Assembly: GCA_028284265.1 (NCBI GenBank)
Contig: JANQRZ010000019.1
Span: 62,001-126,000, forward strand
DNA length: 64,000 nucleotides
Source of the DNA: Rhodothermales bacterium
GTDB lineage: Bacteria; Bacteroidota; Rhodothermia; Rhodothermales; JANQRZ01
Direction: 5' to 3'
Part shown: positions 1 through 64,000 of the stretch, piece after piece
Numbering within the stretch: position 1 is the stretch's first letter
How the letters are laid out: every line of letters begins with the position of its first letter
The notes under the pieces: model-generated
What the model was told of the DNA's origin: nothing
Seen by the model: only the letters and a program-made list of their open reading frames with translations
Databases searched by the model: none
Program-made: the position numbers and the translations under genes

Positions 1-1
1 C

Positions 2-673
2 TTTACCGGCGTCAACTGCGCCGAGCGAGCCGGACGGCACTTCGGCCCGTACCCGCACTCAACCTCGAAGCCAGTCATCGCCCACCATAACTTGTTCGTG
101 CAGTTGCGCGAGGCTGGGCGGACGGGCGCATTTGCCAATGCCTACCCCGACCGTTTCTTCCGGTTTGTCGAGGCGCGCAACCGCTGGACGGTCACGACGC
201 TCTGCTGCGTCGAGGCCGAGGTTAAGCTTCGCCGGGAGGATGATTTGCGGAACGGCGAGGCCCTTGCTGCTGACCTCACTGCGAGCGCATGGCGCGAGAG
301 CCTTGGTCTCGATGTGCCACTCCTCGCCGAGCGCGAGGCCGGAGAGCGTCTCGCCCGCCTCAGCCCCGAAGCCGACCTCGTCCTGTTCGAGTATTACCTC
401 ACTGACAAGGCCGGGCACAGCCAAGACCTCGGACGAGCCACCGCTGTGCTTCGCTCACTCGATGCCTTCTTCTGTGGCCTCCTCGACGCGCTCGGGTCGG
501 ACGATTTACTCATCGTCACAAGCGATCATGGTAACCTCGAAGACCTCGCCACGAAGAGCCATACCCGGAATCCGGTTCCACTCGTCGCGCTGGGGCGTGG
601 AGCGGAGGCACTGGCTGGCGTGGAAAGCCTCGTAGACGTGACGCCTACCCTCGTCGCCAGCATGAACAAGTAG
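2..673 (+). CDS. Phosphoglycerate-mutase-like metalloenzyme (alkaline phosphatase superfamily), C-terminal part
   Basis: The reading frame is open to the left edge, so the start lies outside the window; about 223 residues are visible. The fragment shows hallmarks of the alkaline phosphatase/cofactor-independent phosphoglycerate mutase superfamily: a conserved GRHFGPYPHST-like stretch at the window edge, a DKAGHSQD segment, and the metal-binding TSDHGNLED motif followed by SHTRNPVPL, whose histidine usually completes the dimetal site. These enzymes hydrolyse or transfer phosphate or sulfate esters with two divalent metals. The exact substrate cannot be told; a phosphopentomutase or true phosphoglycerate mutase is possible, but the short form resembles the unassigned 'metalloenzyme' group of Bacteroidota. 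It ends at a strong hairpin. Confidence 0.8.
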   Translation, partial: FTGVNCAERAGRHFGPYPHSTSKPVIAHHNLFVQLREAGRTGAFANAYPDRFFRFVEARNRWTVTTLCCVEAEVKLRREDDLRNGEALAADLTASAWRESLGLDVPLLAEREAGERLARLSPEADLVLFEYYLTDKAGHSQDLGRATAVLRSLDAFFCGLLDALGSDDLLIVTSDHGNLEDLATKSHTRNPVPLVALGRGAEALAGVESLVDVTPTLVASMNK

Positions 674-709
674 CGGGGCCGTGCCTTTGAGCACGGCCCC
701 GCTTGGTTT
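672..709. terminator. Intrinsic terminator hairpin between convergent genes
   Basis: A perfect 13-bp stem (arms 672-684 and 691-703) closes a 6-nt loop directly at the stop codon of the metalloenzyme gene. The T-rich tail is short on the plus strand. It sits between two convergent genes and probably serves both. Confidence 0.75.
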
Positions 710-728
710 ACTATCTGGTCTGTCCAGA

Positions 729-2966
729 CTACCGCATCATCATAGTCTTGCCAGCGCGAAGCTCGTCGGCGATGCGCTCGGCGTCGTAGACGCTTTCGAG
801 CACCTCCAGCATCCCGCGCGAGTCCACGCCAACCGTCCGGTTCTGGTACGGCAGGTAGATGTAGTCCCCCGGCAGGCTCTGGATGTTGCCGTCGAAGGCG
901 ACGCCAACCACTTCGAGGTCGCGGTTGAGCATCGGCGAGCCGGAGTTGCCGCCGATGATGTCGTTCGTGGTGACGAAGTTGTACGGCGTCGTGAGGTCGA
1001 GGGCTTCCGGGATTGGCAGCCAACGGTCCGGGAGGCCGAAGAAGTCCTCATTCTCGGCGTCGGCTTGGAAGCTGAAGTGCCGGTCATAGAGGCCGTAGAA
1101 CGAGGTGTACGGCGGCGCGACGGTGCCGTTGTAGTTATAGCCCTGCACCACACCATCGTTGATACGGAGCGAGAAGGTCGCGTCCGGCGGAATCTCCGTG
1201 CCATAGACCTCGAACCGGGCACGAGCCAGTTGCCCTGCTAGCTCGCCGACCTGAGCGCCGAGGGCTCCATTCTGCTGCTGGAACTGAATGTAGCTCGGCC
1301 AGATAGCTGCTGCGACGGCAAGCGCCGGATCGTCCGACGCCATCAGGTCGCCGCCCATCGCTGTTTCGGTGCCACTCTGTGTCACGAACGCCGACCCGTC
1401 GAAGATCGACCGGGCGGCCTGTTCCACCGAGCGCCCCTGCAGGATGGCCTGGACGACATCGCTGTCCGCGCCCAAGTAGTGGACGAAGTCGGCGAGCCGG
1501 GCCTCGATGAGCATCCGTTCGAGGTCCGCTGGGCGACCATCCTCGACGCCAAGGGCTGTACCGCGGAACTGGTCGTTCTGCGTCGCTGCATGGGCGTGGG
1601 CGTTGAGCGCCCGCGTGAGCGTGTTCGAGGCCACCACCGAGCCGGGGTTCATCCCGATGAATGCGCCGAACTCGGCCCCGAGCTGCCCGGCCTCGCGGCG
1701 GTTCTGCGCGATCTGGTCGAAGAGGTCGCCGTACTCGGCCCGGAGCTGCGGGTCGTTCTCGACCTCCATCCGGAAGGCGCGCTCGGCAGCGGCACGGCGG
1801 GCGATGACATAGGGATCACGAAGCCCCTCGACACGGCCCGTGTACGCCTTACGTCCGTTGGAGAGCGAGAAGTACGTGTCCTCGATCTGCGGCGTCTGCG
1901 GGTCGTTGGGGTGCATATCCACGAACCGCTCGTACACGTCAGCGCGGGTTTTGAGGAGGTGAAGCGTGCTCGGCTCCTGCACGTCGCGCCGGTATTCAAG
2001 CTGGGAGACCGTCTGGAGGCGCGTCGTCGAGCCGGGGTTGCCAATCACGAAAACGAGTTCGCCCTCGTCGGTGCCGTCGGCACTCCACGGGAAGAAGAAG
2101 TCCGACGTGTCGAGCGGCTCGCCGTCGTCCCCGTAGGCGCGGAAGAGCGCAAAGTCGAGGCTGTAGCGCGGGTAGGTGAAGTTGTCGGCATCACCGCCGA
2201 AGAACCCGAGGTCGTCTTCCGGTGCGAACACGAGCCGCACGTCGTCGTAGCGCCGGAACGTGTAGGCCGAATACTGCCCACCGTTGTAGAGCGTGATGAT
2301 CTGCACGCGCATCCCGGCGTCCGAGCCGCCGACTTCGCCCTCCATCCGCTCCTGAATGGCGGCAATCGTTTCCTGCCGGGCGTTGATCCGCTCGGCATCG
2401 GTCTCCATGCTCGCGGCGGCAGCATCCACCTCTGCCGTCACGTCGGTGATGTCGATGAGTTGCTCGACGAACAGGCCCTCGACGATTCGCTCGTCATCCA
2501 TTGACTCTGCGTAGAACCCGTCTTCGCCGAGGTTCTCACCCTCCCCTGTCACCTGCGTCACACTCTGGCGCGCGCAGTGGTGGTTCGTCAGGATCAACCC
2601 GTTCGGCGAGACAAACGACGAAGAGCAGTAGGTCGCAAAGCGGAGCGCCGCGAGATGGGCGTGCTCGAACCACGCTTCGTCAGGTGAGAAGCCGTAGGTC
2701 TCGGTGAGGTAGGCGCGGGGCGGGTTGTCAAACGTGAACATCCGCCCGTTGTCGAAACGACCTGCCTGCACCGTGTCGGGGTCAAGGAGCATCGGCGCAG
2801 TCATCCCGGCCTCGCCTTCCATCGGCACGTCCATCATGGCCTCGTCCGGCATAACGTCCTCCGTCATCGGAGGCGTGGACGGGGGCGCGGTGGTGACCAC
2901 CTCGGTGCTGGAACAGGCCGCGAGCACGAAGGCGAGAAGCAATGAGAAAGAAATGCGTCGAGTCAT
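729..2966 (-). CDS. S46 family dipeptidyl-peptidase (DPP7-like), lipoprotein
   Basis: This 745-residue protein is a serine peptidase of family S46, which removes dipeptides from the N-termini of oligopeptides in the periplasm. It starts with a lipoprotein signal (LAFVLAAC, lipidated Cys at 18), so it is likely membrane-anchored. The catalytic His lies in LTNHHC (residues 127-131), the Asp region in a DNFTYPRYSLDF segment, and the Ser in GNSGSPM (Ser677). After the serine the sequence reads FDGN; family knowledge says Gly here marks DPP7-type enzymes preferring hydrophobic P1 residues, whereas DPP11 has Arg. A low-complexity stretch rich in Thr, Pro, Met and acidic residues (about 21-60) links the anchor to the catalytic domain. 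Such enzymes fit a protein-degrading marine heterotroph. Confidence 0.93.
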   Translation of the reverse strand: MTRRISFSLLLAFVLAACSSTEVVTTAPPSTPPMTEDVMPDEAMMDVPMEGEAGMTAPMLLDPDTVQAGRFDNGRMFTFDNPPRAYLTETYGFSPDEAWFEHAHLAALRFATYCSSSFVSPNGLILTNHHCARQSVTQVTGEGENLGEDGFYAESMDDERIVEGLFVEQLIDITDVTAEVDAAAASMETDAERINARQETIAAIQERMEGEVGGSDAGMRVQIITLYNGGQYSAYTFRRYDDVRLVFAPEDDLGFFGGDADNFTYPRYSLDFALFRAYGDDGEPLDTSDFFFPWSADGTDEGELVFVIGNPGSTTRLQTVSQLEYRRDVQEPSTLHLLKTRADVYERFVDMHPNDPQTPQIEDTYFSLSNGRKAYTGRVEGLRDPYVIARRAAAERAFRMEVENDPQLRAEYGDLFDQIAQNRREAGQLGAEFGAFIGMNPGSVVASNTLTRALNAHAHAATQNDQFRGTALGVEDGRPADLERMLIEARLADFVHYLGADSDVVQAILQGRSVEQAARSIFDGSAFVTQSGTETAMGGDLMASDDPALAVAAAIWPSYIQFQQQNGALGAQVGELAGQLARARFEVYGTEIPPDATFSLRINDGVVQGYNYNGTVAPPYTSFYGLYDRHFSFQADAENEDFFGLPDRWLPIPEALDLTTPYNFVTTNDIIGGNSGSPMLNRDLEVVGVAFDGNIQSLPGDYIYLPYQNRTVGVDSRGMLEVLESVYDAERIADELRAGKTMMMR

Positions 2967-2977
2967 GGGTCTAATCG

Positions 2978-3010
2978 TTGTGAGAGAGGGAGCATGGCAG
3001 CGTTATATTG
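2978..3010 (+). promoter_or_regulatory. Candidate promoter of tRNA-Leu
   Basis: TATATTG at 3004-3010 lies 31 nt before the tRNA and matches the element before tRNA-Ala in this window; it resembles the TAnnTTTG -7 element of Bacteroidota. A TTG at 2978-2980 is a possible -33 element, although the 23-nt spacing is long. Confidence 0.4.
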
Positions 3011-3040
3011 GCGCTCGCTGCCGACAGAGGTGGCGGTTCT

Positions 3041-3124
3041 GCGAGAGTGGCGGAATTGGTAGACGCGCCAGATTTAGGATCTGGTGGGGTAACACCCGTG
3101 GGGGTTCGAGTCCCCCCTTTCGCA
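3041..3124 (+). tRNA. tRNA-Leu (anticodon UAG)
   Basis: The 84-nt gene folds as a class II tRNA with a long variable arm. The acceptor GCGAGAG pairs with CTTTCGC with one G-U pair, the anticodon stem CCAGA/TCTGG closes the loop TTTAGGA giving anticodon UAG (Leu, CUA codons), and the T-loop carries GGTTCGAGTCC. The 3' CCA is not encoded. A hairpin terminator follows 12 nt later, so it is a single-gene transcript. Confidence 0.96.
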
Positions 3125-3136
3125 CAGTCCGAATAC

Positions 3137-3173
3137 AGCCCGGCCAGCGCAAGATAGCCGCTGCCGGGCTTTT
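3137..3173 (+). terminator. Terminator of tRNA-Leu
   Basis: An 8-bp stem (3137-3144 with 3163-3170), extended by an inner 4-bp helix after a bulge, is followed by TTTT. It lies just after the tRNA. Confidence 0.75.
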
Positions 3174-3221
3174 CATTCGCGGCTTCCGCTGTTTCGACGC
3201 ACTCTTCGCACACGGCCTCTC

Positions 3222-5330
3222 ATGCGCCCCGCCTTTCTGTTTGCGCTCCTGCTCGCCCTCGCAGGCTGCACCTCTACCCAGACCGGCCCCAGCCTACCCG
3301 AGGTACCGCTCCCCGCCCAAGCTGCCACCGTCCGCCTCAGCGACGGCCTACTCGAACGCGACGATCTTCAGGCTATCGTCGAGCGGCAGACGCGGCGCGA
3401 TACGTCGGCACTCCGAACCTTCCTGATAAATGATGACCCGGCGGTGCGCGCGCGAACCGCTCTCGCCCTCGGCTCGGTACAGGACGCCGACGCAGCCCCC
3501 CTCGTGCTTCGCCTCCTCGCCGATCCCGCCCCGACGGTCCGCGCCGACGCCACCTTCGCCCTCGGACAGAGCGCCGACTCGACAGCGGAACAGTCGATTC
3601 TTGATGCACTCCGCGCCGAGCGTGACCCGGTGGTGCAGCGGCTCTTGCTGAATGCCCTCGGAAAGACGGGTGGGCAGGCCACTCTCGCCGCGCTGCCCGA
3701 CGTGCCGCTCAACGCGGCTCTTGACCCGGCCCGAGCCATTGCCATCGCTCGCTACGGGCTGCGCGGCGTCCACGACCGCTCGGCCACGGGCTGGCTCGCG
3801 AATCACCTCACGGCACCCGACGCCGAGCTACGCGAGCACGCGGCCTACTACTTCAGCCGGATGCGCGACCCGGCTCCGTGGCACCACGTCAGCGACATGG
3901 TCTTCTCGGCATCCGACAGCCTCTCTGCAGACGACCCGGCGCAGCAATACCTCTCCATCGCGCTCGGTCGGCTGGACCCAGTACGTGCGACGCCGCGCCT
4001 CCTCCCGCTGCTTCGCCGGAGTGATGACTGGCGCGTTCGCACGAATGCCGTCCGCGCCCTCACTCGGCCGGATGCCTCCGACGCCGTTCAGCACGCCCTC
4101 CTCGTCGCGCTCGACGATGCATCGGTCCACGTTGCAGTCACAGCCGCCGGAGCGCTCGCATCCATGAATCACCTTCCCACCGAACGGCTTGACCAAATCG
4201 AAGCGTGGATCGAGGCGCATCCCGAACGGTGGCGCGTGTGGACACCGCTGCTGCCAGGGCTAGTCGCGGGCGAGCGTGGGGAAGCCGCCTTGCGGTGGGT
4301 GCAGAGCGTGGACCCGCAGCATAAAGAGATTGCGGTGCCCTTGCACGAAACGGCCTTCGCCTACGCCGCCGCGCTCGATGCTCTCGTCGGGGCCGGACCA
4401 GAAGGCCGAGACATTCTTGTGGTGGCAGCAAGCAATGACGACTCACGTATTGCCTACGCCGCCCTCGAGGCGCTCAAGGAAGACTGGGAAGCAGACCGTA
4501 CAGCGGAGCGCGCGCCGTTCTTCTTCGACCGATTCGCGGAAGCGGTCCGACGGCGCGATCTCGCGACGGCCTACGCTGCCGCGCCCGTCCTCGCCGACTC
4601 GCTCTTCCGACTGCTCGGTGCCTCGGCGGTGCTCCGCGAGACCTACGCCGAGATGACCGTCCCCGCCGATATTGAGCCGATGGTCGCCATCGTCCGGGCG
4701 CTCGGCGCGGTGCAGGACACGACAGCGATTCCGTTTCTGCTCGACGTAGCGCTCGAAGGGCCGCACCCGACGATCCGGCAGGCCGCTGCCGCCACTCTCA
4801 GCGAACGCTTCGGACAGGGCGTAGACTTCGAGGCGACCGGCCTCGCCACCCCGCGCTTTCCGGCGCTCGACTGGCCCTACCTCCGATCTCTCGGACGGCA
4901 CCCGCTTCTGACGCTGGAGACAGACCGAGGTGTTATCGTCCTCGAACTCGATACCGAGGCGGCCCCTCTCACGGTCCAGACCATCACCCGGTTCGCCGAA
5001 CGCGGCGACTACGACGGCGTGTCGTTCCACCGCGTCATCTCCAACTTCGTAATCCAAGGCGGCGACTTCGTCCGCGGCGATGGGTTCGGTGGACCGGACA
5101 CCTTCATCCCGAGCGAGTTCGCCCGCATCCCCTACACACGCGGCACCCTCGGCATGGCCTCCTCCGGCAAAGACACCGAAGGCTCACAGTTCTTCGTCAC
5201 CCACTCGATGCAGCCCCACCTTGATGGACGCTACACCGTCTTCGGGCGCGTCGTGCAAGGACAGGACGTGGTGGACCTCATTCTGCAGGGCGACCGCGTG
5301 CTGAAAGCGACGATCATCCCTCGCCCTTGA
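3222..5330 (+). CDS. HEAT-repeat lipoprotein with C-terminal cyclophilin-type peptidyl-prolyl isomerase
   Basis: The 702-residue protein begins with a lipoprotein signal (LLALAGC) and is predicted to sit on the periplasmic side of a membrane. Residues of about 45-560 are alpha-helical HEAT-like repeats, recognisable from recurring 'DDPAVRARTALALG'-type units. The last 150 residues are a complete cyclophilin domain with the signatures FHRVISNFVIQGGD and GSQFFVTH, which accelerates proline isomerisation during folding of exported proteins. HEAT repeats usually form a protein-binding scaffold, so the fusion suggests a periplasmic chaperone that recruits a client. The stop codon is one base from that of the next, convergent gene. 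Whether the isomerase centre is fully active is not proven. Confidence 0.9.
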   Translation: MRPAFLFALLLALAGCTSTQTGPSLPEVPLPAQAATVRLSDGLLERDDLQAIVERQTRRDTSALRTFLINDDPAVRARTALALGSVQDADAAPLVLRLLADPAPTVRADATFALGQSADSTAEQSILDALRAERDPVVQRLLLNALGKTGGQATLAALPDVPLNAALDPARAIAIARYGLRGVHDRSATGWLANHLTAPDAELREHAAYYFSRMRDPAPWHHVSDMVFSASDSLSADDPAQQYLSIALGRLDPVRATPRLLPLLRRSDDWRVRTNAVRALTRPDASDAVQHALLVALDDASVHVAVTAAGALASMNHLPTERLDQIEAWIEAHPERWRVWTPLLPGLVAGERGEAALRWVQSVDPQHKEIAVPLHETAFAYAAALDALVGAGPEGRDILVVAASNDDSRIAYAALEALKEDWEADRTAERAPFFFDRFAEAVRRRDLATAYAAAPVLADSLFRLLGASAVLRETYAEMTVPADIEPMVAIVRALGAVQDTTAIPFLLDVALEGPHPTIRQAAAATLSERFGQGVDFEATGLATPRFPALDWPYLRSLGRHPLLTLETDRGVIVLELDTEAAPLTVQTITRFAERGDYDGVSFHRVISNFVIQGGDFVRGDGFGGPDTFIPSEFARIPYTRGTLGMASSGKDTEGSQFFVTHSMQPHLDGRYTVFGRVVQGQDVVDLILQGDRVLKATIIPRP

Positions 5331-5331
5331 G

Positions 5332-6222
5332 CTACTCCAGCAGTCGGTCGTAGTCACTCGACCGGGCCGGGTCCATTTCGATCAGCATCGTGTAGAGCTG
5401 GTTCTTCACCTCGTCGGCCTCTTCAAATAGGTCGCCAATCTCGCGGGCTTTGATAGCGAAGAAGATGTCGGTGGAGTACTTCCGCGAGACTTCGAGGAAT
5501 AGCTCATAGATGCCTTCGATGGCAGTAAAGCCGGTTTGCCACGCGGTCTCTTGGTCGCGCGTGAAGAGGTCGAGCGTTCCGTAATGGTAGAGGAAATACG
5601 CCCGGCGCAGCCCCTCATAGCGCGGGTCGAGGAGTTGGCGAACGAGCGTCGTCCGCGTCCGGTCGTCGCCGATGGAAACCCAGCCCGGATCGCCCTGCGA
5701 CTGGGCGAGTTCGGAGATTTCGCGGGCCTGCTCGAAGTACGGCGTGCCGCCTAGCTCGGAGAATGTGTCGTAGTCGTAGCCGAGGATCATGAAGGCGTAG
5801 AAGTCCAGCAAGCTCGTCAGCGAGTCGTAGCGGTTCGTGTCGAAGATCAGCGGCTGGCCCCGGTTGTACTGGAACTGCCAGTCCGTGTCGGAGACCTGCA
5901 TGATCTGCGTGGAGCTACGTGTCGCATAGATCGGTCGACGGGCACCGACGACAATCTGTGCCGTGAACCGGTCCAGCCCTTGGGCTTCGAGGATCTCGAT
6001 CCGCACGTTGCAATCGATGCGTTCGATCTCGCGGAACCGGTCGTCGGTCCATGCCCGGTTGTTGTAGTACTGCTCGATCTCGTCCTCCAAATCGTTCAGG
6101 AAGTCGAACTCATTCCCGCCGAGGCTACTGAACTCGACCCGGATGGTGCAGAGCAACTCCTGCGCGCTCGCGCTCGGCGCGAAGGCCAGCAGGCAGGCAA
6201 GCAGGGCGAGGCAGCGAGACAT
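5332..6222 (-). CDS. DUF4835 / PorD-like exported protein
   Basis: This 296-residue exported protein has a clear signal peptide (MSRCLALLACLLAFAPSASA); that Met at 6222 is preferred over an in-frame upstream start that would add 22 untypical residues. The body matches the DUF4835 family: an early 'VEFSSLGGNEF' strand region, a segment with YNNRAWTDD, and a conserved 'DFYAFMILGYDYDTFSELGGTPYF' region split by aromatic residues. Members of this family are annotated as PorD, an accessory factor of type IX secretion in Bacteroidota, but its molecular role is poorly known. It is divergent from an outer-membrane barrel gene 123 nt away. No other core type IX gene is visible here, so the link is inference. 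Confidence 0.75.
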   Translation of the reverse strand: MSRCLALLACLLAFAPSASAQELLCTIRVEFSSLGGNEFDFLNDLEDEIEQYYNNRAWTDDRFREIERIDCNVRIEILEAQGLDRFTAQIVVGARRPIYATRSSTQIMQVSDTDWQFQYNRGQPLIFDTNRYDSLTSLLDFYAFMILGYDYDTFSELGGTPYFEQAREISELAQSQGDPGWVSIGDDRTRTTLVRQLLDPRYEGLRRAYFLYHYGTLDLFTRDQETAWQTGFTAIEGIYELFLEVSRKYSTDIFFAIKAREIGDLFEEADEVKNQLYTMLIEMDPARSSDYDRLLE

Positions 6223-6345
6223 AAAGCGGATAGCGTCGAGGGAAGCAGCAGGACGGGAAGATACTTTCACCGGGCAGCGGGGCAGCAAGTCCCTTTCGGT
6301 ATACGGTGCAAGGAATGGGAATCGTATACTTTCCCACCGTTTCCC

Positions 6346-7176
6346 ATGCCGATGCTGTTCCGCCTACTCCGTGTCCTCGCGCTGTGCCTGCTCGCTGCTC
6401 CGGTGGCGCACGCCCAACTCGTCCCGCTCGCCGAGGGTGGCGCGCGGGCGCTCGCGCTCGGTCGGGCCACGGTGGCGCTCGAAGGCGACGTGTGGGGGCA
6501 CCACAATCCGGCCAGTTGGGCGACGCTCCCCGGACGCGCTGGGGCGGCCTTTGCCTCGCAGGCGTTCGGACTGAGCGAGCTTCGGCTCGGGGCCGTCGCT
6601 GTCGCCGAGCCGACGCGATATGGGACTCTCGCGGCGACAGCGCGGACCTATGGGTTCGAGGACTTCCGGGAGACCGTCTTCGGCCTTGGCTTCGCACGGT
6701 CGTTTCCCGTCTCGGCCTCGCGCTTCGTGCATGCTGGACTGAAAGTTGGCTATACGTCTGTCTCGATCCCGACCTTCGGTTCAGCCGGAGCACTCGGCCT
6801 CTCGCTCGGGGCGATGACCGAGGTGCTGCCCGGCCTCGACTTCGGCTTCCACGCCTACAACCTCAACCGGCCCGAGATCACCGAGACTGATCCGCTCCGC
6901 CGCGGCCTAGAGGTCGGCGTCGCCTACCAACCCGCCGAACAAGCCCTCGTCTTAATTGGTGTCGACAAAGAAGTAGACTTTCCAGTCTCATTCCGGGGCG
7001 GGCTGGAGGTGCAACCCGTCGAGGTGCTCTTCCTCCGCACCGGATTCACGACCGAGCCGGTGCGCTTCAGCGCGGGCGTCGGCGTCAGCACCGGCATCCT
7101 CCGCGCCGACGTGGCCGCCGAGCGTCACGAGGTGATCGGCTGGACGCCCTCGTTCGGCTTCGGCGTACAGTTTTGA
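6346..7176 (+). CDS. PorV/FadL-like outer-membrane beta-barrel protein
   Basis: The 276-residue product starts at the ATG at 6346, which gives a standard signal peptide ending APVAHA. The mature N-terminus LAEGGARALALGRATVALEGD followed by HNPAS is the familiar plug/first-strand pattern of PorV/UPF0164-type barrels, and the rest is alternating hydrophobic strands ending in an aromatic residue (GFGVQF), as expected for barrel assembly. No substrate can be inferred. It is divergent from the PorD-like gene and is followed 30 nt later by a helix-hairpin-helix barrel protein, so the three may form an envelope module. Relation to PorV itself is by general resemblance only. Confidence 0.7.
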   Translation: MPMLFRLLRVLALCLLAAPVAHAQLVPLAEGGARALALGRATVALEGDVWGHHNPASWATLPGRAGAAFASQAFGLSELRLGAVAVAEPTRYGTLAATARTYGFEDFRETVFGLGFARSFPVSASRFVHAGLKVGYTSVSIPTFGSAGALGLSLGAMTEVLPGLDFGFHAYNLNRPEITETDPLRRGLEVGVAYQPAEQALVLIGVDKEVDFPVSFRGGLEVQPVEVLFLRTGFTTEPVRFSAGVGVSTGILRADVAAERHEVIGWTPSFGFGVQF

Positions 7177-7187
7177 GAGGGTCGCAT

Positions 7188-7208
7188 GTCGAGTGTCGAG
7201 TGTCGAAT
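7188..7208. repeat. Three tandem 7-nt repeats in an operon spacer
   Basis: GTCGAGT occurs at 7188 and 7195 and GTCGAAT at 7202, directly before the preferred start codon of the downstream gene. It belongs with similar periodic spacers near 10821, 21772, 52556 and 56181. Confidence 0.7.
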
Positions 7209-9381
7209 GGATAGCAGGATAGCGCGGCGGCGGCTTGCGATCACTCTCCCACTCTTCCTCTCTCTCCTTCTCGCCCCCACCGCCTTCTCCCAACCCGTCC
7301 CGCCGGACACGATTGACACCACCGCCGAGGCTGTCCTTGAGGACCTCACCGACGACGAGATCTCCGGCGACCCGACCGATCTGCTCGAACAGCTCGAAGA
7401 CCTCCGCGAGAACCCGCTCGATATTAACACCGCGCCCGCCGAGGACCTCGCACTCGTCCCCGCCTTCTCGTCACTCGTCGCCGAGACCATCGTCCGGTTC
7501 CGCGAGACGTTCGGCCCGTTCGAGTCGATTCCTGAGCTTCGGAGCGTAGAGGGCATCACCGAGGGCGTGTTCTTTGAGGCACGCCCCTATCTGAAGATCG
7601 GCCCTGAGCTTCCGGCCGTGGCGCGGGCGATTTCGCGGTATCCGTCCGTCCCATCGCTAGCAGAGATTCGCGCTGGAGCTCGGGTCGAGGTACTCCAGCG
7701 GGTGCAACGGCGACTCGACCTCGGCGAAGGGTTCGACGCGCTCCCCGATAGCCTCGTGGATGATCCCGATGCGCCGACGCGCTACGCCGGATCGCCCGAG
7801 CGGATCTACACCCGCATCAAGGCGACGTATCGCCGCAACATCAGCGCCAACGTCACGCTCGAAAAAGACCCCGGCGAGCGGTTCGCCTTCGATGGCGGGA
7901 GTCCGGGCTACGACTTCGCTTCGTTCCACCTCGCCGCGCTCCGGGTCGGACGGGTCGAAGCGCTCGTGCTGGGCGATTACGTGCTGGAATTCGGGCAGGG
8001 CCTCGCGCTGTGGCGGGCCGCCGGGTTCGGGAAAGGGCGCGAGTCAGTGCGACCGCTCGTCAAGCGGGGCCGGGGCGTCCGACCCTACGGCTCGACCGAC
8101 GAGAACCAGTTCTTCCGAGGAGCCGCCGCCACCCTCGCCGTCACGCCCGACCTCTACGTCACTGCCTTCGGCAGCCGCCGCACCCTCGACGCCTCATTCA
8201 ACGATGTGGACACGACGGATGTAGAAGGACCGATCACGGACGCCACCGTCGCAGGCCTCGCCGCCGATGGGCTGCACCGGACGCCAAACGAGATCGCCAA
8301 AAAAGACGCCCTCGGCCAGACTCTCTTCGGCGGCGGGGTCGAGTACCGATTCGACCGGGCGACCGTCGGGGTGGTCGGCTACAACGCCCGGTTCGACAAC
8401 CCGATTGCACTGGGCGAGCAGCCCTACGAGCGGTTCGACTTTGCAGGCGATCAGTCGACCGTGGCGAGCGCCTACGCCAACGTCTTCCTCGGCACCTTTC
8501 AACTCTTCGGCGAGGTGGCCTCGTCCGAAGGCGTGATCGCGGGCATAGGCGGGGCCGAGGCGAGCTTGGACCGGCTCGACGCGGTCGTGCTTGCCCGGCA
8601 CTACCCGCGTGACTTTGCCAGTCTGCACGGCTATGCCTTCGGCGAGCGCAACGGGACGACGCAGAACGAGACCGGCCTCTATCTCGGCTTCCGCCTCCGA
8701 CCGGCGCGACAGTGGGTCGTCTCGGGATACTTCGACCAGTACCGCTTCCCGTGGCTGCGCTTCGCGGTCCCGCGACCGGCGACCGGCCACGAGGCGCTAC
8801 TCTACGTCGAGTACAAGCCGCGCCGGTGGATCACGCTCTACGCGCAGGGCCGAACCGAAACCCGCGAGACCTCCGCCGACTTCGCCCAGCCGACCGGAGC
8901 GGTGCTCGAAGGCTTGGTGCCAGAGACACGGCGAAGTCTTCGTGTACAGGGCGAGTACCTCGCCAACCGCGACCTCCGCTTCCGCACGCGGATCGAAGGG
9001 TCGCACTACCGCGAGGGCGACGCACCGGTAGCAACCGGCGTGCTCCTTTTCCAAGATGTGCGCTGGCAGTTCACCCAGTCGCTCCGCCTCGACACGCGCT
9101 TGACGTTCTTCGACACCGAGGGATTCGACGCCCGGCTCTACCAGTTCGAGAACGACCTGCTCGGCGTCTTTGCCAACACGCTGCTCTTCGGCAAGGGCAC
9201 GCGGACCTATGCCATGCTGACCTTCAAACCCGGCGGTCGGTTCGAGGGCCTCGACCTCCGCGTAAAGCTCGCCTCGACGCGCTTCGAGGACCGGCGGACG
9301 ATCAGCAGCGGGCTGAACGAGATCGACGGGCCGCGCGTGCGCGACCTCTCGCTTCAGCTTCGCTACCGCTTCGGCGGCTAG
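7207..9381 (+). CDS. Helix-hairpin-helix domain outer-membrane barrel protein
   Basis: The 724-residue product has a signal peptide (ending TAFSQ) when started at 7207; an in-frame ATG at 7186 is possible but lies in a tandem repeat. Residues of about 60-130 hold ComEA-like helix-hairpin-helix units: LDINTAPAEDLALVPAFSS and FESIPELRSVEGI. Helix-hairpin-helix motifs in ComEA bind DNA without sequence preference. The remainder (about 150-724) looks like a large outer-membrane barrel with many aromatic-flanked strands (for example LYVEYKPRRWITLYAQG) and ends in LQLRYRFGG. Proteins with this architecture are common and uncharacterised in Bacteroidota. A DNA- or polymer-binding outer-membrane role is inference. 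Its stop overlaps that of the convergent kinase gene in a shared CTAG. Confidence 0.8.
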   Translation: MDSRIARRRLAITLPLFLSLLLAPTAFSQPVPPDTIDTTAEAVLEDLTDDEISGDPTDLLEQLEDLRENPLDINTAPAEDLALVPAFSSLVAETIVRFRETFGPFESIPELRSVEGITEGVFFEARPYLKIGPELPAVARAISRYPSVPSLAEIRAGARVEVLQRVQRRLDLGEGFDALPDSLVDDPDAPTRYAGSPERIYTRIKATYRRNISANVTLEKDPGERFAFDGGSPGYDFASFHLAALRVGRVEALVLGDYVLEFGQGLALWRAAGFGKGRESVRPLVKRGRGVRPYGSTDENQFFRGAAATLAVTPDLYVTAFGSRRTLDASFNDVDTTDVEGPITDATVAGLAADGLHRTPNEIAKKDALGQTLFGGGVEYRFDRATVGVVGYNARFDNPIALGEQPYERFDFAGDQSTVASAYANVFLGTFQLFGEVASSEGVIAGIGGAEASLDRLDAVVLARHYPRDFASLHGYAFGERNGTTQNETGLYLGFRLRPARQWVVSGYFDQYRFPWLRFAVPRPATGHEALLYVEYKPRRWITLYAQGRTETRETSADFAQPTGAVLEGLVPETRRSLRVQGEYLANRDLRFRTRIEGSHYREGDAPVATGVLLFQDVRWQFTQSLRLDTRLTFFDTEGFDARLYQFENDLLGVFANTLLFGKGTRTYAMLTFKPGGRFEGLDLRVKLASTRFEDRRTISSGLNEIDGPRVRDLSLQLRYRFGG

Positions 9382-10817
9382 GCTACCTCCTCAAGCGGCA
9401 AGCAGACTTTGAAGACCGTCCGCCCCGGCTCCGACTCGAGGTTGAGTGTGCCGGTGTGCTGCTTGACGACGATGCGCTGGACCATGTCGAGACCGAGGCC
9501 GCTTCCCTCGCCCACGCCCTTTGTGGTGAAGAACGGCTCGAAGATGCGCGACTGAATGTCCTCGGGCACACCGGCCCCATCGTCGATGATGGACACGCAG
9601 AGATAGTCGCCCACGACCTCCGCCTTGACCTCAATCGTACCGCCTTCGTCTACGGCGTCGAGCGCGTTGTCGAGAAGGTTGGTCCAGACCTGATTGAGTT
9701 CGCCAGTGTAGGCTGGGATACGCGGCAGATCGCTGGGGATGGAGCGGATGAAGCGGACGCTTTTCTTCTTGATCTTGTGCCCGAGCATCGTCACCGTCGA
9801 GTCGATGCCGACCGGTACGTCGGTGGCCTCCCGCGCCGGAGCTTGGTCCATGTGCGAGTACGTCTTCACCGACCCGACGAGACCCGAAATGCGCGAGGCG
9901 GCAGACTCGATCTCGGCCAACAGCCGGTCGGCGGCGAGCCCCCCCTCGATCCAGCGTAGCACGTCGGGTACGGCAGCAGCCGGTAGCTCGTCGGCGATCT
10001 CATCGAGGCACTCGACGGTAAACCCAGCATCGACGAGCACCTCGGCCAGCCGCCAGCCATCGTCTACGCCTAGCTCTTCGAGACGGTCGGCAAGATCATC
10101 CTCTTGCTCACCTCGTGCGACCGTCGAGAGGGTGCGATCTGGCTTTGCCGTGTTGCGGATATCGCTGGCCTGCCGGACCTGCTCTGCCGTGACTTGGTGC
10201 TCAGTCATCCGCGCTACCAGTTCGGGAAGCTGCGTGACGCGCTCCTGGAGCTCGGCAGCAGAGCGACGGATGGCGGCAGCCGGGTTATTCAGCTCGTGCG
10301 CGAGGCCCGCCGAGAGCTTGCCGAGCGCCATCATCTTCTCGCGCTGCTGCGAGGCCCGCGTCGACTCGCGGACCCGGTCCGTCATCCGCGCCACGAGGCG
10401 CTGGCCTAACTCTTCGCTCGTATCCAGCAGTCCGGGGAAGTCTTTGCGGTCGACAAACACGGCGCGCACCGGCTCCAGCACGAGACCCGTCCCGGTGTAG
10501 TGCGTCATCCGGGAATAAGGCAGCAAGCCTGCCACACGCCCGCCTCGCATGGTGTCATAGAGAATCGGCTGACCACCTACGTCGATCACAAGTTGAACCG
10601 CTCCATCGAGAGTAATCACGAGTTCGTTCGCCTCATGGCCGTTCTCGAACACGCGCTCGCCGACGGAGAACTCGTAGTAGCGACCGTGCTCGGCGAGCCA
10701 CTCGAACGTCGCCTCGGGCAACCCCTCGAACTCGGGGACCACACGAATGTCATCAACGGGGACGGGACCTGCCGTGGGACGTTCGGCAATGGACGAATAG
10801 GTAGTGGAGGATTCCAT
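9378..10817 (-). CDS. Sensor histidine kinase with cyclic-nucleotide-binding-like N-terminal domain
   Basis: The 479-residue protein is soluble: no membrane segment is visible. Residues of about 22-150 form a Crp-like beta-roll (EFSVGERVFENGHEANELVITLDG region). The phosphate-cassette position reads VAGLLPYSRMTH, unlike the canonical cAMP cassette, so the ligand is uncertain. The dimerisation/phosphoacceptor helix has LAHELNNP with His174; then come about 150 residues of helical insertion, and a full ATPase domain (N box NLLDNALDAV, DDGAGVP, FEPFFTTK, GEGSGLGL). The start at 10817 is chosen because the upstream extension runs into a periodic repeat. It is the last gene of a minus-strand cluster whose first gene has a receiver domain, its likely partner. 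HATPase activity looks intact. Confidence 0.9.
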   Translation of the reverse strand: MESSTTYSSIAERPTAGPVPVDDIRVVPEFEGLPEATFEWLAEHGRYYEFSVGERVFENGHEANELVITLDGAVQLVIDVGGQPILYDTMRGGRVAGLLPYSRMTHYTGTGLVLEPVRAVFVDRKDFPGLLDTSEELGQRLVARMTDRVRESTRASQQREKMMALGKLSAGLAHELNNPAAAIRRSAAELQERVTQLPELVARMTEHQVTAEQVRQASDIRNTAKPDRTLSTVARGEQEDDLADRLEELGVDDGWRLAEVLVDAGFTVECLDEIADELPAAAVPDVLRWIEGGLAADRLLAEIESAASRISGLVGSVKTYSHMDQAPAREATDVPVGIDSTVTMLGHKIKKKSVRFIRSIPSDLPRIPAYTGELNQVWTNLLDNALDAVDEGGTIEVKAEVVGDYLCVSIIDDGAGVPEDIQSRIFEPFFTTKGVGEGSGLGLDMVQRIVVKQHTGTLNLESEPGRTVFKVCLPLEEVA

Positions 10818-10820
10818 AGT

Positions 10821-10852
10821 TGGGTAATGGGGGTGCAAGGGTAACGAGGATG
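10821..10852. repeat. Degenerate 8-nt tandem repeat in an operon spacer
   Basis: Four 8-mers with a shared central GGG or AGG (tgggtaat, gggggtgc, aagggtaa, cgaggatg) lie 4 nt before the kinase start codon. Confidence 0.6.
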
Positions 10853-10888
10853 AGCCACTAACACGCCCATCCTCTGAAACACGCACAC

Positions 10889-11203
10889 CTACAGTTGAAC
10901 CTTATCGATATAGCACCAGCCCCACCGCTCGCCCGGCTCAACAGAGCGCATGACGGCATGGTCGGTCTCATGAAAATGCTTCGTGGCGTGCTTACCCCGC
11001 GACGAGTCGCAGCAGCCGACGTGCCCACAGACGACGCACATTCGCAGGTGGACCCACGCCTGTCCGGCCTTCAGACACTCCTCGCACCCCTGTGCGCTCG
11101 GCTGCACGGACTGAATCTGGTCCGTGTGCGAGCACACCGCGCGAGGCGACGGCTCAAAGTGGATCGTGGCCTCAGTGTCGATGAACGGAGCGGAGGTAGG
11201 CAT
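10889..11203 (-). CDS. UBP-type zinc finger protein
   Basis: The 104-residue protein is essentially one ZnF-UBP domain, the fold that in eukaryotic deubiquitinases binds the free C-terminus of ubiquitin. The ligand pattern is complete: C24 and H26, the pair C40/C43, then CVVCGHVGCC and a histidine-rich HATKHFHETDH segment. Bacteria lack classical ubiquitin, so the bound partner is unknown. It lies 11 nt after the antiporter stop and before the sensor kinase, in the same orientation, so it is probably cotranscribed. The association of small UBP fingers with thioredoxin-reductase-like proteins and cation antiporters is known in other bacteria and unexplained. A redox or C-terminal-tail recognition role is inference. 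Confidence 0.9.
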   Translation of the reverse strand: MPTSAPFIDTEATIHFEPSPRAVCSHTDQIQSVQPSAQGCEECLKAGQAWVHLRMCVVCGHVGCCDSSRGKHATKHFHETDHAVMRSVEPGERWGWCYIDKVQL

Positions 11204-11214
11204 GGCGACGAGGG

Positions 11215-13593
11215 TCAGGACGCAGTGATGCCGACAGCGTCGAGCGCGGCATCGAGTTCTTCGAGGGTCGGGTTCTTCATCTCCCGATCGCCGACGACGA
11301 CCATCGGGAACTTGAGCTTGCCCTCATTCATGGCGAGGACCGCTTCCTCGGCGCTCGGATCGGCCTCGACATCGTGGAAGGTGTGGCGAATGCCCTGCCG
11401 GTCAAAGTAGGCGCGAAAGCCGGTCGTGAGCGGGCACCACGTTGCGCCGTAGACGGCGGGGACCGGCGCTTTGTCGAGATCGCCGGAGGCTCCGTCGCCG
11501 GAACTGAACGCGGAGGGAACGTGGACCGCGTCGGGCAGCGCCGTGCCTTGGGCATCGGTGCTGAGGCCCTCGGGCCGAAAGAGCACGGCGGCAGCAGCGA
11601 AGGCTTCAGACGACCCGACGAGCTTGACCTCGTCACCCGCCTGCAGCGTCAGGCTGTCATCGTCGATCTCCTGCCAGTCGCCATCGCGCTTAATCATCTT
11701 CGCCTCGACGCCGTAACGCCCGAGATCGAGCGCTCCGACCGTCGAGCCAATAGCAGCGGCTCCGTGGAAGACGTGGACGTGGCGAAGGTCGAGGTTGCCG
11801 TCGGTCAGCTTGCAGACGAACGCGGCCATGTCGGCGTCGGTCATCTCGCGGAGCGCGACATATCCGTTCTCGCGCATCGCCTCGACCTGCTCCTCGATCC
11901 GGTCGCGCCCAATGCCGTAGTCCCGCAGAATCCCGGCGACGAGCTGGACGACCACCTCGAACTCCTGCGCGATCACATGGTCCGCCCCGACCTCTTCGAG
12001 CGTCTCGGCGTCGGAGAGGTAGCGGGCGCGGGCAAAGACGCGCATCGTCGGGTTCAGCCCGCGAGCAACCTGAATGGTACGCTCGGCGAGGGCGGTGTCA
12101 TCGTCGGCGATGACGAGCGCTTTGGCGCGATAGATGCGCGCCGCTTCGAGCGTGTGAGCGCGAGCCGGATGTCCGCGCACGACGGCCAGTCCGTCGGCCT
12201 CGGCTTCATCGGCGCGCGGCGGCGAGAGCGTGACTACGACGTGGGGAATACCACTCGACCGCATCACCCGGACGAGCCGCCGGGCGCTTCGCCCATAGCC
12301 CGCCACGATGACATGGTTTTCGATCTGGCTATGCTCCTCGGCGAGCATCCCCGTCTCCTCCGATTCCTCCATCTCGGCCATCATCTTCGTTTCCTTCTGG
12401 TCCTCCATCTTCCGCCCCAGACGCGTACCGAGGGTCGCCAGCATCGGCGTGGCAATCATCAGCAGGACGGTCGCCGCGATGAACGTCTGACTGCCAGTAC
12501 CTTCGAGGCCTGCTGGGAAGAGGCCGACCTCGCGTCCAGCCCGTTCGAGCACGAACGAGAACTCCCCGACCTGCGCCAGCAGCAGCGCACTCGCTGCCGA
12601 GACCGGAAGCGTGTAGCCGAGTGCCCGTGCCGCGATGCCGGTGATGAGCACCTTGATGACAAGCACGGCCACGACTGCCCCGATGACGAGCGGGAGGTTC
12701 GAGATCAGAAAGCCCACGTCGAGCAACATCCCGACCGAGACGAAGAAGGTCGCCGAGAACAGGATTTGGAGCGGCATGATCTCGCCGAAGGCGTGCTCCG
12801 AGAAGCGCGACTCGCTCACGATCAGTCCGGCAAGGAACGCGCCGAGGGCGACAGAGACGCCCGCAAGACTGGTCAGCCACGCCGTCCCGAAGCAGAGCGC
12901 GATGACGGCGAGGAGAAACAGTTCCTGCGAACAAGTCCGTGCCACGATCTCCAGCACCTTCGGCATCACCCGCCGCGCGACCAGCAGCACCGCCGCGATC
13001 ACGAGCGCCGCCACGCCGAGCGCCTGCACGATCTCCAGCGCACCGCCGCCTTCGCCCGCGAGCATCGGGACGAGGAGCACCATCACGATGATCGCCAAGT
13101 CCTGAAAGATGAGAAAGCCGAGGCCGACCTGCCCGTGCGGCTCCTCCATCTCGCCCCGGCTGCCGAGCAGCTTAAGAACGATGGCCGTCGAAGACAGCGC
13201 GACGAGGAACCCGGTGAACAGCCCTGCCTGCCACGGCACACCGAATAGCATCAGCAGACCCATCACCACCACGCTCGTCAGCCCGACCTGTAACCCGCCC
13301 CCACCGAAGATGAGCCGCTGAATCTTGGCGAGCTTCTCCAGCGAGAACTCGATACCGATTGTAAACAGAAGCAGGATCACACCCACCTCGGCGAGCGCAT
13401 CGACCATCTCTTGGTCCTCGATCAATCCAAGAGCGTGCGGCCCGATGAGCACGCCCGTCAGCAGAAAGCCGACAATCGGGACGAGGCCGAGCCGGTAGCC
13501 TGCGTAGGCCACCACCGCACCAGCCACAATGAGGATGGCAACTTCGACAAGGAACGGGGGCGCAGCAGCAGCGAGAAACAGATTCATACTCAT
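11215..13593 (-). CDS. KefB/CPA2-type cation:proton antiporter with RCK and glutaredoxin-like tail
   Basis: The 792-residue protein has an N-terminal CPA2 antiporter domain with about 12 membrane segments (residues about 10-385, including LLTGVLIGPHALGLI), expected to exchange K+ or Na+ for H+ across the inner membrane. A TrkA-N/RCK nucleotide-binding domain follows (VIVAGYGRSARRL, about 420-545), then a TrkA-C domain (about 555-665). The last 80 residues resemble a glutaredoxin: a strand, then TWCPLT (Cys720), a FPMVVVGD segment and a final helix. A single active-site Cys suggests a monothiol-type domain. KefB-type channels are gated by glutathione adducts, so redox gating by the fused tail is plausible. 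Its ATG overlaps the stop of the flavoprotein gene (ATGA), implying translational coupling. Confidence 0.92.
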   Translation of the reverse strand: MSMNLFLAAAAPPFLVEVAILIVAGAVVAYAGYRLGLVPIVGFLLTGVLIGPHALGLIEDQEMVDALAEVGVILLLFTIGIEFSLEKLAKIQRLIFGGGGLQVGLTSVVVMGLLMLFGVPWQAGLFTGFLVALSSTAIVLKLLGSRGEMEEPHGQVGLGFLIFQDLAIIVMVLLVPMLAGEGGGALEIVQALGVAALVIAAVLLVARRVMPKVLEIVARTCSQELFLLAVIALCFGTAWLTSLAGVSVALGAFLAGLIVSESRFSEHAFGEIMPLQILFSATFFVSVGMLLDVGFLISNLPLVIGAVVAVLVIKVLITGIAARALGYTLPVSAASALLLAQVGEFSFVLERAGREVGLFPAGLEGTGSQTFIAATVLLMIATPMLATLGTRLGRKMEDQKETKMMAEMEESEETGMLAEEHSQIENHVIVAGYGRSARRLVRVMRSSGIPHVVVTLSPPRADEAEADGLAVVRGHPARAHTLEAARIYRAKALVIADDDTALAERTIQVARGLNPTMRVFARARYLSDAETLEEVGADHVIAQEFEVVVQLVAGILRDYGIGRDRIEEQVEAMRENGYVALREMTDADMAAFVCKLTDGNLDLRHVHVFHGAAAIGSTVGALDLGRYGVEAKMIKRDGDWQEIDDDSLTLQAGDEVKLVGSSEAFAAAAVLFRPEGLSTDAQGTALPDAVHVPSAFSSGDGASGDLDKAPVPAVYGATWCPLTTGFRAYFDRQGIRHTFHDVEADPSAEEAVLAMNEGKLKFPMVVVGDREMKNPTLEELDAALDAVGITAS

Positions 13594-15230
13594 AGCGTGG
13601 CGAGATGGCGATGCATGAAGTGGACGGCGACGGAGCCTTCGCCGACAGCACTGGCGACGCGCTTGACGGACTCGTGCCGCACGTCGCCCGCGACAAAAAT
13701 GCCGGGAATGTTGGTCTCTAAGAGGTATGGTTCGCGCTCCAGCGGCCAGCCGTCGAGGTGGTGGTCTTTGAGGTCAGGGCCGGTCGGGACGAAGCCGCGC
13801 TCATCGCGGACGACGACGCCGTCGAGCCAGTCGGTGCGCGGCGCGGCTCCGATGAAAACGAAGACATACTTGGTATCGACGGTCTGCTCCTCGCCCGTTT
13901 TCTTGTTCTTGAGCGTAAGCCGCTCCAAGTGATCCTCCCCCTCGCACGCAGCAACTTCGGTGTGCAGCATCACGTCGATGGTCGGGTGCTCCTCAATGCG
14001 CTCGACGAGGTAGTGACTCATGCTCTTGCCGAGGTCGTCGCCCCGAATCAGCATCACGACACGCTTCGCGTACTCGGCGAAGTACATCGCCGCCTGCCCC
14101 GCCGAGTTGCCTGCGCCGACGATGTAGACCTCTTCATTCTTGCAACTCATGGCTTCGGTCATTGCCGCGCCGTAGTAGACGCCGCGTCCGGCGAGTTGCT
14201 CGGCCCCCGGTGCAGGAAGCTTCCGCCACGAGACACCGGTGGCGAGCATCAGGACGTGGCACGACACCTCGCTTCCGTTGGAGAGGGTGAGCCGCTTGTA
14301 GGGTCCGTCGATGCGCAGGCTCCGGACTTCCTGCGGCGTGAGGATTTCGACACCGAAGCGCTCGGCTTGCGTCGTGGCTCGCCGCGCGAGGTCGGCCCCG
14401 GAGAGGCCGGACGGGAAGCCGAGATAGTTCTCGATCCGGCTCGACGTCCCCGCCTGTCCGCCCGTTGCTTCGCGCTCGATGAGAACGGTCCGTAATCCCT
14501 CGGACGCGCCGTAGACCGCCGACGCCAATCCTGCCGGGCCGCCGCCGACGATGGCAAGGTCGTAGAACTCACTCTCGGCACTGGTTCGCAGGCCGAGCCG
14601 CTCGGCGAGTTCGCTGGGGGCTGGTGCTTCGAGCCGCTCTCCTTCAGGCAGGACCGCCAGCGGAAGCAATGCTTCGCCGTTTAGCAGTGAGGTCCCCTCC
14701 TCGCTCTCGGCATCGATGAACTCATAGGGGACCGCGTTGCGGGCGAGGAAATCTTTGAGCGCGTGCGTCTCCGCCGACCACCGGCTGCCGACAATCCGGA
14801 CACCGCCATACCCTGGCCGGTAGCTCGCCTTCCAGTCGCCGAGGAGATCATCGAGAACGGGATAGAGCCGCTCTTCCGGTGGATCCCACGGTTTGAGGAG
14901 GTAGTAATCGACCTGCGACCGGTTGATGGCCGAGATCGCGGCCTCGGTGTCGGCGTAGGCGGTGAGCAGCGCGCGCTTACTGTTCGGAAAGCGCATCATC
15001 GCCTCGCTCAGAAACCCGACGCCGTCCATCTGCGGCATCCGCTGGTCCGAGAGCAGGAGGGCGACGGGGTCGCCACGTTCCTGTAGTTCGTTGAGCGCGG
15101 CGAGGGCTTCTTGGCCGGAGGCGGCACGGAGGACGCGATAGTCTTGCCCGTAGCGGCGGCGCAGGTCGCGGGCGATGGCGCGGAGCACATCGGGGTCGTC
15201 ATCAACGACGAGGATGACAGGCTTGGTCAT
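13590..15230 (-). CDS. Response regulator fused to a thioredoxin-reductase-like flavoprotein
   Basis: Residues 1-130 form a receiver domain with the acidic pocket D10-D12, phosphoacceptor D62 (SDQRMP), T90 and K113. Residues of about 143-215 look like a glutaredoxin fold in which the Cys motif is replaced (RWSAET). Residues of about 225-546 are a thioredoxin-reductase-like FAD/NAD(P)H domain with GGGPAGLASA, a second nucleotide motif GAGNSAG and the FAD motif GIFVAGDV. The CxxC active site of true thioredoxin reductases is absent: the aligned stretch reads AAMT (355-358). It may therefore act as an NAD(P)H-dependent flavoenzyme with another acceptor. It heads the cluster; phosphorylation by the downstream kinase is the natural hypothesis. 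The fusion class is known from genomes but not understood. Confidence 0.92.
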   Translation of the reverse strand: MTKPVILVVDDDPDVLRAIARDLRRRYGQDYRVLRAASGQEALAALNELQERGDPVALLLSDQRMPQMDGVGFLSEAMMRFPNSKRALLTAYADTEAAISAINRSQVDYYLLKPWDPPEERLYPVLDDLLGDWKASYRPGYGGVRIVGSRWSAETHALKDFLARNAVPYEFIDAESEEGTSLLNGEALLPLAVLPEGERLEAPAPSELAERLGLRTSAESEFYDLAIVGGGPAGLASAVYGASEGLRTVLIEREATGGQAGTSSRIENYLGFPSGLSGADLARRATTQAERFGVEILTPQEVRSLRIDGPYKRLTLSNGSEVSCHVLMLATGVSWRKLPAPGAEQLAGRGVYYGAAMTEAMSCKNEEVYIVGAGNSAGQAAMYFAEYAKRVVMLIRGDDLGKSMSHYLVERIEEHPTIDVMLHTEVAACEGEDHLERLTLKNKKTGEEQTVDTKYVFVFIGAAPRTDWLDGVVVRDERGFVPTGPDLKDHHLDGWPLEREPYLLETNIPGIFVAGDVRHESVKRVASAVGEGSVAVHFMHRHLATL

Positions 15231-15335
15231 ACGTTGGCGGGGTCAAGCGGGTGAGGCCGCGATAGCATCGCGGAGCCTCTACTACGCCTCTCTTCCCAAA
15301 CGGCTCCGCTCAAATCGAAGCCGACCCTACGCGAG

Positions 15336-15363
15336 CGGGAGCGCTGCATCCGCAACGCTCCCG
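15336..15363 (-). terminator. Hairpin after the BBE-type oxidase gene
   Basis: An 8-bp perfect stem (15336-15343 with 15356-15363) lies about 70 nt past the stop of the minus-strand oxidase gene. There is no T-tract, so termination is uncertain. Confidence 0.3.
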
Positions 15364-15429
15364 TCCTCCTTCATGCAGACGGCCTCCTTCACCGATGAAC
15401 CGCCTGCTTCCCCTCCTCTGGGTAACGAT

Positions 15430-16848
15430 TCAGACAGGCTCAAGAATCGGTGTGACGTTCTGGTGGGTGTGGAAGACGTTGTCAGGGTCGTACTGCTTCT
15501 TGATAGCGCGGAGCCGGTCGTAGCTCGCCCCGAGCGCAGCTCGGACGGCCGCCTCACCGTCTTCGGCAAAGCCAGGGAAGTTGAGGTAGGAACCACCCGT
15601 CGAGTACGACTCTAGGGCGACGGCACAGTGGCGCGCCCATGCAACATTCGCCTCGTCCGTAGCGGCATCGTGCCAGTTGGCTTCAATACCGATCATGTAG
15701 GGCGCGCTCCGGTCTCCGAAGGCGGTAGCGTCCGCCGGGACGCGGCTCGCGGCACCCCCATCCGTGAACCACACGTCGAGCGTCGAGTGGGCAGACGGAG
15801 CTTCGGCGTTGAGCGTAACAAGGTCGTCGATGGCTGCATCGGAGAGCACTGCGAGACGAGTCGACTTCCAATAGTAGTGTCCGCCGGTCGGATAGTCCTC
15901 ATCGAAGAACTGCTGCATCTCGAGGAATGGCAATGGCCCGCTGAGGTCGGCCATCGGTTCGGCGAGGGTGCGAAGCGACGCGAGGGCCTGCTCGCCTTCT
16001 TCTACGGTCCCGATCCACGCCCCAACGAGCGCGACGAACGGCTTGCCCCAGTGCTCCACCGGGAAGAACTCGGCCTCAGGGATATGACCGAGAACGCCAA
16101 TCGGGCTGAGCGATTCAGGGAGATCGGGGCCGAGATCGCGGACATGGCCGAGCACCGTGCGAGCAGCTTCGACCGGATAGAACACGGCGAGGCCGAAGAC
16201 GTCCGGCCCGAGCGGGTAGGCTTCATACTCAAAGGCCGTCACGACGCCACAGTTGCCGCCACCGCCGCGCAGCGCCCAGAACAGATCGGCATTCTCGTCG
16301 GCGCTCGCGCGGAGCACGCGCCCATCGGCAGTCACGACCTCGGCGGCGCGGAGCGCATCGCAGGAGAGACCGTGCTTCCGGGTCTGCCAACCGTAACCGC
16401 CGCCGAGCGTCAGCCCCGCAATGCCGGTTTCGGTGACGACACCCATCGGCACAGCGAGGTGATACGCCTGCGTGGCTGCATCAAGATCGCCAATCGTGAC
16501 CCCGCCCTCGGCGACGACGCGCCGGGACCCGGGGTCTACGCGAACCGCCTTCATCTCCGAGAGGTCGATCACAAGGCCGCCATCGGACGAGGCCATGCCC
16601 GCGACGTTGTGCCCGCCGCCACGTACGGCGATGTCCAGCCCGTGCTCGCGAGCGAAGGCAAGTGCGATGACCACGTCCTCGGTGTTCGCACACCGGGCGA
16701 TGAGTGCCGGGTGTTTGTCGATCATCCCGTTCCAGAGCGGGCGGGCTGTTTCATAATCCGCGCTACCGGGCACGAACAGAGCACCAGTCATACGGCTACG
16801 GAATGCGTCGATGTCCGACACGGCAAGAGAGTGCATGTGGAGTTCCAT
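15430..16848 (-). CDS. FAD-linked oxidase, berberine-bridge-enzyme-like
   Basis: The 472-residue protein is a vanillyl-alcohol-oxidase superfamily flavoenzyme. The PP-loop region carries RGGGHN with His80, which in this family usually binds FAD covalently at the 8-alpha position. The FAD domain continues with GLTLGGGYGWQ and LRGGGGNCGVVTAFEY, and the C-terminus has the BBE motif ending YDPDNVFHTHQNV. The second covalent Cys seen in bicovalent relatives is not obvious. Such enzymes oxidise alcohols, sugars or aromatic secondary metabolites with O2; the substrate cannot be told. No signal peptide is seen. It is in the same orientation as the redox cluster but separated by 199 nt with a hairpin, so it is probably a separate unit. 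Confidence 0.88.
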   Translation of the reverse strand: MELHMHSLAVSDIDAFRSRMTGALFVPGSADYETARPLWNGMIDKHPALIARCANTEDVVIALAFAREHGLDIAVRGGGHNVAGMASSDGGLVIDLSEMKAVRVDPGSRRVVAEGGVTIGDLDAATQAYHLAVPMGVVTETGIAGLTLGGGYGWQTRKHGLSCDALRAAEVVTADGRVLRASADENADLFWALRGGGGNCGVVTAFEYEAYPLGPDVFGLAVFYPVEAARTVLGHVRDLGPDLPESLSPIGVLGHIPEAEFFPVEHWGKPFVALVGAWIGTVEEGEQALASLRTLAEPMADLSGPLPFLEMQQFFDEDYPTGGHYYWKSTRLAVLSDAAIDDLVTLNAEAPSAHSTLDVWFTDGGAASRVPADATAFGDRSAPYMIGIEANWHDAATDEANVAWARHCAVALESYSTGGSYLNFPGFAEDGEAAVRAALGASYDRLRAIKKQYDPDNVFHTHQNVTPILEPV

Positions 16849-17221
16849 AATTCGCTTGAGTTGGAAAGAGGGGTTGTCTTACATGGCGCGAAAGCGTGCT
16901 GAACCTAGAAGCCCGGCACGCCCTCTTCATCGACTCTTTATAGAGCAGACACCGCGGTAGCGTGCCCGGTCAGGATGCGGTATCATGGATACCAGTCGAT
17001 GTAGCGCCCGCCACGTCGTAGTCAGCTCGGGTGTAATCGAGAGAGAAGCCCAGCGTGCTTGGACACGGTGGGCAGGTGAGGGTTGGTGACGCGCCAGCAC
17101 AAAAGACCAGCGGGCCACTGTCCTTAGTGGCGGAAAAACCGAACTGGCTCCCAAACCCACCTCTCCACTTTATTCCGTCTTCACGACGACGGCGCGACAA
17201 ACGGCTACACCACGGAACCAT
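16849..17221. other. Intergenic region of 373 nt without a recognisable gene
   Basis: This lies between two minus-strand genes and should hold the end of the amidohydrolase transcript and the promoter of the oxidase gene. A small 6-bp hairpin occurs at 17114-17131. Short open frames here have no family resemblance. Nothing else stands out. Confidence 0.5.
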
Positions 17222-18661
17222 TCAGAGACCCGAACCAGCGAGGAGCGAATCGGGCGCGTAGAACATGCCTTTCTTGACCACCCACTCCACCGCCCGCGTG
17301 TTCGCCAGATCGGCGGATGGATCGGCGGTGAGCACGACGAGGTCGGCCTGTTTTCCGGCCTCGACGCTCCCGACCTCGCCCTCGATACCGAGCGACACCG
17401 CACCGTTGTAGGTCGCCATCCGAAGCACGTCGAGCGATGGGATACCCGCGCTGTGAAGCAGGAGCAGTTCGTCGTGCAGGCTTGCGCCGGGTACAATCCA
17501 AGGGTTCGGAAGATCAGAGCCCGTGGTGAGCAACACGCCGCCGTCGTAGAGCGCCTTTGTGAGAGCGAGCACCGTAGGCCATGCAGCCCGACCTCGGGCG
17601 TAGTCCTGGGGCCTCCAGTCATCGGTGAACGTGCCGCGCCGCCAGAGATCGCGAATGAGATGCGGCGCATAGATCGAATCGGGATTGGCGAGATAGGCAG
17701 GATCATCACCCGCGAACTTGGTATGGTAGGCGATGAGGGTCGGGTCCACGGTCACACCGCTGTCAGCGAGCGCGGCAATCATCTCGCGGATGGCCTCGCC
17801 TTCTAGGTCGATGTGTTCGAGCCAGGTCATTCGGTCCTTGAGTGTCCCACGATATCCGGCCCGCACCGAATCTGAGAGGTAGGCCCCGGACCACGGCGCG
17901 CCGTGCGTGATATGGTCGATTCCGAGCAGAGCCGCCTCCGTCCACGTCGTCCGCTGGAGATGGCCGACCACGTCCAGTCCGTTCGCGTGCGCCTCGTCGA
18001 TGGCTACGGCGATGAGGTCGGGCGGCATCGCCGCGTACACCTTCACATAGTCGACGCCAGCCTCAGCCTGCTGCCGGATTTCGGCGCGGACGCTCGCTGC
18101 ATCGGGCGTTCCGGCAAACGGACCGAAGCCCGCGCGCCGAGCGTTCAGCGCTCGCCCCGATGTCTTGATGGTCGGACCGAGAGGTTCGCCGGAAGCGACG
18201 GCCTCACGGAGTGCGACCCCATCTTCAGTCGGAGCCGCCGGGTTGCGAACGGTGGTGATGCCGAAGGCGAGGAGCGTGCGGAGCACCGCTTCCGAGACGG
18301 CCCGGTCCATCCGGTCTGCGAGCCGACCACTCTCCTCTACCGGCAGAATCGTGACATGGGCGTGCGTGTCGATCAGCCCTGGCATCACAAAGCGACCCGG
18401 CAGATGGACGACGCGCACATGATCCCCCGGCGCGAACTCGGCCTCCGACATCACTACCTCGATCCGGTCGCCGCGCAGCACGACGACCTGATCAGAAACC
18501 GGCGGATTCCCGAGGCCATCGATCACCGTCACGCCGCGCAGCGCCAGTAGGCTATCACCGACAGCTAAGCCGTGCGCGAGGGAGACCGTCGGAACAGGTG
18601 ACTCCGCACCGCAGCCGATCATCAGAAGCAACGCGAGACAAAGTGGCGAGCCGAACTTCAT
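17222..18661 (-). CDS. Amidohydrolase family lipoprotein
   Basis: The 479-residue protein has a lipoprotein signal (LLLMIGC) and an amidohydrolase TIM barrel flanked by a composite beta-sandwich (LRGVTVIDG at the start, VEAGKQADLVVL at the end). Metal ligands are H100 and H102 in DTHAHV, a likely carboxylated Lys in VDYVKVY, His in VVGHL and DHITHG, and the catalytic Asp in TTGSDLPN. These enzymes hydrolyse amide or related C-N bonds; imidazolonepropionase- and prolidase-like members share this layout. Being lipid-anchored in the periplasm, it may process peptides or cyclic amides from the medium. The substrate is unknown. It is divergent from the formate dehydrogenase gene with 149 nt between. 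Confidence 0.88.
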   Translation of the reverse strand: MKFGSPLCLALLLMIGCGAESPVPTVSLAHGLAVGDSLLALRGVTVIDGLGNPPVSDQVVVLRGDRIEVVMSEAEFAPGDHVRVVHLPGRFVMPGLIDTHAHVTILPVEESGRLADRMDRAVSEAVLRTLLAFGITTVRNPAAPTEDGVALREAVASGEPLGPTIKTSGRALNARRAGFGPFAGTPDAASVRAEIRQQAEAGVDYVKVYAAMPPDLIAVAIDEAHANGLDVVGHLQRTTWTEAALLGIDHITHGAPWSGAYLSDSVRAGYRGTLKDRMTWLEHIDLEGEAIREMIAALADSGVTVDPTLIAYHTKFAGDDPAYLANPDSIYAPHLIRDLWRRGTFTDDWRPQDYARGRAAWPTVLALTKALYDGGVLLTTGSDLPNPWIVPGASLHDELLLLHSAGIPSLDVLRMATYNGAVSLGIEGEVGSVEAGKQADLVVLTADPSADLANTRAVEWVVKKGMFYAPDSLLAGSGL

Positions 18662-18810
18662 GGGGCAGCAATGTGGCAGCGTAGAGGGGAACCGTTGAAG
18701 AGCCTCTGTAACCTAAGCGCCCGCCGTGTGGCGTATGAAATCGGGCCGGGCGATTTGGAACTCCAACGGCCCGGTAGCATCTTCAGCAAGCCGCTCTTCG
18801 CTCACCGCCC

Positions 18811-21771
18811 ATGAAATCTTCCGACCCCACCGCTGCCCTCCACGTCAACGGACGCATGGTGTCGGCACTCCCCGGCGAACCGCTTGTGGAATTGCTCGAC
18901 CGACTCGGCCTCGGCGTGCCGCACGTCTGCTACCACCCGGCGCTTGGCCCGATCCAGACGTGCGACACCTGCCTCGTCGAGATCGACGGGGAACTCCAGC
19001 GGGCATGCGCGGCAACGGTGCGCGACGGGATGCGGGTTGATATCAGCAGCGTGCACGCGGCGCGGCAGGAGGCGATGCAGAGGCTCCTCGGCAACCACAA
19101 CCTCTACTGCACCATCTGCGACCGCAACAACGGCGATTGCGACGTACACAATGCCACCGAGGCGCTCGGACTTCAGCACTACACCTACCCCTTCACGCCG
19201 AAGCCGTATCCGGTCGATGCGAGCAACCCGTTCTACCAGTACGACCCCGACCAGTGCATCCTGTGCGGGCGCTGCGTCGAGGCGTGTCAGAATGTGCAGG
19301 TGACGGAGACCCTGTCGATTAGCTGGGAGGACGAACACCCGCGCGTCAAGTGGGACGGCGGCGACCAAATCGAAGGGTCGTCGTGTGTGTCGTGCGGGCA
19401 CTGCGTGACAGTATGCCCGTGCAACGCGCTGATGGAGAAGAGCATGGTCGGGCAGGCGGGCCACTTTACCGGTTTGCCCGAAGCGGTCCGCAAACCGTCC
19501 ATCGCACTGGTCCGCGCCGCCGAACCGGTCATCGGGTTTGACCCCATCTTCGCGCTCTCGAATGCCGAGGCGAAGATGCGCGAGGCGTCCGTCAAAAAGA
19601 CCAAGACTGTCTGCACCTACTGCGGCGTCGGGTGCTCATTCGATATCTGGACCCACGAGCGGCGCATCCTGAAAGTCGAGCCAACCGGCGAGGGACCGGC
19701 GAATGGCATCTCGACATGCGTCAAAGGCAAGTTCGGATGGGACTTTGTCAACTCATCGGACCGGCTGACGACGCCGCTCATCCGGGGTGAGGCCGCCTTC
19801 CGCGAGGCGAGTTGGGACGAGGCACTCGACACGGTCGTCCGGCAGATGCGCGACATCGCCGACCGGCACGGGCCGCAGTCGGTCGCGTTCATTGCCTCGT
19901 CGAAGTGTACCAACGAGGAATCGTACCTCGTCCAGAAGATCGCCCGCGCCGTCTTCAAGACGAACAGCGTGGACAACTGCTCGCGCTACTGTCAGGCCCC
20001 CGCGACCATCGGCCTCTGGCGCACCGTCGGCTACGGCGGCGACGCAGGCACGATGAACGACATCGAGTCCGCCGACCTCGTTCTACTAGTCGGGACGAAC
20101 ACGGCGATCTCGCATCCCGTCCTCGCGGCCCGCATCCGGGCGGCCCAGAAAAAGCGCGGACAGCAGATCGTCGTCGCCGACCTGCGCGAGCACGAGATGG
20201 CACAACGCGCCGACCTCTTCCTCCGCCCCAACCCCGGCACCGACCTCATCTGGCTGAGTGCCGTCACGAAGTACATCCTCGACCAAGGCTGGGAGAATCG
20301 CACGTTCCTCGACAGCAAGGTCAACCACGAGTCGGTCTACCGCGAATCGCTCGCGCCATTCACCCTGGAGTTCGCCGAAGAGCGGACGGGCATCCCGGTC
20401 GAGACGCTGAAAGACGCAGCGAAACGGATCGCCGAGGCCGAGAGTGTCTGCGGCCTCTGGGCGATGGGCGTCACACAGCACAAGATGGGGTCGGACACGA
20501 GCACGGCGATCTCGAACCTGTTGCTCGTCACCGGCAACTTCGGCAAACCCGGCACCGGCGGCTATCCGCTGCGCGGGCACAACAACGTGCAAGGCTGCTC
20601 CGATTTCGGCTCGATCAACACGTTCTACCCCGGCTACCAGAAGGTGGATGCCCCCGAGGTCCGCCAGAAGTTCGAGGCTACGTGGGGCGTCGAACTACCA
20701 GGCGAGAAGGGGCTGAACAACCGCGAGATGATCGACGCCATCCACGACGGGACGCTGAAGGCGCTCTTTGTGGTCGGTGAGGAGCTAAGTTTGGTCGATG
20801 CCAACATCCACTACGTGCAGGAGGCGCTCACCCAGCTCGACTTCTTCGCCGTGCAGGACATCTTTTTCTCGACGACGGCGCAGTTTGCTGACGTGGTGCT
20901 CGCGGCGAGTCCATCGCTGGAGAAAGAGGGCACGTTCGTCAACACCGAGCGGCGGATTCAGCGGCTCTATCAGGCGATGGACCCGCTCCCCGGCTCGCGC
21001 CCCGACTGGGTGATCCTGACCGACCTCGCCAAACGCTGGGGCCACGATTGGGGCTACACGCATCCGAGCGAGATCATGGACGAGGTCGCCGCCGTGACGC
21101 CGCTGTTCGCAGGCGTGACCTACGACCGGCTGGCGGGCTACCAGTCGCTCTGCTGGCCGGTCGATGCCGACGGGACCGACACGCCCCTGCTCTATACCGA
21201 CGAGTTCCACCTTCCCGAAGGCAAAGCCCGGCTCTACCCCATCGCGTGGACCGAGCCGAGCGACCAGCCCGACGACGAGTTTGACCTCCACCTCAACAAC
21301 GGGCGCGTGCTCGAGCACTATCACGAGGGCAATCTTACCTACCGCGTTCCGGGTATCGCGTCGAAGGTGCCCGACACTTACGTTGAGGTCTCGACCGACC
21401 TCGCCGCCGAGCGCGAGCTGGAGACCGGCGACTGGGTCCGGCTCGTCTCGCGGCGCGGGGCCGTCCGCGTCCGCGTGCTCGTCAGCGAGCAGGTCCGCGA
21501 CGGCGAACTCTACATGCCGATGGCCTCCTCGACCTCGCCGATCAACCTACTCACCTCCAACGTCACCGACCCCGACAGCAACACGCCTGCCTACAAAGAG
21601 ATCGCCGTCAAGCTAGAGAAGCTGGGCGAGCGCGGCAAGCGCCCCCTTCCGAAGACCAATCACCGCTACGGCAACCCGACACCGCAGACGGGGGTCGAGG
21701 TTGAGCGCAAGTGGGCGCGGGCGGACTACGTCTTTCCCTCTCAATCGCGTCCCGCCGGAGGGCACATTTGA
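18811..21771 (+). CDS. fdhA: Formate dehydrogenase alpha subunit-like molybdopterin oxidoreductase
   Basis: The 986-residue protein is a large cytoplasmic molybdo/tungsto-enzyme. Order of domains: plant-type [2Fe-2S] (C40, C51, C54, C66), a His/Cys NuoG-type segment (CTICDRNNGDC), two [4Fe-4S] motifs (CILCGRCVEAC and CVSCGHCVTVC), the [4Fe-4S] of the catalytic unit (CTYCGVGC), the molybdopterin domain and the C-terminal dinucleotide-binding domain. The metal-ligand region reads SRYCQAPAT with Cys394 followed by Gln395, where classical formate dehydrogenases have (Sec/Cys)-His. Neighbours DUF1641, fdhD and mobA match the YrhE-type formate dehydrogenase setting of Bacillus and Staphylococcus. 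No beta or gamma subunit is adjacent, so the electron acceptor is unknown. Formate oxidation is likely, not proven. Confidence 0.92.
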   Translation: MKSSDPTAALHVNGRMVSALPGEPLVELLDRLGLGVPHVCYHPALGPIQTCDTCLVEIDGELQRACAATVRDGMRVDISSVHAARQEAMQRLLGNHNLYCTICDRNNGDCDVHNATEALGLQHYTYPFTPKPYPVDASNPFYQYDPDQCILCGRCVEACQNVQVTETLSISWEDEHPRVKWDGGDQIEGSSCVSCGHCVTVCPCNALMEKSMVGQAGHFTGLPEAVRKPSIALVRAAEPVIGFDPIFALSNAEAKMREASVKKTKTVCTYCGVGCSFDIWTHERRILKVEPTGEGPANGISTCVKGKFGWDFVNSSDRLTTPLIRGEAAFREASWDEALDTVVRQMRDIADRHGPQSVAFIASSKCTNEESYLVQKIARAVFKTNSVDNCSRYCQAPATIGLWRTVGYGGDAGTMNDIESADLVLLVGTNTAISHPVLAARIRAAQKKRGQQIVVADLREHEMAQRADLFLRPNPGTDLIWLSAVTKYILDQGWENRTFLDSKVNHESVYRESLAPFTLEFAEERTGIPVETLKDAAKRIAEAESVCGLWAMGVTQHKMGSDTSTAISNLLLVTGNFGKPGTGGYPLRGHNNVQGCSDFGSINTFYPGYQKVDAPEVRQKFEATWGVELPGEKGLNNREMIDAIHDGTLKALFVVGEELSLVDANIHYVQEALTQLDFFAVQDIFFSTTAQFADVVLAASPSLEKEGTFVNTERRIQRLYQAMDPLPGSRPDWVILTDLAKRWGHDWGYTHPSEIMDEVAAVTPLFAGVTYDRLAGYQSLCWPVDADGTDTPLLYTDEFHLPEGKARLYPIAWTEPSDQPDDEFDLHLNNGRVLEHYHEGNLTYRVPGIASKVPDTYVEVSTDLAAERELETGDWVRLVSRRGAVRVRVLVSEQVRDGELYMPMASSTSPINLLTSNVTDPDSNTPAYKEIAVKLEKLGERGKRPLPKTNHRYGNPTPQTGVEVERKWARADYVFPSQSRPAGGHI

Positions 21772-21866
21772 GTATGAGGGTTTGGGGGTATGAGCGTGTG
21801 GAATTTATCTCACCCTGACAGCCCACCCTCACACACTTACCCTCCCATACGCCCACACTCCCACCC
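21772..21866. repeat. G-rich then C-rich degenerate 8-nt repeats between fdhA-like and DUF1641 genes
   Basis: Plus-strand 8-mers gtatgagg, gtttgggg, gtatgagc and gtgtggaa (21772-21803) are followed by a C-rich counterpart with the same period (about 21825-21866) that runs directly into the next ATG. The two halves are roughly complementary and could form an imperfect long hairpin. Confidence 0.6.
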
Positions 21867-22310
21867 ATGGCTCACCCGCTTGGCTATACCCGCTCCGCCC
21901 CCGCTCCGGGCGTCGATGCGTTCACGCCGGAGGACGACGTAGCGCGGCTCGTCCGCACGCTCCACGAGTCGGGCACGCTCCGCGCCTTGCATGGCTTGGT
22001 GGCTCAGTTCGCTGAGGTCAATGCTGTCCTCCTCGACCGACTCAACACCGAGGAGGGCAAGAACGGCCTGGCGAATCTGCTCATCCTCCTGCGCGGCCTC
22101 GGCCACCTCGACGCCGACGGCACCGACCGATTCGTGAAAGCACTCACCGACGGACTCGATGCAGCAGGCGATCGACTGAAGAACGACGACGATCCGCCGA
22201 ATCTGATTCAACTCGCTGCCAAGCTCCGCTCGCCTGAGGTCCGGCGCGGCCTCGATGCCACACTCACGCTCATCGGCACCTTGGGCCAGCGACTCGGAAA
22301 CGGCACATGA
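21867..22310 (+). CDS. DUF1641 protein associated with formate dehydrogenase
   Basis: The 147-residue helical protein contains the DUF1641 region, recognisable from the GLANLLILLRGLGHLD and KLRSPEVRRGLDATLTLIGTLG segments. DUF1641 proteins are encoded beside YrhE-type formate dehydrogenases in Firmicutes (YrhD) and are thought to be an accessory or partner subunit, with no defined chemistry. No cysteine is present, so it is not itself an electron carrier. It follows the dehydrogenase by 95 nt of periodic repeat and overlaps the fdhD start by four bases (ATGA), which places it in the same translationally coupled operon. The start at 21867 is the only good ATG. Confidence 0.85.
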   Translation: MAHPLGYTRSAPAPGVDAFTPEDDVARLVRTLHESGTLRALHGLVAQFAEVNAVLLDRLNTEEGKNGLANLLILLRGLGHLDADGTDRFVKALTDGLDAAGDRLKNDDDPPNLIQLAAKLRSPEVRRGLDATLTLIGTLGQRLGNGT

Positions 22311-23173
22311 CTGAGCGAATCACTGCTGATCCGCAGGTTGCCACTGTACCCGTCCGCCGGGTGCGCGACGGTGCCGTACAGATCGACGAAGACTGGCTCG
22401 CGGTCGAGGAGCCGCTGGAGATTCGGTTGCAGTATGAGGAAGGCGGTGCCCCTCGCTTCCGGCAACTCGCCATCACGATGCGAACACCGGGGCACGACGC
22501 CGAACTCGCCGCAGGCTTTCTCGTGAGCGAAGGCATCGTTCGCTGCGCTACCGAGATCGAGTATACACAGCACTGCCCGATTACTGACGCGCAGACGAGC
22601 CACAACGTCCTCACCGTCCGCCTCGCACCGGGCGTCGCGTTCGACGCCAAGCGGCTGGAGCGCAATTTTTATACGACCTCATCGTGCGGCGTCTGCGGCA
22701 AAACCTCGCTCGAAGCTCTCGACCTCGTGGGTTGCCCGACGCTGCCGACCGGCTCGCCGCGCCTCGCGCCCGATACCATTCACCGATTGCCCGAGACGCT
22801 GCGTGCGGCGCAGGACGTGTTCGAGCAAACGGGTGGCCTCCACGCGGCGGCCCTATTCTCACCGAGCGGCGATCTGCTCCGGGTTCGGGAGGATGTCGGG
22901 CGGCATAACGCGGTGGACAAACTCATCGGGTCGTTCTTCTTCGAGGACCGTCTGCCGCTCGCTGAGGGCATCCTGTTCGTCAGCGGGCGGACGAGCTTCG
23001 AACTGGCGCAGAAAGCACTGATGGCCGGCGTGCCGGTGCTCGCAGCCGTCAGCGCACCGTCGTCACTCGCGGTCAGCCTCGCCAACGAGTTCGGGATGAC
23101 GCTCCTCGGGTTCGTCCGCGACGGGCGGTTCAACATCTACGCGGGCGCGAACCGCATCGCTGATGCCGAGTGA
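22307..23173 (+). CDS. fdhD: Formate dehydrogenase accessory sulfurtransferase FdhD
   Basis: FdhD carries sulfur from a cysteine desulfurase to the molybdenum cofactor of formate dehydrogenase, which is needed for activity. The 288-residue product has the functional cysteine pair in SSCGVCGK (C127, C130) and the conserved EDVGRHNAVDKLIG stretch near residue 200, followed by SGRTSFELAQKAL. Length fits the family. It overlaps DUF1641 upstream (ATGA) and mobA downstream (11 bases), indicating one operon with the dehydrogenase. Its presence supports the formate dehydrogenase call for the large oxidoreductase despite its unusual Cys-Gln centre. Confidence 0.96.
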   Translation: MTERITADPQVATVPVRRVRDGAVQIDEDWLAVEEPLEIRLQYEEGGAPRFRQLAITMRTPGHDAELAAGFLVSEGIVRCATEIEYTQHCPITDAQTSHNVLTVRLAPGVAFDAKRLERNFYTTSSCGVCGKTSLEALDLVGCPTLPTGSPRLAPDTIHRLPETLRAAQDVFEQTGGLHAAALFSPSGDLLRVREDVGRHNAVDKLIGSFFFEDRLPLAEGILFVSGRTSFELAQKALMAGVPVLAAVSAPSSLAVSLANEFGMTLLGFVRDGRFNIYAGANRIADAE

Positions 23174-23735
23174 CGTGACCGGGCTGATCCTCGCCGGAGG
23201 CCAGAGCCGACGGTTCGCCTCGGACAAGGCACTGGCTGAAGTGAACGGCGTGCCGATGATCGCCCGGGTTTATGAGGTACTCGCGCCGATCTGCTCTGAG
23301 GTACTCGTGAGCGTAGATGTGCCGGAACGAACCTACCCCCTCCCCGGCCCAGCTCGATTCATTGCGGACCGGGTGCCCGATGCCGGGCCGCTCTCCGGTC
23401 TGGACGCGGGGCTGGTCGAGGATATGACACCGTCGCTGCTCGTCGTCGCGTGCGACCTGCCAGCTATCACGGGCAATGCACTCCGCAACCTCATCGCGGC
23501 CCGCTCGCATGACACCGACGCTGTCGTTGCCGTGACGCCGGACGGACGGCGGCAGCCGCTGTGTGCGTGCTACCACCGAAGCATTGCACCGCTTGTCACG
23601 GAGCAGCTTGCCGAGGGTCGCTACGCGATGCACGCCCTGCTCGACCGACTGACCGTGCGCGAGGTCATCGTGCCCGCCGAGACACTCCGCAACGTCAACG
23701 CGCCGTCCGATCTGCCGAGCATGAAGAGCGAGTAA
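23163..23735 (+). CDS. mobA: Molybdenum cofactor guanylyltransferase MobA
   Basis: MobA transfers GMP from GTP to molybdopterin to make the bis-guanine-dinucleotide form used by formate dehydrogenases of the DMSO-reductase class. The 190-residue product has the nucleotide-binding signature LILAGGQSRRF with a downstream K (SDKAL), the DAGPLSGL segment and the metal-binding ACDLPAI. It overlaps fdhD by 11 bases at the end of the operon; tRNA-Ala and a terminator follow. Length and motif order are normal. It ties the operon to maturation of the dehydrogenase. Confidence 0.93.
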   Translation: MPSDVTGLILAGGQSRRFASDKALAEVNGVPMIARVYEVLAPICSEVLVSVDVPERTYPLPGPARFIADRVPDAGPLSGLDAGLVEDMTPSLLVVACDLPAITGNALRNLIAARSHDTDAVVAVTPDGRRQPLCACYHRSIAPLVTEQLAEGRYAMHALLDRLTVREVIVPAETLRNVNAPSDLPSMKSE

Positions 23736-23751
23736 GAGCGCAAAGCACTGC

Positions 23752-23780
23752 TTGAAGTGGCCGCGCGGCTTTGTATATTG
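23752..23780 (+). promoter_or_regulatory. Promoter of tRNA-Ala
   Basis: TTG at 23752-23754 and TATATTG at 23774-23780 are separated by 19 nt, matching the -33/-7 layout of Bacteroidota sigma-A promoters; the tRNA begins 10 nt later. The same TATATTG precedes tRNA-Leu and the lipoprotein gene at 60108. Confidence 0.55.
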
Positions 23781-23789
23781 CGTCCCCTT

Positions 23790-23862
23790 GGGGCTATAGC
23801 TCAGTTGGTAGAGCGCTGCCCTCGCATGGCAGAGGTCAGGGGTTCGAATCCCCTTAGCTCCA
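23790..23862 (+). tRNA. tRNA-Ala (anticodon CGC)
   Basis: The 73-nt cloverleaf has acceptor GGGGCTA pairing with TAGCTCC (one G-U), the D-loop CAGTTGGTAGAG, anticodon stem CTGCC/GGCAG closing CTCGCAT (anticodon CGC, Ala, GCG codons) and T-loop GGTTCGAATCC. The 3' CCA is not encoded. It sits between mobA and the convergent moaC and ends at a strong hairpin. Confidence 0.97.
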
Positions 23863-23865
23863 CAA

Positions 23866-23903
23866 AAGAAGCCGCGCTGCTCAGATAGCAGTCGCGGCTT
23901 CTT
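23866..23903. terminator. Bidirectional terminator between tRNA-Ala and moaC
   Basis: An 11-bp stem (23866-23876 with 23893-23903) is stacked on an inner 5-bp CTGCT/AGCAG helix. A-rich and T-rich flanks on both sides suit termination of the tRNA and of the convergent moaC transcript. Confidence 0.8.
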
Positions 23904-23920
23904 AGTGTCAAGGAGGTAAC

Positions 23921-24424
23921 TCAGTTGCTGCGCCGGTAGTCCCCGCTCTGGCCGCCGGTCTTGGCGAGGAGTTGGGTGTCCGTGATCGCGATGTCTTTCG
24001 AGACCGACTTGCACATATCGTAGATCGTGAGTGCGGCGATGGAGACGGCGGTGAGCGCCTCCATCTCAACACCCGTCGGGCCGGTGGTCTTGACGAAGGC
24101 GCGGACGTCGATGGCGAGTGCGTCCTCGTTGAGTTCGAGGTCGAGGTCCACCCCTTCGAGGAGCACGTCGTGGCAAAGCGGGATGAGGCGGCTGGTCTGC
24201 TTGGCCCCGAGGATACCCGCGATCTGCGCGACACTCAGCACATCGCCCTTGCGAATACGGTTCTCCCGAACGAGGTTGAACGCCTCTTGGCCGAGCAGCA
24301 CGCGCCCCTTCGCCACCGCCGTGCGAGCGGAGTCCGGCTTGGCGCTGATGTCAACCATGCGAGCACGGCCCTCATCGTCGATGTGATTGAGCGTGAGAGT
24401 GTCGGTGGTGGGGCTGTCGGTCAT
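23921..24424 (-). CDS. moaC: Cyclic pyranopterin monophosphate synthase MoaC
   Basis: MoaC, with MoaA, converts GTP to cyclic pyranopterin monophosphate, the first stage of molybdenum cofactor synthesis. The 167-residue product has the family pattern MVDISAKPDSARTAVA near the start, the LIPLCHD catalytic region, GVEMEALTAVS and a C-terminal KSVSKDIAI followed by KTGGQSG. The length is typical. It is convergent with the fdh/mobA operon and lies downstream of moaA in the same orientation, with a 233-nt gap, so it may have its own promoter. Residues of the active site look intact. Confidence 0.95.
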   Translation of the reverse strand: MTDSPTTDTLTLNHIDDEGRARMVDISAKPDSARTAVAKGRVLLGQEAFNLVRENRIRKGDVLSVAQIAGILGAKQTSRLIPLCHDVLLEGVDLDLELNEDALAIDVRAFVKTTGPTGVEMEALTAVSIAALTIYDMCKSVSKDIAITDTQLLAKTGGQSGDYRRSN

Positions 24425-24657
24425 CGGGACAGAGGCTTGGAGAAATCGAGGACAGAGAAGTAACGAGAAGGAAGAGGACCGTGGTGTTCACGATTCTGCA
24501 ACTTCGCATGAAGTCCAAGAGCGAAAGCGAAAACTAGCGAGGTACTGCACCCGACGTAGCGCTTTTACCCTTCCACTTCTGACTCACTGTGGATACACGG
24601 CAAACAGTGGGCCGGACTACGTGCGCTCCTCCCTACCCCCACTATTTGGCCGAAGCC

Positions 24658-25701
24658 TCACCCACCAATCAGGATCATTGGTCGGTTTTCGGCGCGACGG
24701 GCAGCGTCGGCGATCCCTTCGATGCCATCGTGGGTGGCCTTTTTTCGCTGCACGGCTGCGTGGATCGTAGCGCGTAGGTCATCATCGGTTGCCCCGGCGC
24801 GCATCCGGTCGCGGAGCGATACCTCAGCCTGACCGAAGAGGCAGACCTTGAGTGCCCCGTCCGCCGTGAGGCGGAGGCGGTTGCAACCAGCACAGAACGG
24901 GGCCGTCATCGAGGCGATCACCCCGATACGCCCGGTATGACCCGGCACGCGGAATGTCCGCGCCGTCTCGTGCGGCCCATCGTCGAGGCGTTCGAGCGGA
25001 AACCGTTCGCCGATGCGGTCGAGCATCTCGGCATAGGGTACGAGTTTGTCGTTCGCCCACCCGTTCCCGTCGAAGGGCATGTATTCGATAAACCGGACCT
25101 CGATGGGGAGCGCCTCCGTCAGCGCGACGAAGTCGACTAGCTCATCGTCGTTGATTCCGCGCATGACGACGGCGTTGACCTTGAGCCGCTCGTCGGCATA
25201 GCCGTAATCGAGCGCGAGGTCGAGTGCCGCGAGCACTTTGTCGAGGCCGGGTCGCCGGGCGAGCCACTCGAACCGGTCGGCGCGGAGTGTGTCGAGCGAG
25301 AGGTTGAGGTGCGTCACCCCGGCGCGGTGGAGCCGGTCGAGCTTGCGCTCCATCAGCAACCCGTTCGTGGTAAGGGCGAGGGTATGCAGCCCCGGCATTG
25401 CCCCGAGCGCTTCAACAACTGTCTCGGCGTCCTTTCGTACCAGCGGCTCACCGCCCGTTAGCCGAACCTTCTCGACACCCATCCCGACGAAAAGTCGGGC
25501 GAGGCGGATGATCTCTGGCGTGGTGAGTAGATGATCCTTCTGCGTGAGCGGCACCCCCTCGGCGGGCATGCAGTATCGGCAGCGGAGGTTACACCGCTCG
25601 GTGAGCGACAGCCGGAGGTAGGTGTGGCGGCGACCGAAACGGTCCACCAGCAGGTCCGCGCTCCCAGCACGGGCCTCGCTCCTCGCACTGGCTGTGCTCA
25701 C
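24658..25701 (-). CDS. moaA: GTP 3',8-cyclase MoaA
   Basis: MoaA is a radical SAM enzyme that rearranges GTP in molybdenum cofactor synthesis. The 347-residue product has the SAM-cluster motif C37-x3-C41-x2-C44, the GGEP motif (RLTGGEPLVR), the second [4Fe-4S] site with FCAGCNRLRL and a later Cys in LKVCLFG, and the C-terminal Gly-Gly needed for activation. The start is GTG at 25701, overlapping the stop of the ToxR-TolB regulator in GTGA, so translation is probably coupled. A later start cannot be excluded because the first 20 residues are variable in the family. Confidence 0.95.
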   Translation of the reverse strand: MSTASARSEARAGSADLLVDRFGRRHTYLRLSLTERCNLRCRYCMPAEGVPLTQKDHLLTTPEIIRLARLFVGMGVEKVRLTGGEPLVRKDAETVVEALGAMPGLHTLALTTNGLLMERKLDRLHRAGVTHLNLSLDTLRADRFEWLARRPGLDKVLAALDLALDYGYADERLKVNAVVMRGINDDELVDFVALTEALPIEVRFIEYMPFDGNGWANDKLVPYAEMLDRIGERFPLERLDDGPHETARTFRVPGHTGRIGVIASMTAPFCAGCNRLRLTADGALKVCLFGQAEVSLRDRMRAGATDDDLRATIHAAVQRKKATHDGIEGIADAARRAENRPMILIGG

Positions 25702-27962
25702 TGGAAGTCCTCGACGAGGAGAATGTCGCTCTCGTTGCGATCCACATGGGTATAGAGCAGCACACGTCCGTCCGGCGAGACAGCGAGGCTCGGCTGCTCG
25801 GGCACGTCGTCGAGCGTGGCGACCCGCGTCGACCAGCCGGAGAGGAAGCTATAGAACCGAATCGTCGGGCCTTCATCTTCGCGTCGGATGAAGTAGATGC
25901 CATCGTCGGTGACGGCCCAGTTGCCCCAATCGAACGCTTCAAGCGCCCCGAGCACGAGCGTTTCCTCTTCATCGGTGTGGCCGTGCCGCCACAGCCCAGG
26001 CTCGCCCTTCTTGGCGTAGTACAGCATCTCGCCGTCGGGTGCCTCGAAGGCGTTGTACCCTCCGTTGTAGGTGACGCGGCTGGGTCGAGCGTTCTCGTCG
26101 TCTGCCGAGACGCGCCATACCTCCCATTCACCGCTTCGATCGGAGGAGAAGTACACGGTCGTCGAATCGGTCGACCAGCTTGGGGCTACGTCCGAGGCCG
26201 GGTCTTCAGTGAGGCGTCGCGGTTGTCCGCCTCCGGCATCAATGATGTAGATATCCGCGTTGCCCTCCACGCGCGCGTCGAAGGCGAGACGGCCACCGTC
26301 GGGTGCCCAGCGAGGCAGCGTGACGAGCGGCCCGCCGAAGTCGGTAAGCTGAATCGGATTCTCCCCGTCGGCATTGACGAGCCAGACTTCGGGGCTGCCG
26401 GAGCGGTCGGAAGCAAAAGCGATCTGCGTGCCGTCAGGTGAGAACTGTGGGTTGGACTCCCACCGCGTGGAGTGAATGAGCGGCAGGCGACCGAAGCGAC
26501 CTTGCCGAATCGCCCAGATGTTGGCGTCGGAGGAGCGCTGTTCATAGGTCAGCCGTCGCCCACGTCGGGCGACAGAGGGTTGGCTTACACTCTCGCCCTC
26601 GCCCGCCGTCGCGATCCACTCCGGGGTCCCCCCTGTCGCCGGAATCCGCCACAGCCCCGCTCCCTCGGCACGGCTCGAGGCGAAAACGATGCTCTGCCCG
26701 TCGGACGCCCAATCGAGGCCCGCGATCTCGCGTTCGTCCCGTGTCAGGCGCTCCGGCTCACCGCCGCGAGTGGAGACGACAAAGAGGTCTTCCACACCTT
26801 CGCTGGCTCGCCGGACGAAGGCAATGCGTTCGCTGTTCGGCGAGAACGCAGGCTCGGCATCGCCCCACTGCGAGGGAGCCGCCTCCGTCAACTGCCGCAT
26901 GCTGAGTGTCTCAGCAGAAAGCAGGAAAAGGCTATACGCCCCCGTCGGCTCCGTCTGCGCCGAGAGTGCGAGTGTCGTCCCGTCGGATGACCAGACGAGG
27001 CCAGACACTTCTCGGTCCTCAAGCGTGGCGACGACCCGCTCGCTTCCTCCGATAGCCGGCACGATGACCACCTCTCGCGTGCCCTCATCGGTAGCCCGGA
27101 TGAATGCGATGTTGAGTCCATCGGGGCTCCACGCCGGACTGTGCTCGCGGGCAGGATTGTCGGTCAGCCGGAGCGGGATTTCGGCTCCAGCCTGTTTGAC
27201 ATAGACATCGACGTTGCCGCCGTCGGCTCCGGCCCATGTAAAGGCCACCTGCTCGCCATCGGGCGACAGCTCCGGATCGGCCTCCTCACCGGGGAAGCTA
27301 GTGAAGGGAACCGTCTTGAGCGGGGCCTCATCGCCCCCTTGGAAGAGGGCAAAGCCAACGATGAGGCCCACGAGCAACACCGTAGCCGCACCGGCTCCCC
27401 ACCACATGACCTCTTTCCGGCGAGACTGAATCGACGGTGGGACGATCGGGAGGGAGGCCCCATCCGAGCCAACGTGGACCGTCTCGACAGACACGTCTTC
27501 GAGCGGCACCTCTTCGACAACGTCGAGCACCTCTGGCGCGTCAGCGGGCGCTGGTTCCACGCGCGGGGCAGCCTCTATCGATGGAGACTTCTCCGGTGAA
27601 ACCCGGCCTGCATGGGGAGCAGAAATCGGGGCGATCAGCCGGTAGCCCGACTTGCGGATAGTCTCAATGTATTTCGGCCGACGCGGGTTGTCGCCGAAGA
27701 CTTTTCGCAACTCCGAGATGCAGCGCGCCAGCACGTCGTCCGAGACGATGGTGCCCGACCACACGCGCTCCATAAAATCTTCCTTCGTCACCGTCCGACC
27801 GGGATGAGCGGCGAGACACTCGAGCACCTGCATCACCTTCGGCTCTAGGCGAACCACCTTACCCATTGGGCCGTGCAGACGATTCCCCCTCGGGGCAACC
27901 AGCCAGTCACCCACGCGAAACTCTCTCGTTGTCAGCGCACGCGGCGCGGTCTGCTCACTCAT
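25698..27962 (-). CDS. ToxR-like transmembrane regulator with TolB/WD40-type beta-propeller
   Basis: The 754-residue protein begins with an OmpR/ToxR winged-helix DNA-binding domain (about 15-110; LEPKVMQVLECLAAHPG, ending YIETIRKSGYRLI). A Pro/Glu-rich linker leads to one membrane segment (about 190-212), and the remainder outside is two TolB-like propellers made of PDGxxIAF/WSPDG blades. This is a one-component sensor in which the periplasmic propeller could read a ligand and control the cytoplasmic domain. An in-frame upstream ATG at 28094 would add 44 atypical residues, so the start at 27962 is preferred. It overlaps moaA by four bases. Divergent from the fasciclin gene, whose upstream dyads could be its operator; this is inference. 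Confidence 0.88.
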   Translation of the reverse strand: MSEQTAPRALTTREFRVGDWLVAPRGNRLHGPMGKVVRLEPKVMQVLECLAAHPGRTVTKEDFMERVWSGTIVSDDVLARCISELRKVFGDNPRRPKYIETIRKSGYRLIAPISAPHAGRVSPEKSPSIEAAPRVEPAPADAPEVLDVVEEVPLEDVSVETVHVGSDGASLPIVPPSIQSRRKEVMWWGAGAATVLLVGLIVGFALFQGGDEAPLKTVPFTSFPGEEADPELSPDGEQVAFTWAGADGGNVDVYVKQAGAEIPLRLTDNPAREHSPAWSPDGLNIAFIRATDEGTREVVIVPAIGGSERVVATLEDREVSGLVWSSDGTTLALSAQTEPTGAYSLFLLSAETLSMRQLTEAAPSQWGDAEPAFSPNSERIAFVRRASEGVEDLFVVSTRGGEPERLTRDEREIAGLDWASDGQSIVFASSRAEGAGLWRIPATGGTPEWIATAGEGESVSQPSVARRGRRLTYEQRSSDANIWAIRQGRFGRLPLIHSTRWESNPQFSPDGTQIAFASDRSGSPEVWLVNADGENPIQLTDFGGPLVTLPRWAPDGGRLAFDARVEGNADIYIIDAGGGQPRRLTEDPASDVAPSWSTDSTTVYFSSDRSGEWEVWRVSADDENARPSRVTYNGGYNAFEAPDGEMLYYAKKGEPGLWRHGHTDEEETLVLGALEAFDWGNWAVTDDGIYFIRREDEGPTIRFYSFLSGWSTRVATLDDVPEQPSLAVSPDGRVLLYTHVDRNESDILLVEDFQ

Positions 27963-28368
27963 TCCTGCCCAAGGGTCCAGCGGGGTTCCAACCACAGGGT
28001 CTGCGACCCGTTCTCTTCGAACAGGAAGCACCCGAGGCTGTTCCTCTAACAGTGCTCTAAGGAACGACGGAAGGTATCGACTAGCACGGCCCACTGGCTA
28101 CCTTTTTCTGATCTCCACATTATCTGAGCCAGCAGCGTTTTCGTTCGGGCTAGCTCTCTGAGGGACTAAAGGTGCCCATTTTGGCCTGCTAGCAGTGAAT
28201 TCCATAGGTAACAATCAAGCTATGCCCATAGAGGACGCCCCGAGCGAGGGCTAAAATGGGTCCACTCGCCGCTGGCACCCAACCACGTCGGCAGCGGGTT
28301 GCACCGGCGGCCCAAGCACGACCCAACGCCGGTGCTCACACCACCACACTGGCTACCCACCACCAGCC
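27963..28368. other. Divergent intergenic region of 406 nt
   Basis: This separates the ToxR-TolB regulator from the fasciclin gene and must hold both promoters. It contains the dyads described at 28176-28259. No small gene with family resemblance was seen. Confidence 0.5.
28176..28259. promoter_or_regulatory. Inverted repeats in a divergent promoter region
   Basis: A 12-nt arm at 28176-28187 (CCCATTTTGGCC) is mirrored by 28248-28259 (GGCTAAAATGGG) with one mismatch, and a perfect 10-bp palindrome CTGCTAGCAG lies at 28187-28196. The position between a DNA-binding regulator and its divergent neighbour suggests operators, but no direct proof exists. Confidence 0.4.
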
Positions 28369-28950
28369 ATGTTAAAACTCTCCGCTCTCTCACTCCTCCT
28401 GTTCACCCTCCTGCTGGCCGCCCCAACGAGCCTCGCGCAGGAACCTGTCCAACCCATGCCTGAGGACGGCGAAGCCACCGACCTGCTCACCACCCTTGAG
28501 TCGCTCGGCGACTTCACCGTCCTCGTTCAGGCGCTCCGCGACACGGGCCTCGATGCGGCCCTCACCACCACCGAGTCCTTCACCATTTTTGCCCCCACCG
28601 ACGAAGCGTTCCAAGCCCTGCCCGCAGGCACGCTCGATGGGTTGACGCCCGAGCAACTCACCGGCATTCTGCGCCGTCATGTACTCGTCGGCGCTGTCTC
28701 GTCCGAGGATGCATCGGCGCTTGGCAAGGCTCCGACGGTCGAAGGCAGTGACCTTGAGATCGTTGCCACCGGCGACGGCCTGATGGTCGGCAACGCCCTC
28801 GTCTCGGATGCGGATATCCAGGCATCCAACGGCGTCATTCACGTCATCAACGCCGTCCTCCTCCCGGACGCAAAGTCTGCCCCGATGGAGGGCGACACGA
28901 AAGAGCAGATGGACGAGGACGGCATCGAAGACCTCCTCCCTTCCCCCTAA
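28369..28950 (+). CDS. Fasciclin (FAS1) domain secreted protein
   Basis: The 193-residue protein has a signal peptide (LLLAAPTSLAQ) and one FAS1 domain at about 40-168, with the two conserved stretches FTIFAPTDEAFQALP and NGVIHVINAVLLP. FAS1 domains mediate cell adhesion or protein-protein contact outside the cell; bacterial single-domain forms are widespread and of unclear function. The tail is acidic (DEDGIEDLL). The gene is monocistronic: a strong bidirectional hairpin lies at 29090-29139. It is divergent from a membrane-bound regulator and could be controlled by it. Confidence 0.93.
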   Translation: MLKLSALSLLLFTLLLAAPTSLAQEPVQPMPEDGEATDLLTTLESLGDFTVLVQALRDTGLDAALTTTESFTIFAPTDEAFQALPAGTLDGLTPEQLTGILRRHVLVGAVSSEDASALGKAPTVEGSDLEIVATGDGLMVGNALVSDADIQASNGVIHVINAVLLPDAKSAPMEGDTKEQMDEDGIEDLLPSP

Positions 28951-29089
28951 ACCTGACGACCAGCGCCGAAGCCACTTGGCGCGGAACGCCCTGTCCGTGC
29001 AGTCATGCGCCCTGAGCCCCCGCATGACTACAACACACCACCACGGATCACCTCTCGCCTTCCGTAGCCCTGCTCCGCCCGTCGTCAGT

Positions 29090-29139
29090 AGCGCCCTCGC
29101 ACGCGCGAAGTCCAGTAAGACTTCTTGTGCGAGGGCGCT
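29090..29139. terminator. Bidirectional terminator between fasciclin and amidohydrolase genes
   Basis: A perfect 13-bp stem (29090-29102 with 29127-29139) encloses a second short stem GAAGTC/GACTTC. It lies between two convergent genes, 10 nt past the stop of the minus-strand one. Confidence 0.75.
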
Positions 29140-29148
29140 GCCCTTTGG

Positions 29149-30804
29149 TCAGAGGCCACCGAAGATGGCAACGCCGTCGAGATAGGTTGCCACCACCTCG
29201 GTCTCCAGAATCTCTGGCTCCGGCACCGTCATGATATCGCGGGACAGGACCACGAAGTCGGCGCGCTTGCCCGGTTCTAGGGAGCCGACTTCGTCTTCCA
29301 TGAAGGCGGCGTAGGCCGCATCGAGGGTGAAGCCACGCAGGGCTTCTTTGCGTGTGACGCGCTGTTCGGGATCCCACCCGCCGTCGGGATGCCCTTCGGT
29401 GTCCTGCCGGGTGACGGCGGCGTAGAATCCGAGAAGCGGGCTGACAGCCTCGACAGGGAAGTCGGAGCCAAAGGCGAGGCGTGCCCCGCTGTCGAGAAGC
29501 GCACGCCACGCATAGGCCCCCTCAATCCGGTCGGGTCCGACGCGGGACTCGGCCCACGGCCTATCGCTCGTGGCGTGGGTTGGCTGCATCGAGGCGATCA
29601 CATCGAGCGCAGCAAAGCGCGGGATGTCATCGGACGAGAGCACTTGGGCATGCTCGACCCGATGGCGGCCCGGCCCACCGCCAGTCTCTTCGATAGCAGC
29701 TTCATAGGTATCGAGCAGGATCTGGTTGGCCCGGTCCCCGATGGCGTGCGTGTTGACCTGCAGGTCGCACCACATCGCCCGGTTCACATAGGATTGAAAG
29801 ACCGTCGGCGGCGTAAGGAGTAGGCCGCTGTTCTCCGGGTCATCGCTGTAGGGTTCGAGGAGCGCCGCGCCCCGGCTACCGAGCGCCCCATCGAGATAGA
29901 ACTTGACAGAGCGCACGGTGAGGCGGTCGCCATAGGCATAGAGCAGACCGTTCGCGCAGATGTAGTCCAGCGTCTCGCCTGCTCCTCCGACCATCCCGTA
30001 GAGCCGTAGCGGAAACTGGCCTGCGTCGATCATCGCCCGATAAAGCGCGATGGTAGCGAGGTCGAGGCCTGCTTCGTGGACACCGGTGAGGCCACGCCGC
30101 GCTGTCTCTTCGAGCGCCCGCTCCAGCCGGAGTTGGAGTTCCACTTCGCCGGGCAGCGGCACAACGTCTTCGACGAGTCTCTCGGCGTTGTCGATAAAGA
30201 CGCCGGTCGGACGGCCCTGTTCGTCGCGGATCACCGCTCCCCCTTCTGGATCGGGCGGGGCGGGCTGCATGGGATCGATTCCGGCAGCACGGAGGGCAGC
30301 GGTGTTTGCCCACGAGGCATGCCCGTCGACGCGCGTAATCCAGACGGGCCGGTCGGGGAACGCGGCGTCGAGGTCAGCAGCCGTGGGGAAGTCTGTCACT
30401 GGCCAGTCGTTCTGGTCCCAGCCGCGTCCCATCACCCACGCGCTGTCGGGGAGTGAGAGCGCAAACCGCTGGAGCCGCTCGACGACCTCGGCCTTGGACG
30501 CTGTCCCGACGAGGTCGGCTTGCAGCAGCGACGTGCCGAGGTTCATCAGGTGCGCGTGCGCGTCGATCAGACCGGGGACGACGGTGCGCCCCTCGGCATC
30601 GAGCCGCTCGGCCTCGGGATACGCAGCCAGTACCTCCGCCTCGGTGCCGACGGCTAGGATCTTGCCGTTCTCGAAGGCCATCGCCACAGCGGTGGGCTGC
30701 GCCGGATCGACTGTGTAAATCTGCGCGTTGTGGAGGACGACGAGCTGGGCACGAACCGGAGCGACGGCAAGCAGAAGCAGGACGAGCCAGAAGCGATGGA
30801 GCAT
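29149..30804 (-). CDS. YtcJ-like amidohydrolase, exported
   Basis: The 551-residue protein starts at 30804, giving a signal peptide MLHRFWLVLLLLAVAPVRAQ; an upstream in-frame start would add 49 residues without features. The amidohydro-3 barrel has the HxH motif DAHAHL, the VDGHASWANTAAL segment typical of YtcJ proteins, the VKFYLDGALGSRGA strand with its likely metal-bridging Lys, HAIGDRA, HRVEHAQ and the Asp in AFGSDFPVE. YtcJ-like enzymes are generally assigned as metal-dependent deaminases or hydrolases of unknown substrate. It is exported, unlike many relatives. Divergent from the DNA-repair gene at 30939. Confidence 0.88.
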   Translation of the reverse strand: MLHRFWLVLLLLAVAPVRAQLVVLHNAQIYTVDPAQPTAVAMAFENGKILAVGTEAEVLAAYPEAERLDAEGRTVVPGLIDAHAHLMNLGTSLLQADLVGTASKAEVVERLQRFALSLPDSAWVMGRGWDQNDWPVTDFPTAADLDAAFPDRPVWITRVDGHASWANTAALRAAGIDPMQPAPPDPEGGAVIRDEQGRPTGVFIDNAERLVEDVVPLPGEVELQLRLERALEETARRGLTGVHEAGLDLATIALYRAMIDAGQFPLRLYGMVGGAGETLDYICANGLLYAYGDRLTVRSVKFYLDGALGSRGAALLEPYSDDPENSGLLLTPPTVFQSYVNRAMWCDLQVNTHAIGDRANQILLDTYEAAIEETGGGPGRHRVEHAQVLSSDDIPRFAALDVIASMQPTHATSDRPWAESRVGPDRIEGAYAWRALLDSGARLAFGSDFPVEAVSPLLGFYAAVTRQDTEGHPDGGWDPEQRVTRKEALRGFTLDAAYAAFMEDEVGSLEPGKRADFVVLSRDIMTVPEPEILETEVVATYLDGVAIFGGL

Positions 30805-30938
30805 AGCAGGAAGGGCAGGCTGGTGGGAGCACGAAGATACGTGGGTATGAATAGGAACCGCATCGCGTGCATTCCTCCTCGCCCTACCGGATATTGCCCT
30901 TGCGCCGGAACAGGAAAATCCGCACCTTCCCTTCGCCC

Positions 30939-31463
30939 ATGCCCGCCTCACCCCCCGATACCGTCTATTGGACGCCGTTCACGACGCCGCTCGGAACGGC
31001 CTATGCCGCCTCAACCCGCAACGGCCTGTGCTGCCTGATGCTCCCCGATGAGACCGAAGCCCACTTCACGGTCTGGCTCCACAACCACTTCGACGCCGAG
31101 AACATCCACCCCCACCCCGAACCCAACCTCGACGTGATCGAGCAACTCGATGCCTACTGGAAAGGCACGCGCACGCGGTTCGAGCTTCGGCTGGACTTGC
31201 GCGGGACACCGTTTCAGCGGGCTGTCTGGGACCGGCTGCTCCATATCCCCTTCGGGAAGACGGAAACGTACAGCGTGCTCGCCGAGGCAGCAGGTGCGCC
31301 GCAGGGTTATCAGGCGGCGGGCGCGGCGGTCGGGCAAAATCCGGTGCGACTCGTCGTCCCGTGCCACCGCGTCCTCGGGAGCGATGGCGGGCTGACGGGC
31401 TTCGCCTCGGGTGTCCGCACGAAACAGTGGCTCCTCCGCCATGAGGGCGCGCTTCTTCTCTAA
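30939..31463 (+). CDS. ogt: Methylated-DNA--protein-cysteine methyltransferase
   Basis: The enzyme removes the alkyl group from O6-alkylguanine onto its own cysteine, in one turnover. The 174-residue product has the active site PCHRV (in RLVVPCHRVLGSDG), the helix-turn-helix entry TPFQRAVWDRLLHIPFGKT and the Asn-hinge equivalent AVGQNP. The start ATG at 30939 fits the family length; an upstream in-frame codon at 30867 would add a basic leader without homology. It is followed 11 nt later by a lipoprotein gene on the same strand and may be cotranscribed with it. Confidence 0.94.
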   Translation: MPASPPDTVYWTPFTTPLGTAYAASTRNGLCCLMLPDETEAHFTVWLHNHFDAENIHPHPEPNLDVIEQLDAYWKGTRTRFELRLDLRGTPFQRAVWDRLLHIPFGKTETYSVLAEAAGAPQGYQAAGAAVGQNPVRLVVPCHRVLGSDGGLTGFASGVRTKQWLLRHEGALLL

Positions 31464-31474
31464 CTTCCCCGTTC

Positions 31475-32047
31475 ATGCGTCTGCTCTGCTTCTCGATTGT
31501 TCTGGCGAGCCTACTCGCCGGGTGCAGCGGCCCGAAGCCCGGCCCTCCCCCTCCCGCCCCTGCCGAGGCAGGCCTCGACGCGCACTACGAGCGGGCCTTC
31601 GCCGCGCTCCGGGTCCACCCTGCCGTGCAACGATTCGGCGCACAGCACCTCGCCCCGTCGGAGCCGCTGACCATCGAGGTCTCGCCCGAGCTTGTCCCAC
31701 TCGACTACGCGCTCCTCGCACCGGACGTGCTACGGCAAGCAACCGAGGCCTCGGGCACGTCGCGTCTCGCTACCGTCCGCGACTCTCTCGCCACCCTCGC
31801 CGCTGCCGACCGCTTCGCACCGACGTCCGACGAAGCCCTGCCACTCCTCTCGATGAACCAGCGGCGACCCCTGATGCTCTTCTTCAGCCAGAGGAACGGC
31901 GGACGGCTCGGCGCGCAACTCTACCCGAATCCCTATCGCCGCCGGACCTACGAGAATGTCCGTGACGACGCGCCCGGCCTCGCATTGCTCGTCGTCTTCG
32001 AGGGCACCCGCGTGGCTCAGGTCTATGCTGAGGAGATCGCGCCCTAG
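31475..32047 (+). CDS. Hypothetical lipoprotein
   Basis: The 190-residue protein has a lipoprotein signal ([10 protein letters not shown]) then a Pro-rich linker (about 20-33). The body is not recognised; it includes [19 protein letters not shown] and ends in a [20 protein letters not shown] strand region that looks globular, with no cysteine after the anchor. It follows the alkyltransferase by 11 nt. The stop overlaps that of the convergent dtd gene in a shared CTAG at 32044-32047. No function is assigned. Confidence 0.75.
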
Positions 32048-32493
32048 TCGGCGCGTTTCTCTATCCACAGCGTCACCGGCCCGTCGTTCGTGAGTCGCAC
32101 GTCCATGTGTGCGCCGAAGACGCCGGTTGGGACTGGCTTGCCAAGTAGACGGCCTAGCTCCGTGACGAACGCTTCGTAGAGCGCTTCGGCCTGCTCCGGC
32201 GGGGCCGAGGCGATGAACGACGGGCGGTTGCCTTTACGGGTATCGCCGTAGAGCGTGAACTGTGAGATGACGAGCGCCTCGCCGCCCGTGTCGAGGAGTG
32301 AGCGGTTCATCTTGCCCTCTTCGTCCGGGAAGATGCGGAGGCCCGCAACCTTCTTCGCCACCCACACCATCTCCGCTTCCGTGTCGTCCCGATGCACACC
32401 GAGAAGAACGAGTAGGCCAAGGCCGATCTCTCCCGTGACGGCGTCATCGACGGTGACGCTGGCTTCAGAGACGCGCTGAATGAGGGCGACCAT
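32044..32493 (-). CDS. dtd: D-aminoacyl-tRNA deacylase
   Basis: Dtd hydrolyses D-amino acids (and glycine misloaded on tRNA-Ala) from tRNA, protecting translation. The 149-residue product has both signature motifs: SQFTLYGD in the middle, which places the Thr near the scissile bond, and the cross-subunit Gly-Pro motif in the C-terminal NDGPVTL. It starts [13 protein letters not shown], standard for the family. The gene lies alone between a convergent lipoprotein and a short plus-strand gene. Length and motifs are normal. Confidence 0.96.
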
Positions 32494-32611
32494 GCAGGAG
32501 CGGATGTGAGCGGACGGGCGTGTGGGGGAAGGTACTTCGACACAGTGAGACTCGGCGGATCCTCCTAGGCCAACGTGCCGTTGTGTCTGACTTCGCCACT
32601 TCTTGCTCGCT

Positions 32612-32872
32612 ATGGAACCGTCCTCCGCCTACTCCACCAGCCCCCGCCGCCGCGACCGACTCATCGTCCACGTCCGAGCGCCAGACAGCCGCCACGTTCA
32701 AGTCGCCCTCTACGGGTGGGGTGTGGAACCGCCAACAGCGCGTGGGATGCGCCGCAAAGCAACGTGGGAAGCCGCCGTCTACGCCGACACCGAGGAACCG
32801 TTAGCGCCGGACGATGCCGAGCGGTGGCACGACGACCTCACTGCCGCCGTGCTGGTCAGGGCTGCGGGTTAG
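32612..32872 (+). CDS. Small hypothetical protein
   Basis: An 86-residue frame from the ATG at 32612 has the strong third-position GC bias of the neighbouring genes and a plausible composition ([15 protein letters not shown]..., ending [11 protein letters not shown]). No domain is recognised and there is no signal peptide or cysteine. Its stop overlaps that of the convergent rdgB gene. The region is otherwise a gap between dtd and rdgB. It may be genuine, but the evidence is only codon bias and fit. Confidence 0.5.
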
Positions 32873-33459
32873 GATGCTGTGAGCCGAGCACGTAGGAACT
32901 CGGCGAAACCGGCGAGCGCCCGGCCCCGGTGGCTGATCGCATTCTTCGCGTCCGATGGCATCTCGGCGAAGGTCTGTGTCTCCCCCTCTGGCTGGAAGAG
33001 GGCGTCGTAGCCAAAACCACCAATGCCACACTCGGCTTCGGTGATGTGTCCCTCGCAGATGCCCTCCGAAAACGAAACCTCCCCCCCCTCCACGAAGGCC
33101 AGCACGGTGCGAAAGCGAGCGGCCCGATCGTCTGCACCGGCGAGGTCCCGGAGCAGGCGCGCGCGGTTGGCCATGTCATCTGCATCAGGACCGGCGAAGC
33201 GAGCGGAATGGACGCCGGGTGCCCCGCCGAGGGCATCTACCTCCAACCCCGTATCGTCGGCGAGGGCCGGCAGGCCAGTATGGGCGTGGAGCGCAAGGGC
33301 TTTCTTGCGTGCGTTGCCTTCGAGCGTTGGCGCGTCCTCCTCTACCTCGGGCGCACCCGCGACCTCCACCGCGCTGACAAGTTCGACAGGCAGATCAGCA
33401 AGGAGTGCTCGGAGTTCGGCGACTTTGCCGGAGTTGCGGGTGGCGAGAACAATGCGCAT
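32869..33459 (-). CDS. rdgB: XTP/dITP diphosphatase (RdgB/HAM1)
   Basis: This house-cleaning enzyme hydrolyses non-canonical purine nucleoside triphosphates (ITP, XTP, dITP) to monophosphates. The 196-residue product has the N-terminal TRNSGKVAEL, the catalytic region ADDTGLEVDALGGAPG then SARFAG, FGYDALFQPEG, and SHRGRAL near the end. Length is typical. It is convergent with the small gene at 32612. The 5' gap to rpsU holds the rpsU promoter on the other strand. Confidence 0.96.
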   Translation of the reverse strand: MRIVLATRNSGKVAELRALLADLPVELVSAVEVAGAPEVEEDAPTLEGNARKKALALHAHTGLPALADDTGLEVDALGGAPGVHSARFAGPDADDMANRARLLRDLAGADDRAARFRTVLAFVEGGEVSFSEGICEGHITEAECGIGGFGYDALFQPEGETQTFAEMPSDAKNAISHRGRALAGFAEFLRARLTAS

Positions 33460-33563
33460 GATGACATGGATGAGAGCGTACTGAGAAGATAGTAGCCCTA
33501 CGTCTCCTCGCTACTTCTGCCTTTGCCTTCGCCTTGTTTTCAATCTTCCAACCGAACAAACCA

Positions 33564-33594
33564 TTGCTTTAGGCGCATAAGCGCCCTATCTTTT
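33564..33594 (+). promoter_or_regulatory. rpsU: Promoter of rpsU
   Basis: TTG at 33564-33566 and TATCTTTT at 33587-33594 are 20 nt apart, as expected for a Bacteroidota -33/-7 promoter (TAnnTTTG with one mismatch). A small GGCGC/GCGCC dyad lies in the spacer at 33572-33585. Transcription would start about 40 nt before the start codon. Confidence 0.5.
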
Positions 33595-33629
33595 CTAGCT
33601 CGCACCCGATCATCCTGACACCATTCCCC

Positions 33630-33642
33630 GGAGGTCCCGTTG
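33630..33642 (+). promoter_or_regulatory. rpsU: Strong Shine-Dalgarno before rpsU TTG start
   Basis: GGAGGT (33630-33635) lies four bases before the TTG start at 33640. Nearly all other genes in the window have no such sequence, so this one decides the start and hints at special translational control. Confidence 0.8.
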
Positions 33643-33831
33643 TCCGTAGGCATCAAAGTCCGCGATAAGGAATCCATCGACCGCGCCCTGCGCCGGTTCA
33701 AGCGCGCCGTCAACCGCAGCCGCGTGCTGCGCATCTACCGCGGCAACATGGCATTCACGAAGCCCTCCGAAGAGAAGCGCCTCGCCAAAGAGAAAGCGAT
33801 GCGCAACGCCCGCAAGCGCCGCCACTACTAG
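33640..33831 (+). CDS. rpsU: 30S ribosomal protein bS21
   Basis: The 63-residue basic protein is bS21, which binds near the 3' end of 16S rRNA on the small subunit. The sequence VRDKESIDRALRRFKR and the terminal RNARKRRHY are typical. The start is TTG, preceded by a strong Shine-Dalgarno. In Flavobacterium, bS21 helps occlude the anti-Shine-Dalgarno tail of 16S rRNA, and its own mRNA is one of the few with a strong Shine-Dalgarno, giving feedback control; the same layout here suggests the same loop. A 15-bp terminator follows, so it is monocistronic. Confidence 0.97.
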   Translation: MSVGIKVRDKESIDRALRRFKRAVNRSRVLRIYRGNMAFTKPSEEKRLAKEKAMRNARKRRHY

Positions 33832-33854
33832 GTCCAGCGCTCTCCCTTCTTTAG

Positions 33855-33892
33855 AAAGGGCGGCTCCGACTGAGTTCGGAGCCGCCCTTTTT
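33855..33892. terminator. Bidirectional terminator after rpsU
   Basis: A perfect 15-bp stem (33855-33869 with 33876-33890), six-base loop, then TT, with an A-run on the other side for the convergent lipoprotein gene. This is the strongest hairpin in the window. Confidence 0.9.
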
Positions 33893-33917
33893 GATGCAGA
33901 ATCGTCTTGCCGAGAGA

Positions 33918-34286
33918 TCAACCCGGCGAGCGCATCGTGAATCGCGCCCACTTGCCCGAAGCGTCTGCACATCGGCCCGAGAACCCGCTCGTTTCGTCAC
34001 GACCGAGCGCACACTGGAGCGGAACGTTCGCCTCTGACTCATTGAAAGCAAAGTAGAGGGTATCTGCTTCGAGGCGGATATCTCGTGTCGGCACGGTCGC
34101 ACCGTCTGGACCAATGAGATCGACAGCAAGATCATTCCCCACGTATCGCACGTCGTAAGCGATCGGGTTTGCCATATCCGGGTGGTTCATCGGCGTGAGC
34201 GTGCCGGTCCAGCGCCCTTCCTCTAGTTGAGGTGGCGTGGCACACGCAGCGAGAGCGCAGAGTGCGAGGCCGAGGAGCTTTCTCAT
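33918..34286 (-). CDS. Hypothetical lipoprotein
   Basis: The 122-residue protein has a clear lipoprotein signal (LALCALAAC, Cys15). The mature part is a small beta-rich domain with EGRWTGTLTPMNH near the start and a Cys pair (QCALGRDETSGFSGRCAD), which may form a disulfide in the periplasm. The pattern is like short lipocalin-like or DUF lipid-binding domains, but none is certain. It lies 55 nt after the oxoglutarate dehydrogenase gene in the same orientation and ends at the bidirectional terminator, so it may be the last gene of that transcript. Confidence 0.75.
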   Translation of the reverse strand: MRKLLGLALCALAACATPPQLEEGRWTGTLTPMNHPDMANPIAYDVRYVGNDLAVDLIGPDGATVPTRDIRLEADTLYFAFNESEANVPLQCALGRDETSGFSGRCADASGKWARFTMRSPG

Positions 34287-34341
34287 GGTCGTAGCGGACG
34301 CGGCATAGAACGACCTGTTCTACGCCTAGGTCCAGCGTGTC

Positions 34342-37300
34342 TCACTCGATGGTCAGCGCGGTCTGCACGATGTGCTGCTGCTCAGCGGCGTGGACCCGAG
34401 CACTACCTGTCGCCGGACTAGCGCTCGGCACACGACCGACGTAGCCGACCTCGACGCAGGGATCGCCGTGTTGGATGCGAAGTAGCTCGTTGAAGTAGGG
34501 CTGGACAAAGCTCCACGCACCCATGTTCTTCGGCTCTTCCTGCACCCATCGCACGTCCGTCACGTTGCCGAAGCGTTCGAGTTCGGCCGTGATCTGGTCG
34601 GCGGGGAACGGATAGAACTGTTCGAGCCGGGCGATCGCGACCGAACCGGGGTCGTCCAGTTCGCTCTGCGCTTTGAGGAGATCGTAGTAGACTTTGCCGC
34701 TGCAGAAGAGCAAGCGCTTCGCCGAGGCGGGATCGGTCTCCGCCGGGAAGACCTCGTGGAACTGCCCATCGGCTAGCTGATCGACGTTGGCGACTACCTG
34801 CGGGTGACGCAGCAGACTCTTCGGCGTCATCACGACGAGCGGCTTGGCGACCTCCCGCTTCATCTGCCGACGGAGCGCGTGGAAGTAGTTAGCCGGGGTC
34901 GAGAAGTTGGCAACGATGATGTTGTCCTCGGCGCACGCTTGGAGGAAGCGCTCGAGGCGGGCCGACGAGTGCTCCGGCCCCTGTCCCTCGAACCCGTGCG
35001 GGAGCAGCATCACGAGGCTGCTCGACTGGCCCCACTTCTCTTCCGCCGCCGTGATGAACTGGTCGATCATGATTTGCGCGCCGTTGACAAAGTCGCCGAA
35101 CTGCGCTTCCCACAGCACGAGTGCCTCGGGTGCAGCGACCGAGTAGCCGTACTCAAACCCGAGCGCGGCATACTCCGAGAGCAGGCTGTCATAGACCTGA
35201 AACTCCGCCTGCCCGTCGGCGATGTGGTTGAGCGGGATGTAGAGGCTGGCGTCTTCCTGATCGTGGAGGACGGCGTGGCGCTGGCTGAACGTGCCGCGCC
35301 CGGAGTCCTGCCCACTGAGCCGGACTGGCGTTCCCTCTTGCAACAGCGTCCCGAAGGCAAGCGACTCCGCGAAGGCCCAATCGACCCCCCCCTTCTCGAA
35401 CTGATCGTCTTTCTTTTTGATGAGGCGTTCGAGCTTCGGATGGACGTTGAACGAATCGGGGATATCGACAAGCGCACGGAGCGTTTTCTCCAGCGCCTCG
35501 CGTGAGGTCGTGGTGTCGGCATCGCTGGCAACCGAAACCGGCGACTCTTCCATTCGCACCGTCACCTCGCCACTCTGCTCTTCGCTCAGTTCCTTCGTGT
35601 CCTCGAAGGCCTGCTGGAGCTTCTCATGGAAATCGTCGAGCATCTTCTCGGCGGCCTCGGGGTCGAGGTCGCCGCGCCGGAGAAGCGTCTCGGTGTACTT
35701 CTTCCGCACCGAACGGTGGCCCTTGATCTTGTCGTACATCAGGGGCTGCGTGTAGCTCGGCTCGTCGCCCTCGTTGTGTCCGTGCTGGCGATAGCAGACG
35801 AGGTCGATGACCACGTCTTTGTTGAAGACCTGCCGGTAGTCCAGCGCGAGGCGGGCGACGCGGATCGCGGCCTCGGGATCGTCACCGTTGACGTGGAAGA
35901 TCGGAGCCTGGACGAGGCGTGCTACGTCCGTGGCGTAGGCCGAACTCCGGGCGTGCATCGGGAGCGTCGTGAACCCGATCTGGTTGTTGACGACGATATG
36001 GACCGTCCCGCCGGTCTTGTAGCCATCGAGTTGGGAGAGGTTGAGCGTCTCGCCGACGACCCCCTGCCCGGCGAACGCGGCATCGCCGTGAATGAGAATC
36101 GGCAGCACCTCGTCGCGGGCGGTGTCGCCGCGCTGCGTCTGCTTCGCCCGCACCATCCCCTCGACGACCGGGTTGACGGCTTCGAGGTGGCTCGGATTCC
36201 CGGCCAGCGACAGTTCAACCGTCTGCCCACTCGGCGACTCGTGCGTGCCGGTCGCGCCGAGGTGGTACTTCACGTCGCCCGATCCGTGGGCCGTGCCCGT
36301 GTCGAGGTTGCCCTCGAACTCGCCGAAGATGGCGGAATAGGGCTTACCCATCACGTTGGCGAGGACGTTCAGCCGCCCCCGGTGCGCCATCCCGATGACG
36401 GCCTCACCGACCTCCTGATCGGCGGCGTCGGAGAGAATCTGGTCGAGGATCGGGATGAGCGTCTCGGCTCCTTCGAGCGAGAACCGCTTGTGGCCGATGT
36501 ACTTGGTGTGGATGAAGCGCTCGAAGGCCTCGGCGGCGTTGAGCTTTTCGAGGATGCGCTTCTTCTTGTCGAGCGGCACGTCCTCCCCGAGGCGCTGCGG
36601 CTCGATCCGTTCGATGAGCCAGCGCTTCTCAGTCGGGTCCGAGATGTGCATAAACTCGGTCCCGATGTGCTTGGTGTAGGTGTCCCAAACGATGTCGAGA
36701 ATCTCGCGGAGCGTCAGCGTCTCCTTGCCGCCAAGTCCACCACCGACCGTCCCGATGCCACCGACATAGAACGTCCGGTCAAGGTCCCACACCGTCAGGC
36801 CGTAGCTGGCTGGATCGAGTTCATCGTGCTGGCGGAGGTCGCCGCCGAGCGGGTTGAGGTCGGCCATGAGGTGGCCGCGCACACGGTAGGCCCGGATGAG
36901 TTGGAGCACCCGCGCCTGCTTCCTGACGAGCGAGTCCTCATCCGTCTGCCCGAGGACTGGCGTCGTGTCGTGCCCCATCGTGAGCGGCGGGGTCGAGAGG
37001 CCGAGGTCGCGGAAGATGCGCTCGTAGAAGCCGTACTCACCGGTGAGGAGCGCGCCGACGTAGGCGAGGAACTCGCCGCTCTCAGCGCCCTGAATCACGC
37101 GGTGGTCGTAGGTGCTCGTAATCGTCATCACCTGGCTGATGCCGAGGCGACTGACTTCGTCGGGCGGCAGCGCGAGGAACTCCGGCGGATAACCGATGGA
37201 GCCGACAGCGAGGATGAGGCCCTGCCCCTGCATCAGGCGCGGCACACTCATCACCGTCCCGATCATGCCGGGGTTGGTGAGCGTCACCGTCGTCCCCTGG

Positions 37301-38079
37301 AAGTCGGCGATTTCGAGCTTGCCGTCGCGGGCGCGCTTGACGATGTCGTTATAGGCCCCAAGCAGCTCGGGGAAGGTGAGCGATCCGGCATCGGGCACGT
37401 TCGGTACCATCAGCGAGCGCTGGCCGTTCTTGCGCTCCACGTCGATGGCGAGGCCGAAGTTGATTCCGGCAGGCTCGATCCGTTCCAGCGTACCGTTGTC
37501 TCGACGGAAGGCGTTGTTCATTGCAGGCACCGCCTTGAGTGCTTGGACGAGTGCGTAGGCGATGATGTGCGTGAACGAGACCTTGTCGCCCCCAACCGAC
37601 CGCTGGTGGTCGTTGATGAGCCGCCGATTCTCGAACATCAGCTTGACCGGGATCGTCCGTGCCGAGGTCGCCGTCGGGATTTCGAGGCTGGCCTCCATGT
37701 TCTCAACGATCCGGGCAGCGGCTCCCTTGAGCGGCTTCAGGTCCGCCCCGCTCGGTGCCGGAACGGACGGCTTCTCGCTCGGCGCGGCAGGTGCTTTCGC
37801 CTTCGGAGCCGGAGTTTCGGTCGCTGCGCCGTCGCCCGACGGCTTGGCCGGTGTAGGCGTCACCTCCACGTCTGGCGCAGCCGCGGCCTCGGTAGCGCCC
37901 GTCGTAGGCGCGTGGAAGGTAGGGCCGGGGTTGTAGTCGGCGAAGAACTCGCGCCAGCGCTCGCTGACGGACTCGGGGTTTTCGAGGTACTGGGCGTACA
38001 GGTCTTCGACGTAGCCTGTGTTGAATCCGAAGGTGCTCACAGCGGGAGGGTCCGATTGGAGAAGAGGAGCAGTAGACAA
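34342..38079 (-). CDS. kgd: Kgd-type multifunctional 2-oxoglutarate dehydrogenase E1 with fused E2 catalytic domain
   Basis: The 1245-residue protein joins parts of the TCA-cycle oxoglutarate dehydrogenase. It starts with the E1 N-terminal helix (GYVEDLYAQYLENPESVS), then an Ala/Pro-rich linker (about 55-120), an E2 succinyltransferase catalytic domain (about 120-360; TYDHRVIQGAES active-site region) without a lipoyl domain, and the thiamine-diphosphate E1 (about 400-1245; GMAHRGRLNVLANV, GDAAFAGQG, NNQIGFTT). This is the Kgd/OdhA plan first known in Actinobacteria, where lipoyl groups come from the pyruvate dehydrogenase E2. The dehydrogenase E3 and lipoylated E2 are not in the window. An SDR gene lies 67 nt upstream on the same strand. 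Confidence 0.94.
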   Translation of the reverse strand: MSTAPLLQSDPPAVSTFGFNTGYVEDLYAQYLENPESVSERWREFFADYNPGPTFHAPTTGATEAAAAPDVEVTPTPAKPSGDGAATETPAPKAKAPAAPSEKPSVPAPSGADLKPLKGAAARIVENMEASLEIPTATSARTIPVKLMFENRRLINDHQRSVGGDKVSFTHIIAYALVQALKAVPAMNNAFRRDNGTLERIEPAGINFGLAIDVERKNGQRSLMVPNVPDAGSLTFPELLGAYNDIVKRARDGKLEIADFQGTTVTLTNPGMIGTVMSVPRLMQGQGLILAVGSIGYPPEFLALPPDEVSRLGISQVMTITSTYDHRVIQGAESGEFLAYVGALLTGEYGFYERIFRDLGLSTPPLTMGHDTTPVLGQTDEDSLVRKQARVLQLIRAYRVRGHLMADLNPLGGDLRQHDELDPASYGLTVWDLDRTFYVGGIGTVGGGLGGKETLTLREILDIVWDTYTKHIGTEFMHISDPTEKRWLIERIEPQRLGEDVPLDKKKRILEKLNAAEAFERFIHTKYIGHKRFSLEGAETLIPILDQILSDAADQEVGEAVIGMAHRGRLNVLANVMGKPYSAIFGEFEGNLDTGTAHGSGDVKYHLGATGTHESPSGQTVELSLAGNPSHLEAVNPVVEGMVRAKQTQRGDTARDEVLPILIHGDAAFAGQGVVGETLNLSQLDGYKTGGTVHIVVNNQIGFTTLPMHARSSAYATDVARLVQAPIFHVNGDDPEAAIRVARLALDYRQVFNKDVVIDLVCYRQHGHNEGDEPSYTQPLMYDKIKGHRSVRKKYTETLLRRGDLDPEAAEKMLDDFHEKLQQAFEDTKELSEEQSGEVTVRMEESPVSVASDADTTTSREALEKTLRALVDIPDSFNVHPKLERLIKKKDDQFEKGGVDWAFAESLAFGTLLQEGTPVRLSGQDSGRGTFSQRHAVLHDQEDASLYIPLNHIADGQAEFQVYDSLLSEYAALGFEYGYSVAAPEALVLWEAQFGDFVNGAQIMIDQFITAAEEKWGQSSSLVMLLPHGFEGQGPEHSSARLERFLQACAEDNIIVANFSTPANYFHALRRQMKREVAKPLVVMTPKSLLRHPQVVANVDQLADGQFHEVFPAETDPASAKRLLFCSGKVYYDLLKAQSELDDPGSVAIARLEQFYPFPADQITAELERFGNVTDVRWVQEEPKNMGAWSFVQPYFNELLRIQHGDPCVEVGYVGRVPSASPATGSARVHAAEQQHIVQTALTIE

Positions 38080-38146
38080 GCGCTCAAAGGTACGCAGTCC
38101 GTAGCCCAGAGATTCCAGCCCACAAGAGGTTCAAAAAGAGCGAGTC

Positions 38147-39121
38147 TCAGAGCCAGCTATGCTTGCGATACCATGCAATGGTATCGGCCATGCCTTCATC
38201 TAGTTCGACCGTCTGCTTGTAGCCAAAGTCCCGACGCGCCTTCGCCACCGAGCACAGCCACGACGCGGTCGCCTCGCGCGCCTTCTCCCGGTTCAGCGGC
38301 GGGTACTGCCCGAAGAGACCACCCACGCGCTCTACCGCCGACCCGAGCGGCCCGACGAGCGGGCGCGGCACATTCAGCTTTAGCGCCCGGTGCCCGAGAG
38401 CTTCGAGCACACCGTCGCGGATTTCGTTCCACGAGTAGTAGGCCTCTGACCCGATGAAGTAGGTCTCCCCCACCGCCTTCCTAGACTCGGCGGCATCGAC
38501 CATCCCGCGCACGAGGTCGCGGACGTGGACGAGCGAAAGCTGCGGCTGCTCCCCCTTGCCGACGACGGGAAAGACACGCTGCTTGTCGGCGGCCTTGATG
38601 ACGGTGTAGATGTCCGCCTCGCGCGGACCATAGACCGCAGGCGGTCGGACGATGGTGACCGGAAGGTCCGCAAACTGGGTGCGCACAGCCTCTTCCATGC
38701 GCGCCTTGCTCACGCCGTAGCGCGAGATCGGCTCCAGCGGCTCAGCCTCTTTGAGCGGCTGCCGTCCGCTCGGCCCGCACGCTGCGAGCGACGAGGTGAC
38801 GAGGACACGCTGCACACCCGCCGCGTCTCGCACAGCATCGAGCAAGTTCAGCGTGCCGGTGACGTTAGCCCGGTCGAACGCTTCCTGCGTCTCGGCCCGC
38901 GTCAGCCCGGCGATGTGGTACACCATGTCCACGCCGCGCACGCCCTCACGCAGCACCCCGGCACCAAACAGGTCACCGCGCACTGGCACCACGTCGAGGC
39001 CATCGAGCCATTTCAGGTCGGAGCGGACGAGGCAGCGGACCTCGGTATAGCCCCGTTGCAGAAGTTCTTCTACAAGGTGGCTTCCCACGAAACCCGTGCC
39101 GCCGGTGACAAACGCTTTCAT
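38147..39121 (-). CDS. NAD(P)-dependent epimerase/dehydratase family SDR
   Basis: The 324-residue extended short-chain dehydrogenase has the N-terminal GGTGFVGSHL nucleotide motif, the catalytic S (VTSSLAAC) and YGVSK (Tyr and Lys), and VRPPAVYGPRE. Its pattern, with HIAGLTRAETQEAF and a 3-beta-hydroxysteroid dehydrogenase-like body, is like dihydroflavonol-reductase or sterol-type SDRs rather than a nucleotide-sugar epimerase. The substrate is unknown. It is upstream of the oxoglutarate dehydrogenase in the same direction, 67 nt away, but a functional link is not apparent. No signal peptide or membrane segment. Confidence 0.88.
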   Translation of the reverse strand: MKAFVTGGTGFVGSHLVEELLQRGYTEVRCLVRSDLKWLDGLDVVPVRGDLFGAGVLREGVRGVDMVYHIAGLTRAETQEAFDRANVTGTLNLLDAVRDAAGVQRVLVTSSLAACGPSGRQPLKEAEPLEPISRYGVSKARMEEAVRTQFADLPVTIVRPPAVYGPREADIYTVIKAADKQRVFPVVGKGEQPQLSLVHVRDLVRGMVDAAESRKAVGETYFIGSEAYYSWNEIRDGVLEALGHRALKLNVPRPLVGPLGSAVERVGGLFGQYPPLNREKAREATASWLCSVAKARRDFGYKQTVELDEGMADTIAWYRKHSWL

Positions 39122-39413
39122 CTCATGTGTCCGAGGTGATGACTTGGCAGAATACGGCTCCCACCCGTCGCCTGCGCGACACAGGGTAGAATCTCCCCAC
39201 AGCCGTCACCTTTCTACCCGAGGCCCTGATTTGGGCACCTTTTCTCGCTCTGAGACCGGCTTGTTTCACAGTGATCCCCGTAGACGGCGCGATTGCGAAG
39301 CGAACAGACATCCCCTTAAAAACGCCCTAATCGCCGAAAAAAAGTGAGACTGACGCCGTGACGGTGGCCTTCTTGTACTACACGGGGCGACAACCACTCA
39401 CTGCTTGTTCAGC

Positions 39414-41528
39414 ATGGCGACTCCGACCGAATTCCCCGAGAACTTCTCTCCTGTTCACGCTCTCTGGTTCGCTCTGTTCTTGGTAGCGGCTCTCTTCGGC
39501 GTTGGCTGTGACACCGTCGGTGTCAATGCCCCGGCGGAAGCAGATGGTACTTCTATCGATGCCGAGAACTCCGATGGCAAGTTGCGCCACGCGCACCTGA
39601 TGCACCGGGCCGTCCGCAAGGCAGTCGCTGCTCGGGGCGGCGAAGCGCCGGAGAACAGCGTCGGCCTCATTGTCGGGCTGGACACGTATAAGATTCTCGA
39701 CCGCTACGGCGAACTCGACACCCAGAAGATTCTGGACCGCTACCAAGAGATGGACGAGTACCGCATCCTCGACCGCTACGAGTACGACCACGTTTTTGAT
39801 GGCTTCGCGATCTGGGCCGACGAAGACCACCTCGGCGACCTCATCGCAGCGATGCGAGCCGACGATGAGATCGACTGGATCGAACCGGACATCACTGTGG
39901 AGATCCACCCGCTGGGTATCACACTGAGCAGTGGGATGTCCAGTGAGACGACACCGTGGGGCGTGGCGCGCATCGGAGCCGGGACGGGCGACGCCTCAAA
40001 AGTGGAACTATTCGTGATTGACACGGGCCTCTCGCATAGCCAGAATGACCTTCGCCAAACGGACGGTATCGACTTCACCGAGGACATCGGCGGGACGGCA
40101 GACTTCCGGGGTCATGGCACGCACATCGCGGGCACGGCAGCGGCCCTCGCCAACGGGCATGGTGTGCGCGGCGTGGCTCCCGGCGCGAACATCCACCCAC
40201 TCCGCGTGCTGAGTGGCTTCGAGGCCGATGATGATTCGGGGCCCATCGAGCTCTCGAAGGCGATTGCTGCTGTCGAGTACATCACTGGTGAGAAGCTCCG
40301 CAAGCCGAACACGCCGATGGTGGTCAACTTCAGCCTCGGGGCCGACATTGGCACGACGCAGTACAACGCGCTCGACGAAGCCATCGTCGCCTCCATCAAG
40401 ACGGGCGTGACCTACGTCCTCGCCGCTGGCAACGACGGCATCGACGCCTCTACCGTCACCCCGGCGCACGTCCGCGAAGCCATCACCGTCGGCGCTTACG
40501 ACCCGAACGACCGCTTCGCTTCCTTCTCGAACTACGGCTCCGTCGTAGACCTCCTCGCTCCCGGCGTGGACGTGCTCTCGCTCGCCAGCCACCATGCCGA
40601 CAACAACAGTGAGCGCATGGCAATCATGTCGGGCACATCGATGTCGGCGGCCCATGTATCGGGCGCGGCAGCCCTCGTGCTCCAAACCCATCCCCATGCG
40701 TCCCCCACGCAGGTGGCCCGTGCGCTGCTTTCAACCGCCCAAGCGACCATCGCGGGCACGCCGAGCACGACGACCAACCGCACGGTCTGGGTCGGCGAGG
40801 GCGGCGCGTCGGACCAGAAGCTGCCGCCGTTCTTCCAGTATGCCCTAACGGCTGGAGACGACGTAAAGGCCCTCTCCGGCGACCTCCGCGTTCTCAACGA
40901 TGGGTCTGGTGCCTCGAACGCTAGCGTGTTCGCCAACGACCGGCTCTTTCAACGACACAGCGGCTCCCACTTTGAAGGCTTCGGCTACTACGGCACGAGC
41001 GCCAACCGACCCGATGCCTTCCATCCGGTCTACAACCCGACCGGCCTGCCGAGCACGATGCAGCAGAACCGCATCGACGTGCCGTCGTTCCGCGCGCAGG
41101 ACTTCCGGCACCTCGCCACGTATGAAGTCTCCGGCGGCTCGCTCGCTGGGCCGATGCAACTGGGCACTCAAGAGAACCCGCTCATCCTCTACGTCAACGG
41201 TAACCTCCGTATCAGCGGAGCGACGCAAATCAACGGATATGGCATCTTCCTCGTCACCGGCACCGTGACCTTTGACGCCTCGATCACGACCAGCGGCAAC
41301 GCCGCGCTTGGGATCTATGCCAATGGCGCGATGCGGATGCAGGCCTCTGGGAGCGAGATCGAGGCCCAACTCTTCAGCCGAGGCGACATCATCTTCCGCG
41401 CCCCGACTTCGCTCTACGGCACGGCCACTGCGGGTGATGACGTGCAGATCGAAAGCTCCGGCGTGGTGGTCCACTACCGCCCGGCCTCGCCTGCCCTCAC
41501 CGAACCACTCTGGCCGATGGGCAACTAA
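39414..41528 (+). CDS. Subtilisin-like serine peptidase (S8) with beta-rich C-terminal domain
   Basis: The product of about 704 residues is exported (start at 39414; lipoprotein-like LFGVGC). An I9-like propeptide (to about residue 165) contains three tandem 12-residue repeats. The S8 catalytic domain follows with Asp in VIDTGLSH, His in GHGTHIAG, Asn in AAGND and Ser in GTSMSAAH. The C-terminal 220 residues (SGDLRVLNDGSG, then LYVNGNLRISGATQING) look like a right-handed beta-helix or pilus-tip-like polymer-forming fold. It probably degrades extracellular proteins or matures envelope proteins. No type IX sorting tail is obvious. A kinase gene follows on the same strand after a hairpin. Confidence 0.92.
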   Translation: MATPTEFPENFSPVHALWFALFLVAALFGVGCDTVGVNAPAEADGTSIDAENSDGKLRHAHLMHRAVRKAVAARGGEAPENSVGLIVGLDTYKILDRYGELDTQKILDRYQEMDEYRILDRYEYDHVFDGFAIWADEDHLGDLIAAMRADDEIDWIEPDITVEIHPLGITLSSGMSSETTPWGVARIGAGTGDASKVELFVIDTGLSHSQNDLRQTDGIDFTEDIGGTADFRGHGTHIAGTAAALANGHGVRGVAPGANIHPLRVLSGFEADDDSGPIELSKAIAAVEYITGEKLRKPNTPMVVNFSLGADIGTTQYNALDEAIVASIKTGVTYVLAAGNDGIDASTVTPAHVREAITVGAYDPNDRFASFSNYGSVVDLLAPGVDVLSLASHHADNNSERMAIMSGTSMSAAHVSGAAALVLQTHPHASPTQVARALLSTAQATIAGTPSTTTNRTVWVGEGGASDQKLPPFFQYALTAGDDVKALSGDLRVLNDGSGASNASVFANDRLFQRHSGSHFEGFGYYGTSANRPDAFHPVYNPTGLPSTMQQNRIDVPSFRAQDFRHLATYEVSGGSLAGPMQLGTQENPLILYVNGNLRISGATQINGYGIFLVTGTVTFDASITTSGNAALGIYANGAMRMQASGSEIEAQLFSRGDIIFRAPTSLYGTATAGDDVQIESSGVVVHYRPASPALTEPLWPMGN
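39690..39797 (+). repeat. Three in-frame 36-bp repeats in the subtilase propeptide
   Basis: The encoded units are KILDRYGELDTQ, KILDRYQEMDEY and RILDRYEYDHVF: period 12 residues with an invariant ILDRY core. They lie within the inhibitor-like propeptide, before the FDGFAIWAD strand. Confidence 0.85.
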
Positions 41529-41561
41529 CCCGCCTACACAGCCCAACCAGCGCGGCTTTCC

Positions 41562-41600
41562 GACCTCGGTACGAGGATTAAGTCTCCTCGCACCGAGGTC
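41562..41600 (+). terminator. Hairpin after the subtilase gene
   Basis: Two helices separated by one mismatch (41562-41570 with 41592-41600, and 41572-41577 with 41585-41590) close a small loop. There is no T-tract, so it may be an attenuator or a weak terminator. Confidence 0.45.
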
Positions 41601-41651
41601 GATAGATAGACAGGATAAATCTCTTTGCCTGATCACATCGCTGACGGTCCA

Positions 41652-44600
41652 ATGTCTTGCCGTCTTCCCCTTTTCCGGCACCCGCTCCCCAGCTTCGCGC
41701 TTTGGTGCCTCGTCGCACTGATCTGGACCGTTGCGACACCACACGCACAGCCCTCACCGAGCGTTGACCAAGTCAGTCTCAACCCAGCACGAACGCTGAC
41801 ACAGTACGTGCAAGACGTGTGGACGGTAGAGGACGGCTTGCCGCAAAACAGCGTCGGGGCCGTGCTTCGTACACAGGATGGCTTTCTCTGGGTAGGCACA
41901 CAGGAAGGGTTGGCCCGCTTCGATGGGCTTCGCTTTGAACTCGACTACCGCGGGCTTCCCAGCTCATTCGTCTCGGCCCTGTATGAAGAGGCAGATGGCA
42001 CACTCTGGGTCGGTACCTATGGCGGACTCGTTTCCTACGCTGACGGACAATTCAGCGACCCGATAGAAGGATTGCCGGGGAACCGAATCAGTACCCTCGC
42101 CTCCGACGCCGCGGGCACACTGTGGGTCGGCACCTACGACGGCGGACTGGGACGCATCACGGGGGAGAACGTCGACGCGTTTACGCTGGCTGACGGGATG
42201 CCGGAAGACGCCGTGATGGACCTAGCCGTTGGTTCTAACGGCGTAGTCTGGATCGCCACGCGCACCGCAGGGCTGGTCCGCTATGACCCTACACCGGGTG
42301 TCCAAGGCCGGTTCACCACGTTCACATCGGCTGATGGGCTGCCGGACGCCTCCCTGACGAGCCTCGCTTTCGATCCCACCGGCGCGCTCTGGATTACGAC
42401 GGAGAATGGCCTCTCACGCTATGCCGGAGAGCACTTCACGACGTTTACCACCGAGGACGGCCTGCCTCTTTCTGACCTCCGAACCATCCTCGCCGATGAC
42501 CGGGGAGCCGTGTGGCTCGGCGGCAACGACGGAGGGATTGCCCGTTTCTATCAGGGCCGCTTCAGCGCACTTACACCCCAGACTGGTTTCCCTGATGGGA
42601 CAGTGCGTGCCCTCCACCTTGACAATGAAGGCAACCTCTGGATCGGGACCGACAGTGGCGGCCTGACCCGGCTTCGTGACGACGCACTTGTGCCCTACTC
42701 CACCGCGGAAGGCCTAACGGATTCCTACGTCTGGTCTGTCTACGAAGCTTCCGACGGTGCGCTCTGGGTTGGAACCGAGGGTGGACTGAGCCGCCTCTAC
42801 CAGAACCAGTTTACGACCTTCACAACCGAGGACGGCCTCCCGAGCAATCGTCTCATCGCGGTCCGAGGAACACGCGATGGAGCCATCTGGGCAGGCACAC
42901 ACGGAGACGGTCTGATTCGATACGCCGAGGGACAGTTCACGATCTTTACCACAGAGCAGGGTCTCCCTGACCTGTCGATCTATGCTCTGTACGAAGACCT
43001 GCCCGGCAACCTGTGGCTCGGAACAGGTGGTGGGCTAGTTCGCTACACGGACAGCCAGTTCACTACCTTCACGACCGACGACGGGCTGTCGAGCAATCTT
43101 ATCACGGTCATCGCAGAGGACACGCGGGGCTGTCTGCTCGTCGGGACCTATGAAGGCGGACTCAACACGTTGTGCGACGGGACTGTCGTCCGGCAAGTCA
43201 CAACAGATCATGGGTTGCCGAGCGATCTCGTACTATCGCTCTATGTCGATAACGCAGGCGTGATCTGGGCCGGGCTGCTGGGCGGGCTTGCTCGCATTGA
43301 GGGTGACGCTGTCCACACGTTTACCGCGGACGACGGGCTGTACAGCGATGAGATACTGCAACTCTTCGAGGACCGCTCCGGCAATGTCTGGATGTCGTCC
43401 AATCGGGGCCTGTTTCGCGTGCCAAAGCAAGCCCTCAACGCCGTAGCAGCCGGAAAGGCTGAGATGGTAGAATCGGTTCCGCATGGACGCGCCACCGGGC
43501 AGCGCACGCTGGAGTTCAACGGCGGGGTGCAACCCGCTGGCTGGCAAAGCACCAATGGTACACTGTGGTTTCCCACCACGGAAGGTGTTATAGCCGTTCA
43601 GCCGAACGATCTCCAAAACCGCCCTATTCCTACGCCCCACATTGAAGCGCTCTTTGTTGGTGAAGAGTCCCTTGCTCTCGACGGCGCTGTCACACTCCCG
43701 GCGGGCGACAGCCGGTTCTACTTCCGCTACGTCGCACCGAGCTTTGTCGCGCCCGAGCGTCTCCGCTACCGCTACCAGCTTGAGGGTATAGACGCAGGCT
43801 GGGTCGAAGCCGACCACCGACGCGAGGCGTTCTACACCAAAATCCCGCCCGGCACCTACACCTTCCGGGTCCAAGCCCTTGGTGATGGAGGTCGCGTCAG
43901 CGAGGTGCGATCGCTCACGTTCGAGCGAACGCCGCACTTCTACCAGACCGTTTGGTTCTTCGCGCTCTGCCTGGTGCTCGCGGTTGGGCTTCTCTACCTC
44001 ATCTACGTTCTCCGCATCCGCTACCTCATGGCTCGGCAGCGCGAACTAGCACACCTCGTCGAGGTGCGAACCGAGGACCTGCGCGAAGCGAACCAACGCC
44101 TGACGGAAACGAGCGAGCTAAAATCTCAGCTCATGCATATGGTGGCACACGACCTCAAGAACCCGCTCAACGGCGTCCACGAGATCGCAAAGCTATTGCG
44201 CATGGAGTTAGAGACCGAAGCCCCGCAGCAAGAGTTTGCCACCCTCATCGAAGAAGCTGCTGAGCAAATGCTTGCGATGGTGATTCGCTTCCTCGACGCC
44301 GAAGCCCTCGACAGCGACACGCTCAATATCGACTTCCAACCTGTGGATCTCACGGCGGAGGTTCATGCTGCAGCCCATCGCTTCCAAGGAGCCGCCGAGC
44401 GGAAAGAGCAACGTCTTACCGTCGAGGCCCACACCGAGAAGTCCTTCGTCCGGGCTGACCCGGCGTGGCTCAAAGAGGTATTTGACAACCTCGTTAGCAA
44501 CGCGGTGAAGTTCACACCGCCGGGGAAGCGCATCTGGATCGGCGTTGAACCTGCCGGAGACTCGGTTCGCTTCGCCGTCCGAGACGAGGGACCGGGCCTG

Positions 44601-44882
44601 ACACCGGACGACCTCGACCGGCTGTTCGGCAAGTTCCAGTGCCTCTCGGCTCAACCGACTGGTGGAGAATCGTCGAGCGGCCTCGGTCTGTCTATCGTCC
44701 AGCGCGTTGTCGAATTGCTCGGCGGTCAGGTGTGGGCCGAGAACGCACCCGAGGGTGGCAGCATCTTCTTCGTTGAGCTTCCAGCCACGGACGAGGCCCC
44801 CGCAGCGGCCCCCGCGTCAGGCGAAGCGCCGGACGAGGCATTCGACGAGTTTGACCTCGGCGGCGTGCTGCTCGAAGGATAG
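41652..44882 (+). CDS. Two-component propeller sensor histidine kinase
   Basis: The 1076-residue protein begins with a signal-like hydrophobic segment and is a periplasmic sensor: a row of about 13 Reg_prop blades (recurring GLPxN, TLWVGT, GGLxRY) forming beta-propellers (about 45-665), a Y_Y_Y domain (about 690-760), one membrane segment (about 775-797), a coiled coil, the phosphoacceptor helix (HDLKNPL, His833) and an ATPase domain (NLVSNAVKF, DEGPGLTP, SSGLGLSIV). Unlike the hybrid systems of Bacteroides it has no receiver or HTH domain, so it needs a separate regulator; none is adjacent. The ATG at 41652 is preferred over an upstream TTG. It follows the subtilase by 123 nt. Confidence 0.93.
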   Translation: MSCRLPLFRHPLPSFALWCLVALIWTVATPHAQPSPSVDQVSLNPARTLTQYVQDVWTVEDGLPQNSVGAVLRTQDGFLWVGTQEGLARFDGLRFELDYRGLPSSFVSALYEEADGTLWVGTYGGLVSYADGQFSDPIEGLPGNRISTLASDAAGTLWVGTYDGGLGRITGENVDAFTLADGMPEDAVMDLAVGSNGVVWIATRTAGLVRYDPTPGVQGRFTTFTSADGLPDASLTSLAFDPTGALWITTENGLSRYAGEHFTTFTTEDGLPLSDLRTILADDRGAVWLGGNDGGIARFYQGRFSALTPQTGFPDGTVRALHLDNEGNLWIGTDSGGLTRLRDDALVPYSTAEGLTDSYVWSVYEASDGALWVGTEGGLSRLYQNQFTTFTTEDGLPSNRLIAVRGTRDGAIWAGTHGDGLIRYAEGQFTIFTTEQGLPDLSIYALYEDLPGNLWLGTGGGLVRYTDSQFTTFTTDDGLSSNLITVIAEDTRGCLLVGTYEGGLNTLCDGTVVRQVTTDHGLPSDLVLSLYVDNAGVIWAGLLGGLARIEGDAVHTFTADDGLYSDEILQLFEDRSGNVWMSSNRGLFRVPKQALNAVAAGKAEMVESVPHGRATGQRTLEFNGGVQPAGWQSTNGTLWFPTTEGVIAVQPNDLQNRPIPTPHIEALFVGEESLALDGAVTLPAGDSRFYFRYVAPSFVAPERLRYRYQLEGIDAGWVEADHRREAFYTKIPPGTYTFRVQALGDGGRVSEVRSLTFERTPHFYQTVWFFALCLVLAVGLLYLIYVLRIRYLMARQRELAHLVEVRTEDLREANQRLTETSELKSQLMHMVAHDLKNPLNGVHEIAKLLRMELETEAPQQEFATLIEEAAEQMLAMVIRFLDAEALDSDTLNIDFQPVDLTAEVHAAAHRFQGAAERKEQRLTVEAHTEKSFVRADPAWLKEVFDNLVSNAVKFTPPGKRIWIGVEPAGDSVRFAVRDEGPGLTPDDLDRLFGKFQCLSAQPTGGESSSGLGLSIVQRVVELLGGQVWAENAPEGGSIFFVELPATDEAPAAAPASGEAPDEAFDEFDLGGVLLEG

Positions 44883-44891
44883 CTACAAACT

Positions 44892-46346
44892 TCAGCGGGC
44901 GCGCAGGCTGATGACGTTCTCGACGTGGTGCGTGTGCGGGAAAAGGTCCACCGGCTGCACGGCTTCGATGCGATACTGGTCTTTCAGATACGAAAGGTCA
45001 CGCGCCTGCGACTGCGGGTTGCAGCTCACATAGACGAACCGCTCCGGCTTGAGCGACCCGATTTGATCGACAACTTTGGGATGCAACCCTGCGCGCGGCG
45101 GGTCTACGATCAGCACGTCTGGTTTCCCCTGTGCCTCCACGAAGTCTGGCGTGAACAGCTTCAGCATATCGCCCGTCACGAATGTGCAGTTGTCAACGCC
45201 GTTCGCCGCCGCATTGGCCTTCGCATTCTGTACGGCCTCCTCGACCAACTCGACGCCGACGACTTCGCGGACCTGCTCAGCGATGAAGAGTGAGATCGTT
45301 CCGGCCCCGCAGTAGAGGTCGTAGACGAGGTCATCCGGTTGTAACTCAGCGAACTTAGCAGCGATGGCGTAGAGTTTCTCGGCCTGCCGGGTGTTAGTCT
45401 GGAAAAACGCATTCGGCGCGATCTCAAACGTGTGCTCGCCGATCCGGTCGTGGACGACGCCAGAACCGAAGATGGTGTGCATCGCCTCACCGTAGGACGT
45501 TTGGGCGACGCCTGTATTGATGGTGTTGATGAGTGTTGTTGCCTCGGGAAACTCGGCTTGGAGGAAGGCAGCGTAGGCGGCGATGCGCTCCTCGTCGTGC
45601 CCGTTCGTGACGAGGTTGACCATCTTCTCGTCGATGTGCTCGGGTGTGCGGAGAACAAGGTGGCGGAGATAGCCGACCTTTTTGTGTACGTCCCATGGTG
45701 TCCAGCCTCGCTCCTGAGCAAAATCCCGCGTCGCGTTGACGAGGCGGGCGCTCCACTCACTCTGGAGATAGCACGCCTTGAGGTCTAGCACCTTGTCGAA
45801 CCGACCGGGGACATGGAGGCCAAGCGCGAAATCGCGGTCGAAGTCCTCGCCGGAGGCGATCTCCCAATCGGTCAGCCAGCGCTGGGCCGAGAAGGAGAAC
45901 TCCATCTTGTTGCGGTAATAGTAGATGTCGTCCGCCCCCATCGTCGGGCGCACCTCGATATCCTCAAACCCGCCCGTGTGCGCCAGCGCTTCGGCCACGC
46001 TCTGCCGCTTGGCATCGAGTTGGGCGGTATAGTCAACGTGCTGCCACTTGCAACCGCCGCAGCCCGAGAAATACTCGCAGCGCGGCTCGGTGCGGAGGGG
46101 ACTCGGCTCTAAAACGTCTAGCAGCCGCGCCTCGCCAAATCCACGACGCCGCTTGAAGAGCTTAGCCCGGACCATATCGCCCGGCACCGCTCCGGCCACG
46201 AAGACGACGTACCCGTTGAGCCGGGCCAGCGACTTCCCCCGGTCAGCAAACTTCTCGATGGTGAGGTCAAGGGTCGCACCTTTCTTGGGGCGCTGGGGTT
46301 TAGGGGTTGCAGGGGCAGAGGTCTCAGGCATAGCGTTCTGGGTCAT
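44892..46346 (-). CDS. rlmD: 23S rRNA (uracil-5-)-methyltransferase RlmD-like
   Basis: The 484-residue enzyme methylates a uracil at C5 in 23S rRNA (U1939 in E. coli) using S-adenosylmethionine. An N-terminal TRAM domain (about 22-80) is followed by an iron-sulfur cysteine set (C-x5-CGGC: CEYFSGCGGCKW), the SAM-binding DLYCGAGTISLF, the catalytic pocket VDPPRAGLHP and the nucleophile in YVSCNPQS. Length is somewhat longer than the 430-residue E. coli protein because of the lysine/proline-rich start. It is convergent with the sensor kinase, the stops being 9 nt apart. RlmCD-like dual specificity cannot be excluded. Confidence 0.9.
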   Translation of the reverse strand: MTQNAMPETSAPATPKPQRPKKGATLDLTIEKFADRGKSLARLNGYVVFVAGAVPGDMVRAKLFKRRRGFGEARLLDVLEPSPLRTEPRCEYFSGCGGCKWQHVDYTAQLDAKRQSVAEALAHTGGFEDIEVRPTMGADDIYYYRNKMEFSFSAQRWLTDWEIASGEDFDRDFALGLHVPGRFDKVLDLKACYLQSEWSARLVNATRDFAQERGWTPWDVHKKVGYLRHLVLRTPEHIDEKMVNLVTNGHDEERIAAYAAFLQAEFPEATTLINTINTGVAQTSYGEAMHTIFGSGVVHDRIGEHTFEIAPNAFFQTNTRQAEKLYAIAAKFAELQPDDLVYDLYCGAGTISLFIAEQVREVVGVELVEEAVQNAKANAAANGVDNCTFVTGDMLKLFTPDFVEAQGKPDVLIVDPPRAGLHPKVVDQIGSLKPERFVYVSCNPQSQARDLSYLKDQYRIEAVQPVDLFPHTHHVENVISLRAR

Positions 46347-46393
46347 GGGAGCACAAGGTATCCACTCGGCACGCTACATCTGCTATCCCTCAC

Positions 46394-48754
46394 TCAAAAT
46401 GCTTGACCGATCCCAAAATGGAAGAGCGGGCGGTTGCCCTTGGGGAAGAGATCGGTGCCCGGCACGGGGGAGCGAACCTGCCACGCGAGGTCGAAGCGGA
46501 CGATGAGAAACTCGTAGGCGATGCGTAGCCCGACGCCCGCTCCTACGGCTAGTTCCTCGGCGAACGAATCGAACCGGAAGCGCCCCTCATCGCTCGGGTT
46601 GCGCGGCCCAAGCCAGACGTTGCCTGCATCTGAGAAAAGAGCCAGCGACCAGTCGGCGGCGAAGAGTTGACGCAGCAGGATCGTCCGCAGTTCTAACCCA
46701 AGCTCCAGCTTGACATCGCCGCCCTGCACGAAGGCGGCTTCGCCCGGCGAGACATTCCCCGGCCCCAGTTCGCGCAACCGCCACCCCCGCACGCTGTTGG
46801 CTCCACCGACATAAAACCGCCGGTCGAACGGCACGACCGGCGCATCCCCCGTCGGGTGCGCCACCCCAACAATCGCCTTGGCTGCCACCGTCGTGAGCCG
46901 ACCAATCGGTCGGTACTCGCGCAGGTCCGTGACAGCACGCACGTAGGGCCTGTATTCAAGCCGACTCGAACCACCAAAGATGGGGAGGCCGGGCAGCGTT
47001 CCTTCGAGCGTATCAGGTGAGAAGACAAAGCGATCAAGGAGGTATGACACGTTGCCCCCGACCTCTACGGCAACCTCACGGGCGTAGCCTCGGTCGCGGC
47101 GGAACAGGTCGGCGGTCGTGGCACGGAGGGTGTAGCGAAGTGCGTTGTTGATCTGGGGCCGCGTGTAGTCTTCGAGCACAAAAGCGCGCGCCACCGGGTC
47201 ATCGAGGAGGTCGAGGAACTGGTCGGAAAAGCCGCTGAGTGTGTCGGGGTCGGACAGCCGGAAGTCGACGAGGTCTAGGAGCGAGGCGAGCGAAGGGGTA
47301 TGCTGGACGGTGATGCGGAGTCCCGCCGTGGCACGGCCTCGAATGAGGAGACGCAGATCGTCCTGCCGCGCTGTGAGGAAGCCAAGCGAGAGCCGCGTCC
47401 GCGCATCGAACGGCCGGAGCGCACGCTCGACGCCGCCGAGGGGAAAGACCAGATATGGATAGGTGAGCGTGGTCGAGACCTCAGCCTGTGATGTCGGGAA
47501 GGCCCCGATCTCACCTGCCACCGAACCGTTGAGTCGCACACCGAAAGCTTCGGCCCCACCGAAGAGGTTCGCGTTCCGATAGGCTGCGCCCACCCCGAAG
47601 CCCACCTCGTCACCGCCGAGGTTGCTGCTCTCGGGTGTCAGGAGCGCCGTCCGCTGAAGTACGAACCCCTCGAACCGGAGGCTGTGCCGCCGTCGCGTCC
47701 GCAACCCAATCCGGTGCGCCAACCGAGGGATCGTATCGGTGGAAACCACTCCGCCGCCGGACGCAGGGGCAATCTCGGTAAACGAGAACACACCGGTTCG
47801 CTCCAACCGACGCTTCGTCGCCAGCAGATCGCTGCGGCGATACGGTGCCCCCGGCTGAAACTGTAGCGACCGGGCAAGCAACCGCGTATCGAGCGTCCCC
47901 TCTCCCTCAAACCTCGCGACGAGTTGACTATCGCCCGCGCGCAGTGAATCAACACGCGGAGGTTGAACCTCGGGCCCATCCACATCGAACCGGACATCGC
48001 CAAAGCTGTAGCGAGGTCCCGTCCCGACCCGGAACGCAATGTCATAGCGCAGCGAGTCCACAGCGAAGGCGACAGCACGGATCGAATCGCGCGTGATCCG
48101 GGCGAAGCCCTCGTCGCGGAGAAAGGCCAAGAGTCGGCGGCGTTCTTCCAGCAGGTCCGGCTCGGAAAGGCGTTGTCCTCGCGCAACGAAGAAAAGGGTG
48201 TCAGCGTTGCGCGTGCCAGTCAGTCGAAGCCCGGTGTTGCGCGGCAGCCGACGCCGGGCTTCGGCATCGAGGTCAGCCAATCCCTCATAGCGAACTGAAG
48301 AAATGAGGCTCGGCAACCCCAGCGTGATGTTGAACCGCACGTCTACTCGCTCTGCCGATAGGGTATCTACGCTCGACGCCACGAGCGCACTCCGGTAGCC
48401 GTCTTGCCGGTAGAGCAATTCGAGCCGGGTACGGTCCGCCTCTACGAGTTCGAGGTCGAGATCGGCAGGAGGCTCGCCGCTCCGAAGAAAGGCCCGCGAG
48501 AGGGCACCGCCGAACGTACCGGCAGCACCGAGCTGGTAGATCCAGAGACCGGGTGTGACACCGGGGACACCTAGAAACTCCCGGTTGGGCTGCGTCCGCA
48601 GGAGCGCACGGAGGTCCTCTTCCTGAAACGGACCGAGGTCACCGGAGAGCCGGACCGACGAGACGCGGAGCGGGTCAGACTGCGCAGAAACGGGCGCGGC
48701 GGCGCAGAGGCACCACAGAAAGCCGACAGCGAGGCATCTCACAAAGTCAGGCAA
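46394..48754 (-). CDS. BamA/TamA-family (Omp85) outer-membrane protein
   Basis: The 786-residue product has a signal peptide and POTRA-like periplasmic repeats (to about 380), then a 16-strand barrel with the Omp85 signature FYVGGANSVRGWR, which is the VRGF/W element in the barrel lumen, and an aromatic C-terminus (HFGIGQAF). It probably helps insert or translocate proteins at the outer membrane, like TamA/TamL; a role as main BamA is less likely because the POTRA region is atypical. The start chosen is TTG at 48754, leaving a 25-residue signal peptide; an ATG at 48841 would overlap DUF2795 by 71 nt with residues that read like an out-of-frame shadow. It follows DUF2795 and precedes rlmD on the same strand. 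Confidence 0.82.
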   Translation of the reverse strand: MPDFVRCLAVGFLWCLCAAAPVSAQSDPLRVSSVRLSGDLGPFQEEDLRALLRTQPNREFLGVPGVTPGLWIYQLGAAGTFGGALSRAFLRSGEPPADLDLELVEADRTRLELLYRQDGYRSALVASSVDTLSAERVDVRFNITLGLPSLISSVRYEGLADLDAEARRRLPRNTGLRLTGTRNADTLFFVARGQRLSEPDLLEERRRLLAFLRDEGFARITRDSIRAVAFAVDSLRYDIAFRVGTGPRYSFGDVRFDVDGPEVQPPRVDSLRAGDSQLVARFEGEGTLDTRLLARSLQFQPGAPYRRSDLLATKRRLERTGVFSFTEIAPASGGGVVSTDTIPRLAHRIGLRTRRRHSLRFEGFVLQRTALLTPESSNLGGDEVGFGVGAAYRNANLFGGAEAFGVRLNGSVAGEIGAFPTSQAEVSTTLTYPYLVFPLGGVERALRPFDARTRLSLGFLTARQDDLRLLIRGRATAGLRITVQHTPSLASLLDLVDFRLSDPDTLSGFSDQFLDLLDDPVARAFVLEDYTRPQINNALRYTLRATTADLFRRDRGYAREVAVEVGGNVSYLLDRFVFSPDTLEGTLPGLPIFGGSSRLEYRPYVRAVTDLREYRPIGRLTTVAAKAIVGVAHPTGDAPVVPFDRRFYVGGANSVRGWRLRELGPGNVSPGEAAFVQGGDVKLELGLELRTILLRQLFAADWSLALFSDAGNVWLGPRNPSDEGRFRFDSFAEELAVGAGVGLRIAYEFLIVRFDLAWQVRSPVPGTDLFPKGNRPLFHFGIGQAF

Positions 48755-48770
48755 CGCGGCCCTGAGACGG

Positions 48771-48989
48771 CTATTCGTCCTCGTAGTAGAAATCGTCGTT
48801 GTTGATGGGATAGTCCGGCCAGATCTCCTCGATGCTCTCATACGGCTCGCCGTCGTCTTCGATCTCGATCAGGTTCTGCCTGACTTCGAGCGGCGCGCCG
48901 GTGCGGTCGCAGTAGTCGATGAGTTCTTCTTTGGTTGCCGGCCACGGGGCATCTTCGAGATGCGCCGCAAGCTCCAACGTCCAGTACAT
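48771..48989 (-). CDS. DUF2795 small protein
   Basis: The 72-residue protein matches DUF2795: LELAAHLEDAPWPATKEELIDYCDRTGAP and EIEDDGEPYESIEEIWPDYP, interrupted here by a short gap, with an acidic C-terminus (YYEDE). The function is unknown; the fold is predicted to be helical and DNA- or protein-binding in related proteins. It heads a set with an Omp85 protein and rlmD on the minus strand. The 200-nt upstream region has several dyads. Confidence in the family is high because of the near-canonical sequence. Confidence 0.88.
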   Translation of the reverse strand: MYWTLELAAHLEDAPWPATKEELIDYCDRTGAPLEVRQNLIEIEDDGEPYESIEEIWPDYPINNDDFYYEDE

Positions 48990-49035
48990 AGGAAAGGGAT
49001 CAAAAAGTGCGGTCCGCGCGCTGCACGGGGTGGGG

Positions 49036-49053
49036 TCGTGCGGAACCGCACGA
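49036..49053. promoter_or_regulatory. Palindrome upstream of DUF2795
   Basis: TCGTGCGG and CCGCACGA are separated by only two bases, a near-perfect dyad of operator size about 47 nt before the DUF2795 start. Confidence 0.4.
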
Positions 49054-49093
49054 TAAAGCTATTGCCAACCAAAAGCAACCCATCCGAGGAGGT

Positions 49094-49120
49094 TCCCGCA
49101 ATCTGGATGAAGTTGCGGGA
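49094..49120. repeat. Inverted repeat upstream of DUF2795
   Basis: TCCCGCAA (49094-49101) and TTGCGGGA (49113-49120) form an 8-bp stem with an 11-nt loop, between the M23 terminator and the DUF2795 gene. Confidence 0.4.
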
Positions 49121-49130
49121 TCGGCCAACA

Positions 49131-49170
49131 TAAAAGCGGGGCGAGCGCTCCGTGCGCCCGCCCCGCTAAA
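49131..49170 (-). terminator. Terminator of the M23 peptidase gene
   Basis: A 9-bp GC-rich stem (49135-49143 with 49159-49167) followed on the minus strand by a T-run lies 20 nt past the M23 stop. Confidence 0.8.
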
Positions 49171-49189
49171 GATGAGTCAGATTACTTGC

Positions 49190-50167
49190 TCAGTCGAGCG
49201 GCATATTCTCGCTCTCGGCAACCGAGACGAGTTCCTGATATTCCGACGGCTTCACGCCCGGCGCGAACGAGTAGATCGGATTGATCGCTTCATCGTCCCC
49301 CATCCGGCGGATCTCATAGTGGAGGTGGGGTGCGGTGGATAACCCGGTGTTGCCGCTGATTCCGATTACGTCGCCGCGTTTGACTGGGGTGCCGGGACGA
49401 ATACCCTCGGGAATCCGCGAGAGGTGAGCGTAGAGCGTGACGCGCTTGGCCTTCGGGTGACGGATACGAACGTTGTAACCATAGCCCGAGCTGACACCTG
49501 CAAAGTCTACGATCCCGTCGCCGGTGGCGTAGATGGGCGTCCCGGTCGGCACGGAGAAGTCGACGCCCGCGTGCATCTTGTAGACGCGGTGAATCGGGTG
49601 ACGCCGCATGCCGAAGCCGCTCGTGAGCGGGCCAGAGGTCGGCAGAATGGCGGGCATCTGCGGGATCGCCTCGGCGCGCTGCGAGGCCAGCGTGAGCAAC
49701 TCATCGTAGCTGCCGCGCTGAAGCGCCACTTGGCGTTCGAGCTTGTCGAGCGTTTCCTCGTTCTCTTGGAGGAGTTCGCTGGCCGTCTCGCTGAACCCGT
49801 CGAATTCGCTCACGTCCGCGCCACCGACGCCGACCTGCCGTACCTCTTCAGAGATGGGGTCGGCCTGAAAGATGGTGCGGTAGAGATCGCGGTCCGTCTC
49901 GGCGAGTGCGTCGAGTCGGTCGGATAGCTCGCCGAAGCGCTCGCTGTTGGCCTCGAGCTGCTGCTGGAGCGCCTCGTTCTCTTGCGCGAGGGCGATCTCT
50001 TTCGGTGTGGAGCTCGTTTCGTAGACCGCCCACATGCCGGCCCCGGCGAAGACGATAGCGAGGGCGAGAACAAGGGCCGACTGTAGGAAGAGCTTGCGAC
50101 GTTGGGGCTGGACCTCGACGAAGGTGCACGCCTCGTGGTCGTAGTAGTAGTAGCTGTTTCTGGGCAT
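49190..50167 (-). CDS. M23 family metallopeptidase (peptidoglycan endopeptidase), membrane-anchored
   Basis: The 325-residue protein has a cytoplasmic start with a Tyr run (SYYYYDHEA), one membrane segment (about 30-50) and a coiled coil (about 60-160), then a LytM/M23 domain (about 205-300) with the zinc-site motifs KMHAGVDF and PHLHYE. Such enzymes cut peptidoglycan cross-links or activate amidases in division and cell shape. The start at 50167 is preferred over an in-frame codon 57 nt upstream because homologous starts read MPRNSYYYY-like. It stands alone with a hairpin before and a terminator after. Confidence 0.9.
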   Translation of the reverse strand: MPRNSYYYYDHEACTFVEVQPQRRKLFLQSALVLALAIVFAGAGMWAVYETSSTPKEIALAQENEALQQQLEANSERFGELSDRLDALAETDRDLYRTIFQADPISEEVRQVGVGGADVSEFDGFSETASELLQENEETLDKLERQVALQRGSYDELLTLASQRAEAIPQMPAILPTSGPLTSGFGMRRHPIHRVYKMHAGVDFSVPTGTPIYATGDGIVDFAGVSSGYGYNVRIRHPKAKRVTLYAHLSRIPEGIRPGTPVKRGDVIGISGNTGLSTAPHLHYEIRRMGDDEAINPIYSFAPGVKPSEYQELVSVAESENMPLD

Positions 50168-50516
50168 GTAGGGCGAGCGACTGAAAAGGTTGTGGTGGGA
50201 AAGCTCGCTCTCCGTGCTCAACACATGCTAGATGCGGACATGTGCTCAGCACGAAGATGCAGGTCTCGAGACGCGATGGGCGATAGCATCTCGCTACCCA
50301 CACCATCATCGGCAACAACTAGGCCCGAAGCCTGATTCACCCGGCGGAGCACAGGTGGGGGAAACTTTACTCCGCGCATCGGGAAAACCTGCATATACAA
50401 TATATCCAGATCAACCTCTCATAGTCAACCGGAAGAACGGGTAGGACAGAAACTTCGCAAGAGATATCAACCGCTCTTCAAATGGCCGTCGGCTGAGGTA
50501 TGTGCGCTGCCTGCCC
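50168..50516. other. Intergenic region of 349 nt between hprK and M23 genes
   Basis: This should hold the M23 promoter on the minus strand and the end of the hprK transcript. It contains the hairpin at 50214-50252 and an AT-rich patch near 50390-50410 (GCATATACAATATATCC), the most AT-rich spot nearby and a possible promoter. No gene is seen. Confidence 0.5.
50214..50252. repeat. Imperfect hairpin upstream of the M23 gene
   Basis: GTGCT/AGCAC (50214-50218 with 50248-50252) and CACATG/CATGTG (50222-50227 with 50239-50244) form two helices with a 3x3 internal loop. It could be an operator or a leader structure 47 nt before the M23 start. Confidence 0.45.
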
Positions 50517-51551
50517 TTACTCCGTGTCGTGCTCGAACCACTCGGTGCTGCGGCGTGGGCGCGAGGCACCGCTCGTTGCCTCGCCCGACTCTTTCGAGCG
50601 GATGCGGTCGGCGAGGCGGCGGGCGAAGACCTGGGCCGGGTCGTACCCGTAGTGCTGGAGCAGGTGGTTCATCGCAATCACCTCGCAGATGACCGTCACG
50701 TTCTTGCCCGGCACGATGGGGAGCTGCACAAGCGGCAACGGCACGCCAAGAATCTCCTCTGTCGCGTCCACCATCCCAACCCGCGTGTACTCCTTGTCGG
50801 GGTCCCACACCTCCATCGCCACCACCACTTCGACGCGCTTCTGGAACCGGATCGCCCGGATGCCGAACATCGCCCGGACGTCCACGATCCCGAGACCGCG
50901 AATCTCCATGAAGTGCTGCGTCAGTTCCGTCCCCGATCCCATCAAGACGCCCTCGCTTTTCTTCGTCACCACCACCACATCATCCGCCACGAGCCGGTGC
51001 CCGCGCTCCACGAGGTCGAGAGCGACTTCGCTCTTTCCAATGCCGCTCTTGCCGACGAGCAGCAGCCCGACTCCATAGACATCTACGAGCGAACTGTGGA
51101 CGGTCTGTTGCAACGCAAACTGGTCCTCCAGAAAGTCCCGGAGGTGGTGCATGAACTCCGTCGATGGGACCGGCGTCGAGTAGACCGGAATGCCCGCCTC
51201 CGTTGCCATCTGCACAAGCTCGGCGGGTAGCCCGTTGTTCTCCGTCATGAAGAGGCACGGGATATCGAACCGAACGAGGCGACCAAACGCCTCGCGTCGG
51301 GCGTCATCGCTGAGATGGCCGAGGTACTGGCACTCGGTGTTGCCGAGCACTTGAACCCGCTCGTGCGTAAAGAGATCAGTGTACCCGGCCAGCGCAAGCC
51401 CTGGTCGGTTCAGATTGCTCTCGATGACGCTGCGCTCCGAGGCGTCGGCTCCGTTGACCTCGACGACCTCCACCCCAATACGCTCGCGGAGTTGCTCCAC
51501 AAGAAACGCGACGGTGATCGACTCTTTCTGAAACGGCTCTGGCGTTCGCAT
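50517..51551 (-). CDS. hprK: HPr kinase/phosphorylase
   Basis: HprK phosphorylates (ATP-dependent) or dephosphorylates Ser46 of HPr to control sugar uptake and carbon metabolism. The 344-residue product has the N-terminal domain (to about 130) and the kinase domain with Walker A GKSGIGKS, the signature MEIRGLGIVDV and the K-loop stretch typical of the family. Length is slightly above the 310-residue norm because of a C-terminal tail rich in Ser and Arg. It lies 3 nt after moxR on the same strand, in the order fmt, moxR, hprK. No HPr or EI gene is visible, so its partner is elsewhere. In organisms without sugar PTS permeases it may act in other regulation. Confidence 0.95.
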   Translation of the reverse strand: MRTPEPFQKESITVAFLVEQLRERIGVEVVEVNGADASERSVIESNLNRPGLALAGYTDLFTHERVQVLGNTECQYLGHLSDDARREAFGRLVRFDIPCLFMTENNGLPAELVQMATEAGIPVYSTPVPSTEFMHHLRDFLEDQFALQQTVHSSLVDVYGVGLLLVGKSGIGKSEVALDLVERGHRLVADDVVVVTKKSEGVLMGSGTELTQHFMEIRGLGIVDVRAMFGIRAIRFQKRVEVVVAMEVWDPDKEYTRVGMVDATEEILGVPLPLVQLPIVPGKNVTVICEVIAMNHLLQHYGYDPAQVFARRLADRIRSKESGEATSGASRPRRSTEWFEHDTE

Positions 51552-51554
51552 GGG

Positions 51555-52550
51555 CTACGGGACTTCGACGGTGTCGAGCACTTGGCGGACGAGCATCTCC
51601 GACGTGACCTCCTCGGCCTCGGCTTCGTAGGTGACGCTAACCCGGTGGCGGAGCACGTCGAGCGCGACGGCACGCACGTCCTCCGGCGTGACGTAGGCGC
51701 GGCGCTGGAGAAAAGCATGAGCGCGAGCCGCCCGGTTGAGGTAGATCGACGCACGCGGCGACGCGCCGTAGGCGATCAGCCCCTCGGCGTCGGCGAGGCG
51801 GTAGCGCTTCGGCTCTCGGGTGGCGAGGACAAGGTCTACGATGTAGCCCTCCACCCGCTCGTCCACGTAGAGGTCAGCGAGGACCGAGCGAGCCTCCAGA
51901 ATCTGCTTCGGCTCCACGACAGCCTGCGCTTCCGGTACCGAACCGTGCGCGGCCATACGGCGCATGATCTCAAGCTCCTCGTCCCGCGTCGGATAGTCGA
52001 CCACCACCTTCAGCATGAAGCGGTCCAGCTGCGCCTCGGGCAGCGGGTAGGTCCCCTCCTGCTCCACCGGGTTCTGCGTGGCAAGGACGAGAAACGGTTC
52101 CTCCAATGGAAAGGTCGTCTCGCCGATGGTGACCTGCCGCTCCTGCATCGCTTCGAGGAGTGCGCTCTGGACCTTGGCTGGGGCGCGGTTGATCTCATCG
52201 GCGAGAATGAGGTTGGCGAAGATGGGGCCTTTCTTGATGAAGAAGTCGGCCTCCTGCTGATTGTAGACAAGCGTGCCGAGAAGGTCGGCCGGGAGGAGGT
52301 CGGGCGTGAACTGGATGCGCTGGAAACTCGCCGAGATGGCTCGCGAGAGCGTCGAGACGGTCAGCGTTTTGGCGAGGCCGGGGACGCCTTCGAGCAGGAC
52401 GTGCCCGCCGCTGAGTAGCCCGATCATCAGGCGCTCGATCAGTTCGTGCTGACCGACGACCACCCGGTGTACCTCGGCCACAAGCGATTCGACGAACGCA
52501 CTCTCGCGCTCGATCAGTTCGGAGAGCTCGGTGATTTCTGTTTCAGTCAT
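51555..52550 (-). CDS. moxR: MoxR-family AAA+ ATPase
   Basis: The 331-residue AAA+ chaperone has Walker A in LLEGVPGLAKTL, Walker B in LADEINRAPAKVQ and the sensor ATQNPVEQEGTYPLPEAQLDRF that is characteristic of MoxR proteins. These usually work with von Willebrand factor A-domain proteins to insert metals or activate enzymes. No VWA gene lies next to it here, which is unusual, because the pair usually adjoin a DUF58 and VWA set. It sits between fmt and hprK with a 3-nt gap to hprK. Motifs are complete. Confidence 0.94.
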   Translation of the reverse strand: MTETEITELSELIERESAFVESLVAEVHRVVVGQHELIERLMIGLLSGGHVLLEGVPGLAKTLTVSTLSRAISASFQRIQFTPDLLPADLLGTLVYNQQEADFFIKKGPIFANLILADEINRAPAKVQSALLEAMQERQVTIGETTFPLEEPFLVLATQNPVEQEGTYPLPEAQLDRFMLKVVVDYPTRDEELEIMRRMAAHGSVPEAQAVVEPKQILEARSVLADLYVDERVEGYIVDLVLATREPKRYRLADAEGLIAYGASPRASIYLNRAARAHAFLQRRAYVTPEDVRAVALDVLRHRVSVTYEAEAEEVTSEMLVRQVLDTVEVP

Positions 52551-52555
52551 TTCGC

Positions 52556-52579
52556 CTGTCCCTTGTCATTCGTCACTAT
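52556..52579. repeat. Short 7-nt periodic spacer between fmt and moxR
   Basis: GTC recurs at 7-nt spacing (gtccctt, gtcattc, gtcacta) between the fmt stop and the moxR start, similar to the spacer at 7188. Confidence 0.5.
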
Positions 52580-53520
52580 CCCAACCGGTCGCCGGGACGG
52601 AAGCTATACCCCCGCAGAAACTCCTCGGCACTCATCTTGGATTTACCCTCACGTTGGACCTCCAGCACCTGGACGGCTCGCTCGCCACACGCGATGACGA
52701 GGGACTCACCCTCGGCCTCGATCACTTCGCCCGACTCGCCTGCACCCTTAGCCGGGCGCGTCCGGTAGATTTTCAGGAGCGTGTCGCCGTGCTTGGTCCA
52801 TGCCGCCGGATAGGGCGAGAGGCCGCGCACATGATCGTGTACTGCTTTCGCTGACTTCGACCAGTCGATCTCGGTGTCCTCCTTGAACAGCTTGGGCGCG
52901 TAGCTGACACGGCTATCGTCCTGCTTCAGCGCTTCGGCTGTACCCGAGGCCAGATGCTCGGCAGTTTCCACGACGACCTCAGCCCCTAGCACCGCAAGGC
53001 GGTCATGCAGTTCGCCCGCCGTCTCGTCCGGCCCGATCCCGATGCGCCGCATCAAGAGGGTGTCACCCGTATCGACTTTCGGCTGGAGGAGGAACGTTGT
53101 CACGCCAGTCTCAATCTCACCTGCCATAATCGCCCGGTTGATCGGAGCCGCGCCCCGGTACTGCGGCAGGAGCGAGGCGTGGAGATTGAAGGCCCCTTGC
53201 CGGGCGATTCCATAGACCTCGGGCGGCAGGATGCGAAATGCGACGACTGCAATTATGTCCGGCTCCAGCGCTTCGAGCGCCTCAGCGAACGACGGATCGC
53301 GCAGGTCTTCGGGCTGCAATACGTCGAGGCCGTGCCGCTCGGCGGCACGCTTCACGGCAGAGGGCTGCACCTGCTGCCCCCGTCCTCGTGCCCGATCCGG
53401 CACCGTCACAACGGCCACCGGCACCATCCCTGCCCCCACAAGCGCGTCAAGCGACGGCACGGCAAACTCGGGCGTACCCATGAAAACGAGTCGGGGTTGG
53501 GGAATCGGAGAGTCCGGCAT
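52576..53520 (-). CDS. fmt: Methionyl-tRNA formyltransferase
   Basis: Fmt formylates initiator Met-tRNA with 10-formyltetrahydrofolate. The 314-residue product from the ATG at 53520 has VFMGTPEFAVPSL, the catalytic NLHASLLPQYRGAAPI loop and GETGVTTF-type segment (ETGVTTFLL), and the C-terminal tRNA-binding domain (ALQVLEVQREGKSKMSAEEFL-like end). An upstream in-frame codon would add 10 residues without features. It heads the fmt-moxR-hprK set. A partial periodic repeat occupies the gap to moxR. Confidence 0.95.
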   Translation of the reverse strand: MPDSPIPQPRLVFMGTPEFAVPSLDALVGAGMVPVAVVTVPDRARGRGQQVQPSAVKRAAERHGLDVLQPEDLRDPSFAEALEALEPDIIAVVAFRILPPEVYGIARQGAFNLHASLLPQYRGAAPINRAIMAGEIETGVTTFLLQPKVDTGDTLLMRRIGIGPDETAGELHDRLAVLGAEVVVETAEHLASGTAEALKQDDSRVSYAPKLFKEDTEIDWSKSAKAVHDHVRGLSPYPAAWTKHGDTLLKIYRTRPAKGAGESGEVIEAEGESLVIACGERAVQVLEVQREGKSKMSAEEFLRGYSFRPGDRLG

Positions 53521-53544
53521 GGGGCGACGTGGAGCGGTGGGCAG

Positions 53545-53590
53545 GACCAAAAATAAGCCCCGCGCCGGTCAACAGCGCGAGGCTTGAGAA
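53545..53590 (-). terminator. Terminator of the GWxTD gene
   Basis: An 11-bp stem with one mismatch (53555-53565 with 53575-53585) is followed on the minus strand by TTATTTTTG, a good U-tract, 25 nt past the stop. Confidence 0.85.
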
Positions 53591-53609
53591 TCAAGGGAGA
53601 TCCGACTCG

Positions 53610-54941
53610 CTACATCCTCGTTCGCTCGTCCCAGATCGGCACAAGGAGTTCGAAGTCGCCGAAGCCAGTATCGTCTACGAAGATGAAGCGACGGCCGATG
53701 CGGTTGTAGTACCACACTTGATAAGGCTTATCGCCGTAGCTGAACGGGTGGCGCTCCACGAAGTCCGGCTCGCCGAAGCGGATGAAGACCTCGCCCCGAT
53801 CCGTGTTCCAGCCGTTGTCCTCGAAGCGCCCGTAGTTGCGGTTGGCGAACGAGACGCGGAAGTAGTACTCCTCCATGCGCTCGTTGCGGCGTGTGCCGGG
53901 CGTGGGGTCGCGCTTCTCCCAGAAGCTCTGGAACGCATTGAACTGCTCCTCGGGCGTGGTGGCGTTTCGCATCGCCCGGAGGTCGCGGTCCTTCGCGATG
54001 TAGCGGAGTTGGGCGATGGCACTCTCGATGTCGGAGATCTGCTCGTCCAGCCCCATCCAGCGAACGGTAAAGTCCTTCGACGCAGCGGCCACCACTACTC
54101 CGGCTTCGGTTTCGAGCCGGACGTTGAACACATATTCGCCCGAGCCGAACGGATCGGTCTCGAGCGTGAGAGTGGCAGGGTTGCGGCCCGACTGGACGGT
54201 GAGCGTTTCGGTAGTTCGGAAGTCTGGGTCCTCCTCCTCCGATTCCTTCGTCGGAAGGCCGAGGAGTGGGCGCAGGATCTCGGGACGGCGACGCTCGCGG
54301 TTCTGCTTGAGCACCTCATAGTGTACACGCAGGCGCTGTGTCTGGTCCGCGTAGATCTCGTAGAACAGGGTAAAATCGTCGCGGTCCGTCCCGATAGCGT
54401 TGGAGACGTTCGGGAAGATGACCTGCTGGCCGACATCATAGCGATCCGCGAGGAGGAGGTCGCTCATTGACACCGGATCGTCGAAGGCGCGGACGGCAAG
54501 CGGAAGCTCACGGGTGAACGTCCGGTTGGAGGCCGCGTCCTCAATCTGCACTTCGAGGGCGTAGGAGCCGGGCGCGAGGCGAAGCGACTGCGTGGCGTAG
54601 TCGTAGAGCGTGTCAGCCTGCGTGACGTCGTAGTCGGGAGCCTCGACGGTGCGGTCCCACATCCGGCTGCGGACGAGGCCCTGCACCTTGCCCTCGTCAT
54701 CCGTCCGATAGACATCCACAGAAACACTGTACTGGGCATCGAAGCCGTCGTCTTGGCTCAGGAAGCGGAGGCTCTGATACGGCACCTTGGTATAAACATC
54801 GAGACGGGTCTCGGTCCCGCCGTCTCCTCGTACACTGACGGCGTCCACGTCAAACTCAGGCTGATAAGCGACTTGGGCGATGGCACTCGCTGCGGTCCAG
54901 CAGAGGGCAACGAGACTCAAACCCAGCGCGAGACCGCGCAT
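53610..54941 (-). CDS. GWxTD domain-containing exported protein
   Basis: The 443-residue protein has a signal peptide (start at 54941: MRGLALGLSLVALCWTAASA). The C-terminal third holds the GWxTD signature (NGWNTDRGEVFIRFGEPD) embedded in the family stretch FWEKRDPTPGTRRNE ... YQVWYYN. The middle is a beta-rich region with several DxxYD-like segments. The family is frequent in Rhodothermota, Acidobacteria and Bacteroidota; its function is unknown. A two-residue start difference (11 residues longer) is possible. It is monocistronic, flanked by a terminator and a hairpin region. Confidence 0.9.
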   Translation of the reverse strand: MRGLALGLSLVALCWTAASAIAQVAYQPEFDVDAVSVRGDGGTETRLDVYTKVPYQSLRFLSQDDGFDAQYSVSVDVYRTDDEGKVQGLVRSRMWDRTVEAPDYDVTQADTLYDYATQSLRLAPGSYALEVQIEDAASNRTFTRELPLAVRAFDDPVSMSDLLLADRYDVGQQVIFPNVSNAIGTDRDDFTLFYEIYADQTQRLRVHYEVLKQNRERRRPEILRPLLGLPTKESEEEDPDFRTTETLTVQSGRNPATLTLETDPFGSGEYVFNVRLETEAGVVVAAASKDFTVRWMGLDEQISDIESAIAQLRYIAKDRDLRAMRNATTPEEQFNAFQSFWEKRDPTPGTRRNERMEEYYFRVSFANRNYGRFEDNGWNTDRGEVFIRFGEPDFVERHPFSYGDKPYQVWYYNRIGRRFIFVDDTGFGDFELLVPIWDERTRM

Positions 54942-55065
54942 GAGGTTTCGTTGGTGTGTGGCAAAGCAACCCATAGGCTCCGGCCTCTGTTCGGCTTTTC
55001 TGGATCGCCGACGACTCCTATCGCCAGCGATCTCTATCGCTTATGATACGCGCTCAAGTGAGTTC

Positions 55066-55105
55066 CGCAAAGCCCTGCTGCTCATCTGCGGCGAGCGGCT
55101 TTGCG
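55066..55105. repeat. Inverted repeat downstream of ftsY
   Basis: CGCAAAGCC (55066-55074) and GGCTTTGCG (55097-55105) form a perfect 9-bp stem with a 22-nt loop, about 120 nt past the ftsY stop. No U-tract follows on the minus strand, so it may be an operator of the GWxTD gene instead. Confidence 0.4.
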
Positions 55106-55222
55106 TTACGATAAATATGCGAACGGGGGCGCGAAAAACAAAGCGAGAGCACGTCCTACCGTCCCCCTGTCGCGCCGAACGGTTGCAGATGCCCTCCGAA
55201 CGGATGGGTTCGGGCAAGCACA

Positions 55223-56176
55223 CTAGTCGAACAGCGCAGCGACAAACGCAGGACGGTCAAAGATCTGGAGATCGTCGATGCCCTCGCCGACCCCGATATA
55301 CTTTACGGGAATCTGGAACTCGTTGGAAATGCCAATCACAATGCCCCCCTTCGCTGTCCCATCCAGCTTGGTGAGCACGAGGCCGGTCACATCCACGCTC
55401 TTGGTGAACTCCTCGGCCTGACGGAGCGCATTCTGGCCGGTCGAGGCATCGAGGACGAGCAGCACCTCGTGGGGCGCGCCGGGCACTTGCCGGTCCATGA
55501 TGCGCTTAATCTTGCTCAACTCGTCCATCAGCCCACCTTTCGTGTGCAGGCGTCCCGCTGTGTCGATGAGCACGACCTCGGAGCCACGCGAGTTGGCCGC
55601 AGCGAGCGTGTCGAAGGCGACGGCAGCGGGATCGGCCCCGTGGTGCTGCCTGACAATCGGGACGCCCGCTCGCTCGGACCAGATTTCGAGCTGCTCGGCG
55701 GCGGCGGCACGAAACGTGTCGGCAGCGCCAAGAAGAACCGACTTGCCTGCCTCCTTGTAGCGGTTGGCGATCTTACCAATCGAGGTGGTCTTCCCGACGC
55801 CGTTGACACCGACCACCATCACGACGTGCGGATGGTTTGGGAGCGGCGCGCTGAAATCCGCCGGACGGTCCGGAGCCGTGGCAAGGAGCAGGTCGGCGAT
55901 CTCCTCGCGGATGATGCCGTTGAGGTCGTTCGTGGAGACGTACTTATCGCGCGCCACGCGGGCCTCGATCCGGTGAATAATGTCCACCGTCGTCTTGACG
56001 CCCACATCGCTCGTGACGAGGATTTCTTCGAGGTTATCGAGGACCTCTTCATCCACCTCATCCTTCCCGGCGACGGCGCGGGTGAGCTTGCCGAAGAAAC
56101 TAGTGCGCGTCTTTTCGAGGCCTTCTTCGAGGCGCTCTTGTTCTTTCTCTTTCTTGCCGAAGCCAAACAGGGCCAT
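55223..56176 (-). CDS. ftsY: Signal recognition particle receptor FtsY
   Basis: FtsY docks ribosome-nascent chain-SRP complexes at the inner membrane for co-translational insertion. The 317-residue GTPase has the SRP NG fold: the N helices (to about 100), G1 GVNGVGKTTSI, the DTFRAAAAEQLE region, DTAGR, TKLDGTAKGG and the end of the GDDLQIF-type closure. It lacks the long acidic A domain of E. coli, as in many Bacteroidota. Start MALFGFGKKEKEQER fits a membrane-binding amphipathic helix. It is 47 nt downstream of pgsA, the gap being an 8-nt repeat. Confidence 0.96.
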   Translation of the reverse strand: MALFGFGKKEKEQERLEEGLEKTRTSFFGKLTRAVAGKDEVDEEVLDNLEEILVTSDVGVKTTVDIIHRIEARVARDKYVSTNDLNGIIREEIADLLLATAPDRPADFSAPLPNHPHVVMVVGVNGVGKTTSIGKIANRYKEAGKSVLLGAADTFRAAAAEQLEIWSERAGVPIVRQHHGADPAAVAFDTLAAANSRGSEVVLIDTAGRLHTKGGLMDELSKIKRIMDRQVPGAPHEVLLVLDASTGQNALRQAEEFTKSVDVTGLVLTKLDGTAKGGIVIGISNEFQIPVKYIGVGEGIDDLQIFDRPAFVAALFD

Positions 56177-56180
56177 GCGT

Positions 56181-56218
56181 ATTGGGCGATTGAGTGATGT
56201 ACTGATTGGGTGATTAGG
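56181..56218. repeat. Tandem 8-nt repeat between pgsA-like and ftsY genes
   Basis: attgggcg, attgagtg, atgtactg, attgggtg and attagg follow each other without gaps on the plus strand, with strictly conserved at starts and g at position 8. The array begins 4 nt from the ftsY start codon, read on the minus strand as CAAT-rich units. Confidence 0.85.
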
Positions 56219-56223
56219 AGCAC

Positions 56224-56898
56224 CTAGCTGGTAACACCGTCCTCTTCCTGAACGTTTTCGGGTAGGCGTTCGGTGACGATGCGGTCACGGTCGTCCACGG
56301 GCACCGCCGGGCCGAGGCGCATGACGAGGGCGAAGCGGTGGAGATAACGAACGAGCGAATAGGCCAACAGCACGGTCGTCGTCCAGATGCAGGCCATGAG
56401 CACGGGCAGGTCGGCGCGCATGAGGGCCGCGAGGATGGTGATGGCGAGCGCCGTCACAGCGACCTTGCCGCTCCACAGGCTCATCATCACATAACCGAGT
56501 TTCCGCGTCTGGATCAGTCCGCCCACGGCAATCACCGTGTCGCGCAGGATCACGCAGGCGACAAACCACACCGGCAGCGCCGGACCCAACTCCGCCGGAC
56601 GAAGCACGAGCGCGAGCGTGACGGCAGCGGCCGCGAGCTTGTCGGCGGTCGGATCGAGCACCTTACCCCACTCGGAAACCGTCCCGCTCCAGCGGGCGAT
56701 CTTCCCGTCCAGAAAGTCCGTGGCGATGGCGAAGAGGATCAGTCCCATGATCCACCCAAACGACTCGCCCCGGTAGACCAGCACTGCGATGGGTCCGATA
56801 AGGGCCGCTCGGAAGAGCGTCAGCACATTGGCTGCCGTCCAGAACCGTCCGAGGTCTGGAAAGCCGGTGCGCGTGGTTGGGGGCGAAGAAACGGACAT
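56224..56898 (-). CDS. pgsA: CDP-alcohol phosphatidyltransferase (PgsA-like)
   Basis: The 224-residue integral membrane protein catalyses transfer of a phosphatidyl group from CDP-diacylglycerol to an alcohol, probably glycerol-3-phosphate (phosphatidylglycerophosphate synthase). The full CDP-alcohol motif is present: DFLDGKIARWSGTVSEWGK followed by LDPTADK, and there are about six membrane helices. The substrate is inferred from resemblance; other CDP-alcohol enzymes share the motif. The ATG at 56898 is chosen over an upstream in-frame codon that would add 36 atypical residues. Divergent from the glycosyltransferase gene at 57072, and followed by ftsY. Confidence 0.85.
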   Translation of the reverse strand: MSVSSPPTTRTGFPDLGRFWTAANVLTLFRAALIGPIAVLVYRGESFGWIMGLILFAIATDFLDGKIARWSGTVSEWGKVLDPTADKLAAAAVTLALVLRPAELGPALPVWFVACVILRDTVIAVGGLIQTRKLGYVMMSLWSGKVAVTALAITILAALMRADLPVLMACIWTTTVLLAYSLVRYLHRFALVMRLGPAVPVDDRDRIVTERLPENVQEEDGVTS

Positions 56899-57071
56899 AC
56901 CAAGCAGGACGAGGAAGCGTGTGCAAAGATACGGTGTCGCGGAGCCTACCCTGTGGAGCCGAGGCAACGGCTGGGCCGAATCAGACACGTTATTCGCTAA
57001 ACCCACAGGGCCGGAACGCCACGCCCTACGGCCCGAACCCGTACGTTCTGCGTTCCACCTTCCGTGCTGTC

Positions 57072-58157
57072 ATGCTCCTCCTCTTCGCTGTTGCCCTCGC
57101 CGTCCAAGTCGGCTGCTGGCTCCTGCTCGGCGTCGGATTTCGGCGGGCGCGTCGGCAGGCGTCGGAAACGCAGGCACCGACGCTGGCAGACTGGCGCTAC
57201 ATCTCCGTCATCGTCGCGGCGCGAAACGAAGAGAGCAACCTGCCTGATCTGCTGGCTGCCCTCGAAGCACAGTCGCACCCTGCCTTTGAAGCCATCATCG
57301 TGGACGATGCGTCGGACGACGCGACGACAGCGGTCGTCGAAGACCTCGCCGCACGGGATGAGCGATTCCGACTCGTGCAAGTGACCGAACCTCAGGACCC
57401 GAGGAAGAAGCACGCCCTCACGCTCGGTATCGCTGCTGCCCACCACGATCACCTCGCCTTCACCGACGCCGACTGCACGCCGCCCCCCGACTGGCTCGCC
57501 CGACTCGTTGCCCACCACGCCGCCGCACCCGACGCGGTGCTCATCGGCTACGGGCCGTACCGCCAGCGGCCCGGTACCCTCAACGCCTTCGTGCGCTACG
57601 AGACGCTTGTGACAGCGCTGATGACGGCAGCGGCAGTCGGACTCGGCAAGCCCTACATGGCCGTCGGGCGCAACTTCAGCTATCCTACCTCTGTGTTCGA
57701 GCAGATCGGCGGGTTCGCGCACTCGATGCAGTCACTCTCGGGCGACGACGACCTGCTCGTGCAGGAGGCGCACCGCCACGGCATCCCGGTTCGCTACGTG
57801 TTCGACCCGGCTTCGTTCGTGCCGAGCGAGGCTCCTTCGACGTGGCGGCAGTGGGTGCGGCAGAAGCTCCGCCACACGTCAGCGGGAGCCTTCTACGACC
57901 GAGGCATACAGGCTGTCCTCGCGGTCTTCCACGCCTCCAATCTCCTCGTCTGGCTCGCCCCACTGGTTCTCGGCTGGACCGGCGCGGGTCTGCTCGCGGC
58001 GCGGTTCCTCGTCCAGCGCGTCGTACTCCGCGATGCCGTCCATACCTTTGACGAAACCAACCTCTTGCTCGCGCAGCCGCTGCTCGATGTGGGCTACGTC
58101 CTCTACAACACACTCGTCGCCCCGCTCGGCACGCTGCTGACGCCGAAGCGGTGGTGA
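57072..58157 (+). CDS. Membrane glycosyltransferase, GT2 family
   Basis: The 361-residue protein has an N-terminal membrane segment (LLLFAVALAVQVGCWLLLG), a GT-A domain with SVIVAARNEESNLP, the acidic motifs VDDASDD, FTDADC and GDDDLLVQEA, and a KLRH segment resembling the RxxRW-type acceptor region. Two or three membrane helices lie at the C-terminus (about 280-350). It probably elongates or attaches a sugar to a lipid-linked or surface glycan; donor and acceptor cannot be told. The ATG at 57072 matches the start of the membrane segment; upstream frames are rejected. It is followed by a CNT transporter on the same strand, 168 nt away, after a dyad. Confidence 0.85.
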   Translation: MLLLFAVALAVQVGCWLLLGVGFRRARRQASETQAPTLADWRYISVIVAARNEESNLPDLLAALEAQSHPAFEAIIVDDASDDATTAVVEDLAARDERFRLVQVTEPQDPRKKHALTLGIAAAHHDHLAFTDADCTPPPDWLARLVAHHAAAPDAVLIGYGPYRQRPGTLNAFVRYETLVTALMTAAAVGLGKPYMAVGRNFSYPTSVFEQIGGFAHSMQSLSGDDDLLVQEAHRHGIPVRYVFDPASFVPSEAPSTWRQWVRQKLRHTSAGAFYDRGIQAVLAVFHASNLLVWLAPLVLGWTGAGLLAARFLVQRVVLRDAVHTFDETNLLLAQPLLDVGYVLYNTLVAPLGTLLTPKRW

Positions 58158-58225
58158 TTACTCGATGCGGACGAGGCCAACGACGTGGGAAGCAGCAGTA
58201 CGAGGCGGTAGGCGCGCACGAATCC

Positions 58226-58266
58226 GCCCCGTGGGAATATCTTGGCACGGCCCGCTCCCACGGGGC
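58226..58266. promoter_or_regulatory. Inverted repeat around a possible promoter before the CNT gene
   Basis: GCCCCGTGGGA (58226-58236) is mirrored by TCCCACGGGGC (58256-58266), a perfect 11-bp dyad with a 19-nt spacer that includes a TATCTTGG element. A further imperfect copy of the CCGCTCCCAC stretch lies 41 nt downstream. It could bind a repressor over the promoter or form a hairpin in the leader. Confidence 0.45.
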
Positions 58267-58325
58267 CGCTCTGTATGGGGCCTCGCCCCGCTCCCACTGG
58301 GCTACGCGCCCCATTCCTCGTCTGC

Positions 58326-59714
58326 ATGGACATCGTCTCTCTCCTCCGGGGCCTCCTCGGCCTCGTCGCCATCCTCGGTATCGCCTTTGCGTTCTCCTCG
58401 AACCGCCGCCAGGTGAACTGGCGCACCATCGGCGCAGGGCTGCTGCTGCAACTCGTCTTCGCGGTCATCATCCTCAAGGGCAGCGACATGGCCGAGGTGT
58501 TCGCGCCGCTTGGCTGGCCGAAGGCGGCGTTCGCGTGGGTGGCGGGGTTGTTCGTCAAGTTCCTCGCCGCCGTCGAGGTCGGGGCGACGTTCATCTTTGG
58601 AAGCCTCGGGCTGCCGCCGGGCGCGGACGGATCGCTCGGGTTCTTCTTCTTCGCCTACGTGCTCCCGACGGTCGTGGTGTTCGCCTCGCTCATGGCGATT
58701 CTCTACTACCTCGGGATCATGCAGTGGGTGGTGCGCGGCATGGCCTACGTCGTGCGCCGCGCCCTCGGGACAAGCGGGCCGGAGAGCCTGAGCGTGAGCG
58801 CCAACATCTTCGTCGGGCAGACCGAGGCCCCGCTCGTCATCAAGCCGTACATCAAGAACCTGTCGCGGAGCGAACTGATGGCCGTGATGACGGGCGGGAT
58901 GGCGACCATCGCAGGCGGCGTGCTGGCAAGCTACGTCGCCTTCCTCGGCGAGCGCTATGCGTCGGTTGCGGGCATCGCCGTCGAGGCCGGACAGCAGCTC
59001 TTCGCCGAGCAGCTCCTCGGCGCGAGCGTGATGGCAGCTCCCGCGGCGCTCGTCCTCGCCAAGATTCTGATTCCCGAAACGCGCCCCGTCACCGACAGCG
59101 CGGTACCCGACACTGACGCGGGCGAGGCCACGCTCGCAGCTACCTCCAGCGACGAGGCCCTCGACGCGGCGGAGGACGCCCTCGAAGACGAGGGACCGAA
59201 GAACGTCATCGACGCTGCCGCAACCGGGGCCGCCGACGGCATGAAGCTCGCCCTCAACATCGGCGCGATGCTGATCGCCTTCCTCGCGCTCATCGCCATC
59301 TTCAACGGGATCATCGGCTGGGCGTTCGGCTTCTTCGGGCTGGAGATCACACTGGAGACGATCCTCGGCACCGTCCTCGCGCCCATCGCGTGGCTCATCG
59401 GAGTCCCGACGGCGGACATCACCACCTTCGGCGGGTTCCTCGGGACGAAGGTGATCGCCAACGAGTTCGTCGCCTACAGCCAGTTCGCCGACGCGATTGG
59501 CTTAGGTACTCTCCAACCCAAAACCATCGTGATGGCAACGTTCGCGCTGTGCGGCTTCGCGAACTTGTCGTCCATCGGCATCCAGATCGGCGGGATCGGG
59601 CCGCTTGCGCCGGAGCGGACAGGCGAGATCGCCTCGCTCGGTCTCCGCGCCGTCCTCGCCGGGACCCTCGCCAACCTCATGACCGCCACCATCGCCGGGG
59701 TCTTGCTCGGCTGA
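58326..59714 (+). CDS. nupC: Concentrative nucleoside transporter (CNT/NupC family)
   Basis: The 462-residue membrane protein imports nucleosides with Na+ or H+. About ten membrane helices are visible, with the family signatures GQTEAPLVIKPY and GTKVIANEFVAYSQF, and the ending FALCGFANLSSIGIQIGG. A 40-residue acidic loop (about 255-300: DSAVPDTDAGEATLA...) makes it longer than the usual 400-420 residues. The start at 58326 (MDIVSLLRG) gives a normal first helix; two further upstream in-frame codons are not supported. It is separated by 4 nt from the frameshifted cupin gene, probably in one transcript. The ion specificity is not determined. Confidence 0.92.
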   Translation: MDIVSLLRGLLGLVAILGIAFAFSSNRRQVNWRTIGAGLLLQLVFAVIILKGSDMAEVFAPLGWPKAAFAWVAGLFVKFLAAVEVGATFIFGSLGLPPGADGSLGFFFFAYVLPTVVVFASLMAILYYLGIMQWVVRGMAYVVRRALGTSGPESLSVSANIFVGQTEAPLVIKPYIKNLSRSELMAVMTGGMATIAGGVLASYVAFLGERYASVAGIAVEAGQQLFAEQLLGASVMAAPAALVLAKILIPETRPVTDSAVPDTDAGEATLAATSSDEALDAAEDALEDEGPKNVIDAAATGAADGMKLALNIGAMLIAFLALIAIFNGIIGWAFGFFGLEITLETILGTVLAPIAWLIGVPTADITTFGGFLGTKVIANEFVAYSQFADAIGLGTLQPKTIVMATFALCGFANLSSIGIQIGGIGPLAPERTGEIASLGLRAVLAGTLANLMTATIAGVLLG

Positions 59715-59718
59715 CCCT

Positions 59719-60062
59719 ATGCCACCTCCCGACTGGCACGTTACCGTCAAAGACGGGCTGCGCTACCTGCCCGGCCCCGGCGGCGAGCGGTTTGCGCCGT
59801 CTTCGATCACGGCACCTTGGAAGTCGAGGTCTACGCCCCGCGCGGCCACGACCCGCAGACGCCGCACACACGCGACGAGGTCTACATTGTGTTCTCCAGC
59901 ACCGGCACGTTCATGCGCGACGGCGAGCGCGTCCCGTTCGGCCCCGGCGACTTTCTGTTCGTTCCGGCGGGTATGGATCATCGGTTCGAGGACTTCTCGG
60001 ACGACTTCGTGACGTGGGTGCTGTTCTATGGTCCCGAAGGCGGCGAGAGCGACGAGGCATAG
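59719..60062 (+). pseudogene. Cupin-2 protein gene with one-base frameshift
   Basis: Two reading frames together give a normal 114-residue cupin. The first frame (from the ATG at 59719) encodes MPPPDWHVTVKDGLRYLPG and GERFA up to about 59796; the second frame continues from there with VFDHGTLEVEVYAPRGHD and the metal-binding cupin motif PHTRDEVY ... GPGDFLFVPAG with HRFEDF to the stop at 60062. A single missing base around 59796-59798 (in TTTGCGCCGTC) explains the break. Either the gene is inactivated, the base is a sequencing error, or the frame is programmed. Cupin-2 proteins bind metal and small sugars or acids. It follows the nucleoside transporter by 4 nt. Confidence 0.75.
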
Positions 60063-60076
60063 TCGCAGGCCATCCC

Positions 60077-60083
60077 TATATTG
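60077..60083 (+). promoter_or_regulatory. TATATTG promoter element before the lipoprotein gene
   Basis: This element matches those before tRNA-Leu and tRNA-Ala and lies 24 nt upstream of the preferred ATG at 60108. No clear TTG -33 box is found. Confidence 0.4.
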
Positions 60084-60107
60084 AAGCGAGACCCGATCCT
60101 CGGACCT

Positions 60108-60533
60108 ATGCCTCGCCTCGCGCCCCTTGGGATTCTGCTGCTCGCGCTCGCGGGGTGTGCCCCGTCGATTGCGCCGTTCAGCGAGCACGCCTACGAGCAG
60201 GCCGTGTCGCTCAAGGTGGAGTCGCTCGCGCTGATGGAAACCGCGACCGAGCCGTTCGACGATCGCCGCGACGAGGTGGAGACACTTCGGAAGGAGCTGG
60301 AAAAAGCCTACGAGTTCGCGCAGGGCCGTCCGAAGAACGAGATTAGCGCCCGGCAGTGGGCGATTCTCAAGGACCCGGACCGCAACCTACTCGGTGGCTT
60401 CCTCACCCGGTGGGAAGCGCAGGGCAGCCTCTCCCCCGTCTTCGTGACGGAGGCCCAGCGTCTCGTGGCCGATGCCTTCGACACAATCATCGGGCTGGAG
60501 AGCGGTAAAGTCCGACCTGACGATATCGAGTGA
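60108..60533 (+). CDS. Hypothetical lipoprotein
   Basis: The 141-residue protein starts MPRLAPLGILLLALAGC with a standard lipobox. The ATG at 60108 is preferred because the in-frame codon further upstream falls inside the promoter element. The mature part is helical (VSLKVESLALMETATEPFDDRRDEVETLRKELEKAYEFA broken into two helices with a coiled-coil look). No family is recognised. It precedes three or four genes on the same strand with small gaps and may be first in that operon. No cysteine is present beyond the anchor. Confidence 0.8.
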   Translation: MPRLAPLGILLLALAGCAPSIAPFSEHAYEQAVSLKVESLALMETATEPFDDRRDEVETLRKELEKAYEFAQGRPKNEISARQWAILKDPDRNLLGGFLTRWEAQGSLSPVFVTEAQRLVADAFDTIIGLESGKVRPDDIE

Positions 60534-60551
60534 TCGAATACGAGGGATGCT

Positions 60552-60881
60552 ATGGCTGATTTCGACACGTTCCGCGACACCCTCCTCGACCGCCTGAAGG
60601 CGCTCGCGGTCGATCAGTGGACCGATGTCAAAGACGCCGCTGTGAGCGATGGCCTCGCGTTCGTCACCAAGACCGAAGCAGACCTCGTCCGCTGGACCAA
60701 CCTCCTCGCCGCCGACGCGCTCACGCCGGAGGACTTTACGTGGCTCGTGCAGGGCAAACGCGACCTCGTCGAGATGGAGTCGCTGAAGCAACTCGGCCTC
60801 GGGCTGGCCCAACTGGACCGGTTCCGCTCGTCGCTGCTCGACACCGTCGTGGGCACCGCGTTCGACGTGTTTCTGCCGTGA
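60552..60881 (+). CDS. Hypothetical helical protein
   Basis: The 109-residue protein is predicted to be helical and amphipathic, with recurring Leu/Asp/Val patterns (MADFDTFRDTLLDRLKAL, FTWLVQGKRDLVEMESLKQ). No signal peptide or cysteine is seen. No family was recognised. It lies 18 nt after the lipoprotein and its stop overlaps the GTG start of gluQ (GTGA), so it is translationally coupled to a tRNA-modifying enzyme. Codon bias resembles that of neighbours, which supports a real gene. Confidence 0.75.
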   Translation: MADFDTFRDTLLDRLKALAVDQWTDVKDAAVSDGLAFVTKTEADLVRWTNLLAADALTPEDFTWLVQGKRDLVEMESLKQLGLGLAQLDRFRSSLLDTVVGTAFDVFLP

Positions 60882-61864
60882 CGCCTCGCGGTCGCTTTGC
60901 CCCGAGTCCAACGGGCCTGATGCACATCGGGAGTGCGCGGACGGCCCTCGCGGCGTGGCTCTCCGTGCGAAGCCAAGGCGGGCAGTTCGTCTGGCGAATC
61001 GAAGACCTCGACCCGCCGCGTGAAGTCGCTGGTACCGCCGAGGCTGCACTCGAAGACCTCGCGTGGCTCGGACTGGATTGGGACGAAGGACCAGACGCTG
61101 GCAACAGACAGGGTGGCGGCCCGCACGCACCTTACGTGCAATCGCAGCGGTATGCCTTCTACGAGGCGGCCCTGCGATACCTAGCAGAGGCCGGGCGGCT
61201 ATTCCCGTGTCGCCGCTCGCGCAAAGACCTCCGCGAGATCGCTTCGGCTCCGCATGGTTCGACGGGCCTTCCGCCCTACCCTGACTCGCTCCGTCCGAAA
61301 CACCTCGCCCCGGATTGGTTCGACCAGTTATCCGCGATGACGCATCCTGACGCGGCCCTTCGCTTCCGGGTTCACGACAACCCGGTGACGTTCGAGGACC
61401 GCGTGCAAGGCCGCATTTCCGAAACGGTCAGCGAAACGACAGGCGACTTCGTCCTCAAGCGGCGAGATGGACTCTACGCCTATCAACTCGCTGTCGTCGT
61501 GGACGACCTCGCGATGGGCATCACCGAGGTCGTGCGCGGAGCCGACCTACTCGACTCAACGGCGCGACAAGTCCAACTCATCGACGCGCTCGGCGGAACG
61601 CCACCGGCTTACGCTCACCTCCCACTCGTCCTCAACGCCGAGGGCGAAAAGCTCTCGAAGCGCGACGAGGCACTGACGCTCCGCAGCCTCCGCGAAGCAG
61701 GTGTCTCACCCGAAGCCCTCATCGGCGTCCTCGCCCACTCGCTCGGCTTGCTTGACGCTCCAGCCCCCCTCTCAGCCCAAGCTATCATCCCGCGTTTCGA
61801 CTGGTCGCGCATCAGACCCGAACCGTGGCGATTGACCGATGTGTTTACGAAATCCCTGCGCTAG
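60878..61864 (+). CDS. gluQ: Glutamyl-Q tRNA(Asp) synthetase-like protein
   Basis: GluQ attaches glutamate to the queuosine of tRNA-Asp. The 328-residue product starts with GTG at 60878; FAPSPTGLMHIGSARTAL holds the class I HIGH-like signature and KLSKRDEAL the KMSKS equivalent. The usual zinc ligands of GluQ (CxC and YxxxC) are not kept: the site reads PCRRSRKD and YPDSL. The middle carries GDFVLKRRDGLYAYQLAVVVDD. The family relation is clear by gene length (the full glutamyl-tRNA synthetase would be about 480). It overlaps the previous gene in GTGA and is followed closely by a lipoprotein gene. Confidence 0.85.
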   Translation: MTPRGRFAPSPTGLMHIGSARTALAAWLSVRSQGGQFVWRIEDLDPPREVAGTAEAALEDLAWLGLDWDEGPDAGNRQGGGPHAPYVQSQRYAFYEAALRYLAEAGRLFPCRRSRKDLREIASAPHGSTGLPPYPDSLRPKHLAPDWFDQLSAMTHPDAALRFRVHDNPVTFEDRVQGRISETVSETTGDFVLKRRDGLYAYQLAVVVDDLAMGITEVVRGADLLDSTARQVQLIDALGGTPPAYAHLPLVLNAEGEKLSKRDEALTLRSLREAGVSPEALIGVLAHSLGLLDAPAPLSAQAIIPRFDWSRIRPEPWRLTDVFTKSLR

Positions 61865-61876
61865 GTCGAATATCCG

Positions 61877-62542
61877 GTGATAGAACCATCTTTCCTCGTG
61901 CCACCTCGTCGCGCTTTGAATCTTCGATTCCTCATCGTCTTTGCCCTTCTCTGTACCGGCTGCCACTCGTCGGACAGTCATGAGGGGTATGCTCAAGACT
62001 CCGAAGCAGCGGTCACCGATCCGCTGCCTGCGTGCCAGTGGTGCGGTGCGGACGAGGCTCCCGACAACCTGCGCTGGGACATGACAATTGCTGGTCCCGA
62101 CGAGCCGGGGGAGCGCCTCGCGATCACAGGTACGGTCTACGAAAGTGGCGGGACACGCCCGGCATCGGGCGTTCTGCTCTACGCCTACCATACCAACGCC
62201 GAAGGCATCTACCCGAAGCGTGGCGACGAAACCGGCAACGGGCGCCGCCACGGCTACCTCCGCTCATGGCTCCGCACCAACGCGCAGGGGCAGTACCGCA
62301 TCCGAACGATCCGCCCTGCCGCCTACCCAAGCGGCACCGAACCGGCCCATATTCACGTCACGGTACAGGAGCCAGACGGGCAGGAAGACTGGATCGACAG
62401 CATCGTCTTCGACGGCGATTCGCTGCTCACCCCGGCGGTACGCGCCGGGTTCGACAACCGGGGAGGTCCCGGTATCGTCACGCTGCGCCGCAACGCGCAG
62501 GGCGTGTGGCAGGGGCGGCGAGACATTCTGCTGGAGCGCTAG
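61877..62542 (+). CDS. Intradiol ring-cleavage dioxygenase-like lipoprotein
   Basis: The 221-residue protein has a lipoprotein-type signal (IVFALLCTGC) and an intradiol dioxygenase beta-sandwich (about 70-215). Putative Fe(III) ligands are Tyr in YHTNAEGIYP, Tyr in RPAAYPSG and the two His in AHIHV, with a conserved GQYRIRT stretch between. True intradiol dioxygenases are cytoplasmic; periplasmic, lipid-anchored forms are known in Bacteroidota and fungi-like secreted relatives, with uncertain substrates. It follows gluQ by 12 nt on the same strand and could be in that operon. The catalytic assignment is by motif only. Confidence 0.8.
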   Translation: MIEPSFLVPPRRALNLRFLIVFALLCTGCHSSDSHEGYAQDSEAAVTDPLPACQWCGADEAPDNLRWDMTIAGPDEPGERLAITGTVYESGGTRPASGVLLYAYHTNAEGIYPKRGDETGNGRRHGYLRSWLRTNAQGQYRIRTIRPAAYPSGTEPAHIHVTVQEPDGQEDWIDSIVFDGDSLLTPAVRAGFDNRGGPGIVTLRRNAQGVWQGRRDILLER

Positions 62543-62692
62543 AGCACGGCACCCCAGCAGCTGGAAGCGACACGTGGAAGCGCTTCTATGTTAAGATTAT
62601 GTACAGGAAGCGCTTCGCCTGCCGCATCGCGGCAACTCACGTCGATACGCTTCGTTGAGGCGCCTTCCCGACCACGAAACCTGTTTCTGGTT

Positions 62693-62905
62693 ATGAAAAT
62701 CAACACCGAGAAGATCATCGACGTCATCGACCGCATCCTCTGGAACAGTCGCATGGCATCCCTTACCTCCCCCACTTTCTGGGGCCGTTGCACGACGTGC
62801 GACGAGACCTCGCCTTGGATCACGAGCGTCCGCAACGCTGAAGCTAGCTGCACGCGTTGTGATCAAGAAAACCAACATCGCCACAACGAACTTGTAGGGG
62901 CCTGA
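62693..62905 (+). CDS. Small putative zinc-ribbon protein
   Basis: A 70-residue frame from the ATG at 62693 has two Cys pairs, GRCTTCDE and ASCTRCDQ, 20 residues apart, as in zinc ribbons. The N-terminus is helical (MKINTEKIIDVIDRILWNS). The codon bias is weaker than in its neighbours, and no family name is offered. It is followed by a long non-coding tail with a terminator. It could be a regulatory or nucleic-acid-binding protein; this is inference. Confidence 0.45.
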   Translation: MKINTEKIIDVIDRILWNSRMASLTSPTFWGRCTTCDETSPWITSVRNAEASCTRCDQENQHRHNELVGA

Positions 62906-63038
62906 CAGCCTCTCTGTGCCATGAAGCAATTGCCCAACGTCCTCTTGAGCCACCAACGCGTGGACCTGTGAGTGCCGCTGCGATCGCTGCAACATGGACC
63001 AGATAGCGGTATGAGCCATGACCTCATCCGTTCAATCC

Positions 63039-63080
63039 GAGACGCCCGGACCTCTCCCACGGTTCGGGCGTCTCTGCTTT
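63039..63080 (+). terminator. Strong hairpin terminator
   Basis: A 14-bp stem with one G-U pair (63039-63052 with 63061-63074) and an 8-nt loop is followed by TGCTTT. It ends the region with the small zinc-ribbon candidate. Confidence 0.7.
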
Positions 63081-63114
63081 AGCTCACACCGCTCCTCCTC
63101 CTCCTCTCTGTGTC

Positions 63115-63777
63115 ATGGCCTCTCGAACAGCCGTCATCGCCGGAGCCAGCGGCCTCATCGGTAGCCACCTCCTGCGCCGTCTGCTCGATGCCGAGGCGTG
63201 GGACCACATCGTCACCGTCGGTCGCCGACCGCTCGGTCTGGATTATCCGAAGCTGGAGCAGCGCACGCTCGACTTCGACCGCCTCTCTGAAACACCTGAC
63301 TTCCCCGAAGCTGACGACGCCTTCTGCTGCCTCGGTACGACAATCAAGAAGGCAGGCCCTGAGGAGGCCTTCCGGCGCGTCGATGTCGACTACGTGCTCG
63401 CTTTCGCCCGTGCGGCTGCCGCGCAGGGGGCGAGTCAGTTTCTGGTGGTCAGCGCGCTCGGAGCGAACGCCGGGTCGCGGATATTCTACAACCGCACCAA
63501 GGGCGAGATGGAGGACGCGGTCGCTTTGATGCCGTTCGAGGCTGTGCAGATCGTCCGCCCTGCTCTCCTCCTCGGCGAGCGTGATGAGGACCGACCGGGC
63601 GAGCGTGCCTCGCAGCGACTCCTCAGACCGCTCGCCCCGCTCATGCTCGGCCCGCTGAAGAAGTATCGCCCAATCGAAGGCGACACCGTCGCAGCGGCGC
63701 TCGTCGCAGTGGCTCAGGTTCGGCAGCCCGGCGTTCACGCCTACGAGTCCGACGAACTCCAGCGGCTGGCGACCTAG
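63115..63777 (+). CDS. TIP30/HTATIP2-like NAD(P)-binding SDR
   Basis: The 220-residue atypical short-chain dehydrogenase has the N-terminal AGASGLIGSHLL, the CLGTTIKKAG region and the YNRTKGEME segment with catalytic-type Tyr and Lys. This matches the atypical (a) SDR group containing human HTATIP2/TIP30. The function in bacteria is unknown. No signal peptide or membrane segment is seen. The gene is convergent with an isoaspartyl peptidase gene with 2 nt between stops. Confidence 0.88.
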   Translation: MASRTAVIAGASGLIGSHLLRRLLDAEAWDHIVTVGRRPLGLDYPKLEQRTLDFDRLSETPDFPEADDAFCCLGTTIKKAGPEEAFRRVDVDYVLAFARAAAAQGASQFLVVSALGANAGSRIFYNRTKGEMEDAVALMPFEAVQIVRPALLLGERDEDRPGERASQRLLRPLAPLMLGPLKKYRPIEGDTVAAALVAVAQVRQPGVHAYESDELQRLAT

Positions 63778-63779
63778 CC

Positions 63780-64000
63780 TTACAGCAGCGTCCACGGCTC
63801 GCCGCCGGAGTACCAGCCGCCGCGCGCCATCCGGGGTGTCGTGAACGCCCAGCCGCCGCGCCCGTGGCGATCGAGGACAATCAACCCACCGGTCGCAGCA
63901 CCAGCCACGCCACGCTCGCCGGACCCCTGCACGACCTGTCTCATCCGGTCCAATCCGGCAGCGGAGGCTCCTTCGGGTGTTGAACCGGCGGTGACGGCGT
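63780..64000 (-). CDS. Isoaspartyl peptidase/L-asparaginase, C-terminal end
   Basis: The last 72 codons of a minus-strand gene run off the right edge of the window; the stop is TAA at 63780-63782. The peptide includes EGASAAGLDRM, a run with TGGLIVLDRHGRGGW and FTTPRMARGG, resembling the C-terminal beta-subunit of plant-type Ntn asparaginases (the usual NTPxMxRG motif). The nucleophilic Thr lies outside the window. These enzymes self-cleave and hydrolyse isoaspartyl dipeptides or asparagine. Confidence 0.8.
   Translation of the reverse strand, partial: AVTAGSTPEGASAAGLDRMRQVVQGSGERGVAGAATGGLIVLDRHGRGGWAFTTPRMARGGWYSGGEPWTLL

Follow-up and report, generated by a model that had tools for sequence, protein, structure and literature searches.

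The window analysed here, a 64,000-nt stretch of DNA from a Rhodothermales bacterium, carries four consecutive minus-strand genes whose Pfam domains match the outline given by the initial annotation, and which appear to form a signalling switch (Table 1). FUS combines a receiver with a flavoprotein module (Response_reg and Pyr_redox_2), ANT is a cation/proton antiporter (Na_H_Exchanger, TrkA_N, TrkA_C and Glutaredoxin), UBP is a small zinc finger protein (zf-UBP, 1.8e-12; 47.8 bits against a cut-off of 22.7) and KIN is a soluble histidine kinase (cNMP_binding, HATPase_c and, under its cut-off, HisKA). The start of ANT and the stop of FUS share an ATGA overlap, and UBP, located between ANT and KIN, begins 11 nt past the end of ANT, both in agreement with the earlier description. 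KIN probably starts at the ATG at 10817 and not at the GTG at 10886, because homology begins right behind that ATG.

Table 1. Genes and domains of the locus, in coordinates of the window
Feature	Position	Strand	Length	Evidence
Gene FUS, receiver/pseudo-glutaredoxin/TrxR-like flavoprotein	13590..15230	(-)	546 aa	
FUS receiver (REC), aa 6-118	14877..15215	(-)		Pfam Response_reg 3.9e-15
FUS cysteine-less glutaredoxin-like domain, aa 139-216	14583..14816	(-)		AlphaFold, Foldseek, hhalign
FUS TrxR-like FAD/NAD(P)-binding module, aa 220-546	13593..14573	(-)		Pfam Pyr_redox_2 1e-38
Gene ANT, cation/proton antiporter carrying an RCK domain and a Grx tail	11215..13593	(-)	792 aa	
ANT CPA2 (Kef-type) membrane domain and TrkA_N (RCK)	11971..13518	(-)		Pfam
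ANT glutaredoxin tail	11284..11454	(-)		Pfam Glutaredoxin 1.5e-5
Gene UBP, stand-alone ZnF-UBP protein	10889..11203	(-)	104 aa	
Gene KIN, soluble histidine kinase, Crp-like domain at the N-terminus	9378..10817	(-)	479 aa	

A receiver-flavoprotein without the CxxC of thioredoxin reductases

FUS has 588 confirmed related stretches across GTDB genomes. Its receiver keeps the complete residue set, D10, D11, D62, T90 and K113 being invariant in 96/96 aligned relatives, and D62 (codon 15047-15045) is the predicted phospho-acceptor. As Foldseek searches with the full-length protein returned mainly thioredoxin reductase (TrxR)-type matches, a separate model and search were made for the middle domain. 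Its AlphaFold model follows the order b-a-b-a-b-b-a, and the best matches are Mrx1, NrdH and glutaredoxin (Grx), with Mrx1 2lqo at the top (probability 1.00, TMq 0.72); hhalign aligns it with the Grx tail of ANT at a probability of 97.5%. The sequence GSRWSAE stands where a WCPxC-type motif would be expected, and the active-site position is occupied by S152, a serine in 89/96 relatives, cysteine not being among the commonest residues there. This cysteine-less domain had previously been overlooked.

The initial annotation had called the protein thioredoxin-reductase-like, which holds for the fold and the cofactor sites but not for the active site. The flavin module has the Pyr_redox_2 fold, resembles the FR conformation of TrxR (Foldseek, 5mh4, TMt 0.93) and carries FAD and NAD(P)H binding motifs, GGGPAG and GxGNSAGQA, that are strictly conserved among the aligned relatives. 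The CxxC, however, is gone from FUS (positions G354..M357) and from 96/96 aligned relatives: YYGAAMTEA is found instead of SACATCDG, which canonical TrxRs of the same order retain. A single conserved cysteine, C363, is kept in 94/96 relatives, and the score against TIGR01292 (TrxB) is 224 bits, under the 343-bit cut-off. Judged by these residues, FUS is not a thioredoxin reductase. A disulfide switch through it is unlikely because the CxxC is lost and the Grx-like domain is devoid of cysteine, and a disulfide redox relay via FUS was accordingly rejected as the default reading.

The kinase and its receiver

KIN has intact N, G1 and G2 boxes and a predicted phospho-histidine, H174 (codon 10298-10296); H174, N380, N384, DxGxG and GxGxG are kept in 95% or more of the 83 sequences aligned. 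Its cNMP-binding (CRP) domain scores 30.4 bits against a family cut-off of 27.5 and carries L98 and L112 where, according to the alignment, many relatives have the phosphate-binding Glu and Arg. Canonical cAMP sensing was rejected, since the window protein is devoid of these phosphate-site residues.

The distribution of KIN and REC-bearing FUS is identical, both occurring in the same 32 of the 247 genomes of the phylum (Fisher p 6e-41). The two genes are adjacent, within 1.5 kb, at 69/80 loci, yet they are also co-present when unlinked, in genome G182 and, among relatives, in G032, G039 and G053. All four genomes that have only a REC-less FUS (G153, G172, G186 and G226) are without KIN, and several REC-less FUS proteins carry instead a fused cNMP domain related to that of KIN. 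By this phyletic pattern, kinase and receiver-flavoprotein are a true pair, which bears out the earlier view that the two belong together; the accompanying proposal, that the output of the receiver is something other than DNA binding, is likewise supported.

Conservation of the neighbourhood

The initial annotation had noted that similar genes are found together elsewhere. A search for the order FUS-ANT-UBP-KIN across genomes confined it to one genus, namely the window species and a sister species in which the UBP gene of the set is frameshifted. A conserved four-gene operon was thus rejected; the conserved unit is FUS-KIN (80 loci), with UBP nearby at 24/80 and a window-like antiporter at 1/80. 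FUS-KIN without a nearby antiporter is the commonest arrangement, and in most phyla no window-like antiporter adjoins the pair. The antiporter is a direct neighbour of FUS only in the window lineage and a sister class; a CPA2 antiporter also borders UBP-KIN-FUS in a class other than that of the window. Such a restricted gene order is what chance neighbours with unrelated functions would display, but this explanation is already disfavoured by the co-occurrence tests, given here and below, and by recurrent gene fusions, and we regard it as extremely improbable.

The antiporter and its tails

KefC is the best solved relative of ANT (E 4.5e-64). Among the K+-site residues, Q164/D165 align with Q155/D156 of KefC, and SSTA and K314 align with KefC as well. 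The scores against the NCBIfam models of KefC and KefB, 314 bits against a cut-off of 752 and 263 against 804, respectively, both fall short. The Grx tail has one active-type cysteine, C720 in WCPLT (codon 11436-11434).

Antiporter tails were surveyed in 60 relatives, 16 with REC-FUS and 44 without. A Kef-type antiporter with a Grx tail or a fused UBP is found in 15/16 of the former against 2/44 of the latter (p 4e-11), and a tail-less antiporter paralogue is also present in genomes without FUS. Grx-tailed antiporters occur in 6/60 relatives, every one of which has FUS, and one genome (G006) has a UBP-tailed antiporter and neither FUS nor KIN. On these counts, the association of ANT with FUS and KIN is real, as the initial annotation had assumed in grouping the antiporter with the kinase and the flavoprotein. 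In the antiporter tree, Grx-tailed sequences form one cluster next to UBP-tailed ones, a picture that swapping of tails would give; the tree suggests that the UBP tail is ancestral and the Grx tail derived, although its rooting is unsure.

This pattern bears on two other readings of FUS. In the first, which is possible but on the doubtful side, FUS would be a phospho-regulated NAD(P)H oxidoreductase (a diaphorase, or an enzyme reducing either a small electron carrier or a partner with a thiol), and the antiporter would merely be co-expressed in the same stress response without being its target. The strict conservation of the cofactor motifs and the many FUS-KIN loci lacking a nearby antiporter are consistent with such an enzyme, as is the reported reduction of thioredoxin and DTNB, with NADPH or NADH, by a cNMP-fused enzyme of similar architecture (PMC6544261). 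Nevertheless, the CxxC is absent throughout the FUS relatives, and antiporter tails follow FUS even when unlinked, which co-expression alone does not predict. The second is the thiol redox switch proposed initially, in which electrons would pass from FUS to C720 in the Grx tail of ANT, whose oxidation state would gate ion exchange. Although the tail retains its CPLT cysteine, FUS almost always keeps C363, and Grx-tailed antiporters occur only alongside FUS among the 60 relatives, FUS is without the TrxR disulfide centre, serine replaces cysteine in its Grx-like domain, and antiporters that share this FUS partner may carry a UBP tail where others have Grx; we consider this switch improbable.

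The UBP zinc finger

The zinc ligands of UBP are intact, and the ligand Cys and His residues are largely invariant in 26 relatives; a solved relative (2ida, E 5e-33) is described in its deposition as a hypothetical protein. Bacterial ZnF-UBP proteins are not expected to bind ubiquitin, and we know of no bacterial ubiquitin target. Ubiquitin-like signalling by UBP was set aside, as no ubiquitin-like partner was seen, and the C-termini of FUS, KIN and ANT, compared as candidate ligands of the finger, have no motif in common.

Of the 27 genomes of the phylum that have UBP, 25 also have FUS. Fusions of UBP to an antiporter recur among relatives of the order to which the window belongs and are also found in Deinococcus and, on NhaP-type antiporters, in actinobacteria, and thus involve two antiporter superfamilies; UBP is also fused to a DAC (diadenylate cyclase) domain. 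This range of partners, together with the co-occurrence, would suit a scheme in which the actual output is UBP, acting as a zinc-finger adaptor that brings FUS to varied targets, the antiporter being one client of several. Since several FUS genomes have no UBP at all and Grx-tailed lineages are mostly without it, we judge this role unlikely.

A proposed kinase-controlled antiporter subunit

FUS probably opens or closes the potassium/proton pump. The reading we prefer, to which we give an even chance, is that FUS is a kinase-controlled, KefF-like regulator of a K+/H+ antiporter, on which it acts by way of the latter's exchangeable tail. The Crp-like domain of KIN would sense a cytoplasmic cue and trigger autophosphorylation at H174, from which the phosphoryl group would move to D62 of FUS. 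FUS would bind FAD and NAD(P)H as a regulatory subunit, comparable to KefF on KefC, and not as a disulfide reductase; its phosphorylation, together with its NAD(P)H/flavin state, would decide whether or not FUS contacts the Kef-type antiporter at its cytoplasmic tail. That tail would be either of the glutaredoxin type or a UBP zinc finger, the finger being a separate small protein in the window genome. Phosphotransfer, FUS-tail contact, gating direction, the ion (K+) and the cue are all parts that we infer. This explanation is favoured by the co-inheritance of KIN and REC-FUS, the conserved phospho-site, the co-occurrence of the tails, the UBP-antiporter fusions and the parallel with the gene position of kefF; it is weakened by the rare antiporter adjacency, the absences of UBP and its frameshift in the sister species, the activity reported for the cNMP-fused enzyme, which would favour an enzymatic output, and genome G006.

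Both the kinase-flavoprotein pair and the exchangeable regulatory tails of the antiporter are conserved in a wide range of bacteria. More tentatively, and with less than even confidence, we propose a widespread module in which a two-component phosphorelay would control a catalytically retired TrxR/Grx flavoprotein, the latter serving as an allosteric, NAD(P)H-reading subunit of cation/proton antiporters and docking on exchangeable Grx or UBP tails, so that ion and pH homeostasis would be set post-translationally by a kinase and by reducing power, with UBP as an antiporter control domain. This would give the enzyme-like output of a flavoprotein response regulator a defined target in physiology, namely an antiporter, and would account for the persistence, beside kinases in many phyla, of 'thioredoxin reductases' without a catalytic disulfide. 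The puzzling bacterial UBP zinc fingers become testable as antiporter regulators and would, if the proposal is true, gain a function. If it is right, flavoprotein control of Kef-type antiporters also arose at least twice, on unrelated folds.

Comparison with known systems

KefC-KefF and KefB-KefG are the glutathione-gated K+ efflux systems of Escherichia coli, each with an ancillary oxidoreductase. As in these systems, ANT is a CPA2 antiporter with an RCK domain that retains the Q, D and K of the K+ site, and the oxidoreductase-type gene FUS lies directly 5′ of it with an overlap of a few bases. kefF genes are likewise located 5′ of kefC, overlapping by a few bases, and activation does not directly depend on catalysis by the oxidoreductase KefF (PMC10224563). 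Unlike KefF, which is of the ~20 kDa type, FUS has a TrxR fold with REC and pseudo-Grx domains; unlike KefC and KefB, the window system has predicted kinase control, and ANT falls under both NCBIfam cut-offs and belongs to antiporters with an extra Grx or UBP tail.

Fusions of REC with thioredoxin reductase are already known as a domain combination, being listed among response regulators as 'Mycobacterium-like' (PMC5847659); FUS shares the REC and TrxR-like fusion and presumably belongs to the same family. In the part of that source that deals with these regulators, a kinase partner, CxxC loss, a Grx-like linker domain and a link to an antiporter are not described. Our search of the open-access literature for UBP-antiporter or UBP-TrxR systems found no study of the system, and UBP itself is a close member of the bacterial ZnF-UBP proteins represented by 2ida. 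The linker domain of FUS and the tail of ANT have the Mycoredoxin/NrdH glutaredoxin family fold, the FUS copy being without active-site cysteines. ATII-TrxR, a thioredoxin reductase with a cNMP-binding domain, for which activity on thioredoxin and DTNB was reported (PMC6544261), shows the layout that some REC-less FUS proteins have, a Crp-like domain followed by a TrxR-like module, a likeness at the level of architecture. Its input domain is fused in cis, with no kinase or receiver, unlike in the FUS of the window.

Organization of the locus

The window belongs to a genome of 3.69 Mb on 24 contigs, and its four consecutive minus-strand genes (table) encode FUS, a fusion of a receiver (REC), a glutaredoxin (Grx)-like domain and a thioredoxin reductase (TrxR)-like flavoprotein; ANT, a Kef-type antiporter with a Grx tail; UBP, a stand-alone zinc finger protein; and KIN, a soluble histidine kinase with an N-terminal Crp-like (cNMP) domain. 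The gene order, overlap and short spacing described in the initial annotation are borne out by gene coordinates and domain matches. In three relatives examined, no copy of the upstream oxidase gene turned up close to FUS.

Features of the four-gene set and its borders (window coordinates)
Feature	Position	Strand	Remark
FUS	15230-13590	-	overlaps ANT start as ATGA
ANT	13593-11215	-	ATGA overlap with FUS
UBP	11203-10889	-	11 nt after ANT
KIN	end at 9378	-	start ATG 10817 (more likely) or GTG 10886
Convergent gene	7186-9381	+	downstream boundary of the set
BBE-type FAD-linked oxidase gene	15430-16848	-	199 bp upstream of the set

Kinase and receiver form a two-component module

The H, N, G1 and G2 boxes of KIN are intact, and the phosphorylation residues of the FUS receiver (D10, D11, D62, T90 and K113) are invariant in an alignment of 96/96 relatives. 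The proposed partnership between them holds up across genomes: receiver-type FUS and KIN occur in an identical set of 32 of the 247 phylum genomes, including one (G182) with the two genes on separate contigs, and a KIN relative lies within 1.5 kb of FUS in 69 of 80 GTDB loci, 66 of them on the same strand. The genes are also far apart in three closer relatives (G032, G039 and G053). One additional weak KIN match (G235) covers the generic kinase part only, and no KIN was found in the genomes with receiver-less FUS only (G153, G172, G186 and G226). KIN and FUS are a genuine two-component module that is widespread and has an unusual output.

In several receiver-less FUS proteins, the chain also includes a cNMP domain; others have no extra domain. 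Because this fused domain is recognized by the KIN profile, one kind of input domain has two routes to the flavoprotein, in cis or via the kinase-receiver pair, which is the strongest evidence on the direction of signalling. The usual cAMP phosphate-site residues are missing from the window's KIN.

A flavoprotein that has lost its thiol centres

The description of FUS as TrxR-like stands for the fold and cofactor motifs and fails at the redox centre. Its C-terminal module matches TIGR01292 at 224 bits, below the 343-bit cut-off, and keeps the FAD and NAD(P) motifs; in place of the CxxC, every aligned relative has a YYGAAxTEA-type motif, unlike canonical TrxRs from the same order, which have SACATCDG there. 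The predicted structure (pLDDT 88.5) best fits the flavin-reducing TrxR conformation (5mh4, TMt 0.93; flavin-oxidizing 5mjk only 0.62). Residues 139-216, between receiver and TrxR module, lack a Pfam match; they have a predicted glutaredoxin fold (Foldseek top match Mrx1), align with the Grx tail of ANT at 97.5% probability and carry serine at the active-site cysteine position. Since both centres are altered, FUS is a TrxR/Grx-derived flavoprotein devoid of thiol redox centres, apart from C363 (conserved in 94/96 relatives). The main rival reading gives FUS an enzymatic role; a similarly built, previously assayed enzyme, in which a Crp-like domain is fused to a TrxR-like module, was reported to reduce thioredoxin and DTNB (PMC6544261).

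Tailed antiporters accompany receiver-type FUS

ANT is a CPA2 antiporter with an RCK domain, KefC being its best solved relative, and its Grx tail carries C720; in relatives, the tail is either of this Grx type or a UBP zinc finger fused to the antiporter. Among 60 relatives, such tailed antiporters occur in 15/16 receiver-FUS genomes vs 2/44 others (Fisher p 4e-11, a value weakened by phylogenetic non-independence), the two exceptions being G006 and G046, the latter with a receiver-less FUS. As the tailed antiporter is unlinked to FUS in several genomes (G031, G043 and G053), a shared neighbourhood does not explain the association, and both tail types, linked and unlinked alike, recur in several families. 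A tail-less paralogue elsewhere in the window's genome (G000:C16:326349-328331, 50% identical to ANT) is of a kind present both with and without FUS.

A FUS-lacking genome, G009, encodes a 73% identical N-terminal antiporter piece (G009:C1:4345762-4346577, L292; aa 6-277) in a 380-aa frame finishing in unrelated sequence, perhaps the remnant of a tailed antiporter.

The UBP finger and ion transport

UBP-antiporter fusions extend well past the window's order. On Deinococcus plasmids, the finger is fused to CPA2+RCK proteins; in actinobacterial genomes, it is common at the C-terminus of NhaP/CPA1-type (Na+/H+) antiporters, being found there in 19 of 20 sampled UBP reading frames, which were selected for length (L215, L254-L272). 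A sister class has UBP next to a separate gene for a 525-aa CPA2+TrkA_N antiporter, at loci that may or may not also include KIN and FUS (L191-L194). In one acidobacterial protein (G299, L213:1438-2427), the finger shares a chain with a DisA-type diadenylate cyclase (DAC) domain, which is notable because c-di-AMP is known to control K+ transport. Within the phylum, 25 of 27 genomes with UBP have FUS, and the other two have UBP fused to or beside an antiporter. Near one Deinococcus plasmid UBP-tailed antiporter (L183, 1422-4646) lie genes for a heme oxygenase, an ATP-binding protein and a response regulator, possibly a bacteriophytochrome set.

In the sister species of the window's organism (L112, G001:C55, about 4967-5251), UBP is frameshifted and has lost zinc ligands, although the other three genes are intact, and most Grx-tail genomes lack UBP; the Grx tail may therefore have replaced the finger.

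Comparison with known systems

REC-TrxR fusions are already listed in PMC5847659, and a bacterial UBP finger has been solved as a hypothetical protein (2ida). For the KIN-FUS pair, the cysteine loss in FUS and the tail-antiporter association, we found no account in the open-access literature searched, which is not proof of absence.

Control of the antiporter by the KIN-FUS module is likely. The steps that we infer downstream of the pairing would run as follows: KIN would phosphorylate D62 of FUS, whose conformation would shift upon phosphorylation and also depending on NAD(P)H, and FUS would then engage or release the antiporter tail. In function, the nearest precedent is the action of KefF on KefC. 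KefF is an oxidoreductase subunit whose gene lies 5′ of that for the antiporter and overlaps it; it activates transport, and its catalysis is not directly required (PMC10224563; PMC11150392). By analogy, FUS may take KefF's part toward the antiporter, albeit with a different fold and an added phosphorelay.
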